NCBI GenBank assembly: GCA_007095785.1
Contig: SFBL01000065.1
Location: forward strand, 1-37,203
Origin: Microcystis aeruginosa Ma_SC_T_19800800_S464
Lineage (GTDB): Bacteria > Cyanobacteriota > Cyanobacteriia > Cyanobacteriales > Microcystaceae
DNA length: 37,203 nucleotides
Direction of reading: 5' to 3'
Of the stretch, positions 1-37,203 are shown piece by piece. Under the pieces are notes generated by a model. That model made no database searches. It was not told where the DNA came from and worked only from the letters and a program-made list of their open reading frames with translations. The position numbers and the translations under genes were made by a program. The stretch's first letter is position 1; each line of letters opens with the position of its first letter.

Positions 1-107
1 ATGCTAACATATCCAACACAAAACTGTCAAGGATTTAGTGGTGCTTCGCTGTTCTATATTGGTCGGGTTTCATCCCGTCAGTGAAACTGAGGGTCTTCAC
101 CCGACAT
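1..107 (-). mobile_element. Probable end of an IS200/IS605-like element, partial
   Basis: This stretch carries nested inverted repeats: TCGGGT (62-67) with ACCCGA (101-106), and inside them GTTTCA/TGAAAC and CGGG/CCCG. Such imperfect subterminal hairpins are typical of IS200/IS605 element ends. On the minus strand an ATG at 10-8 opens a frame reading M-L-A that runs off the window, where a tnpB-type gene could lie. The adjacent hydrolase frame (108-221) stops right at this segment, as expected if the element inserted there. The family assignment is inference; only the hairpins and the interrupted gene are seen. Confidence 0.35.
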
Positions 108-221
108 TTAAGATAAAACTGGTGTACCTTGTCCTTGAATATCGTAAACAATCTCAAAAGTTTGATTTTGCCACTGCCAAGAAAATTTCTGGAGATTAGC
201 TGCTTCTGAAATGACCACCAT
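108..221 (-). pseudogene. N-terminal fragment of an alpha/beta hydrolase, truncated
   Basis: An ATG at 221-219, preceded by an AGG-type ribosome site, opens a 37-codon frame that ends at a TAA (110-108) exactly where the hairpin-rich segment begins. The product reads MVVISEAANLQKF, then a Trp-rich stretch, and ends in GQGTPVL, which resembles the first beta strands of cyanobacterial alpha/beta hydrolases just before the oxyanion-hole region. The nucleophile elbow and everything after it are missing. It is most likely a gene cut by insertion; the remainder could lie left of the window. The hydrolase assignment rests on a short N-terminal pattern and is moderate. Confidence 0.45.
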
Positions 222-319
222 AATTATTACCTGATAATTAACTAGATTGATTCTGTTTTTAATCTAACCCAAAATAATTGCTTTTACTCGCCATTGTATC
301 ATGATCAAGAGCAACCAAA

Positions 320-356
320 TTAATCTTTAATATTTAATTAATCTAAGAAAGATTAA
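320..356 (-). terminator. Possible weak hairpin at the end of the phosphoesterase operon
   Basis: TTAATCTTT (320-328) and AAAGATTAA (348-356) form a 9-bp perfect inverted repeat overlapping the stop codon of the phosphoesterase-like gene. It is AT-rich and without a clear U-tract, so terminator function is uncertain. Nothing else is recognisable in 222-319. Confidence 0.25.
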
Positions 357-1051
357 TAAGGTACGGTTCTAAACTCCACGCAATTATTACTGGGATTATA
401 GAGAGTGTAAACTGCTTTATTTAATTCTTTACCAACGCTACCAACCCCAATTAAACGCTTATCTTGAATCGTCAAAGTTTCGCTTGGTTGCCGTTGATCT
501 AAAGTAGTAACAGTGCTAGTTAAATTAGCGGACTGTAAAGAATAATCAAAAACTTTCCCTGAACGACCACAAAAAAGATTATTAACTCCCACCCGTTGCA
601 GTCGATCTAAAATTTGCCATGGGGGAGTATCGGGTGTTAATTCTTCACTAACACTGACACTACTGCCATGAATTAATAAACAATCCAACTCGACAAAACC
701 AAAATCGAGATTTCGTAGCCATTGCACAGTTTCTAAAGACACTGTGTCCCAGAGTTGCTTAGTGCTATCGATACCATATTTATCAATTAATTCCGTTGGT
801 GTTCCCGTTGCTCCCAAACTGTGTAAAATCAGACATTGTTCTTCCCACCAACCCCGACAAACCTGCGGATATAAGTTATTTTTAGTGGGATAACGTATTT
901 GTTCTACCAGCATTTCACTATCGGGATTAACACCGATAAAATCTCCTAAAATATATAAATTTTCTACAGTAACTGACCGTTGCTGAATATCTGCTAAGAC
1001 CGCTTGATAGGCTGGTAAATTGCCTTGAATACCGCTTAAAATTGCCCACAT
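353..1051 (-). CDS. Calcineurin-like phosphoesterase homologue, probable pseudoenzyme
   Basis: A 232-residue protein of the metallophosphoesterase fold (YfcE/COG0639-like), last gene of the zinc-stress cluster. The ATG at 1051 is preferred over a GTG at 1069 because MWAILSGIQGN aligns with the start of the preceding paralogue, MKIAVLSCIHGN. Only part of the metal site survives. The first motif D-x-H-G-N is S-G-I-Q-G-N (both ligands lost), G-D-x-x-G is kept (LGDFIG), the G-N-H-D motif is G-W-W-E-E, one late His is kept (LIHGS), and G-H-x-H is G-R-S-G. A two-metal catalytic centre therefore looks impossible. It starts 21 nt after the active-looking paralogue and is probably translated with it. 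Tandem duplication followed by loss of catalysis, perhaps giving a regulatory or structural partner, is inference. Confidence 0.75.
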   Translation of the reverse strand: MWAILSGIQGNLPAYQAVLADIQQRSVTVENLYILGDFIGVNPDSEMLVEQIRYPTKNNLYPQVCRGWWEEQCLILHSLGATGTPTELIDKYGIDSTKQLWDTVSLETVQWLRNLDFGFVELDCLLIHGSSVSVSEELTPDTPPWQILDRLQRVGVNNLFCGRSGKVFDYSLQSANLTSTVTTLDQRQPSETLTIQDKRLIGVGSVGKELNKAVYTLYNPSNNCVEFRTVPY

Positions 1052-1072
1052 AATTTCTTGAGTTATCACAAA

Positions 1073-1882
1073 TTAACGTTCGCAAACATGAGTCGGATCA
1101 TCGGCTTTTTCCGCATATTCTAGACCCTTAGCCAATCGCCAAGCGAAAATAGGAGGTAAACCCGATGCTAAAATAGCCTGACAGGTTTCTTGATAGTTAT
1201 AGGCCACTTCTCGCAGTTGTACCGCTGCCGTTTCTCGATCGTAAATCACATAGGTGGCATTTGGACGACCGTGACGCGGTTCTCCCACCGATCCCACGTT
1301 GATGATACGTTTAACTGGTGTGGTAAATTGCCGCGACTGTTCCCCATCGGGTTGATACACTTTTATTTGCAAGCTTCCTGCGTCGAGAGTGCGAATGTAG
1401 GGGATGTGGGTATGTCCACAGAATAAAACCTCTGCATCTACCGATAAAACCCGTTCTAAAGCCGTAAAAGCGTCCATTTCGGCTAAAAGATACTCATGGT
1501 TACTTTGGGGACTACCATGGACAAAACAGAGGTGATCTAGCTTAAAAATTTCGGGCAGTTTTGACAAATAATTACGGTTTTCTGGGGTGATTATTTGATT
1601 TGTCCACTCATGAGCTAATCTACCCCGTTTTTCTGCTAAAAGCGACGGATAACTGCATTCACAGGCATTTAATCCCTCAACGATATCCTCATCCCAACAC
1701 CCTTGTACTGTAGTAATCCCCAGTTGACGGATTTTTTCCACCACTTGGTTAGGATGGGGTCCATACCCAACTAAATCCCCTAAACAGTAGATTTCTTGAC
1801 AACCCTGTTGGTCTAAATCTCGCAAAACAGCATCAAAAGCAGGCATATTGCCATGAATACAGGATAAAACGGCTATTTTCAT
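1073..1882 (-). CDS. Calcineurin-like metallophosphoesterase with Cys-substituted metal site
   Basis: A 269-residue cytosolic metallophosphoesterase, YfcE/COG0639-like. Motifs run in order: SCIHGN (7-12), GDLVGYGP (35-42), GCWDED (61-66), a late FVHGS, and CGHTH near residue 157. Family members normally have Asp in S-D-I-H-G-N and Asn-His or Asn-Tyr in G-N-(H/Y)-D; here Cys8 and Cys62 occupy the Asp and Asn ligand positions while GD, H-G and GHTH are intact. This suggests an altered metal preference rather than simple decay. Its ATG overlaps the stop of the upstream P-loop gene by one base (TGATG), so translation is likely coupled. The substrate is unknown; relatives act on phosphodiesters, phosphomonoesters or nucleotides. 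Placement behind a Zur-like operator implies a role in zinc shortage (inference). Confidence 0.8.
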   Translation of the reverse strand: MKIAVLSCIHGNMPAFDAVLRDLDQQGCQEIYCLGDLVGYGPHPNQVVEKIRQLGITTVQGCWDEDIVEGLNACECSYPSLLAEKRGRLAHEWTNQIITPENRNYLSKLPEIFKLDHLCFVHGSPQSNHEYLLAEMDAFTALERVLSVDAEVLFCGHTHIPYIRTLDAGSLQIKVYQPDGEQSRQFTTPVKRIINVGSVGEPRHGRPNATYVIYDRETAAVQLREVAYNYQETCQAILASGLPPIFAWRLAKGLEYAEKADDPTHVCER

Positions 1883-2661
1883 CAGATTAACTCCATTTCT
1901 GGCTCTAAAGATTCTTGAAATTGTTGTTGATAATAAAAAAGTACCTCATCGGACAGACAACAATCACTAAGGGTATCGGCAATTATCGGTTTATCGAGAT
2001 TGCGACCGACGATTTCAATCCCACTGAAGCGATTCGGTCTCCCATCGAGATTTAAGGGGAAATTTAAGCTTTGAAAGTCTTTTTCTGGCCATTCATCCAT
2101 AAATTCCCCATAAATACACTGACCGTCGATGATATCGAAGATACTTTTAACCCGCAGCACTTCCCCATAGGCACCTTGGGTTAATTCTGTCCAAAAGGTA
2201 GTTAAACTGGAAAAATCGAGGACTTCTCCCGTTAAAACGGCTCTATAAATCTGTATTTCTCGTTTTTTTAACCATTGATCACCTTTTATTGTTGTTTTGA
2301 CGGGACTGAAGACAATTTCATCGACGGGAACTTGTCCTTCGGGGATTTCTGCTTCTGGAGACGTAATCGCTACCCGATGACAATTGAGGGGTTTTAGAAA
2401 GCTTTCGAGGGATTGCGTGTCTAAATGCCATGGTACTTCCATATAGACCGTGTTTTCCATGGATAAACTGCTCAAAAGGTCTTCTTCTTCCCTAGAAACA
2501 CAGGACAACTGGGGAAACTCACTCTGTAAAGTGAGGCGATCAATGGGAAAAGTTTCCGTCTGGGGACTAAAATATAGGCTTGGCTGCCTCTGTTTAGCAA
2601 TTTGTTCGCGAATCCAATGGGTTTTTCCCGCAGCTATACCCCCCGTCACCACGATAATCAT
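1882..2661 (-). CDS. Degenerate COG0523/CobW-like P-loop protein
   Basis: A 259-residue protein starting MIIVVTGGIAAGKTHW, a clear Walker A (GGIAAGKT, 7-14). The C-terminal part (about 170-235) resembles the CobW C-terminal domain: GEVLRVKSIFDIIDGQ, then FSGIEIVGRNLDKP, matching the F-I-G-R-N-L pattern at the end of the COG0523 protein upstream. It lacks the CxCC metal-binding motif and the NKxD guanine-specificity motif of true COG0523 GTPases, and is about 80 residues shorter. It may be a shortened relative that kept the P-loop and C-terminal domain. The start codon lies 23 bp from a Zur-like operator. It is the first gene of a tight unit with the two phosphoesterase genes. Its function is not established. 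Confidence 0.7.
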   Translation of the reverse strand: MIIVVTGGIAAGKTHWIREQIAKQRQPSLYFSPQTETFPIDRLTLQSEFPQLSCVSREEEDLLSSLSMENTVYMEVPWHLDTQSLESFLKPLNCHRVAITSPEAEIPEGQVPVDEIVFSPVKTTIKGDQWLKKREIQIYRAVLTGEVLDFSSLTTFWTELTQGAYGEVLRVKSIFDIIDGQCIYGEFMDEWPEKDFQSLNFPLNLDGRPNRFSGIEIVGRNLDKPIIADTLSDCCLSDEVLFYYQQQFQESLEPEMELI

Positions 2662-2662
2662 T
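2653..2662. promoter_or_regulatory. Second half-site-like copy of the Zur motif over the start codon
   Basis: GATAATCATT at 2653-2662 repeats exactly the ten bases at 2687-2696, 34 bp away, and covers the start codon of the P-loop gene. Part of it is fixed by the codons for Met-Ile-Ile, so it may be coincidence. Confidence 0.3.
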
Positions 2663-2683
2663 TTGCTCCTTCTCTATTGTGGT

Positions 2684-2696
2684 AATGATAATCATT
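2684..2696. promoter_or_regulatory. Zur-like operator upstream of the P-loop gene
   Basis: AATGAT-A-ATCATT is a perfect 6-1-6 palindrome. The stretch TGATAATCATT (2686-2696) is identical over 11 bases to one strand of the operator at 6129-6143. It sits 23 bp upstream of the start codon at 2661, as expected for a repressor site, and suggests that the P-loop/phosphoesterase unit has its own zinc-responsive promoter. Confidence 0.6.
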
Positions 2697-2786
2697 CTAG
2701 CATAAGTTAGATTGGGGCAAGTAATCTTCCTTAACCAATCCTTTAAACTTAGCAAGCTGGGGAAAAATTGGCGGTTTTTTGGGATA

Positions 2787-2908
2787 TTAATCCTGGTTAT
2801 GGCTCTTTTCTCTAGGATACCATTGGGTTTGTCCATCGGGTAAGTCAACTAGGGTAACTCCCATCATTTTTAATTGTTCCCTTAATCGATCGCTTTCGGG
2901 ATAGTTTT
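2787..2908 (-). pseudogene. cysS: 3' remnant of a cysteinyl-tRNA synthetase gene
   Basis: Reading the minus strand from 2906 gives NYPESDRLREQLKMMGVTLV, then D-LPDGQTQWYPRE and a TAA at 2789-2787. This matches the C-terminal anticodon-proximal tail of CysRS (E. coli ends with [24 protein letters not shown], pattern for pattern). Only about 39 codons survive, and upstream homology stops at the palindromic element starting at 2909. It looks like the tail of a lost cysS copy. CysRS is a zinc enzyme, so a duplicate beside a Zur-controlled ThrRS would be logical, but that role is inference. Confidence 0.65.
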
Positions 2909-2954
2909 TTCAGCGAGAAAACGGGTTTCTTGAAGAGATCGTTTTCTCGCTGAA
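2909..2954. repeat. Palindromic element, 14-bp perfect inverted repeat
   Basis: TTCAGCGAGAAAAC (2909-2922) pairs perfectly with GTTTTCTCGCTGAA (2941-2954) around an 18-nt loop. The inner part AGAAAACGGGTTTCTT resembles the palindromic element at 18516-18565, suggesting one repeat family. It lies exactly where cysS homology ends, so its insertion may mark the breakage point. It could also act as a terminator for the GTPase gene ending at 3093. The rest of 2955-3092 shows nothing recognisable. Confidence 0.55.
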
Positions 2955-3092
2955 TTGATCGCCGCAAAAATAAGGGTTAAATGGCATAAAATCTGTAAAT
3001 AGACCATTTAATTGATTATTATTCATTCTTAATTTTCCTGACTACTGACTCCTAACCCTAAAAACGATTTTTGATTTCTGCAAGAGGTCTAT

Positions 3093-4118
3093 TCATAGTT
3101 TGTCCTTTTTAATTTTTTGAGAACTAGCCAAGCATTCGTTTAGTTGTGTCACAATTTCCTCTTTATTTAAATTTCTGCCGATAAAAACTAACTGATTCTT
3201 AGGAGGTGTATCCCATTCTACCGCTTGCAGATCGTAACGAGGACCGCTCAGTTGAAAAATATGTTTTAAATCGCTTTGTTGAAACCAGAGAATCCCTTTA
3301 GCTCGAAAAACATTTATCGGCATTTTTTCCGTGAGAAAAGGCTCAAATTTATCTAGATTAAATGGTTTATCGCTAACAAAGGAGACAAAATTAAAGTCTT
3401 CAGGAGATTGATTATCACTGGAGCTTTGGCGATTTTTTTGAAAGTCTCTAAACTGGTCTTTATACAATTCTTCTTTAGTTAAACCTAAATCTAATAGTAA
3501 ACCCAAAGCAACCTTACCGTATTGACTTTGTAACAATCTTACCCCTTCTTTTTCTCGACGAATAAACTTTTCCAAGTCATCTAATTTGTTTTGATTAACC
3601 CGATCTATTTTATTGAGAATTACCACGTCACCATAACGAATTTGACTAAGGGCAATGTTACTATCAAAATGATCCGCAGTAAAGGTTTCAGAATCCACGA
3701 GGGTAATAATAGAATCTAAGCGAGTTAAATATTTTAACTCCGTGGCCAAGAAAGTGAGGATAATTGGTAAAGGATCGGCTAATCCTGTAGTTTCAATAAT
3801 TAGATAATCTACGGGAATTTCTTTTTCTAAGACCTGATAGACCGTCTCAATTAAACTATCATTAATCGTACAACAAATACAGCCATTACTTAATTCTACC
3901 ATATCTTCATCGATAGAAACAAGCAATTGAGAATCAATATTAATATCTCCAAACTCATTGACTAATACGGCCACTTTTAACCCTTCTTTATTGTCGAGAA
4001 TATGATTTAGTAGGGTGGTTTTGCCACTTCCCAAAAAACCAGTAATAATCGTGACAGGCATTCCCGATTTAGGTAAGCAAGGGAGGGAATCGGAGAGAGG
4101 AATTATCAAAGAACTCAT
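3093..4118 (-). CDS. COG0523 (CobW/ZigA-like) GTPase, putative zinc chaperone
   Basis: A 341-residue G3E-family GTPase. Walker A GFLGSGKT is at 27-34, the CxCC metal-binding motif GCICC at 79-83, followed by ETTGLADP, a V-D-S Walker B-like turn and NKID for guanine recognition. The CobW C-terminal domain ends with VFIGRNLNKEE. The linker that is His-rich in many zinc-linked members (and in the paralogue at 21946) is here Ser/Asn-rich without histidines. COG0523 proteins are proposed to deliver zinc to client proteins at low zinc, and several are Zur-regulated. The gene follows thrS2 by 141 bp without its own visible Zur box, so co-transcription from the 6129 operator is likely. Its natural client is unknown; the adjacent ThrRS is a candidate. 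Confidence 0.9.
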   Translation of the reverse strand: MSSLIIPLSDSLPCLPKSGMPVTIITGFLGSGKTTLLNHILDNKEGLKVAVLVNEFGDINIDSQLLVSIDEDMVELSNGCICCTINDSLIETVYQVLEKEIPVDYLIIETTGLADPLPIILTFLATELKYLTRLDSIITLVDSETFTADHFDSNIALSQIRYGDVVILNKIDRVNQNKLDDLEKFIRREKEGVRLLQSQYGKVALGLLLDLGLTKEELYKDQFRDFQKNRQSSSDNQSPEDFNFVSFVSDKPFNLDKFEPFLTEKMPINVFRAKGILWFQQSDLKHIFQLSGPRYDLQAVEWDTPPKNQLVFIGRNLNKEEIVTQLNECLASSQKIKKDKL

Positions 4119-4259
4119 GGCAGCTAACCCACTTTTAAGTTAATTAATTGGCAGAAAATAGGCTTTTCTAAACCCTGTTAAATTTGCCGTGAAGGTATCG
4201 ATCTCCACTAATTGATCATTAAAAATAAATACAGGGATTTGCTGGTTTACACAAAAGTT

Positions 4260-6116
4260 TCAGAGATTAGCTTTAGATAGGATCGCTGTTTGCATTTTTT
4301 CTAATAAATCTGCCAGCTTCATCGAACCTAAATCACCCCCTTGTCGAGTACGAATGCTTAGAGTTTTACTGCTAACTTCCCGTTTTCCAATCACAGCTAA
4401 GACAGGTATTTTTTCTAGTTCTCCTGTACGAATTTGTTTACCTAAACGCTCACCACTTTTATCGATTTCCACTCGATAACCAGCTTGTTTTAACCGCATT
4501 GCTACCTCTAAAGCATAATCCTGTTGTTCATCACTAACGGGTAATAAACGGATTTGAATAGGTGCTAACCAGAGAGGAAAATCTCCCGCGTAATTCTCGA
4601 TTAAAATACCAAAAAATCTTTCCAAAGAGCCAAAAATAGCCCGATGAATCATAATCGGTCTTTCCCGACTACCATCCCTAGCGACATATTCCATATCAAA
4701 GCGTTCTGGCAAGTTAAAATCGACCTGAATCGTGGAACATTGCCACATTCTACCGATCGCATCTTGAATTTTTATATCAATTTTCGGACCATAAAAAGCC
4801 CCACCTCCCTGATCCTCAATATAATCCCACTTTTTAGCATTTAATGCTTCAATTAAAGCCGCCGTTGCCAATTCCCAAACACTATCGCTACCCACGGATT
4901 TACTGGGACGAGTCGATAAATTTACCTCATAATTAGTAAAGCCAAAATCGGAGAGAATTTTCTCGGTTAAGTTCAAAACTCCTAGAATCTCTGCGGCAAT
5001 TTGTTCTGGTAAACAGAAAATATGAGCATCATCTTGAGTAAAACCTCTTACCCGCATTAATCCGTGTAAAACCCCCGATCGCTCGTAACGATAAACTGTG
5101 CCTAATTCTGCCCATCTTAGGGGAAATTCTCGATAGGAATGCAGGTCATTTTGATAGGTTAAAACATGAAAGGGACAATTCATCGGCTTAATTTGATAGC
5201 TTTGCTGTTCTAACTCGATCGCCTCAAACATATTGTCGCGATAAAAGTCCCAATGTCCAGAAGTTTTCCACAGATCTAAATTAGCCAGATGGGGAGTATA
5301 AAGAAATTGATAACCGGCTTCTAAATGAGCTTGGCGCCAATAATCTTCGATTAAATAACGCATTGTTGCACCCCGGGGATGCCAAAAAACTAAGCCGCCA
5401 CCGGCATCTTCTTGGATGCTAAATAATTTTAATTGTTGTCCCAATTTGCGATGATCTCGTCGCTGCGCTTCTTCTTTTTGTTGGAGATAATTTTGTAATT
5501 CTGCGGGGGTTTGCCAAGCTGTGCCGTAAATTCGCTGTAATTGCGGCTGTTTTTCATCTCCTTGCCAATAAGCACCCGCTACACTCTCCAAGGCGAAAGC
5601 ATCTGGGTTAATTTCCCCCGTCGAGTTGAGATGGGGTCCCGCGCACAGATCCCACCAAAATTCTTCTGGGGGAGAAACAACCCCATCAATTAACGAGGGT
5701 TCTCGATCGCTCCGTCCTGCGTCCGGACTACCGATAAAATAACGGGTAATGGTTTCTTCTGGGGGGATTCTCTCCAAAATTAACTTTTTGTAGGGTTGAT
5801 TAAGGCGTTCAATTTCTGCCGTAATTTCGCTTCTTTCCACCACTTCTCGGATAATTGGCAGGTTTTTCCCGATAATTCGCCCCATTTCTGCCGCTATTTT
5901 CTCCAAATCTTCGGGGGTAAAGGGTGTTAGGCGATCAAAATCGTAGTAGAATCCCGTTTCTGTCCAGGGACCAATAGCGACTTTGGTTTCAGGAAAGAGA
6001 GTTTGTACGGCCATTGCTAAGATATGGGCGCAAGTATGGCGTATTTTTACGATTTTTTGCGAATCTTCTTCGATAACGGGGCTTTCTGCTAGGGGGTACT
6101 TAATCTGATTGACCAT
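4260..6116 (-). CDS. thrS: Threonyl-tRNA synthetase, zinc-stress-type paralogue (T2)
   Basis: A 618-residue class II synthetase that charges tRNA-Thr. It starts directly in the editing domain and lacks the N-terminal TGS domain of the 642-residue E. coli enzyme. Editing residues are present: H27-T-C-A-H31 and C158-A-G-P-H162. The catalytic zinc ligands are also kept, in MNCPFH, DDAHIF and MIHRAIFG. Between the two editing motifs it is 24 residues longer than the second ThrRS in this window, with a Gly/Pro/Asp-rich insert around 128-152. The start lies 12 bp from a near-perfect Zur operator. In Anabaena PCC 7120 a second ThrRS (T2), induced in zinc deficiency and weak in proofreading, is described beside a constitutive T1; this gene fits T2. 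It is followed by a COG0523 GTPase. Confidence 0.93.
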   Translation of the reverse strand: MVNQIKYPLAESPVIEEDSQKIVKIRHTCAHILAMAVQTLFPETKVAIGPWTETGFYYDFDRLTPFTPEDLEKIAAEMGRIIGKNLPIIREVVERSEITAEIERLNQPYKKLILERIPPEETITRYFIGSPDAGRSDREPSLIDGVVSPPEEFWWDLCAGPHLNSTGEINPDAFALESVAGAYWQGDEKQPQLQRIYGTAWQTPAELQNYLQQKEEAQRRDHRKLGQQLKLFSIQEDAGGGLVFWHPRGATMRYLIEDYWRQAHLEAGYQFLYTPHLANLDLWKTSGHWDFYRDNMFEAIELEQQSYQIKPMNCPFHVLTYQNDLHSYREFPLRWAELGTVYRYERSGVLHGLMRVRGFTQDDAHIFCLPEQIAAEILGVLNLTEKILSDFGFTNYEVNLSTRPSKSVGSDSVWELATAALIEALNAKKWDYIEDQGGGAFYGPKIDIKIQDAIGRMWQCSTIQVDFNLPERFDMEYVARDGSRERPIMIHRAIFGSLERFFGILIENYAGDFPLWLAPIQIRLLPVSDEQQDYALEVAMRLKQAGYRVEIDKSGERLGKQIRTGELEKIPVLAVIGKREVSSKTLSIRTRQGGDLGSMKLADLLEKMQTAILSKANL

Positions 6117-6127
6117 TGCTAGTTAAA

Positions 6128-6144
6128 ATGATAATGATTATCAT
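6128..6144. promoter_or_regulatory. Zur operator of the thrS2 cluster
   Basis: ATGATAATGATTATCAT is a 17-bp almost perfect palindrome (core TGATAATGATTATCA, 6129-6143), matching the cyanobacterial Zur box pattern. It lies 12 bp upstream of the thrS2 start at 6116 and includes a GATAAT that could serve as a -10 element, so a bound repressor would block transcription. Fur boxes are similar but longer; the zinc-linked genes downstream favour Zur. Confidence 0.8.
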
Positions 6145-6464
6145 CTTAGCAGAGCAGGGCTGATGTCTGAGAGAAAAATGCACTCAACATCTATAAGCTA
6201 TGTATATTAAGGGTTGAGTTCGTAATCATTCCCCTTATTTTTCAGACTGACTATACTCTGCTTAGATGTACTCCATAGCCAGCAAAAAGTGGCTCTCCTA
6301 GACTGGTTATAGCAAATGAGTAGTTTAAATGAGCCTAACTCCTTAAACAGTAGAGAATCCAACAAAATAAAAAGCTTTTTTATTAAAATTGCTTTTTTGA
6401 ATTCCTAGTAAACTTTGCTACACAAGTCTCACAGTAATTATTGTGCTAATATATCATAACTACT
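6145..6464. other. Intergenic region upstream of the thrS2 operator
   Basis: About 320 bp without a credible gene. It should hold the thrS2 promoter on the minus strand and the 3' end of the nuclease-like gene. An AT-rich stretch around 6366-6400 (AAAAAGCTTTTTT) is a weak terminator candidate for the gene at 6465. Nothing else is recognised. Confidence 0.4.
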
Positions 6465-8066
6465 CTAGAAGAGCCATGATTTATAATCGGCCAAGTGCTT
6501 ATATTCATGACCCCGATTATCGCGTGGAACAGGAGGTGGTTGGGGTTGTCCTCGTTCATCTGGTGGAACAAACCGAGGTTGTTTAGCTTGACAAATTCTT
6601 AACTCAGCCCAATTTTCTAGACTTCTATTTTCTGTAAAATGTTCAAACTCATGTAGTGAATGAATAACAGGCGGCATTGTCAGACTTAATTCCGAACAAT
6701 AATTAGTTTCCTCGATCATAAATTCAAATATTTGAGAAGCTGTTATTGCATCATAAAAGGAGAGAACCAAAGGAATAACAGGCTTATCTTTCAAATTATA
6801 CGCTCGAACGGTTGCCGAAATTTGTTCTGTGGCTTCGTGAAATCTCATATAAAAATTGGCTAGTCCTTCAGGATGAAAACAGGCGCTAGTGTCAGCAGAC
6901 ATTAGCGAATTCTTGCATTCGATAATAATATAGGCATTAGGAAGGCATATCAAAAAGTCTGCTCGTTTTCCCGCTTTATTGATCGAGTCTGTTTCGTCAA
7001 CAGGAATTCTTTCAAAAGATGTCGGAGCAATCTGGGGCAAAAAAACTGCTTCCAGATATGTTTCCACCGCATCACTTAAAATACCATCTCGTTTTTTTCG
7101 ATTCTCTTCGTAGGGCGTAAGAATATTTGTGTTAATCTGGTTCCAGCAGGATTCAGACAAAGAAAAAGGATCGGGAAGACAGTATTTTTGTTTGCCAAGA
7201 TATATAAATGGAATATCTAAAAAATAATTATAAAAGAATGGTTGATAAGGTTCTGATACTGTTTCTATACTTCGCTCAACTTTTGTCCAAAAACATTGAG
7301 AACCTTTTTTTGTAGATAGATTAAAAGGCAAGCTATTGAGTGAAATAAATTTTTCAAGATTCTCTTGAGTAATTCCCTGATCTTCGAGTTCTTTATCTAT
7401 ACTTATAGTCCGAGAAAAGTCGATAAGACCCCATTGCTCTCCATTGCTCATTCCCCATCCAATCGCCGACATAAATTGATTAAAGTAAACCTGGGTTGAT
7501 AATCCCGCTCGCTGATAAAAAAGCTCAAGAATAAGAGGGTGTGATTGATGAATAATCTCCAATAATTTAATCGTGCGCTGAATACGAGCTATTGGTTTTC
7601 CAAATCCCGAATTTTGAAAAGCCGCCGAACGCTGACAGAAGAGTCCTGACGAATGGCGGCGCACTTTCTCTTTTGTGATAAAATCACTAGGCTTGATCGT
7701 CCAGTTACGAACTTTGTTTATATGATTTTTCTCGTATTTTGCAATGTTATTTACGATTTCTTCCGATTCTTTTTCCAACAGATTTTTGTCTGAAATTGTA
7801 TGGTTCGGCCAACCAAAATAAACTTGAATCAAAGAATAGAATTCTTCTGGAATTATTTCTTGATCACGATGTATGTTTCCCGCACTAGCAAGAAGGATCA
7901 ATCGAATCACATAATTTCGTGATGCGTTACTTTTTACCCATTCATAAGGACTACTCTTCCAGCTTTCCCACTCGCGCCAACAAATACTTGCTCCCATTTT
8001 TAAAATTGAATGAGAGTTATATCGACGAAGATAGTCTTTTAATTCTGTTATGTTCGAGAAGTTCAT
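6465..8066 (-). CDS. Orphan PD-(D/E)XK nuclease-like protein, unknown function
   Basis: A 533-residue protein with no family I can name. Its C-terminal third contains a PD-(D/E)XK pattern: K-R-A-D370-F-L-I, then IIIE383CK385NS, i.e. Asp, 12 residues, then E-x-K in a hydrophobic strand, as in restriction-endonuclease-like folds. The first 350 residues are rich in aromatic and charged residues without a visible helicase, methylase or zinc-finger motif. The tail (about 495-525) is Pro/Gly/Arg-rich and low-complexity. No methyltransferase or other restriction partner flanks it; neighbours are thrS2 and an iron-stress operon on the same strand. It could be a solitary defence nuclease or a repair enzyme; both are inference. 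Confidence 0.6.
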   Translation of the reverse strand: MNFSNITELKDYLRRYNSHSILKMGASICWREWESWKSSPYEWVKSNASRNYVIRLILLASAGNIHRDQEIIPEEFYSLIQVYFGWPNHTISDKNLLEKESEEIVNNIAKYEKNHINKVRNWTIKPSDFITKEKVRRHSSGLFCQRSAAFQNSGFGKPIARIQRTIKLLEIIHQSHPLILELFYQRAGLSTQVYFNQFMSAIGWGMSNGEQWGLIDFSRTISIDKELEDQGITQENLEKFISLNSLPFNLSTKKGSQCFWTKVERSIETVSEPYQPFFYNYFLDIPFIYLGKQKYCLPDPFSLSESCWNQINTNILTPYEENRKKRDGILSDAVETYLEAVFLPQIAPTSFERIPVDETDSINKAGKRADFLICLPNAYIIIECKNSLMSADTSACFHPEGLANFYMRFHEATEQISATVRAYNLKDKPVIPLVLSFYDAITASQIFEFMIEETNYCSELSLTMPPVIHSLHEFEHFTENRSLENWAELRICQAKQPRFVPPDERGQPQPPPVPRDNRGHEYKHLADYKSWLF

Positions 8067-8141
8067 GAGAACGGGACGCGCGAGTTACCTAGTCTAATTG
8101 TAGTACATCGCTCCGGGACGATCGATCCCCCGAAAAGTGTC

Positions 8142-8172
8142 CATTCTAACCCTAACGAATTGGGTCTAGAAT
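8142..8172 (-). terminator. Hairpin downstream of the iron-stress operon
   Basis: ATTCTAACCC and GGGTCTAGAAT form an inverted repeat with one bulged base and a short loop, about 80 bp past the last gene of the isi island (stop at 8255) and before the promoter region of the gene starting at 8066. There is no long U-tract, so it is only a candidate terminator. Confidence 0.35.
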
Positions 8173-8254
8173 GCTATTGTAGTGATTTCAAATAAGTCCG
8201 ATACACTCTCGATCGATAAAACCCTTATTCTATCTGGCATTGATATTCCCAATC

Positions 8255-8563
8255 TTAATTGAAATGACTATATCTCGAAAATTTACCGAGACAAGTCCAA
8301 CTTAGACCAATCCTCGACTTCCAACGTGTTTCTCGCTCAAAATCCCGACAATCGATCGCCTCTTCCGAAAAGGCACGCGCTGGATGCACCGCACATTTCA
8401 AGCGATAATCCCCAGTACAAAAAACACAGCGACTACAGGGAATCCGATGCAGCTTTCGCAGTCGTCCCCGCGCTTCGGCAATGGCAAGAAAAAGGGCAGT
8501 AAAAAAGAATAAGAGAACCAGCCAAATAGCGATCGGACAAAAGAGCGGTATTAGCACTAACAT
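8255..8563 (-). CDS. Small cyanobacterial membrane protein with Cys cluster
   Basis: A 102-residue protein with an N-terminal hydrophobic segment (residues 1-28, Leu/Phe-rich) that should anchor it in a membrane. A Cys-rich soluble part follows: CSRCVFC, then LKCAVHP and AIDCRDFE. The spacing of five cysteines and one histidine suggests a metal or iron-sulfur site. Similar short proteins with the pattern C-x2-C...L-K-C-x-V-H-P...I-D-C-x-D-F are known as conserved hypotheticals in cyanobacteria. It begins 20 bp after the isiC-like gene, so it may be the last member of the iron-stress operon. The function is unknown. Confidence 0.7.
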   Translation of the reverse strand: MLVLIPLFCPIAIWLVLLFFFTALFLAIAEARGRLRKLHRIPCSRCVFCTGDYRLKCAVHPARAFSEEAIDCRDFERETRWKSRIGLSWTCLGKFSRYSHFN

Positions 8564-8582
8564 AAATCTCGATTTTTGTCAA

Positions 8583-9326
8583 TTAAGAAATAATTACAGT
8601 TTGCTCAGAAAGAAATTCCTGTCGGATTAGAGATCGCCAGAAACTAAAAATCTCTTGACTGACGCTGTAGGGGTGGGAATAGTGGAAAAAATAACGCCCT
8701 TTGGGACAACTCCAAATGCGATCGCCTGACTTTAACCAGGGTTGCCATCCCTGCAATAAATGCCGATCAATTACCGTATCGATATCTCCCCCACAGACTA
8801 ACAGGGGTACGGGAACTGTCCCCGGGGCGAAATGGGCATTCTGATAGAGATTATGGGGAGAAAGGGACAATAATAAATCCTCTTCCAAGAGATAGCGATA
8901 TTCTTGGGTTAAAGCGCAGGATTGATGACCAAAAAGATTGTGAACCGATTGATTGAGCAGAGTTTGACGGGAACAGGGTAATAATTTTGATAGCACATAA
9001 TAATGAGCTTGCCAATCGATCGCCGGATAGACTCCCACGGAAAGCAAAGTTAAGGATTTTACCCTTTCTGGATAACGACGCGCGTACAGTAATCCTACTA
9101 ATCCCCCCGTGCCGTGACCGACTAAATGCAGCGGTCGATCGCATTGTTTCAGGTAATCTTGTAGTAATACCAAGGCAATATCAAGAGAAGCTGGCTCATC
9201 AAGAGATTGACAGTATTGCCAATCAGCGATCGCAACTTCCCGGGCTAAAAAATCCAACACCGGGCGATCGAAACGGCGAAAACTGGGGTTAACATTAATC
9301 CAAACTGCATCAGGTAATCGAGACAT
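8583..9326 (-). CDS. isiC: IsiC-like alpha/beta hydrolase with altered nucleophile elbow
   Basis: A 247-residue alpha/beta-hydrolase-fold protein following flavodoxin isiB, the position of isiC in cyanobacterial isiABC operons. The start is taken at ATG 9326 (MSRLPDAVW): the open frame continues upstream to 9446, but those 40 codons come from Pro/Ser-rich tandem-repeat DNA. The nucleophile elbow, usually G-x-S-x-G, reads G70-H-G-T-G-G75, so the serine is Gly72 unless Thr73 substitutes. A late Asp (GGDIDTVID) and His (FFHYSHPYS) at acid and base positions are present. It may be catalytically altered or inactive. The role under iron limitation is not known. Confidence 0.75.
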   Translation of the reverse strand: MSRLPDAVWINVNPSFRRFDRPVLDFLAREVAIADWQYCQSLDEPASLDIALVLLQDYLKQCDRPLHLVGHGTGGLVGLLYARRYPERVKSLTLLSVGVYPAIDWQAHYYVLSKLLPCSRQTLLNQSVHNLFGHQSCALTQEYRYLLEEDLLLSLSPHNLYQNAHFAPGTVPVPLLVCGGDIDTVIDRHLLQGWQPWLKSGDRIWSCPKGRYFFHYSHPYSVSQEIFSFWRSLIRQEFLSEQTVIIS

Positions 9327-9344
9327 AATAATCAAGGAGATAGG

Positions 9345-9420
9345 GAATGGGGAGATGGGGGATAGGGGATGGGGAGATGGGGAAGTGGGGAGATGGGGAG
9401 ATGGGAGAAAAAAGCTGTCT
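9345..9420. repeat. G-rich short tandem repeats (GGGGAGAT type)
   Basis: About ten imperfect units built on GGGGAGAT/GGGGGAT lie between isiB and the isiC-like gene, followed by CTGTCTCCTGTCTCCTGTCTCC. Similar arrays occur at 23100-23140 and 35480-35536. They open the reading frame into the hydrolase and create a false N-terminal extension. Confidence 0.8.
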
Positions 9421-9446
9421 CCTGTCTCCTGTCTCCTGATGGCCAA

Positions 9447-9959
9447 CTAAACGCCAAATTCGCGCTTAAGTCCTGCGACCCAAGTTTTGATCCGTTGTTC
9501 AGTTAAATCGGATTGGTTGTCTTCATCCAGGGCTAAACCGACAAATTTGCCATTTTTTAAGGCTTTTGACTCGTTAAAATCGTAACCGTCTGTGGGCCAA
9601 TAACCGACGGTTTTACCCCCTAGGGAGGCGATTTTTTCTTCCAGTATCCCCAGGGCATCCTGAAAGTTGTCCGAGTAACCGATTTGATCCCCCATCCCGA
9701 AATAAGCGACCTTTTTGGAGACGAAATCAATGTCATCCAATTCATCGTAAAAACCCTCCCAATCGCTTTGTAATTCGCCGATATTCCAGGTGGGACAACC
9801 GATAATCAGGGCATCGTAGGGGGCAAAATCCTCGGTAGATGCGGAGGAGATATCGTGTAATTCTACAATTGCCTCACCTCCAAATTCTTTCTGAATCATT
9901 TCCGCCACCGTTTCGGTTTTGCCGGTTTGCGTGCCAAAAAATAAGCCAATTTTTGCCAT
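9447..9959 (-). CDS. isiB: Long-chain flavodoxin
   Basis: A 170-residue flavodoxin that carries one or two electrons on FMN and replaces ferredoxin in photosynthetic electron transfer when iron is short. The FMN-phosphate loop GTQTGKTE is at 9-16; isoalloxazine-contacting loops follow (PTWNIGELQSDW with Trp57, and GMGDQIGYSDNF with Tyr). The roughly 20-residue insertion of long-chain flavodoxins (about 120-140, WPTDGYDFNESKAL) is present, and the length fits. It lies downstream of isiA and a 52-residue Cys-rich gene on the same strand, the usual iron-regulated arrangement. It is probably expressed both from the isiA promoter and its own. Confidence 0.97.
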   Translation of the reverse strand: MAKIGLFFGTQTGKTETVAEMIQKEFGGEAIVELHDISSASTEDFAPYDALIIGCPTWNIGELQSDWEGFYDELDDIDFVSKKVAYFGMGDQIGYSDNFQDALGILEEKIASLGGKTVGYWPTDGYDFNESKALKNGKFVGLALDEDNQSDLTEQRIKTWVAGLKREFGV

Positions 9960-9990
9960 AAAATTTGTCCTTGTTGCGAAATAAGTGAGT

Positions 9991-10149
9991 TTAACTCTTA
10001 ATTATCCTTGATAGGGAATAAAGCCCCTGATTACAGTTTTCTCCCTCTGAAACTGGCATTTCCTGCCGGCAAGAACTACAGTACCAATAAGAGCGAGAGC
10101 GTCCAATGTGATGCAGCAATTTGGTGTTACAACAGGCACAGTAAGGCAT
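9991..10149 (-). CDS. 52-residue zinc-ribbon-like protein between isiA and isiB
   Basis: A short gene with an ATG at 10149-10147 and TAA at 9993-9991. The product begins MPYCACCNTKLLHHIGR, followed by RSYWYCSSCRQEMP and a polar tail. Two CxxC knuckles (C4/C7 and C24/C27) separated by 16 residues form a typical zinc-ribbon or rubredoxin-like metal site, with Trp and Tyr before the second knuckle. Cyanobacterial genomes hold several conserved short proteins ending in Y-W-(Y/F)-C-x2-C-R-Q-E-M-P, which supports coding. It sits in the isiA-isiB gap, 31 bp before isiB, so it is probably co-transcribed under iron stress. The role is unknown. Confidence 0.7.
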   Translation of the reverse strand: MPYCACCNTKLLHHIGRSRSYWYCSSCRQEMPVSEGENCNQGLYSLSRIIKS

Positions 10150-10225
10150 AAGGGACAGTTAGAAAGATTGATCAGCGGGGAAAATTAGGAAAATCGATAA
10201 TTTATCCTAATCTTCCTTGAAAAAA

Positions 10226-11254
10226 CTAGGCTTCTATCGCATTTAAGGCTTTTTCTACTCGTTTAAAGTCAAAACCCATCGCGCGTAAAGCGTGCCAGAG
10301 ATGACCTTGTAAAAAGAAGAAAGCGAGGAAAAAGTGGGCATTAGCTAACCAACAGCGCGCCGTATGCACTCCAAAGGGCAATTTCACCGTGTCGGCAAAG
10401 TAGGGAGCAATTCCTAACTTCACTTCTAAAATTGGCCCGTAAAATTCGACTGGATAAGCGAGGGTATTTACCCCACAGAAATAGGCGGCCACGAAACCAG
10501 CTAGGGCAATTCCGCCCAAAGAATAGGATAAAATGGCTTCTCCAGAGAAAATCAGCACATTTCTCGCCCATTTGAGCGGGGGAACGATAATATGCCAGAT
10601 ACCGCCCCCAATTAACATTAAACCGACGTAGATATGACCACCGACTAAATCTTCGAGATTGTCCACAGTAGCGAAGTGGGTTTGATAGCCATAGATAACC
10701 CAAGGATCGAGGGTTGGTTCACTAACGACTCGGACAGCACCGATAGTTGCGTCGTATAATCCCCCCCAGTACATAGCTTTGGCCACTAATAATAATGCAG
10801 CTATACCTAAAAAGAGCAGGTGATGACCGAGAATAACTCCTAATTGTCGGGGTTCACTCCAATCGAAATGGAATTTTTTCCCCGGACCAGAGGAATCTTT
10901 CAGGGTTTCTGGGACTCTTAACAGGTGAAATAAGGCTCCTGCTCCCAAAACTGCCGAAGAAATCAGATGAATTGAGCCAATCACGAAAAAGGGGTAGATA
11001 TCGATGATTTGCCCCTTTTCTCCGACTCCAAAGCCTAAAGTGGCCAGGTGCGGCAGTAAAATTAAGCCCTGTTCTGCCATGGCTATATCGGGGCGATACT
11101 GGGAAATTTCAAATAAGGTGAAGGCTCCTGCCCAAAAAGCGATTAAAGCAGCTTGGGCAACGTGGGCAACGATAAATAAGCCTGATTTATCGGCAAAACG
11201 GGCATTTCCTGCCCACCAGTCGTACTCGATCTGAGGATTATCGTAGGTCTGCAT
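10226..11254 (-). CDS. isiA: Iron-stress chlorophyll-binding protein IsiA (CP43')
   Basis: A 342-residue thylakoid membrane antenna protein that forms rings around photosystem I and dissipates energy under iron or oxidative stress. It resembles PsbC without the large lumenal loop, with six hydrophobic helices and conserved His residues for chlorophyll ([49 protein letters not shown]). The ATG at 11254 ([14 protein letters not shown]) is chosen because IsiA proteins begin this way; a TTG at 11281 would add nine residues lacking support. It leads the isi operon. Upstream lie Fur-like boxes and a TATAAT. In Synechocystis an antisense RNA (IsrR) controls isiA; no antisense promoter was identified here. 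Confidence 0.97.
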
Positions 11255-11279
11255 GGTATCTTTTAACGAAAATAGAACC

Positions 11280-11310
11280 AAGCTTATTGATAATTATATG
11301 CAATAAGCTT
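11280..11310 (-). promoter_or_regulatory. isiA leader palindrome holding a TATAAT
   Basis: AAGCTTATTG (11280-11289) and CAATAAGCTT (11301-11310) form a perfect 10-bp inverted repeat. On the coding strand the 11-nt spacer contains TATAAT, a consensus -10 hexamer, 37-42 bp from the isiA ATG. It may be a promoter embedded in an operator or a 5'-UTR hairpin. Confidence 0.5.
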
Positions 11311-11320
11311 TAAGTCTTAG

Positions 11321-11339
11321 TCTAGAATAATTCTCAATA
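11321..11339. promoter_or_regulatory. Fur-like box upstream of isiA
   Basis: TCTAGAATAATTCTCAATA contains the palindrome AGAAT-A-ATTCT and resembles a degenerate 19-bp Fur box. It lies just upstream of the TATAAT, where Fur would block polymerase when iron is sufficient. Confidence 0.5.
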
Positions 11340-11473
11340 AAGTCAAGTTAAGAATTGTTACAATTGCTCGACATCCTTTAATACATCAGTATTTTTAGAC
11401 GGGCAAGCCTTTGAAAATCAAGGCTTTTCAGCATGAATCTTGGATCGCAGCTAGAGTAATCTCCTCAGACAAT

Positions 11474-11492
11474 TGAGAATAATTATTAATTA
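11474..11492. promoter_or_regulatory. Second Fur-like box, distal to isiA
   Basis: TGAGAATAATTATTAATTA resembles the Fur consensus and lies about 220 bp upstream of the isiA start. Synechocystis isiA has a long 5' leader of roughly this size, so a distal promoter with this operator is plausible. Confidence 0.4.
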
Positions 11493-11558
11493 GTCTTGAA
11501 CGAGGACTAGAGGATAATTAGCTTGTCATCACTTAAACAAGCCTATAATTAGGCATTA

Positions 11559-11593
11559 AAGAGCATATTTAAGCTTATTTATGCTCTTTATTT
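11559..11593 (-). terminator. Hairpin after the 11714-12280 membrane protein gene
   Basis: AAAGAGCATA and TATGCTCTTT form a 10-bp perfect inverted repeat with a short AT-rich loop, about 120 bp past the stop of the membrane protein gene. It separates that gene from the isiA regulatory region. No strong U-tract follows. Confidence 0.5.
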
Positions 11594-11713
11594 CATTTTT
11601 AACCTGAAATCTCTTTTTTATTCGATAAAATACCCGCCGGTACCCCTCGCCTCCCTGTCGGTTGTGGTAAGCTGTACTGAATTTAAACTGCGTCAGAGTC
11701 TCTGAGCGCCCAT

Positions 11714-12280
11714 TTATAGAGATTGCCGTCTCTGGAGGTTCCTTTCTCTCCCCTCCCCAGTTCTGAAAAGATACTTAATAGAGCCGTAGATTAATAACAT
11801 TGCCGTTAAAGTCATGGCCATAATTAGGGGGAGGATTTTGGCTAACCAGAAAGCCACGAAGATTATGCCGATTCCGTCAGCGAGTAAGACGGGTAAACGT
11901 GGCACTATGCCATAGTCAATGATTTTTTCCGTGCTTGGCTGCAGTTGAATCTTGGCTAAACAATGAAACCAAATTTGACTGACTAAAACTATTAAAGCTC
12001 CCCATCCTATCCAGAGGGCAGCCAGATAAAAGCCCGATAATTCTAAAACAATTGTACTAACTGTTACCATAAAAAAGCGATCGAGGCGAGGATCGCTGGT
12101 TTTTTGCTGAAATTGGTCAATTTCTGCCATATCTACCGCTGCCATGCGTGCCTGTTCCATACACATCCCCAGGGTACCTAGGGCAAGAATAGCAGCGGAT
12201 AGGTTTTCTGGTGAGAAGATTTGGGAGATTATGCCTAAACTAGCCGGAAAAAACAGTAAAAAAAGGATCGTTCGTCTCAT
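11714..12280 (-). CDS. Conserved cyanobacterial multi-pass membrane protein
   Basis: A 188-residue protein with about five hydrophobic segments: residues 4-22, 27-42, 75-95, 96-112 and 128-172. No catalytic motif was recognised. The loop AAVDMAEIDQFQQKTSDPRLDRFF is charged and likely cytoplasmic. The tail GEGRERNLQRR is positively charged, consistent with an inside C-terminus. It is divergent from rnc, with 58 bp between the two starts, so both promoters share that short gap. Function unknown. Confidence 0.7.
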   Translation of the reverse strand: MRRTILFLLFFPASLGIISQIFSPENLSAAILALGTLGMCMEQARMAAVDMAEIDQFQQKTSDPRLDRFFMVTVSTIVLELSGFYLAALWIGWGALIVLVSQIWFHCLAKIQLQPSTEKIIDYGIVPRLPVLLADGIGIIFVAFWLAKILPLIMAMTLTAMLLIYGSIKYLFRTGEGRERNLQRRQSL

Positions 12281-12338
12281 CTATTCGAGGTTGGGTCGGA
12301 TTAAGATAGGAAATGCTCTTGACTTGATCATTTCTGTA

Positions 12339-13016
12339 ATGTCTTGTTTGCCTCCTTTTCAAAATGCTCTCCTTCTCACCCAAGCTTTAACCCATCGTTC
12401 CTATGTCAATGAACAGTCGGAATTGACGGAAAATAACGAGCGCCTAGAATTTTTGGGCGATGCGATTTTGGCTTTTTTGGTGGGCGAACTATTGTATCAA
12501 AAATATCCCGCCATGAACGAGGCCGAATTAACCCGTTTGCGGTCAAATTTGGTCAAAGAAGAACAATTAGCGCAATTAGGCATTGAAATCGGCCTGGGGG
12601 AGTTAATGCGTTTGGGTAAGGGAGCAATTAAAGATCAGGGGCGATCAAATCCTACCCTATTAGCAGACACTTTTGAAGCGATAATTGGGGCTTATTATCT
12701 AGATTCGGGGTTAAATGCGGTTAAAAACTATCTGCACCAACTTTTTATCCCTGTTGCCTCTCATTTAGTCTCTCAAAAATCGGAATCGCCATCTTTTATC
12801 GATGCTAAAAATCTCTTTCAACAGTGGGCGCTGGCTAATTTCGCCTCTAATCCAGAATATGCGATCATCGATGTTACAGGACCGCCCCACGCTAGGGAAT
12901 TTACTGCCGAAGTGCGGGTTAATAATCTTCTCTACGGTACAGGTAAAGGTAAACGGAAACAGGATGCCACCAAAGCGGCTGCCGAAGATGCCTTAAAGCG
13001 CTGTCAATGGCAATAG
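12339..13016 (+). CDS. rnc: Ribonuclease III
   Basis: A 225-residue double-strand-specific endoribonuclease that processes rRNA and other structured RNAs. The catalytic signature NERLEFLGDAIL contains the Glu and Asp that bind magnesium; a second acidic site is in ADTFEAIIGAYYLD. The C-terminal double-stranded-RNA-binding domain spans about 150-222 (DAKNLFQQWA, then KGKRKQDATKAAAEDAL). The ATG at 12339 (MSCLPPFQNALLLTQALTHR) is selected because RNase III proteins begin at this point; the open frame extends to 12144, but that stretch overlaps the divergent membrane gene. Cyanobacteria often have several RNase III-type genes. Confidence 0.93.
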   Translation: MSCLPPFQNALLLTQALTHRSYVNEQSELTENNERLEFLGDAILAFLVGELLYQKYPAMNEAELTRLRSNLVKEEQLAQLGIEIGLGELMRLGKGAIKDQGRSNPTLLADTFEAIIGAYYLDSGLNAVKNYLHQLFIPVASHLVSQKSESPSFIDAKNLFQQWALANFASNPEYAIIDVTGPPHAREFTAEVRVNNLLYGTGKGKRKQDATKAAAEDALKRCQWQ

Positions 13017-13035
13017 TAAATAGGGCCAATCCTAC

Positions 13036-13815
13036 TTACTTTAGAGGCCACCAATTAACTTTATCTCTGGTGGCACTGTACACTTCTTTTAAACCCTCGG
13101 CATCCAGTACCCGAATTAAATCCCCCGTCGATTCGGAGGCAATTAATCCCACGTTTTGCAATCCTTTTAATACCTGTTCGACGGTGCGTTGATTGAGTTG
13201 ACAAGCGCGAGCAATCACATCGACGGATAAATCAAAAGTATAGATATTTTCGGCGCTCGGTTGACTGCCTAATTCTCTTTCTTGATAGATTAAAGCTCTC
13301 AGTAAAGTGGCTACAGCTTGGGGTGGATAGCTACTGCAATTAAGCAAATGATACTCGAATTTTTGCTGTAATTCAAATAAAAAACAGTACCGTTGACGAA
13401 AACTTTCGTTATCGTTGTAAATCCTTTCTAGTGCCGATAAGGGAATTTTCAGGACGTGGGTGGTTTTATAGGATTCCACCAAACAGGGAAAAGCGCGACT
13501 GGCTAAACCATAACTAAAGGGTAAACTCCTCATACCAAAACAGCCACCGGGGTAGCTAATGGCAATAATTCGGTCGAGGGGAGTGCTGCGGACAACGATT
13601 ACACCCTCATCCAAAATCACATACAAAACATCTAGAAATTCATCGGGGAGAAAAGCCGTATAGACGGGACGATTGGAAAATAGCGTCTCTAACTTGAGAT
13701 TGTCGGCATCGAGATACTGACTTAACCAAGCTTCCTCTAGTCCGCGAAAGAGAAAACTCTGGTTAATCAGTTGTTGTAGGAGGGTTGTTTTTTTGGCTTT
13801 GACGCTCTTGCCCAT
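13036..13815 (-). CDS. cysR: Crp/Fnr-family regulator, CysR-like
   Basis: A 259-residue transcription factor with an N-terminal cyclic-nucleotide-binding-like beta barrel (about 20-140) and a C-terminal winged helix (about 195-250) with recognition region DVIARACQLNQRTVEQVLKGL. The phosphate-binding cassette of true Crp proteins (G-E-x-x-x-R-S-A) is not evident, so cAMP binding is unlikely. It is divergent from the sulfate-uptake operon that starts at 13986, the same association as CysR of Synechococcus PCC 7942, a Crp-family regulator needed for sulfate-starvation responses. A shared 170-bp intergenic region should hold its binding sites. The CysR label rests mainly on this context. Confidence 0.75.
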   Translation of the reverse strand: MGKSVKAKKTTLLQQLINQSFLFRGLEEAWLSQYLDADNLKLETLFSNRPVYTAFLPDEFLDVLYVILDEGVIVVRSTPLDRIIAISYPGGCFGMRSLPFSYGLASRAFPCLVESYKTTHVLKIPLSALERIYNDNESFRQRYCFLFELQQKFEYHLLNCSSYPPQAVATLLRALIYQERELGSQPSAENIYTFDLSVDVIARACQLNQRTVEQVLKGLQNVGLIASESTGDLIRVLDAEGLKEVYSATRDKVNWWPLK

Positions 13816-13985
13816 AGTCTCAAACCTAGATGTAGCACTGATTCCATCTTCTCACAGTTTCCCTTGTTATCGCCTTATTCCCAATTTGTTTTATAAATGT
13901 ATTGAAATTTTGTTTCCCGTGCTGTAGGATTAAAGCAGACCTGAAAACAGATACAACCTCAGAGTAAATTTTAGGAGCGCCGCCG

Positions 13986-15029
13986 ATGCAGTCATCCCAG
14001 TCTTGTTTATCCCTACTCGTGGCAACTGTCCTGACGGGAGGAATGCTGGTATCTTGCACCCCATCCCCCACCAATAGCGGCAATGACAGCCAAAAACCCG
14101 TGACTGTGACACTTGTTTCCTATGCTGTCACCCAAAGTGCCTACGAAAAAATCATTCCCAAATTTGTCGAGGAATGGCAACAAAAAACGGGGCAAAAGGT
14201 AACTTTTGAACAGAGTTATGGTGGTTCCGGTTCCCAAACTCGTGCCGTTATCGATGGTTTAGAAGCAGATGTGGTAGCGTTGGCTTTAGCTTTGGATACC
14301 AAGAAAATTGAGCAAGCGGGATTAATTCAACCCGGTTGGGAAAAAGAAGCACCGAATGACTCTATTGTTCATAAGTCTGTGGTGGCTTTTGTTCCTCGTG
14401 ATGCCAATATTAAAATTAATAAATGGTCAGATTTAGCCAAGGATAATATTAAAGTTATTACCGCGAATCCCAAAACTTCTGGCGGAGCGCGCTGGAATTT
14501 TCTCGCTCTTTGGGGTTCGGTGACGCAAGCGGGAGGCAGTGAACAAGAGGCGGAAACTTTTGTCGAAAAAGTGTTTAAAAATGCGCCAGTTTTACCTAGA
14601 GATGCTCGCGAATCTAGTGATGTATTTTTTAAACAGGGCCAGGGAAATGTGCTAATTAATTACGAAAATGAGATGATTCTCGCTAATCAAAAAGGTGAGA
14701 AGTTAGCTTATACTGTTCCCACTGATTATAATATTTCTATTGATAATCCCGTGACGGTTGTTGATGCTAATGTGGATAAAAAAGGTACGAGAAAAGTGGC
14801 CGAAGCTTTTGTGCAGTTTTTATTTACCCCAGAGGCACAAAGAGAATTTGCTCAGGTGGGTTTTCGTCCCGTTGAACCGACGATAGTTCAAGAGTTTGAG
14901 AGTAAATTTCCTCAGATAAAAAATCTCTTTACTGTGCAGGATTTAGGCGGTTGGGATCAGGTACAAAAACAATTCTTTGATGATGGAGGCTTGTTCGATA
15001 AAATTTTGACTAAAGCCGGTAAATCTTAA
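13986..15029 (+). CDS. sbpA: Sulfate-binding lipoprotein of ABC transporter
   Basis: A 347-residue periplasmic substrate-binding protein that delivers sulfate (or thiosulfate) to CysT/CysW/CysA. It has an N-terminal signal with lipobox ending L-V-S-C24, so it should be membrane-anchored. The sulfate-binding family signatures are clear: YGGSGSQTRAVIDG, NPKTSGGARWNFLALWG, and ENEMILA near the hinge. The AGGAG at 13972-13976 supports this ATG. It is first in a five-gene operon and divergent from the CysR-like regulator, so expression probably rises in sulfur starvation. Confidence 0.95.
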   Translation: MQSSQSCLSLLVATVLTGGMLVSCTPSPTNSGNDSQKPVTVTLVSYAVTQSAYEKIIPKFVEEWQQKTGQKVTFEQSYGGSGSQTRAVIDGLEADVVALALALDTKKIEQAGLIQPGWEKEAPNDSIVHKSVVAFVPRDANIKINKWSDLAKDNIKVITANPKTSGGARWNFLALWGSVTQAGGSEQEAETFVEKVFKNAPVLPRDARESSDVFFKQGQGNVLINYENEMILANQKGEKLAYTVPTDYNISIDNPVTVVDANVDKKGTRKVAEAFVQFLFTPEAQREFAQVGFRPVEPTIVQEFESKFPQIKNLFTVQDLGGWDQVQKQFFDDGGLFDKILTKAGKS

Positions 15030-15040
15030 GGAGAAAAACC

Positions 15041-15382
15041 ATGGATAATCAACCTCAATGGCAAACTATTAATCATCCCCAAAGTGACTTACATCTCGAT
15101 CAATCTGGACTCGATCGCCCCACTTCCCGAAGAATAAAAATTCGGATTCCTAAACAATATGTTAACGAGCCAATTATAGCACGTTTAGGGTCTTTTTCTG
15201 GTCTAAAAGTGAATATATTTTCCGCTTTGTTAGCTGCCAATAATAATCAAGATGGCTGGTTCGATCTACAACTACAAGGCAACTCCCAAGCGATAGAAAA
15301 TGCCCTTTCCTATCTGGCAGATTTAGATGTAGAAGTTTGGTATGATTCAGCACAAGTTCTTGAAGAAGCGGACAATTGGTAA
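15041..15382 (+). CDS. NIL-domain protein in the sulfate operon
   Basis: A 113-residue protein whose residues about 28-105 match the NIL domain (ferredoxin-like fold): RRIKIRIPKQYVNEPIIARL, then VNIFSALL, GWFDLQLQG and a final EVWYD. NIL domains occur at the C-terminus of methionine importers (MetN), where they bind substrate and inhibit transport, and in some ferredoxin-linked proteins. Here the domain stands alone, 11 bp after sbpA and 19 bp before cysT, with a GGAG ribosome site. A role as a small regulatory subunit that senses a sulfur compound and controls the sulfate permease is plausible but inferred. The N-terminal 27 residues look disordered. Confidence 0.8.
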   Translation: MDNQPQWQTINHPQSDLHLDQSGLDRPTSRRIKIRIPKQYVNEPIIARLGSFSGLKVNIFSALLAANNNQDGWFDLQLQGNSQAIENALSYLADLDVEVWYDSAQVLEEADNW

Positions 15383-15401
15383 TCTCTAGCAATAATGAAC
15401 A

Positions 15402-16244
15402 ATGGCTAACCCACAATTATCTTTATCTCCCAGTCAACCCCACAAAAAAGTTTCTATTCCTTGGGTAATTACCATTAGTTATCTAGTGGTTTTGTTGGTT
15501 TTACCAGCAGCGGCACTATTTGCTAAATCCCTAACTCTTGGTTTTGCCGAATTTTGGCGTGTTGCCACTTTGCCGATTTCTTTATCCGCTTACCAAGTCA
15601 CTTTTTTTACTTCCTTAATCGCCGGATTAATTGACGGAGTTTTTGGCACTATTATCGCTTGGGTATTAGTGCGTTATCGATTCCCAGGTAAAAAAATTGT
15701 CGATGCTTGTGTGGATTTGCCCTTTGCTTTACCCACTTCTGTTGCTGGTTTAGTCCTCGCCACAGTTTACAGTGATAACGGTTGGCTCGGTCAATTTTTT
15801 GCCCCTTTTGGCATTAAGATATCTTTTACCATTTTAGGGGTTTTTGTGGCGATGTTATTTATCGCTTTACCCTTCATTGTCCGCACCCTACAGCCGGTTT
15901 TACAGGAAATGGAAAAAGAAGTAGAAGAGGCAGCTTTATCCCTCGGTGCTTCCTCTTGGCAAATCTTTTGGCGAGTGATTTTTCCCACAATACTACCGGC
16001 TATTTTAACAGGAGTTGCCCTCGGTTTTGCCAGAGCGATCGGTGAATATGGTTCTGTAGTTATTATCTCCTCTAATATCCCCTTTAAGGATTTAATTGCC
16101 CCAGTTTTAATCTTCCAAAGACTAGAGGAATATGATTACACAGGGGCGACAGTAATCGGCATGGTTTTATTACTGGTTTCTTTGTTGATGTTAGTAGTAA
16201 TTAATTTCCTGCAACAATGGGGGCAAAAATACAGAGTTAAGTAA
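15402..16244 (+). CDS. cysT: Sulfate ABC transporter permease CysT (CysU)
   Basis: A 280-residue inner-membrane permease with about six transmembrane helices. The EAA loop that contacts the ATPase is seen as EEAALSLGASSWQIFWRVIF, followed by the conserved G-x-A-R-A-I-G-E-Y-G-S motif of the molybdate/sulfate permease group (FARAIGEYGSVVII). It pairs with CysW. The start ATG at 15402 is in-frame with the MANPQLSL N-terminus; an ATG at 15395 is out of frame. Confidence 0.95.
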   Translation: MANPQLSLSPSQPHKKVSIPWVITISYLVVLLVLPAAALFAKSLTLGFAEFWRVATLPISLSAYQVTFFTSLIAGLIDGVFGTIIAWVLVRYRFPGKKIVDACVDLPFALPTSVAGLVLATVYSDNGWLGQFFAPFGIKISFTILGVFVAMLFIALPFIVRTLQPVLQEMEKEVEEAALSLGASSWQIFWRVIFPTILPAILTGVALGFARAIGEYGSVVIISSNIPFKDLIAPVLIFQRLEEYDYTGATVIGMVLLLVSLLMLVVINFLQQWGQKYRVK

Positions 16245-16285
16245 AGAGTAAAAAACATTAGAGTATAACTGGAGACAGATCAAAA

Positions 16286-17128
16286 ATGCAGAATCCAAAA
16301 GCCTTAACCAAACAGAAAGAATGGGATTACAAACCCCTACTAATTATCATTGCCCTTGTTTATCTGGCACTGTTATTATTTATTCCAGCAGCGGCAGTAT
16401 TTTACTATGCTTTTCGCAATGGATTCCAAGCTTTTTTAGAAGCGGCGGGAACTTCTGACTTTATCGAAGCGGTAAGATTAACAGTAATTATTGCCCTAAT
16501 TACTGTACCCTTAAACACAATTTTTGGACTTTGTGCAGCCTGGGTAATTGCGCGCAATCAATTTCGTGGCAAAACGTTATTAATTAGTTTAATTGACTTA
16601 CCTTTTGCCGTTTCTCCTGTGGTAGCGGGTTTAATGATTGTACTGCTCTATGGGCGCAATGGTTGGTTAGGTTCTTTTCTGGAATTTTTCGATATAAAAA
16701 TACTTTTTGCTTTACCCGGAATGGTATTAGCAACTATATTTGTCACTATGCCTTTTGTCGCTAGAGAAGTTATCCCAGTCTTAGAAGAAATTGGTTTAGA
16801 ACAAGAGGAAGCGGGGCGCACTTTGGGGGCAAATGATTGGCAGATTTTCTGGCGCGTCACTTTACCCAATATTCGTTGGGGATTGATGTACGGAGTGCTG
16901 TTAACTAATGCCCGGGCGATGGGAGAATTTGGGGCGGTTTCTGTGGTTTCTGGCAGTATTTTAGGGAGAACTGCTACCCTGCCAATTTTCGTAGAACAGG
17001 CTTATAAAAATTATCTCACTCCTGCCGCTTTTAGTGCGGCGGCTATTCTAGCTTTACTAGCGGGAGTTACTTTAATCATCAAAGAAATTCTCGAACGTAA
17101 AACCGCCCACAAAATTCACACTACCTAA
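16286..17128 (+). CDS. cysW: Sulfate ABC transporter permease CysW
   Basis: A 280-residue membrane permease, partner of CysT in the sulfate channel. Six hydrophobic helices, the EAA loop EEAGRTLGANDWQIFWRVTL, and the family motif ARAMGEFGAVSVVSG are present. The ribosome site GGAGA precedes the ATG. The gene follows cysT by 41 bp. Downstream, the gap to cysA is longer than in the rest of the operon because of a small inserted element at 17153-17197. Confidence 0.95.
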   Translation: MQNPKALTKQKEWDYKPLLIIIALVYLALLLFIPAAAVFYYAFRNGFQAFLEAAGTSDFIEAVRLTVIIALITVPLNTIFGLCAAWVIARNQFRGKTLLISLIDLPFAVSPVVAGLMIVLLYGRNGWLGSFLEFFDIKILFALPGMVLATIFVTMPFVAREVIPVLEEIGLEQEEAGRTLGANDWQIFWRVTLPNIRWGLMYGVLLTNARAMGEFGAVSVVSGSILGRTATLPIFVEQAYKNYLTPAAFSAAAILALLAGVTLIIKEILERKTAHKIHTT

Positions 17129-17136
17129 CTACAATT

Positions 17137-17213
17137 AACCTAAAAATATGAGCGGGCGTTGGGTTTCATGCTTCAACCCAACCTACGTTCTACAAAAAAC
17201 CTAAAAATATGAG
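17137..17213. repeat. Palindromic mini-element flanked by a 16-bp direct repeat
   Basis: AACCTAAAAATATGAG occurs at 17137-17152 and again at 17198-17213, enclosing a 45-bp palindromic unit (GTTGGGTTT...CAACCCAAC core, 17159-17183). The second copy holds the cysA start codon, the first a decoy ATG at 17148. This structure is what an insertion with target duplication, or a template-slippage event, would leave. The core is of the GTTGGGTTTC...CAACCCAAC type that is common between cyanobacterial genes. Confidence 0.8.
17148..17204 (+). CDS. 18-codon upstream ORF created by the insertion
   Basis: The duplicated ATG at 17148 opens an 18-codon frame ([18 protein letters not shown]) that ends with TAA at 17202-17204, four bases before the real cysA ATG. 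It is probably a by-product of the insertion. If translated it would feed ribosomes to the cysA start. No family resemblance was seen. Confidence 0.25.
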
Positions 17214-18249
17214 TATTACCATCCACCAAGTTTCTAAACGTTTCGGCAATTTCCAAGCTTTAGATAATATAAGTTTAACCATTCCTGAAGGTAAATTAGT
17301 CGCCCTCCTCGGACCATCGGGATCGGGAAAATCCACCTTATTACGTTCAATTGCGGGATTAGAAAGTCCCGACAGTGGCGCAATTATCATTAACGGACAA
17401 GATACCACCCATCTGGATCCTAGACGGAGAAATATCGGCTTTGTTTTTCAACATTATGCCCTATTTAAACATTTAAATGTCCGTCAAAATATTGCTTTTG
17501 GTCTAGAAATTCGCCAGCAAAAATCGCCAGTAATTAAGAAAAAAGTTGAGGAATTATTAGAATTAATTCAATTACAAGGATTAGGCGATCGCTATCCCGC
17601 CCAATTATCGGGAGGACAACGGCAGCGAGTAGCTTTAGCCCGCGCTTTAGCCATTCAACCGAATGTATTATTATTAGATGAACCCTTTGGAGCTTTAGAT
17701 GCAAAAGTCAGAAAAGAATTAAGGGTATGGCTGAGAAATTTACATAAAGAAGTTCACGTTACCAGTGTTTTTGTTACCCACGATCAAGAGGAAGCAATGG
17801 AAGTAGCCGATACGATTGTCGTGATGAATCATGGTAAAATTGAACAGGTGGGTTCTCCCGCCGAAATTTACGATCATCCGGCCACACCTTTTGTGATGCA
17901 GTTTATTGGGGAAGTGAATATCTTACCCAGTTTAGCAGGATTAGGAAATGGACATCATCCGGGGGATAATTCCACCGTTTTTATCCGTCCCCACGACCTG
18001 GAAATTATGCCCAATCAAGATGGTTTGAATAGTTGGGCAGTGGTAAAAAGAGTTATTCATTTAGGCTGGGAAATACAAGTAGAATTAATGTTAGCCGATG
18101 GGGAAATGGTGGTGGCTTATCTCAATCGTGAGGAGTACAAGCAATTACAGTTACAACCAGAACAAACGGTACATTTAAAACCGAGAAAAGCGACCTTACT
18201 CACTGATTTTGATAATAAAAGTGAGAAAGTTATCGATTACTCAATTTAA
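17209..18249 (+). CDS. cysA: Sulfate ABC transporter ATP-binding protein
   Basis: A 346-residue ATPase that powers CysT/CysW sulfate import. Walker A GPSGSGKS is at 35-42, Q-loop FVFQHYALF, the ABC signature [15 protein letters not shown], Walker [13 protein letters not shown], and the switch histidine in [11 protein letters not shown]-terminal TOBE-like regulatory domain follows (about 240-346; FIRPHDLEI). It is the last gene of the operon, behind the palindromic insertion that duplicated its start region. Confidence 0.96.
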
Positions 18250-18279
18250 AAAGTCTCGGTTTATTAAAGAGTTTTTCAT

Positions 18280-18309
18280 AAAGATCAAATATAACCTAAT
18301 TTGGTCTTT
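18280..18309 (+). terminator. Hairpin after cysA
   Basis: AAAGATCAAAT (18280-18290) pairs with ATTTGGTCTTT (18299-18309), 11 pairs including one G-U, 31 bp past the cysA stop. It ends the sulfate operon on the plus strand. The U-tract is short. Confidence 0.55.
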
Positions 18310-18500
18310 AAGCGCTTTTATTAGTTTCGGTAAGAAAATTATAAGCAGCTAGACGCAATTAATTACACATATCTAACCACCCCTCCCATGAGTGCCTTTT
18401 ACCTCAGATACTTTCTCAGCTAATATCTTTATCAGACAATTGGGGGAAAATTCTTATCTCTATGACTTTCTGACCATTCCTCAAAAGCTTTTTATCCATG

Positions 18501-18593
18501 ATTTAGCTATTTACCAGAAACCCGCTTTCTGTTCTCACAGGTTTTTTCGGAGAAAGCGGGTTTCTTAACAAAAAAATTTAGCTATTTACCAGA
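18501..18593. repeat. Palindromic mini-element flanked by an 18-bp direct repeat
   Basis: ATTTAGCTATTTACCAGA occurs at 18501-18518 and 18576-18593. Between them AGAAACCCGCTTTCT (18516-18530) and AGAAAGCGGGTTTCT (18551-18565) form a perfect 15-bp inverted repeat. The arrangement parallels the 17137-17213 element but with another palindrome, related to the one at 2909-2954. Confidence 0.8.
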
Positions 18594-18594
18594 C

Positions 18595-18660
18595 AATTTT
18601 TTTCAAGGCAGCGCAGATGGCAGCATCTTGGTAGTAACGTCGTCCTCCTTCTCCCCCCTT
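18595..18660 (-). pseudogene. Possible short remnant of a type I restriction HsdR gene
   Basis: On the minus strand a frame reads GGEGGRRYYQDAAICAALKK, then IVW and a stop. R-Y-Y-Q-x-x-A-I-x-A-A-L is the pattern at the start of the DEAD/DEAH helicase domain of HsdR subunits. Only about 20 codons match and neither side continues, so it is at best a degraded fragment. The rest of 18310-18766 contains the palindromic element and GATAACTGATAAC-type repeats but no other gene. Confidence 0.3.
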
Positions 18661-18766
18661 ACAAGGAGTCAGCAGGGGACGGGAGACCTCCTTCGGCTTT
18701 TTTCGCTAAAGTGTTCCAATCAAAATTCGGTGTTGATATTGACTGATAACTGATAACTCAGATTAA

Positions 18767-21319
18767 CTAACTATTTTTCGCCTCTAATTTGGTTAAACGA
18801 CTTTTAAGTTCCTGATTTTCCTGTTTCATTTTTTCTAATTCCTCGCGAATTTCCTGAATTGCTTTCTCGGAACCTAATTTTTTCTGGACTTTTTGTACTG
18901 CTTCCTCCGCTACACGACGGACGCGACCATCGGGAGTTCGATCGCTCAAAGCTTGTAAAATGGCGATAGCTTTGGGATTTTCTATCTGTCCTAAAGCGTT
19001 ACACAGTGCCACCTGCGTCAAGAAAAAAGTTTCCTTGGCAATAGTTTCTAAACGTTCCAAAATTACGGTTAATTTATCCGTGGTTTGTCCCGAAGAAATC
19101 GCTCCCAGGGCGCGGATAGCTCCTAATCTCAGGGGTTGAGGCGTGCCTAAAGCCGTGTAGGTCAAAATTGACTCCAAAGCCGCCGGCGAGGTTTTTAACT
19201 GGCTTAAACCCCCAATTGCGCCCGCTCTTACTACCTCATTCCACCCCTTTCTTAACTGTAAAATATGATTGAGCAGGTCAATAATTTCCCCTTCTTTATT
19301 TTGCAATTGTCCCACGGCCATGGAGCCTAATCCTCGCGCCGCGGCCGCTTCCACATAATAACTAGCGTCTCCGGCTTCTAGTAGGGATTTAAGCGCGTTA
19401 TAACTATCTAAGGTTTTAATTTCACTTAATCCCTCGACCACTGCCCGACGTACTTGTGCTTTTTCATCGTTTAAACCTTTAATTAAAGCAGTAACTGCCT
19501 GATCTAAACCAAGAGTTGCTAACTGTTTGGCCACCTCCACACGCACACCCCAAAAAGGCTCATTTTCTAGGGATGTCCCTAAAGCTTTGATCGCTTCTAA
19601 ACCGCCTTTTTTAGCAATGGCCGTCGCTGCATAGATACGGGAAATCGGATCGGGATCCTGTTGTAATTGCGCTTTTAATTCGGCTATGGGATACTCAAGA
19701 GTGACGGTTTTAAGGAAATTATTACCCCGATCGAACTTGACAAAATCTGGTTTTTGCGCTAGGGGAAAATAGAAACTTTGTTCTTTTTGGTGAATCCGGA
19801 GATTGTAGGTAAGATCCTCAGAGTTGAGATAGGCAAAAGCGACGGGAATTTTCAAGTCGAATAGTTCCTTTTCATCCTGAGTTTGGGTGACAGTTAATTG
19901 GGCTAAATTATTCTGATTATCCCAACTGTAGGCCACCTGATAATCGGGATGACCACCGCGATAAACGTACTGATCAAAGAGGAATAATAAATTGTACCCG
20001 GTCGCTTTTTCGATCGCCCGCAATAAGTCCACAGTTTCTACGGTTTTATGGGCATTATCCCGCACAAAAGTATGAATCGCTTTTCCGAATAAATCTTCCC
20101 CTAAAATAGAGCGGATCATGTGATAAACACAAGCAGCTTTTTCGTAGAGATGACAATCATAAAGTTCGATCGCTTCTCGATAAACATGAGTAACAATCGG
20201 ACGACGATAGCGGGAAGTATCTTCTTCTAAATAACTTCTTGCTTCCCCTAATAAATAATAACTAGCAGCAGCTTTTCCGTATTCCGATTCTGTCCATAAA
20301 ACCTCAGAATAGGAAGCCATTCCCTCTTTAATCCAAGCGTGAGACCAGTGTTTAATCACGACTAAATCACCGAACCATTGATGAGCTAATTCATGGGCAA
20401 CTAAGCTTTCTGTCCAAGTATAATCGATGCTGGCTCTTTGATCAATTAAACAGCGATCGGTTAAAATTGTGGTGGAAGTATTTTCCATCCCACCAAAAAT
20501 AAAATCATCTACGCAAACTTGCGCGTATTTAGGATAGGGATAGGGATAACCAAACTTTTGGCTAAAAAACTCGATCATGCGGGGAGTTTTACCCATACTT
20601 CTTTGTCCCTCTTCTTCCCGTCCTTTTTCCACATAATAAGTGACAGGAACACCATTCCATGAGTCGCATAATTCGGCAAAATCTCCCACCGCAAGAGTCA
20701 TTAAATAGGTAGGATGAATTTGCTTTTGTGACCAGTGATAAATTCGGTCTTCACCAACGGTTTCCACCGAGATTAATTCCCCGTTAGAAATAGCCATATA
20801 GGGTTGGGGAATTTTAACCCGAATTTCGGAAGTGACTAATTGGCCAGGATAATCAAAACAGGGAAACCAAAAGCGAGAATCTTCCTCTTCTCCCTGGGTC
20901 CAAACTTGAATCGGTTTATCGGGATAGTATTCGTCGGGTCTGATAAAATATAATCCCCGTTGTGGTTGCTTAACCTGATAGTTAATCGTCAGGATAATCG
21001 GTTTATCGGTGGTGGGTTGTAGCAGATGAATGGTCAGAAGAGAACGATCATAGTCAAAGGGTTGACTGATACCTTCAATGAACACAGAATTAATATTTAG
21101 ATCCACCGCATCCAGGATTAAACTGCTAATTCCCTGACGAATGGGAGTGAGATTAATCTGACAGCTACCCTGAAAACTTTGTTGGGGAATATCAATAATT
21201 AAATCGAGAAAAATATGATTAACTTGTCCGGGTCGATCGGGGTTATAATGGGGTTTAGCCCCCGGTAATTCAAAGGGTTGACGCTGATTATTTTCCGTGT
21301 CGATGGTGAGATGAGACAT
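18767..21319 (-). CDS. M1-family aminopeptidase with C-terminal HEAT repeats
   Basis: An 850-residue zinc metallopeptidase that removes N-terminal residues from peptides. The exopeptidase motif GGMEN is at 276-280 and the zinc site HELAH at 309-313 with the third ligand Glu332 in WIKEGMASY. The beta-sandwich N-terminal domain is complete. From about 560 to 815 the chain is made of HEAT-like repeats (ALGTSLENEPFWGVRVEVAK, and several units of A-V-x-G-L-S), replacing the usual M1 C-terminal domain, and it ends with a coiled coil (815-850, Glu/Lys-rich). HEAT-repeat tails of this kind also occur in other bacterial M1 peptidases. It is divergently placed to the DUF4079 gene. Zinc dependence links it loosely to the metal theme. 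Confidence 0.9.
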   Translation of the reverse strand: MSHLTIDTENNQRQPFELPGAKPHYNPDRPGQVNHIFLDLIIDIPQQSFQGSCQINLTPIRQGISSLILDAVDLNINSVFIEGISQPFDYDRSLLTIHLLQPTTDKPIILTINYQVKQPQRGLYFIRPDEYYPDKPIQVWTQGEEEDSRFWFPCFDYPGQLVTSEIRVKIPQPYMAISNGELISVETVGEDRIYHWSQKQIHPTYLMTLAVGDFAELCDSWNGVPVTYYVEKGREEEGQRSMGKTPRMIEFFSQKFGYPYPYPKYAQVCVDDFIFGGMENTSTTILTDRCLIDQRASIDYTWTESLVAHELAHQWFGDLVVIKHWSHAWIKEGMASYSEVLWTESEYGKAAASYYLLGEARSYLEEDTSRYRRPIVTHVYREAIELYDCHLYEKAACVYHMIRSILGEDLFGKAIHTFVRDNAHKTVETVDLLRAIEKATGYNLLFLFDQYVYRGGHPDYQVAYSWDNQNNLAQLTVTQTQDEKELFDLKIPVAFAYLNSEDLTYNLRIHQKEQSFYFPLAQKPDFVKFDRGNNFLKTVTLEYPIAELKAQLQQDPDPISRIYAATAIAKKGGLEAIKALGTSLENEPFWGVRVEVAKQLATLGLDQAVTALIKGLNDEKAQVRRAVVEGLSEIKTLDSYNALKSLLEAGDASYYVEAAAARGLGSMAVGQLQNKEGEIIDLLNHILQLRKGWNEVVRAGAIGGLSQLKTSPAALESILTYTALGTPQPLRLGAIRALGAISSGQTTDKLTVILERLETIAKETFFLTQVALCNALGQIENPKAIAILQALSDRTPDGRVRRVAEEAVQKVQKKLGSEKAIQEIREELEKMKQENQELKSRLTKLEAKNS

Positions 21320-21405
21320 ATTAGCCCTAACTTGCTGATTTTTGTCCGGTAAACTTAAATTAACACGATCGGTCGTCCCTTTCCCTGCTAATAATAACCC
21401 CCCCT

Positions 21406-21843
21406 ATGAATCTCCCCTCCTTTCTCTGGTTATGGAAAATTGCCGCTTGGTCGATGGGATTTTCCCTCTTTGCCTATTTTTTACTAGCGGTTTCGGGGGT
21501 AAACATGGGTTATCGACGACTTGCGGGCCAATCTCGACCGAAATGGTTAAGACCCTTTCATCTGGTCAGCGGCCTGATCATGGTTGCTTTGGTCTTAATT
21601 CTGCTGGGAATCGGATTAGTGGGAACAATCGGTCATTATGGCAGTTTAGGTCACTCTTCCCACCTGATAGCAGGTTTATCGGTGGTTTTTCTGGTTTTTG
21701 TTTCCGCAATTAGCGGCCTGAACATTACAACTCGTCCACCTCTAGCGCGGTCTCTCCACATCGGCACTAATCTTTTATTGTTTCTGGGTTTTCTTTTTGT
21801 TACCCTAACAGGATGGGATGTAGTCCAAAAATATCTACAATAA
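21406..21843 (+). CDS. DUF4079-like membrane protein
   Basis: A 145-residue protein with four hydrophobic helices (about 10-30, 46-70, 82-104, 118-137) carrying histidines at helix ends: RPFHLVSGLIM, GHYGSLGHSSHLIAG and LHIGTNLLLF. This His spacing resembles small cytochrome-b-like or ferric-reductase-like membrane domains, and the sequence fits the cyanobacterial DUF4079 family. The ATG at 21406 is chosen; an overlapping frame from 21342 is not credible. Function unknown, possibly heme-binding. Confidence 0.75.
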   Translation: MNLPSFLWLWKIAAWSMGFSLFAYFLLAVSGVNMGYRRLAGQSRPKWLRPFHLVSGLIMVALVLILLGIGLVGTIGHYGSLGHSSHLIAGLSVVFLVFVSAISGLNITTRPPLARSLHIGTNLLLFLGFLFVTLTGWDVVQKYLQ

Positions 21844-21945
21844 AAATAGTCAGTGATCGAGTGGAGACTGTTCGATCGAGAAAAACTAGCTATCTCATCC
21901 CGAAAAATCGCTTTTTAGTGACAGAATACTCACCCCCAAATCATT

Positions 21946-23046
21946 ATGCAAACCGTCGAATCACAAGCTATTAACACGATGTCAGTGCCAAAAAAAGGGC
22001 TACCGGTAACAATTATTACTGGGTTTCTTGGTAGTGGTAAGACTACCCTCCTCAATCATATTCTCAGCAATCAACAGGGATTAAAAACCGCTGTTCTTGT
22101 CAATGAATTCGGTGAAATCGGTATCGATAACGAACTGATTATCAGCAGTGATGACAGCATGGTAGAATTAAATAATGGCTGTATTTGCTGCACAATTAAC
22201 GAGGATTTAATTCAAGCAGTTTATAAAGTTCTCGAACGTCCCGAAAAAATCGATTATTTAGTCGTAGAAACCACGGGATTAGCCGATCCTTTACCGGTAG
22301 CTTTAACCTTTTTAGGGACGGAATTACGGGAAATGACCCGTTTAGATTCCATTGTCACTATGGTGGATTGTGCTAATTTTAGTCTCGATTTATTCAACTC
22401 GCAAGCGGCCTTAAGTCAAATCACCTACGGTGATATTATTGTTCTCAATAAAACCGATCTAGTGGATGAAGGGGATGTGGATTCTTTAGAAATAAGAATC
22501 CGGGACATGAAGGAAGGAGCGAGAATTCTTCGTACTAGCAAAAGTCAGGTTCCTTTACCCTTAATTCTCAGCGTCGGACTATTTGAATCGGATAAATATT
22601 TCGACACAGAAGAAGAACACCACGACCATCATCACCACGACCACGATCACGACCATTGCGACCATGATCACGATCATCATCACCACGATCATGATCATGA
22701 TCATCACGACCATTCCAATCATTTAGAGGTGGATGGATTTACTTCTATTTCCTTTGCTAGTGACCAACCTTTTTCGATTCGGAAGTTCCAATATTTCCTC
22801 GATAATCAGTTACCGGAAAGCGTTTTCCGCGCTAAGGGTATTCTCTGGTTTGATGAAAGTCCTAAACGTCATATTTTCCACCTCAGTGGTAAACGTTTTA
22901 CTCTCGAAGATGACGAATGGAAAGGTACTCCGAAAAATCAGCTAGTTCTTATCGGTCAAAATCTCGATCATGAAACCCTAAAAGAACAGATTAACAATTG
23001 TCTCATTTTACCTGCTGTCAATCGCGGTAAAGGATTTGGGAAATAG
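21946..23046 (+). CDS. COG0523 GTPase with long His/Asp-rich metal loop
   Basis: A 366-residue G3E GTPase, paralogue of the one at 3093-4118. It has Walker A GFLGSGKT (26-33), the GCICC motif (Cys79, Cys81, Cys82), ETTGLADP, and NKTD (168-171). Between the GTPase and the CobW C-terminal domain lies a run of about 35 residues (225-259) with about 21 His alternating with Asp, a zinc or nickel store often seen in zinc-linked members. A second Met at residue 12 is a possible alternative start. No Zur-like palindrome is seen in 21844-21945, unlike the thrS2 cluster, so it may be constitutive or regulated otherwise. It converges on a metal-binding lipoprotein gene. It is probably a metallochaperone; the client is unknown. 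Confidence 0.92.
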   Translation: MQTVESQAINTMSVPKKGLPVTIITGFLGSGKTTLLNHILSNQQGLKTAVLVNEFGEIGIDNELIISSDDSMVELNNGCICCTINEDLIQAVYKVLERPEKIDYLVVETTGLADPLPVALTFLGTELREMTRLDSIVTMVDCANFSLDLFNSQAALSQITYGDIIVLNKTDLVDEGDVDSLEIRIRDMKEGARILRTSKSQVPLPLILSVGLFESDKYFDTEEEHHDHHHHDHDHDHCDHDHDHHHHDHDHDHHDHSNHLEVDGFTSISFASDQPFSIRKFQYFLDNQLPESVFRAKGILWFDESPKRHIFHLSGKRFTLEDDEWKGTPKNQLVLIGQNLDHETLKEQINNCLILPAVNRGKGFGK

Positions 23047-23061
23047 ATAACCATCTCTTGC

Positions 23062-23091
23062 GGGGGTGTTAGCCTAGGGTAACACACCCCC
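23062..23091. terminator. Bidirectional hairpin between convergent metal genes
   Basis: GGGGGTGTTA (23062-23071) pairs with TAACACACCCCC (23080-23091) with a small bulge, 16 bp after the GTPase stop and before the convergent lipoprotein gene. It is related to the GGTGTGTTA...TAACGCACC repeat at 27451. It may terminate both transcripts. Confidence 0.55.
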
Positions 23092-23099
23092 ATCACCTA

Positions 23100-23140
23100 A
23101 ATTCCCCACTTCCCCACTTCCCCACTTCCCCACTTCCCCC
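23100..23140. repeat. CCCCACTT tandem repeat
   Basis: About five units of CCCCACTT/TCCCCAC in the convergent intergenic gap. Such short C-rich arrays are common in this genome type and recur near 35480. Confidence 0.75.
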
Positions 23141-23152
23141 AATTATTTATTT

Positions 23153-24064
23153 TTATTCGGGTACTTTTCCCCCTAAAGATTCCACGATCGATCGAGTATT
23201 TTCTTTCAGCATTTTTACATAACTATCCCCTCCAGTACCCACTGCGCCGATCGAATCAGAATATAATTGTTGTGGTGCTAATTTCACCCCCGCTTCTTCA
23301 GCTACAGTGGTAATTAAAGCGGGATTAATAGTGGTCTCGGCAAAGATAGCAGGAACCTGGAGATTTTTAATAGCATCGGCTAAGTTTTTCACCGTTTGGG
23401 CGCTAGGTTGTTCTTCGGTACTAATGCCAATTAAAGTTCCCGCTATTTTTAAACCATAGGCATGAGCATAATACTGAAAAGCGTCATGAGTGGTGACTAA
23501 TTGCCTTTGGGAAGGGGGGATAGTTTCAATAGCCGCAGTAATCCAGCGATCAAGATTTTCTAATTCTCTGATTAATTGGGCGGCATTTTGGGTAAAAACT
23601 TCCCTATCTTCGGGACTTAATTCAATCAATTGATCTCGGATTTTTTCCACCATGATTATACCATTTTTAGCCGAACCCCAAACGTGGGGATCGGGGACTT
23701 TCTGCCCCTCTTTTTCTAGTTGTAAAGGCTTGATTGCTTCTCCCACAGCCACTTTTTTAGCTTTAATTCCCGTAGAATTGATCATTTTAATTAACCCCGG
23801 TTCCAGATTATAACCGTTATAGAGAATTAAATCGGCTTTTTCTAAAGCCACACTATCGGCGGGAACTGGTTCATAAACGTGGGGATCATCCCCCGGTTTT
23901 AAAATGTCTTGATGGTCAATTTCTTCACCGCCCACTCGTGCGGTTAAATCGGCGATAATTGTGCTAGTAGATATTACCTTGGGTTTTTGGTTATCGGTGG
24001 TATTAACCGAAGCATTACAAGCAACCAATCCCAAAAATAAACAGGATAAAATTAGTTTTTTCAT
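23153..24064 (-). CDS. Zinc/manganese ABC transporter binding lipoprotein (TroA/ZnuA-like)
   Basis: A 303-residue cluster A-I metal-binding protein. The signal peptide ends with lipobox L-V-A-C16, so it is lipid-anchored outside the plasma membrane. Predicted metal ligands are His62 (DPHVYEP), His127 (DPHVWG), His193 (TTHDAFQYY) and Asp270 (YSDSIG), i.e. the His-His-His-Asp set of TroA/ZnuA rather than the His-His-Glu-Asp of PsaA/MntC. The His-rich loop of many ZnuA proteins is absent (the region 115-125 is KEGQK-rich), so the metal could be zinc or manganese. No permease or ATPase gene is adjacent; the nearest metal gene is the His-rich COG0523 GTPase, convergent. No Zur-like box is seen upstream. 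Confidence 0.88.
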   Translation of the reverse strand: MKKLILSCLFLGLVACNASVNTTDNQKPKVISTSTIIADLTARVGGEEIDHQDILKPGDDPHVYEPVPADSVALEKADLILYNGYNLEPGLIKMINSTGIKAKKVAVGEAIKPLQLEKEGQKVPDPHVWGSAKNGIIMVEKIRDQLIELSPEDREVFTQNAAQLIRELENLDRWITAAIETIPPSQRQLVTTHDAFQYYAHAYGLKIAGTLIGISTEEQPSAQTVKNLADAIKNLQVPAIFAETTINPALITTVAEEAGVKLAPQQLYSDSIGAVGTGGDSYVKMLKENTRSIVESLGGKVPE

Positions 24065-24198
24065 CGGAAAATAGAGATGAGAGGTTAGAGGTTAGAGATG
24101 AGGGGAAATGGCATTGATATCTATCTTGATTTTTTTCCTGACTAAAGACTCCTTTTACTATTAAAATAGAGAATAGAGAAGGTGTAAATTGAAGAGAT

Positions 24199-25998
24199 AT
24201 GGATAACCAAGCCCCGATTAAACTACCGAAAACCAGCGAATCCGACCACCTCAAGCGCATTCGTCACACCACCTCCCATGTTATGGCCATGGCGGTGCAG
24301 AAATTATTCCCGCAAGCCCAAGTTACTATCGGGCCTTGGACTGAAACCGGATTTTACTACGATTTTGATGTGCCGGAACCTTTTACCGATAAGGATCTCA
24401 AGGACATCAAAAAAGAGATGGTCAAAATTATCAATAAAAAACTGCCGGTGATTCGCGAGCAAGTTTCTCGGGAAGAGGCGGAAAAGCGCATTAAAGCGAT
24501 TAATGAACCCTATAAGCTGGAAATTCTGGCGGGAATTCAAGAACCCATCACCCTTTATCATCTTGGTGACGCTTGGTGGGATTTGTGCGCCGGTCCGCAC
24601 CTAGATAATACAAGTGAACTAGACCCAAAAGCGATCGAATTAGAGACGGTAGCGGGTGCTTATTGGCGCGGGGATGAGAATAAAGCCCAATTACAGCGCA
24701 TTTACGGCACAGCCTGGGAAAATCCCCAACAATTAGCCGAATACAAGCGCCGTAAGCAAGAAGCACTGAAACGGGACCATCGGAAATTAGGCAAAGAATT
24801 AGGTTTATTTATTTTCTCTGATTCTGTCGGGCCGGGGTTGCCTTTATGGACACCGAAAGGAACTTTAATTCGTTCTTTGTTGGAAGATTTTCTGAAAAAA
24901 GAACAGTTAAAACGCGGTTATTTACCCGTAGTTACTCCCCATATTGCTCGCGTCGATTTGTTTAAAATTTCCGGTCACTGGCAAAAGTACAAAGAAGATA
25001 TGTTTCCCATGATGGCAGACGATGAGGAATCTGCTAGTAAGGAAATAGGATTTGTCCTCAAACCGATGAACTGTCCTTTTCATATTCAAATCTATAAAAG
25101 TGATTTGAGATCCTATCGGGAATTGCCGATGCGTTTGGCAGAATTCGGGACAGTTTACCGTTACGAACAATCGGGAGAATTGGGAGGGTTAACTAGAGTT
25201 CGCGGTTTTACCGTCGATGATTCCCATTTGTTTGTCACTCCCGAACAATTGGACAAGGAATTTTTAAGCGTTGTTGATTTAATTTTGACGGTGTTTAAGA
25301 GTTTACAATTAAAGAATTTTAAGGCGCGATTGAGTTTTCGTGACCCTGAATCCGATAAGTATATCGGTTCAGATGAAGCTTGGGAAAAGGCAGAATCAGC
25401 GATTAGAAAAGCGGTGCAAACTTTGGGGATGGATTATTTTGAAGCCCCCGGAGAAGCGGCTTTTTACGGTCCAAAATTAGACTTTATTTTCCAAGATGCC
25501 CTCGAAAGAGAATGGCAGTTAGGAACGGTACAGGTAGATTATAATTTACCCGAACGTTTTGAACTAGAATATGTTGCCGAAGATGGTAATCGTAAACGTC
25601 CGGTGATGATTCATCGCGCACCTTTTGGTTCTTTGGAACGTTTAATCGGTATTTTAATCGAAGAATACGCAGGGGATTTTCCTCTTTGGTTAGCCCCTGT
25701 CCAGATACGATTATTACCGGTTAGTGATAGTCAATTGGATTACGCTAAAGAGGTGACAGCGAAAATGCAACTATTAGGAATTCGCGCCGAAACCGATACC
25801 AGTGGCGAACGTTTGGGGAAAATGATTCGCAATGCTGAAACGGAAAAAATTCCCGTGATGGCAGTGGTGGGGGCAAAAGAAATGGAAACTAATAGTTTAA
25901 GTATTCGCACCCGTGCCACGGGCGATTTAGGAGCAATTAGCGTCGAGGAAGTGGTGGCAAAATTAGAAACTGCCATCCAAAATCACGGTAATTTTTAA
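24199..25998 (+). CDS. thrS: Threonyl-tRNA synthetase, housekeeping-type (T1)
   Basis: A 599-residue synthetase, second ThrRS of the window. Editing motif residues H23-T-T-S-H27 and C130-A-G-P-H134 are present; catalytic zinc ligands are in MNCPFH, DDSHLF and MIHRAP. It lacks a TGS domain, like the T2 enzyme at 4260, but has none of the 24-residue insert between editing motifs. No Zur-like site is visible before its start, consistent with constitutive expression. In Anabaena T1 is the accurate enzyme that loses activity at low zinc and can supply editing to T2 in mixed dimers. The metal-lipoprotein gene diverges just upstream, with a 134-bp gap. Confidence 0.95.
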   Translation: MDNQAPIKLPKTSESDHLKRIRHTTSHVMAMAVQKLFPQAQVTIGPWTETGFYYDFDVPEPFTDKDLKDIKKEMVKIINKKLPVIREQVSREEAEKRIKAINEPYKLEILAGIQEPITLYHLGDAWWDLCAGPHLDNTSELDPKAIELETVAGAYWRGDENKAQLQRIYGTAWENPQQLAEYKRRKQEALKRDHRKLGKELGLFIFSDSVGPGLPLWTPKGTLIRSLLEDFLKKEQLKRGYLPVVTPHIARVDLFKISGHWQKYKEDMFPMMADDEESASKEIGFVLKPMNCPFHIQIYKSDLRSYRELPMRLAEFGTVYRYEQSGELGGLTRVRGFTVDDSHLFVTPEQLDKEFLSVVDLILTVFKSLQLKNFKARLSFRDPESDKYIGSDEAWEKAESAIRKAVQTLGMDYFEAPGEAAFYGPKLDFIFQDALEREWQLGTVQVDYNLPERFELEYVAEDGNRKRPVMIHRAPFGSLERLIGILIEEYAGDFPLWLAPVQIRLLPVSDSQLDYAKEVTAKMQLLGIRAETDTSGERLGKMIRNAETEKIPVMAVVGAKEMETNSLSIRTRATGDLGAISVEEVVAKLETAIQNHGNF

Positions 25999-26084
25999 GC
26001 GTTTGCTCATCTAATTCTATGGGGCAGAAAATATTTCTGTCCCAGCATTTTTGATCAACCTAGGAGATTTTTCCTGATTATCCT

Positions 26085-26381
26085 TTAGGTATCATCATCT
26101 TTTTTAAAGGGATTTTCCCCAATGCCTAGGCCTTTTTTGCTCTGTTTTAAGTCTTTCCAGAGGGCTTTAATTTTTTGGTAGGCTTCTAGAGAACTGATTT
26201 TGCCCCCCGTTTCCAGATTACAAATAAAACTGACTTTTTGGGCAAATTCCTGTAAATTAGCGTTAAATAGCAAGTTTTCTGGCTTAAATTCCCCATAGTA
26301 GGGTGCGCGAGGATAGAGAAAATCCTCCTTGCGGCGATCGGGGAGATTCGGGTTATCATCGTTAGGAGGATTCTGATTCAT
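26085..26381 (-). CDS. Small conserved cyanobacterial protein (DUF7219-like)
   Basis: A 98-residue soluble protein. The segment DFLYPRAPYYGEFKPENLLF, then NANLQEFAQKVSFICNLETG and a Lys-rich helix (AYQKIKALWKDLKQSKK), matches a conserved cyanobacterial family; the exact DUF number is from memory. N- and C-termini are polar and probably disordered. No catalytic motif is visible. It converges on thrS and faces away from purC. Function unknown. Confidence 0.7.
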   Translation of the reverse strand: MNQNPPNDDNPNLPDRRKEDFLYPRAPYYGEFKPENLLFNANLQEFAQKVSFICNLETGGKISSLEAYQKIKALWKDLKQSKKGLGIGENPFKKDDDT

Positions 26382-26700
26382 AGGGCGACGGCGGGTAATT
26401 TTGCGGAATTTCTTTAGATTTTTCGGTAATGGTAATGGGAGATAATATCAATTGTTGGCTATGATTGAGGATTCAAGTAAAAACTTGGCGGATTTGCCAA
26501 AAGTTGACCCCTGGTATCGTGACACTTTTTGGTTATAGGTTAAGGTTCGGTCGCCAAATGTTGGCATTTATCTTTAAGCAGCAATTATACATTATTTTTT
26601 CTCAACAATTATCTACCTGATGATATAAATTTTTTGTCTAGGTTGATCGCCCAAATTTGCCGCTCCCACTATCTGATTAACCATCGATTTTATTCTATCA
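26382..26700. other. Intergenic region upstream of purC
   Basis: About 320 bp without a gene. It holds the palindrome TTGGC-N6-GCCAA at 26485-26500 within AACTT...AAGTT, which could be a hairpin or an operator, and an AT-rich stretch at 26575-26640 suitable for promoters of purC. Nothing else is recognised. Confidence 0.4.
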
Positions 26701-26718
26701 ATGCCGAGGATGATAACT

Positions 26719-27444
26719 ATGGAAAAACTCTATGAAGGCAAGGCTAAAATTCTCTATCAAACCGATGATCCCGATATTCTCCTCACTTATTACAAAGACG
26801 ATGCCACCGCTTTTAATGCCCAAAAACGCGGGCAAATTGTCGGCAAAGGGGAAATTAACTGTACTGTCTCCACTGCCCTATTTCAATGGTTAGAATCCCT
26901 AGGAATACCTACCCATTATATCGATCGCCCTAGTTCTAGGGAAATGCGCGTCAAGGCGATTAAAATTATTCCTTTGGAGGTAGTAGTCAGAAATATCGCC
27001 GCCGGGAGTTTGTGCAAGCAAACGGGATTAAAGGAGGGGAAAGTATTACCTTTTCCTCTTGTCGAATTTTACCTCAAGGATGATGCTTTAGGCGATCCTT
27101 TGTTAACAACCGATCGCATAAAAGTAATTGATATTGCCAGCGAGGAGCAAGTCAATCAGTTACGAGATTTGGCCCTGAAAATCAATCAATATCTACAAGA
27201 ATTTTTTGATAAGTGCCAGATTATTCTCGTAGATTTTAAGTTAGAATTTGGAGTTGATAAAACCGGCAAAATTTATCTAGGTGATGAAATTAGCCCCGAT
27301 ACCTGTCGTCTCTGGGATAAAACCCAAGAGGATGCTCAAGCGCGTATTCTCGATAAGGATCGTTTTCGTCGCGATTTAGGAGATGTGGAAACTGCCTATC
27401 AACAAGTACAAACAAGAGTTTTACAACAGATAGAGAGTTTATAA
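26719..27444 (+). CDS. purC: SAICAR synthetase (purine biosynthesis)
   Basis: A 241-residue phosphoribosylaminoimidazole-succinocarboxamide synthase, which joins CAIR and aspartate with ATP. Conserved segments are KLYEGKAKILY, the PSSREMRVKAIKIIPLEVVVRNIAAGS region and the D-E-I-S-P-D-(T/S)-C-R-L-W motif (GDEISPDTCRLWD). The ATG at 26719 is preferred because a GAGG ribosome site lies 8-12 bp ahead; the frame opens at 26701 with two earlier Met codons. It is followed by coaE, 61 bp downstream. Confidence 0.95.
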   Translation: MEKLYEGKAKILYQTDDPDILLTYYKDDATAFNAQKRGQIVGKGEINCTVSTALFQWLESLGIPTHYIDRPSSREMRVKAIKIIPLEVVVRNIAAGSLCKQTGLKEGKVLPFPLVEFYLKDDALGDPLLTTDRIKVIDIASEEQVNQLRDLALKINQYLQEFFDKCQIILVDFKLEFGVDKTGKIYLGDEISPDTCRLWDKTQEDAQARILDKDRFRRDLGDVETAYQQVQTRVLQQIESL

Positions 27445-27450
27445 CTTTAG

Positions 27451-27477
27451 GGTGTGTTAGCGAGCGCGTAACGCACC
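27451..27477. repeat. GGTGYGTTA...TAACGCACC palindrome
   Basis: GGTGTGTTA and TAACGCACC form a 9-bp inverted repeat with one G-U pair, between purC and coaE. The same type is found at 23062-23091 and it is common in cyanobacteria. It may attenuate read-through. Confidence 0.6.
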
Positions 27478-27505
27478 TTAATTGAGATTAGCAATTTAAT
27501 AATTT

Positions 27506-28087
27506 ATGTCGAGAAGAATTATCGGGTTAACAGGGGGAATAGCTTGTGGTAAATCCACGGTTTCTAATTATTTAGAAAATATCTACAAAATTCCCGTCCT
27601 TGATGCGGATATATATGCCCGGGAAGCAGTGGAAAAAGGTTCGGCAATTTTAGAGACAATTTTTCAGCGTTATGGCAGAAAAGTTAAAACTGAGGATAAT
27701 TCCCTTAATCGTCAACAGTTAGGAGAGATTATTTTTAATAATCCCGAGGAAAAAATCTGGTTAGAAAGTCAGATTCATCCCTACGTTAGGGACTGTTTTA
27801 AGCGGCATTTAGAGCAGTTAGAAGCCCCGATAGTTGTTTGTTCTATTCCTTTATTATTGGAAGCCAAATTAACCCATTTAGTCACAGAGATTTGGGTGGT
27901 TTCATGCAGTTTCGAGCAACAAATTCAACGCTTAACGACTAGAAATAACTTAACTAGAGAACAAGCGATCGCTCGGATTAATAATCAAATGCCTTTAGCC
28001 GAAAAAATTGCCTTAGCTGATATTGTTTTGGACAATTCCGGGGATTTAGAAGCTTTATATACCCAGATCGATCGAGCTATACAATAG
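27506..28087 (+). CDS. coaE: Dephospho-CoA kinase
   Basis: A 193-residue kinase catalysing the last step of coenzyme A synthesis (phosphorylation of the ribose 3'-OH). P-loop GGIACGKS is at 9-16; LDADIYAREAV gives the acidic catalytic Asp; the lid and base region is SFEQQIQRLTTRN. Length and motif order fit the family. It converges on the EcfT-like gene with a 9-bp gap. Confidence 0.95.
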   Translation: MSRRIIGLTGGIACGKSTVSNYLENIYKIPVLDADIYAREAVEKGSAILETIFQRYGRKVKTEDNSLNRQQLGEIIFNNPEEKIWLESQIHPYVRDCFKRHLEQLEAPIVVCSIPLLLEAKLTHLVTEIWVVSCSFEQQIQRLTTRNNLTREQAIARINNQMPLAEKIALADIVLDNSGDLEALYTQIDRAIQ

Positions 28088-28096
28088 GGATTAAGC

Positions 28097-28927
28097 TTAA
28101 AACAACCAGGCAAATTTTCCCACCCCGAATTTTACATAGAGAATGATTGCCAAAACCAATAAAAATAGAAAGCCAATAATTAATAAATAGTCTTTATTGG
28201 TTAAGATTGATTCCTGTAAAAATGTGCGATCGGGATCACCAGAGAAAGCTTTAGCTTGTAAAACTACCTCTAATTTTTGCGATTTAGCCATAGCATTTAA
28301 AATTAAAGGTACAGCGATGGAAGCATAAATTTTTCCTTTTTGCAACCAACCCATTTTTTCTATTGCTAATCCTCGTAATCTCTGAGCAGAAATAATCGAT
28401 CGAGATTCTTCTACTAGGAGAGGAAATAAACGCAGGGTAGAGGAAAAAATAAAGACTATTTTGTAAGGAATTCTGGCTTTAGTTAAACTCACCATCATCT
28501 GATTTATATCGGTGGTAAAAATAGCGAGGGGAATAATTAAAACCATGGTGAGAGTTTTAAAGATCACATTTAAACCGTAGAGGGTTCCCTCCACAGTCAT
28601 TTTAGTAGAACCGACAGTTAATAGGGGAGTTAATTCAGTTTTTCCCGTTAAAGCTTTTACCTGTTCCACATTAAAAAATCCCATGGTAATTAATAAGAAT
28701 AGATAAAAAGGAGCCATGAATTTTAAAATAGTGAGGAGATAAGACCATTTTACCCCCGCCCAGAGACAAGCTAAAGCGACAATAAGAGTTAGCAAACCGC
28801 CAGCGAGGGGACTTTCCCAAGTAAAAGCGATGAGAGTAACCACGATCATCATGGTTAATTTTGTCCGAAAATCTAGGCGAGTAAAAGGAGAATCTCGATC
28901 GACGGTTTGCCAGTTAAATGATTGCAT
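28097..28927 (-). CDS. Energy-coupling factor transporter T component (CbiQ/EcfT-like)
   Basis: A 276-residue membrane protein with five to six hydrophobic helices. The coupling motif S-A-Q-R-L-R-G (about 178-184) matches the A-x-R-x-R-G signature with which EcfT proteins contact their ATPases. Substrate (vitamin, cobalt, nickel or other) cannot be told because no S component or ATPase is adjacent. It is separated by 55 bp from the upstream lytic transglycosylase gene on the same strand. Confidence 0.85.
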   Translation of the reverse strand: MQSFNWQTVDRDSPFTRLDFRTKLTMMIVVTLIAFTWESPLAGGLLTLIVALACLWAGVKWSYLLTILKFMAPFYLFLLITMGFFNVEQVKALTGKTELTPLLTVGSTKMTVEGTLYGLNVIFKTLTMVLIIPLAIFTTDINQMMVSLTKARIPYKIVFIFSSTLRLFPLLVEESRSIISAQRLRGLAIEKMGWLQKGKIYASIAVPLILNAMAKSQKLEVVLQAKAFSGDPDRTFLQESILTNKDYLLIIGFLFLLVLAIILYVKFGVGKFAWLF

Positions 28928-28982
28928 AATCAGGAAAAAAGTTAATAAGGGAATGAGTTAATTACCCATCCCCATTAATTGA

Positions 28983-31151
28983 CTAGGAAGGGTTAGCAAC
29001 TCTCTTCATTTGCTCTTGAATTTCGGGGTTATAAATCTGGAGATAATTCCAATAATTACCAAACACCGATTCTATATAGCCCTTAGTTTCTCTAAAGGGA
29101 ATATTCTCGACAAATTCATCGGGATCGCTAAAATCAAAACGCTGTCTCCATTTGGAAACTGCTCCAGGTCCAGCGTTATAACTAGCCACAGCAAAAAGTG
29201 AATTTCCGGCAAATTTACCGTGGGTATAATCGAGATACCATGTCCCCATCATAATGTTATCTTCGGGATTAGTTAAAGAATAACTTTTATTGCCAGTATT
29301 ACCTGCGATATATTTCCCCGTATCGGGCATAATTTGCATTAATCCCACTGCCCCCACGGGAGAACGAATTTCTTTTTCAAAGCGGGATTCTTGCCGAATT
29401 AAAGCCGTCACTAGCAGGGGATTTAATTGTCTATCTTTTGACCATTGTAGGATGGTATCGTAGTAGGGGAAAGGGAATAAAGCGTGCCAGTATTTATCAT
29501 TTTGTCGCAGGACTTTCCATGCTTCTCTTTCCTCCGGGGTATCTCTTTCTCGCAAGCGCCAAATCAGATTAATTCCTTCTAAATTTTGATTGCGAGAGAG
29601 TTTATATAAACCGAGGTTAAATTGTTCGTCAACGGTTAAATTCCAAGGATCGACAATCTCTGCTTGCCAGAGATTCCAAGCGTCCGTATCTTCACCAATT
29701 CGATATAATTCCTTGAAAGCTTCCGAACCGGCGGGAGTATCGTTACGGGTGGCGGGTTTGACGGTGGTAGGATTATAGGAGCGGACAGTGGTAAAATCCC
29801 CCACGTCCCAACCTAATAAAACCGCCGAGCGCCAAGCATAATAGGAATGGGGATGACGAGAAATAGTGTAGGTAAAAGCTTGTTTTGCTTCTTGGTTTTT
29901 GCCCAGTTTTTGCGCCCATTTTCCCACCCAAAAGGCCGCTTTCGGGGCAATTTGACTATCGGGATTATTAACCGCAATTGGCTGCGCCCACTGCCACGCC
30001 TTGGCGTAATCACCGGATTTAGCGGCTCTTTGGGCCATTAACCAGCGATAATCGGCGGCTTCGTCGGATTTTGGGTATTTATTTAATAAAGTCTGCCATG
30101 TTTGACTAGCGGCCTGGGCATTAGTTGAGTTGAGTAATTTGGCTTTCGCTTCCAAAGCTTCCGGGGCGCGATCGGGAAATTGCTTGACAATGCGATCGAG
30201 ATATGCTATGGCATCGCGGTTAGGAGAAATTTGGGCGAGTCGCAGTAATCCCAAACCGGTTTCTGGGGCCTGGAGATAGGTTTTAATTAATTTTTGGTAA
30301 GCGGTGCGAGCTTCTGGCAGTTTTTTGGCAATTTGTAGCCCGCGGGCGTAACGATAGGCTTGTTCGGGGCTAGGAGTGGCTTTAGCGTAGGCTTTATAGG
30401 CTTTTTCGTACAATCCCGACTGCCAATAACCCGCCCCAATCATTGCCCAATCCGCCGGAGTTAACTGATTGGCGTAGTCTTTCACCAAACGATCGCGGGC
30501 CTGATTGAGGGTAGGATCAAAAGGATTAGCCTTGGCTAACTGCAACCATAAGGGAAATTGATCGGGATTTTCTTGAAGACGTTGGCGAATTAAAGCCAAA
30601 GTACGCGGGTGTCGGGGGTATTCCTTGAGCAATTTTTCATGATAACTGGGGTCGTATTTGCCCAAAGAGTAGTAAGCTTCCGCCACTACGGGCGATTGGG
30701 GATAGGTTTCCAGTAATTTTTGCCAAATTTCTCGCGCTTTTTCACTATCATTGGTTAATTCGTGGGCGCGTCCCTGTTTGAGGAGAATCTGGGGAGCGAG
30801 GACAGGATATTGTTTTTCTAAGCCTTCTAATTGTTTTAAAGCCGGACCCCCTTCATATTTTCTCAATAAATCCATAGCCAAGAGATAGCGGGCGCGACTA
30901 CGATCTAAAGAGGGCGCATTGGCATCAGCAACATCTTTTAACTTGACATCTCGCTCGGTTTGTGGTAAGGAAGCGCTATCAACCACGGCAGAGGGTTGGT
31001 TAGGATCTTGGCTAGGAACCGAAGCACTATTGCGATCGAGCCAAGCAAGAATTTTCGGGTGAAAGAGAAAGAGACTGGTGAGAGTAAAAAGCGCAACCCC
31101 AGAACCTAGTCCAAGAATGAGCGGGGTGTGAGGGGGGAATTTCTTAAACAT
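28983..31151 (-). CDS. Soluble lytic transglycosylase with TPR superhelix (Slt-like)
   Basis: A 722-residue murein-cleaving enzyme. A signal-anchor helix is at about 9-27, then a long alpha-helical TPR-like superhelix (60-540), then the SLT catalytic domain (about 570-700): ALIRQESRFEKEIRS with the catalytic Glu near 598, GAVGLMQIMPDTG, a late ASYNAGPG and FRETKGYIESVFGNY. It should act in the periplasm on peptidoglycan during growth or remodelling. It is divergent from cysC across 201 bp of GTTATCAGT-type repeats. Confidence 0.92.
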   Translation of the reverse strand: MFKKFPPHTPLILGLGSGVALFTLTSLFLFHPKILAWLDRNSASVPSQDPNQPSAVVDSASLPQTERDVKLKDVADANAPSLDRSRARYLLAMDLLRKYEGGPALKQLEGLEKQYPVLAPQILLKQGRAHELTNDSEKAREIWQKLLETYPQSPVVAEAYYSLGKYDPSYHEKLLKEYPRHPRTLALIRQRLQENPDQFPLWLQLAKANPFDPTLNQARDRLVKDYANQLTPADWAMIGAGYWQSGLYEKAYKAYAKATPSPEQAYRYARGLQIAKKLPEARTAYQKLIKTYLQAPETGLGLLRLAQISPNRDAIAYLDRIVKQFPDRAPEALEAKAKLLNSTNAQAASQTWQTLLNKYPKSDEAADYRWLMAQRAAKSGDYAKAWQWAQPIAVNNPDSQIAPKAAFWVGKWAQKLGKNQEAKQAFTYTISRHPHSYYAWRSAVLLGWDVGDFTTVRSYNPTTVKPATRNDTPAGSEAFKELYRIGEDTDAWNLWQAEIVDPWNLTVDEQFNLGLYKLSRNQNLEGINLIWRLRERDTPEEREAWKVLRQNDKYWHALFPFPYYDTILQWSKDRQLNPLLVTALIRQESRFEKEIRSPVGAVGLMQIMPDTGKYIAGNTGNKSYSLTNPEDNIMMGTWYLDYTHGKFAGNSLFAVASYNAGPGAVSKWRQRFDFSDPDEFVENIPFRETKGYIESVFGNYWNYLQIYNPEIQEQMKRVANPS

Positions 31152-31229
31152 TACCTTAATTCAAGACAGCAACTCAACATACATTATCAGTGATCGTGGT
31201 GACAGGTTGTTTGTTTCAATCAGGTTGGG

Positions 31230-31312
31230 GGTTGTTCAGTTATCAGTAAGCAGTTATCAGTAATCAGTGAACTGAAAACTCCCATCTGATCACTGGTAAC
31301 TGATCACTGATC
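31230..31312. repeat. GTTATCAGT/TGATCACTG short repeats upstream of cysC
   Basis: Repeated CAGTTATCAGT units (31237, 31251) are followed by the mirrored GATCACTGGTAACTGATCACTGATC. Related ACTGATAACTGATAAC is at 18740-18757. The region 31152-31352 otherwise holds only promoters for the divergent genes. Confidence 0.6.
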
Positions 31313-31361
31313 CCTGAGATATGGTACGCTAAACAGGATTTAAGTATTATTAATGATTGCT

Positions 31362-31907
31362 ATGAAACAGCGCGGCGTGACGGTTTGGTTAACGGGATTG
31401 AGCGGTGCGGGGAAAAGCACGATTACCGAGGCATTACAGGCAAAATTAATCGCTGAAGGTTATTCAATTGAGGTTCTCGATGGCGATATAGTGCGGACGA
31501 ACCTCACCAAAGGTTTAGGATTTAGTAAAGAGGATCGCGATGAAAATATCCGTCGCATTGGTTTTGTGTCTAATTTGCTCACCCGTCACGGTGTAATTGT
31601 CCTAGTTTCAGCTATTTCTCCCTATCGTGAGATTCGCGAGGAGGTACGGGGAAAAATCGGCAATTTTGTCGAAGTTTTCGTGAATGCTCCCTTAAATGTC
31701 TGTGAGGAGCGCGATGTGAAAGGATTATATAAAAGAGCGCGTGCTGGCGAAATCAAGTCTTTTACGGGAATTGATGATCCCTATGAACCACCTTTTAACC
31801 CAGAAGTAGAATGTCGGACTGATTTAGAGACTTTAGAGGAAAGTGTCGCCAAAGTCTGGGACAAATTGACGGAATTAGGCTACATTCATCAAGCTGTGGC
31901 GGTTTAA
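31362..31907 (+). CDS. cysC: Adenylylsulfate (APS) kinase
   Basis: A 181-residue kinase that makes PAPS from APS and ATP in sulfate assimilation. P-loop GLSGAGKS is near residue 14; the family motif [20 protein letters not shown] and the following NIRRIGFV are present, as is the lid [11 protein letters not shown]. Start at ATG 31362 ([12 protein letters not shown]) is favoured over 31353. It functionally complements the sulfate-uptake operon at 13986-18249 though not in the same operon. Confidence 0.93.
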
Positions 31908-31940
31908 TCGCCAAATAACTTTGTATTATTGGAAAACATC

Positions 31941-31969
31941 GTAGGGACGTGGACTAAAAACGTCTCTAC
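31941..31969 (+). terminator. Hairpin between cysC and the ABC exporter
   Basis: GTAGGGACGT (31941-31950) and ACGTCTCTAC (31960-31969) form a 10-bp stem with one G-U pair, 34 bp past the cysC stop. It is a common cyanobacterial repeat type that could act as terminator. Confidence 0.5.
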
Positions 31970-32002
31970 ATCCCGATTAACCCCTTAAGGCGCTAAATTA
32001 TT

Positions 32003-33730
32003 TTGAAATATCGCTCTAGTTATTGGAACCTCATTCCCTATCTCCGTCCCCAAACCCAAACAATTATTTTGGCGTTCATCTGTACGATCGGATTTACGGT
32101 ATTTTGGCCGATTTTAGCTTGGTTAGCTGGACAAATGGCCAGATATATCGGTGAGGGAAATGTGCCAGCATTGGCGACACTTTCGGGGGTGGGAGCAGTG
32201 GTTTTTTTACTGCGGGGAATGTCTCAGTATGGGCAAGATTCCCTGATGGCAAAAGCTTCTTTAAAAATTGCCCTAGAATTAAGAAAAAAAGTTTATGCAC
32301 ACCTGCAAACCCTCGGCTTAAATTACTTTGAAACGGCAAAAACTGGTGATTTATCCTATCGTTTAACGGAAGATATTGATCGCATTGGCGAAGTAATTAA
32401 CAAATTTTTCCATGATTTTATTCCCTCTGCCTTACAGTTAATTGTCGTCTTTGCCTATATGTTTATTGTCAACTGGCAATTGACGATCGCTGTCATTATT
32501 ATCGCTCCTTTGTTAGGGGTTTTGGTGGGATTTTTTGGTGAAAAATTATTACAATATGCTCGTCGCGCTCAAGCGAAAATATCTAACCTTTCTTCGTTAT
32601 TAACCGAAGTTTTTGGCGGTATTCGTGTGGTGCAAGCTTTCGCAGCTGAAGATTATCAAACCGAGCTTTTTGCTCAAGAAGCGGAGGAAAATCGCCGCGC
32701 TCAATACCTATCGGAATCCACCAAAGCTTTACAATACGTCGTGGTGGGATTCTTACAAGCTCTCGGTGTCATCTTTTTATTCTTTCTCGCTGGTTGGCAA
32801 ATTTCCCAAAAGAATTTAACTGGAATTGACTTTGTTAGTTATGTGGCAGCGGTGGCAATGTTAATCGATCCCATCGCCCATATTACCAGTAATTATAATC
32901 AATTTAAACAGGGTCAAGCCTCCATGGATCGGATTTTTGAATTGTTAGCTATTTTGCCAACAATTACCGAAAAACCGAAGGCGATCAATTTACCCCCCCA
33001 TAGCAAAGAAGTTGAATATTGTCAAGTAAATTTTTATTACAATGAGGACAGACAGGTTTTAAAAAATATTAATTTTACTGCACACGCTGGGGAAATGATT
33101 GCTTTAGTGGGAGCATCGGGAGCGGGAAAAACCACTTTAGTTAATCTTTTGTTGCGTTTTTATGACCCCACTTCCGGCAAGATTTTAATCGATGGGGTGG
33201 ATATTCGTGATGTGACTTTAAAAAGTCTCCGGCGACAAATTGGCGTAGTTTTACAGGAAAATATTCTCTTTTCTGGTACTATAGCTCAAAATATCGCTTT
33301 TGGCCAGGGAGATTTTAATCTACAAGAGGTGGAAAAAGCGGCAAAGATTGCCAACGCTCATCAATTTATTAGTGAACTTTCCCAGGGTTACTATACCTAT
33401 GTGGGAGAAAGGGGTGTTAATTTATCGGGTGGACAAAGACAAAGAATCGCCATCGCGCGAGCAGTTTTATCTAATCCGAGAATTTTAATTTTAGATGAAG
33501 CAACTTCAGCGCTCGATTCGGAATCGGAAGCTTTAGTGCAGGAAGCTTTAGAAAGAATTATGACGGAGCGCACAGTATTTGTTATTGCTCACCGATTAGC
33601 AACTGTCAGAAAAGCTAACCGTATTTTAGTCTTAGAAAAGGGTGAAATTATCGAGGTGGGTAATCACGAAGAGTTATTAAATCTTAATGGTCGTTACGCT
33701 CAATTTCATGCTAGACAATTTCAAGATTAA
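32003..33730 (+). CDS. MsbA-like ABC exporter (fused permease and ATPase)
   Basis: A 575-residue half-transporter that should dimerise in the membrane. Six helices lie in about 20-310; the nucleotide-binding domain has Walker A GASGAGKT near 373, signature [15 protein letters not shown], Walker B LILDEATSALDSE and the H-loop VIAHRLATV. The start is a TTG at 32003, supported by the conserved N-terminus YWNLIPYLRPQT and an AAGG 14 bp ahead; the next Met is about 45 residues in and would delete helix 1. Substrate is unknown: lipid, polysaccharide or drug export are possibilities. Confidence 0.9.
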   Translation: MKYRSSYWNLIPYLRPQTQTIILAFICTIGFTVFWPILAWLAGQMARYIGEGNVPALATLSGVGAVVFLLRGMSQYGQDSLMAKASLKIALELRKKVYAHLQTLGLNYFETAKTGDLSYRLTEDIDRIGEVINKFFHDFIPSALQLIVVFAYMFIVNWQLTIAVIIIAPLLGVLVGFFGEKLLQYARRAQAKISNLSSLLTEVFGGIRVVQAFAAEDYQTELFAQEAEENRRAQYLSESTKALQYVVVGFLQALGVIFLFFLAGWQISQKNLTGIDFVSYVAAVAMLIDPIAHITSNYNQFKQGQASMDRIFELLAILPTITEKPKAINLPPHSKEVEYCQVNFYYNEDRQVLKNINFTAHAGEMIALVGASGAGKTTLVNLLLRFYDPTSGKILIDGVDIRDVTLKSLRRQIGVVLQENILFSGTIAQNIAFGQGDFNLQEVEKAAKIANAHQFISELSQGYYTYVGERGVNLSGGQRQRIAIARAVLSNPRILILDEATSALDSESEALVQEALERIMTERTVFVIAHRLATVRKANRILVLEKGEIIEVGNHEELLNLNGRYAQFHARQFQD

Positions 33731-33806
33731 TCCATTTGGCCTTAGGGAATAGGGGTGTATCTCTAGAATTGGGCCTTATTTCTGATTTTATCACTCAATC
33801 CAAGCT

Positions 33807-33843
33807 TTTGGGGGGTTCTACCCCCCAAACCCCCCGTCGGGGG
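33807..33843 (+). terminator. G/C-rich hairpins after the ABC exporter
   Basis: TTTGGGGGG-TTCTA-CCCCCCAAA (33807-33829) is a perfect 9-bp hairpin, followed at once by CCCCCG-T-CGGGGG. They lie about 77 bp after the exporter stop and form a strong stop for transcription. The whole GC-rich block to about 33872 looks like an intergenic repeat common in Microcystis; a 64-codon frame across it is not credible. Confidence 0.65.
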
Positions 33844-33872
33844 ACGAAGCGCCTCCCCCGAACCCCGGAGCG

Positions 33873-34088
33873 CATTAGTTTTTCGGTGGGATGCTTACAC
33901 GCAGTTGTTCATATATTTGTACTAATTTAAGAATCACCGATATAGCAGTTATCTTAATGGTGAGGTAGGAAGTTTTCGTTTTGGGGAGTCGGTCGCGGAA
34001 TTAGGTTAGACTTCATCTTTAGGGAAAGCGCTGTAAGACATATTTTTCCGTTCCCTGTTCCTGGTTCTCTCTTTCTAGACTGTAAATT
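33873..34088. other. Intergenic stretch without recognised features
   Basis: No gene, hairpin or known motif was recognised between the G/C-rich hairpins and the MITE at 34095. It is moderately AT-rich and may be decayed coding or repeat DNA. Confidence 0.4.
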
Positions 34089-34250
34089 TAATTTGGGTTT
34101 GCTGAATAAATCTAAAAACCTTATCCAACAAGGTTTTTAGACTTTTTTTCCCTCAAAAAGTGCCGACCCTTGGAGTGATTGGGGGGAAAATTCAGGGACT
34201 TTTTCCCTGAAAAACCCCCACCGAAAAACTTTTTCAGCAGACCCTAATTT
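34089..34250. mobile_element. 150-bp MITE with 6-bp target duplication
   Basis: The element runs from GGGTTTGCTGAAT (34095) to CAGCAGACCC (34244); its ends are imperfect terminal inverted repeats of about 28 bp (GGGTTTGCTGAATAAATCTAAAA against GGGTCTGCTGAAAAAGTTTTT). It is flanked on both sides by TAATTT (34089-34094, 34245-34250). Inside is a perfect 11-bp hairpin (CTAAAAACCTT/AAGGTTTTTAG, 34112-34140) and TCAGGGA/TCCCTGA. It encodes no protein and would need a transposase in trans. Confidence 0.85.
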
Positions 34251-34261
34251 TGTCCAACTAC

Positions 34262-35209
34262 TTAGGTTTTTTTTCGGGGAATTCCTCGCAAGGCTAAAAC
34301 ATCATCAAGGGTGGAACAATAGTTTTTTAAACCAAAATCAGCAGGAGTATAGGTTTTAATGTGGGTGAAGTGGCGATAATTCATGGCAAAACGGTCCCAT
34401 GCTTCCATCTGCAAGTTAAAAACTTTGATAAAAAAGTTAGCAATGGTTAAAGATAAAGGAATGCGAAAATAGATTTTTTTGTTTAAATAAGCGCAGATTT
34501 CCTCCACTGCTTGGTTAGCTGTTGTGCGTTGATTGCCTAGAACAATTTTGCTTTCTGGTGCGGGATTTTCGATTAAATAATTCACCACTTGAGCTATATC
34601 TTGAGCATGGATAAAATGAAAACTGCCATCAGCTTGAAACCAACGCACTAAACCGATATATTTCAACACATCCGGTAAACCCCCATAGATATGAGAATAG
34701 GGTTTATTTTCGTCACCACCTAAGACAAAAGTGGGGTATAAAGTGATAATTTTATCGGCGATTTCTAGCTCAGAAAATTTACTATAACAAATATATTTAG
34801 TGCGGATATAATTAGTTCCTATCTCCCCAGCTTCCGGTAAAGGTTGATTATTTTGATTGAGAATGCTGGCAGTGGAAAAGTAGAGGACTTTCTCGCAGAT
34901 TTGAGCATCTAAATAACTCATTAATTCTAGGGTTTTTACCACATTAATCTGATAACTTTCCTCCTCTCCTCCCCAACTGGTAGCGATTAAAACCGCTATA
35001 TTCATTGTTTTTAAAAGCTCGGCATATACCCCAATATTTTGCATATCGCCTAAAAGTATATGAACATTTGATCGCCCTTGGTAAGTAAATTTTAACTTCT
35101 CTGGATTACGCACTAAAAAATATAATTCATATTCGGGATTTTCCAGTAAAATTTCAGCGATATAATGTCCAATACAGCCACTCACACCCGTTAGAAATAT
35201 TTTTTTCAT
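34262..35209 (-). CDS. NAD(P)-dependent epimerase/dehydratase-like protein
   Basis: A 315-residue extended short-chain dehydrogenase-type protein. Rossmann motif TGVSGCIG (about 7-14) follows MKKIFL; ATG 35209 is chosen over an upstream frame start at 35269 that precedes the fold. A segment STASILNQ is followed by a Tyr/Lys-rich TNYIRTKYICYSKF, resembling the YxxxK catalytic helix. Substrate is unknown; nucleotide-sugar or flavonoid-type relatives exist. It sits between a MITE and an octamer repeat array, with no operon partner. Confidence 0.85.
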   Translation of the reverse strand: MKKIFLTGVSGCIGHYIAEILLENPEYELYFLVRNPEKLKFTYQGRSNVHILLGDMQNIGVYAELLKTMNIAVLIATSWGGEEESYQINVVKTLELMSYLDAQICEKVLYFSTASILNQNNQPLPEAGEIGTNYIRTKYICYSKFSELEIADKIITLYPTFVLGGDENKPYSHIYGGLPDVLKYIGLVRWFQADGSFHFIHAQDIAQVVNYLIENPAPESKIVLGNQRTTANQAVEEICAYLNKKIYFRIPLSLTIANFFIKVFNLQMEAWDRFAMNYRHFTHIKTYTPADFGLKNYCSTLDDVLALRGIPRKKT

Positions 35210-35285
35210 TATTTTAATTGATCCAGCAGAATTTAGGGGACAGTGTGAAAGTAAAAAGTAAAAAGTCAAAAAGGGTGTTGTGTGT

Positions 35286-35472
35286 TGGGGTTTTGGGGTT
35301 TTAGGGTTTTAGGGTTTTGGGGTTTTAAGTAGTCGTGCAAAATAAATTTCTTAGTGAAGAAAGGCAAAAGGCAAGAGACAAGAGGCAAGGAGGGGGTTAG
35401 ATATGTGTAATTAATTTTGCTTAGGTACTTAGGGTTTTAGGGTTTTAGGGTTTTAGCGTTTTAGGGTTTTAG
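35286..35472. repeat. Telomere-like TTTTAGGG/TTTTGGGG octamer array, split by an insertion
   Basis: Left block 35286-35324 and right block 35429-35472 consist of TTTTGGGG and TTTTAGGG units. They are separated by the 104-bp MITE-like segment 35325-35428. Four or more G-tracts per block give G-quadruplex potential. The array lies between hemE and the epimerase-like gene. Confidence 0.8.
35325..35428. mobile_element. 104-bp MITE-like element inside the octamer array
   Basis: The ends AAGTAGTCGTGCAAAATAAATT and (reverse complement of the right end) AAGTACCTAAGCAAAATTAATT are imperfect terminal inverted repeats of about 22 bp. The interior is a purine-rich GGCAAAAGGCAAGAGACAAG-type stretch without coding capacity. 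Both flanks are TTTTAGGG repeats, so it entered the array. Confidence 0.55.
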
Positions 35473-35479
35473 TTGAATT

Positions 35480-35540
35480 CCCCCATTTCCCCATTTCCCC
35501 ATTTCCCCATTTCCCCATTCCCCCATTCCCCCATCCCCTG
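35480..35540. repeat. CCCCATT heptamer tandem repeat
   Basis: About eight units of CCCCATT/TCCCCAT, ending 15 bp before the hemE stop. It matches the short tandem heptamer repeats common in cyanobacteria. Confidence 0.8.
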
Positions 35541-35554
35541 TTCCCTGAGTAACT

Positions 35555-36604
35555 TTATTGATAACTAAATCCTTTAGCGGTTTCAAAGAAGAAACGCACG
35601 TTATCTTCAGGAGTTCCCACCAAAACACCATGACCTAAATTAAGAATATGACCTTGATTACCCGCTTTACGAATAGTATCAATAATCCGCTCGCGAATAA
35701 AGGACTGGGAACCGAATAAAACCCCCGGATCGATATTACCTTGAACCATCATCGCTTTACCTAAACGCTGTCTCGCTTCCGCCATATCCACGGTCCAATC
35801 GACGCTAATAATATCAACCCCCGATTTAGCCATTCTTTCCAAAACGCCGGCGCTGCCACTAATGTAGAGAATTAACGGTGTATCGGGATGGGTTTCTTTC
35901 ACCAAACGAACTACTTTTTGTTGATAGGGTAAGGCAAAAACATCGTAATCTTGGGGAGTTAATTGACCCGCCCAAGAGTCGAACATTTGTACCACTTGCG
36001 CCCCACAATCGATTTGATAACGGACATAGGTGGCAATCATATCCGCTAATTTATCTAAAAATTGGTGCAGTACCGAGGGTTCCGAAAAAGCCATCCCTTT
36101 AATCACAGAATAGCTTTTAGAACCTTTCCCTTCCACTGCATAGGCTGCTAAAGTCCAAGGCGCTCCGACAAAACCGAGGACAGTGGATTTATTTCCCACC
36201 TCTTGACGCAGGGTTTTTAAAATCGTTTTGATAAAAGGTAAAGACTGATCGGGATCGAGGGGATTAAGTTGGTCCACCTGCGCTTGAGTACGAATGGGAG
36301 AATCGATAATCGGTCCCTTACTTTCGATAATATCAAAAGGAATACCGATTCCCGCTAGGGGAGTGAGGATATCGGAGAACATGATCACCCCATCCGGTTG
36401 AAAAGCGCGCCAGGGTTGCAGGGAGATTTCGATCGCCAGTTCCGCATTTTCCGATCTTTCCCGAAAACTGGGGTATTTATCCCGCAATTCTCGATAAATC
36501 TGCATATAACGTCCTGCTTGTCTCATCATCCACACGGGAGGACGGGGTAAGATTTCTCCTTTGGCAGCGCGTAATAAATAAGGTATTTCAGGGGAGTCAG
36601 TCAT
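35555..36604 (-). CDS. hemE: Uroporphyrinogen decarboxylase
   Basis: A 349-residue cytosolic enzyme converting uroporphyrinogen III to coproporphyrinogen III in heme and chlorophyll synthesis. Signature 1 [14 protein letters not shown] is at 21-34, with the substrate-binding Arg and the catalytic Asp in [26 protein letters not shown] is signature 2. Length is standard. It is alone on its strand, and its stop abuts the heptamer array. Upstream lies ATGATTATTCT, only partly Zur/Fur-like. Confidence 0.97.
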
Positions 36605-36749
36605 ATCACGATGATTATTCTATTGCCTTTTCTACGGTATCATCCCCCGTACAGCTAATTTTTCTAGTTTTGCCTTAAGAATTGTTAACTAAAGTTATCC
36701 CCCTTTGCATTGAAACTGGGTACTGGAAATTGTAGTACAATATTTTGGG

Positions 36750-36949
36750 TTGAGACAGGTATGGACGCAAAACCAGGGGAGAATATATCCAATTTTTGTA
36801 CATAGCTCAAGATTCTCTCAAAGAGTTGGAGACTCATTGGTTAATCTCTCAAAGAGTTGAACTAGCTTCCCCGCAGAGCGTCAATCCTATTCTTAATCAA
36901 TGTGAATCAGTGGGCCGACTCCTGCTAACTTTGATTCGTGCTCTTGAAA
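36750..36949 (+). pseudogene. Four-helix-bundle protein remnant, 5'-decayed and joined to an IS
   Basis: From about 36750 the frame reads RYGRKTRGEYIQFLYIAQ, then DSLKELETHWLISQRV and VGRLLLTLIRALE. This matches the middle and end of the four-helix-bundle (23S rRNA intervening-sequence-type, TIGR02436) family (A-E-G-x-G-R-x-T-x-x-E-F-x-x-F-L-x-I-A-x-G-S-L-x-E-L-E-T). A TGA (in frame just upstream) and the absence of the first 50 residues show decay. After LIRALE the frame runs directly into the right end of an IS200/IS605 element at 36950, ending at 37041 with foreign codons. Confidence 0.7.
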
Positions 36950-37203
36950 TTGACACTCCCGTCGCGCTCATGCGAGGGATTCTTGGTTCACTGACTCAAG
37001 TTGTCTTGACAGGTATTGCTACCAACCAAAATAGAGCTTAAATCTCCCCAAGCGTTTAGGTCTGATGACCAACTTCCGATATGCCCTATCGTAGCTTTTT
37101 TGAGTATATTTAATGCCGCCATTTTGTCTCTATCTTCTACATATCCGCAAGAACAAACATGGGTTCTAACCGATAGAGACTTTTTAATTAACTTGCCACA
37201 ATT
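36950..37203 (-). mobile_element. IS200/IS605-family element, one end, partial
   Basis: The element's right end is seen on the minus strand as TCCCTCGC-loop-GCGACGGGA (a hairpin with one bulge, about 36956-36978) followed by GTGTCAA. This matches the arrangement of a subterminal hairpin then TCAA cleavage sequence known for IS608-like elements, and the boundary TTGA (36950) coincides with loss of homology in the four-helix-bundle gene. The tnpB tail lies immediately inside. Confidence 0.7.
36988..37203 (-). CDS. tnpB: TnpB (RNA-guided nuclease ancestor of Cas12), C-terminal part
   Basis: The frame enters from the window edge and ends at a TGA (36990-36988), giving 71 C-terminal codons. NCGKLIKKSLSVRTHVCSCG is the TnpB zinc finger (second knuckle C-x-C here), then DRDKMAALNILKKA is RuvC motif III with its catalytic Asp (usual D-R-D-x-N-A-A; Asn is Met here), and TIGHIG...NAWGD is the typical tail. 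In another frame further on, SVNQESLA matches the usual C-terminal SLNQES, suggesting a small frameshift after SILVG. The N-terminal part lies outside the window. Confidence 0.85.
   Translation of the reverse strand, partial: NCGKLIKKSLSVRTHVCSCGYVEDRDKMAALNILKKATIGHIGSWSSDLNAWGDLSSILVGSNTCQDNLSQ

What the first reader, a model, noticed from the sequence alone, without database searches (positions are those of the whole stretch)
353..6144. Zur-controlled zinc-stress cluster ending in an undescribed P-loop/phosphoesterase unit
Two Zur-like palindromes (6128-6144 and 2684-2696) lie ahead of, respectively, thrS2-COG0523 and a tight unit of a degenerate COG0523-like P-loop protein, a Cys-substituted metallophosphoesterase and a phosphoesterase-like pseudoenzyme. 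T2-type ThrRS and COG0523 GTPases are established zinc-stress genes. The last three are not, to my knowledge, an established zinc system. Tight junctions (1-nt overlap, 21-nt gap) suggest that they act together, for example as a nucleotide-handling or signalling module under low zinc.
Basis: partly seen in the sequence, partly recalled or inferred. Interest (0 to 1): 0.8.

Follow-up and report, generated by a model that had tools for sequence, protein, structure and literature searches.

The report
Zinc-starvation gene trio in cyanobacteria
Next to known zinc-starvation genes, a Microcystis-like cyanobacterium carries three uncharacterised genes that many cyanobacteria keep together, often behind a zinc-repressor site, and one of them encodes a phosphatase-like protein whose metal-holding residues have been swapped for cysteine, so it may be an unstudied part of how these bacteria cope with little zinc.

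Summary
On the minus strand a perfect Zur-like palindrome precedes thrS-COG0523. A second, weaker one precedes three packed genes: PL (degenerate COG0523-like P-loop protein), MPE (metallophosphoesterase with Cys at two metal-ligand positions) and PE3 (MPE-like pseudoenzyme). Box 2 alone is not beyond chance in this genome; conservation makes it so. All 41 of 194 sampled genomes of the phylum with a full-length MPE also have PL and PE3 matches. In 80 named loci a box precedes PL in 46, against 10 of 363 control genes and 0 of 80 for two control patterns. PL and MPE genes overlap by 4 nt in 68 of 75. Hallmark zinc-stress genes (hemB, folE, hisI, thrS, COG0523) lie beside 43 of 80. The two Cys replace Asp and Asn of eight non-cyanobacterial relatives. 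In Synechococcus PCC 7002 a published zur mutant derepresses the gene I map to a truncated PL; the two genes reported as not responding lie where I find MPE gone and PE3 cut short. Most likely a Zur-controlled module built round a thiolate-tuned metallophosphoesterase. Zur control is well supported; biochemistry is inferred.

The parts
6129..6143 (-). Zur-like box 1 ahead of thrS (perfect palindrome)
   Evidence: only perfect match in the genome; 12 nt from the ThrRS start
4260..6116 (-). Threonyl-tRNA synthetase (thrS2-like paralogue)
   Evidence: TIGR00418 709 bits against cut-off 383.65; one of two full ThrRS in the genome, the other at 24199-25998
3093..4118 (-). COG0523 GTPase with Walker A, CICC and NKID
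   Evidence: Pfam cobW 183.5 bits and CobW_C 76.1 bits; motifs
2820..2957 (-). Remnant of the 3' end of a second cysS, interrupted by a stop
   Evidence: TIGR00435 positions 419-463, E 4.1e-4, below cut-off, 1 TGA; the intact cysS is on another contig
2684..2696 (-). Zur-like box 2 ahead of PL (AATGATTATCATT)
   Evidence: same core ahead of PL in other cyanobacteria
1882..2661 (-). PL: degenerate COG0523/G3E-like P-loop protein, 259 aa
   Evidence: CobW_C in 58 of 66 family members; Foldseek ranks 1-3 are YjiA; CxCC 0 of 66, [NT]KxD 2 of 66
1073..1882 (-). MPE: metallophosphoesterase with C8 and C62 at metal-ligand positions, CxC loop and HxC tail, 269 aa
   Evidence: Pfam Metallophos_2 74.2 bits; AlphaFold2 model
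353..1051 (-). PE3: MPE-like pseudoenzyme (ORF extends to a GTG at 1069)
   Evidence: no Pfam hit at E up to 1

Best explanation
PL, MPE and PE3 form a conserved cyanobacterial zinc-starvation module repressed by Zur. When zinc runs short, Zur leaves the box ahead of PL (or of the operon head) and the three proteins are made together with replacement or duplicate enzymes (HemB2, FolE, HisI, ThrRS2), COG0523 chaperones and Znu transporters. MPE keeps the calcineurin-like fold and most metal ligands (H10, D36, H122, H157, H159), but one ligand on each side of the dinuclear site is a cysteine (C8, C62). I take it to be an active, thiolate-tuned phosphohydrolase on a nucleotide or other phosphorylated metabolite that still holds its metals when free zinc is very low. 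Its CxC loop and HxC tail would form a metal-responsive lid, PE3 would be its partner subunit, and PL an NTP-dependent regulator or assembly factor. Shown here: genes, order, coupling, conservation, conserved boxes, substitutions. From the literature: derepression of the PL promoter in a PCC 7002 zur mutant (gene matched by me). Inferred: the MPE-PE3 complex, catalysis, substrate, role of PL. Likelihoods: Zur-controlled module 0.93; proteins act together 0.8; MPE is a hydrolase rather than a metal carrier 0.45.
Against: Box 2 of this organism is weak alone. 25 of 80 loci have no box of 12/14 either ahead of PL or at the operon head as I drew it. No expression or binding data exist for this organism. 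Not every copy looks intact: in G187 PL lies in two ORFs, and the PE3 matches of G022 and G048 contain a stop. The catalytic His of GNHD is Trp (W63), and a Cys in place of Asp could abolish hydrolysis. No substrate is known; SapH similarity is fold only. No complex was modelled. The CxC loop and HxC tail are low-confidence in the model (residues 68-77 and 257-269, pLDDT under 50), so a lid is conjecture. Sequence profiles link PL to COG0523 only weakly (hhalign probability 17.6). The high conservation of MPE is partly selection, since the 80 loci were ranked by similarity to MPE. The PCC 7002 study reports G0129 and G0130 as not Zur-responsive; my explanation (deletion) is an inference from the sequence.
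Confidence: 0.45

Rival explanations
1. A metal-trafficking complex: MPE-PE3 is a Cys/His-rich zinc carrier that lost catalysis, and PL is the NTP-driven switch that loads or unloads it, as in other G3E metallochaperone systems.
For: PL is COG0523-like; MPE has at least 6 Cys/His positions invariant in 61 of 61 outside the two Cys and the retained His/Asp ligands (C74, C76, C155, H204, H265, C267); neighbours include COG0523 and znu genes; general-acid His lost and PE3 nearly without metal ligands.
Against: PL has no CxCC metal site in 66 of 66. MPE is more conserved than a carrier should need (mean column identity 82% against 47% for PL and 57% for PE3 in alignments of 61, 66 and 51 sequences), though the loci were chosen by similarity to MPE.
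Confidence: 0.3
2. Zinc-sparing replacement: MPE substitutes for a housekeeping phosphoesterase that needs loosely held Zn, as HemB2 or ThrRS2 are thought to do for their paralogues.
For: It sits among paralogues of zinc enzymes (hemB, folE, hisI, thrS, a cysS remnant).
Against: No housekeeping counterpart was looked for or identified; PL and the pseudoenzyme PE3 would be superfluous, yet all three are kept together.
Confidence: 0.15
3. The boxes are Fur (iron) boxes and the trio is an iron-starvation unit.
For: Fur and Zur boxes of cyanobacteria are similar AT-rich palindromes (recalled); three FUR-family proteins are encoded in the genome.
Against: The recognised neighbours are zinc-stress genes; iron genes were not looked for. 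In PCC 7002 the matching promoter responds to loss of Zur.
Confidence: 0.05
4. Passenger genes: the trio merely sits beside zinc genes and is transcribed by chance.
For: Not all loci have a recognisable box, and 37 of 80 have no hemB, folE, hisI, thrS or COG0523 in the DNA fetched.
Against: Box enrichment, own boxes ahead of some displaced PE3, two moves behind znuA and joint presence in 41 of 41.
Confidence: 0.03

Closest known systems
Cyanobacterial Zur regulons (Anabaena PCC 7120, Synechococcus PCC 7002)
   Same: Same kinds of target around it: hemB2, folE, thrS2, COG0523, znuABC.
   Different: The trio is not described as a unit in the passages I read. PCC 7002 carries only parts of PL and PE3, and no MPE was recognised there.
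COG0523/G3E GTPases (YjiA, ZagA, ZNG1; the last two recalled)
   Same: P-loop domain followed by a CobW_C-like domain; YjiA is the top Foldseek hit of PL.
   Different: PL lacks CxCC (0 of 66) and, in all but 2 of 66, any [NT]KxD.
Asymmetric Ap4A hydrolase/phosphodiesterase SapH (3qfm) and MPE 3rqz
   Different: MPE has C8 and C62 in place of Asp and Asn, Trp in place of the catalytic His, and a C-terminal HxC tail.
Metallophosphoesterases in arsenic-resistance operons
   Same: Closest non-cyanobacterial relatives seen among plasmid records (32-41% identity, 8 examined); 5 of the 8 share the CxC motif; 5 of 7 plasmids examined place them beside ars genes (not 85, 86).
   Different: They keep DxH and GNxD and lack the HxC tail.

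Membership tests
Zur regulon | Zur-type palindrome ahead of the transcription unit | tested here: met
   window; relatives
Zur regulon | Box conserved ahead of orthologues | tested here: met
   46 of 80 against 10 of 363 control genes; 27 of 48 thinned
Zur regulon | Derepression in a zur mutant or by zinc chelation; Zur binding in vitro | not testable with these tools
   Only literature: PCC 7002 G0131 derepressed; nothing for this organism
COG0523 (PL) | Walker A | tested here: met
   G12 and K13 in 66 of 66, T14 in 64 and S14 in 2 of 66; strict GxxxxGK[ST] in 56 of 66
COG0523 (PL) | CobW_C domain | tested here: inconclusive
   58 of 66 members at E 0.01 or better, best 1e-6; the window protein itself only 12.6 bits against a cut-off of 22
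COG0523 (PL) | CxCC metal-binding motif | tested here: not met
   0 of 66
COG0523 (PL) | NKxD guanine-specificity motif | tested here: not met
   [NT]KxD in 2 of 66; none in the window protein
COG0523 (PL) | Overall fold | tested here: inconclusive
   Foldseek ranks 1-3 are YjiA, E 2.1e-7 to 2.1e-6, but TM about 0.3; VIA-align's rows are SRP-type GTPases, FlhF and dethiobiotin synthetases over residues 1-123, YjiA not listed
Metallophosphoesterase (MPE) | Calcineurin-like fold and Pfam match | tested here: met
Metallophosphoesterase (MPE) | DxH and GNxD ligands | tested here: not met
   C8 in 59 of 61, C62 in 61 of 61
Metallophosphoesterase (MPE) | GDxxG, H of VHGS, GHxH | tested here: met
   D36, H122, H157, H159 in 61 of 61
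Metallophosphoesterase (PE3) | Metal ligands | tested here: not met
   G for D, E/Q for H, WWE in GNHD, GRSG for GHTH in nearly all of 51; D43 and H134 remain in 51 of 51
Ap4A hydrolase SapH | Ap4A hydrolysis | not testable with these tools
   Fold similarity only
ThrRS (4260-6116) | TIGR00418 above cut-off | tested here: met
   709 bits against 383.65
ThrRS T2 type | Clustering with Anabaena T2 | not tested
   Zur box and a second ThrRS in the genome fit T2, but no tree was made

The most novel reading that the evidence does not exclude
MPE is the first recognised member of a metallophosphoesterase clade whose dinuclear centre has one thiolate ligand on each metal. Together with PE3 and PL it forms a zinc-status-gated enzyme: the CxC loop and HxC tail read zinc, and the active site makes or removes a nucleotide-type signal or damaged cofactor specific to zinc starvation. 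That would be a post-transcriptional arm of the Zur response.
Probability: 0.2. Interest if true: 0.87.

Novelty: new variant of a known kind. Interest (0 to 1): 0.68.

Why it matters
Cyanobacteria often live in very low-zinc waters, yet known Zur targets are mostly uptake systems, chaperones and paralogues of zinc enzymes. A module found in 41 of 194 sampled genomes, often behind conserved Zur-type boxes and with a rewired metal site, would be a missing and testable part of that response. It also offers a natural experiment in metal-site design: Asp and Asn ligands replaced by Cys in one clade, with two Cyanothece sequences carrying the Asp. And it suggests a re-reading of published PCC 7002 data: that model strain appears to have lost the module, so it is a poor choice for studying it.

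Tried and rejected
Significance of box 2 from this genome alone: rejected (119 matches against 81 for the control). Reading PL as a plain COG0523 chaperone: rejected on motifs. hhalign of PL against the window's COG0523 gave only probability 17.6, and phmmer of PL against the PDB gave nothing at E up to 1. VIA-align's rows for PL do not list YjiA. Viral or phage origin: one viral-contig scan found no relative; tblastn of phage records found one distant MPE (29.9%). Arsenic: 5 of 7 plasmids examined with outside relatives are ars operons and 2 are not; no arsenic role for MPE is claimed. Genome-level association with an FAD oxidoreductase: 22 of 28 genomes with it have the trio against 19 of 61 without, p 3.5e-5. 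The class size of 89 is read from the listing order, one hit outside the class (G026) was left out, partial oxidoreductase hits were counted, and p is not corrected for relatedness. The COG0523 search was too unspecific to use as a profile. Fisher p for boxes (7e-31) is likewise not corrected; the thinned counts are safer. A first count of zinc neighbours (63 of 80) let in loose ABC-transporter matches; the stricter recount is 60 of 80 with Znu and the oxidoreductase, 48 without the oxidoreductase, 43 without Znu as well. Rows dropped: 63 of 104 MPE hits with E from 1e-32 to 1e-20, all in one distant family (f28), were not counted as orthologues. Partial PL hits (G005, G080, G119) and PE3 hits (G080, G109, G119, G139, G145) were not counted as complete. 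Alignments A3-A5 hold 66 PL, 61 MPE and 51 PE3 sequences, the window protein included, that is 65, 60 and 50 of 75, 80 and 68 references. PE3 was not modelled (two structure jobs, both used).
Full report
WHAT IS THERE. The window is one contig of a Microcystis-like cyanobacterium (genome G000, 4.77 Mb in 240 contigs; the closest named loci are Microcystis, 99% MPE identity). On the minus strand lie, in order: Zur-like box 1 (6129-6143), a ThrRS (6116-4260), a COG0523 GTPase (4118-3093), a cysS remnant (2957-2820), Zur-like box 2 (2696-2684), PL (2661-1882), MPE (1882-1073) and PE3 (1051-353). Box 1 is the only perfect match of the pattern in the genome. Box 2 has two mismatches and would not stand out alone (119 matches against 81 for the control). 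The pattern itself is recalled, not taken from a call.

THE TRIO IS REAL AND CONSERVED. In one set of 194 genomes of the phylum, a full-length MPE (E below 1e-100) occurs in 41. All 41 have a PL match (44 genomes in all) and a PE3 match (46 in all). Not every copy is whole: in G187 PL lies in two ORFs, and the PE3 matches of G022 and G048 contain a stop. The 3 extra PL and 5 extra PE3 genomes have partial matches. One was looked at closely: in G005 a PL ending at about residue 213 is followed within 900 bp by a 26-residue piece of MPE and a C-terminal piece of PE3, and a perfect box lies between PL and the oxidoreductase. That is a collapsed trio, not a PL living alone. PL was found upstream of MPE in 80 of 80 and PE3 within the fetched DNA in 69 of 80; only 49 of the 80 stretches are 12 kb or longer. 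PL and MPE overlap by 4 nt in 68 of 75 and by 1 nt in 2. MPE to PE3 is looser: 42 of 68 within 150 bp and 10 beyond 1 kb.

ZUR CONTROL. Within 200 bp upstream and 60 bp inside of PL, a match of at least 12/14 occurs in 46 of 80 loci; the backwards pattern and a scrambled palindrome give 0 of 80 each; shuffles give a mean of 0.2; 363 control genes from the same loci give 10. Thinned to MPE identity below 90%, it is 27 of 48. Counting the operon head, 55 of 80 have a box; 25 do not. Where PE3 is not the next ORF after MPE (18 loci), 5 have a box of their own. In the two loci seen where MPE-PE3 is separated from PL it sits directly behind a znuA (L140, Pfam ZnuA 281 bits; G187, by similarity). 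Zinc-stress neighbours, counted strictly: HemB, FolE, HisI, ThrRS or COG0523 in 43 of 80; with Znu 48; with the FAD oxidoreductase 60. Names were checked by Pfam on single representatives for FolE, HemB, HisI and the oxidoreductase and for Znu in two loci. In the own genome a one-mismatch box lies about 300 bp ahead of folE-hemB, and three FUR-family proteins are encoded; which of them is Zur was not worked out.

A PUBLISHED TEST, RE-READ. Ludwig et al. 2015 (PMC4628125, section 31 read in full) report that in PCC 7002 a zur deletion derepresses hemB-II, folE-II, G0131 (GTPase-like) and G0132 (FAD oxidoreductase), but not G0129 (phosphoesterase) or G0130 (no homologues). In plasmid pAQ7 I find, between the oxidoreductase and folE, a PL whose first 147 residues match that of PCC 7117 at 146 of 147 and which then departs, an ORF with no convincing similarity to MPE (best E 0.015 over 39 columns), and only the last 111 residues of PE3. 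PCC 7117 has the intact trio. So the promoter ahead of PL is very probably under Zur control in vivo, and the two non-responding genes are what a deletion and replacement left. Matching old locus tags to these ORFs is my inference from order and description. Haas et al. 2009 (PMC2770081), the 2018 review (PMC6103462), the ZepA paper (PMC10957091) and the WH8102 paper (PMC9337993) were read as passages only; 'phosphoesterase' has 0 occurrences in each. Of the Synechocystis Zur paper (PMC12058595) I saw the abstract and outline. Napolitano et al. 2012 is not held, so a listing of these genes there cannot be excluded.

HOW IT MOST LIKELY WORKS. Derepression by low zinc is well supported by conservation and by the PCC 7002 promoter. 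That the three proteins act together is inferred from joint presence, joint decay and coupling. That MPE is a working hydrolase with a thiolate-tuned dinuclear site is my preferred reading: it is conserved well beyond its metal ligands (82% mean column identity against 47% for PL and 57% for PE3), with the caution that loci were ranked by MPE similarity. The rival, a zinc carrier driven by PL, is close behind. No substrate is known.

NOVELTY. Four library searches joining Zur or COG0523 with phosphoesterase names found no description of the trio: searches returned 0 papers and one search returned two, the PCC 7002 paper and a Mesorhizobium study not opened. The library holds open-licence papers only. 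I file it as a new variant of a known kind: a new module of the Zur response.

Noticed in passing
21946-25998: A second zinc-type island in the same window: a His-rich COG0523 (21946-23046), a ZnuA-like binding protein (23153-24064, minus strand; named from its sequence, not searched) and the only other full ThrRS of the genome (24199-25998). The only pattern matches in the island with 3 or fewer mismatches (22665-22706, 24419) lie inside coding sequence, not between the genes.
   Followed up: partly
2820-2957: Remnant of the 3' end of a second cysS with a stop, between COG0523 and PL; paralogues of CysRS are reported among Zur-regulated enzymes (PMC2770081, passages).
   Followed up: yes
L209 (Picosynechococcus PCC 7002 pAQ7) 5977-7748: The trio is broken in the model strain PCC 7002: truncated PL, MPE replaced by an apparently unrelated ORF, PE3 reduced to its C-terminus.
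   Followed up: yes
L215 (G005) 4422-5318: A second, separate collapse of the trio: shortened PL, a scrap of MPE and a scrap of PE3 behind a perfect Zur-type box.
   Followed up: partly
L120, L121, L210, L211, L214: The nearest non-cyanobacterial plasmid-borne relatives of MPE sit in arsenic-resistance operons (5 of 7 plasmids examined), one of them with two MPE genes in tandem; five of the eight proteins carry a CxC motif. Function unknown to me.
   Followed up: partly
L118 3757-5022 and relatives: An FAD/NAD(P) oxidoreductase gene is held by 26 of 80 loci, often divergent from PL with a Zur-type box between; the PCC 7002 copy is reported as Zur-derepressed (G0132). Function unknown.
   Followed up: partly
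6465-8066: A 533-aa protein with a weak match to the antiphage GapS1 family (E 6.9e-6, 25.2 bits, far below the cut-off of 320).
   Followed up: no
L130: A locus titled Candidatus Gracilibacteria carries the trio's PL and MPE (77% MPE identity); probably a mislabelled or mixed MAG.
   Followed up: no
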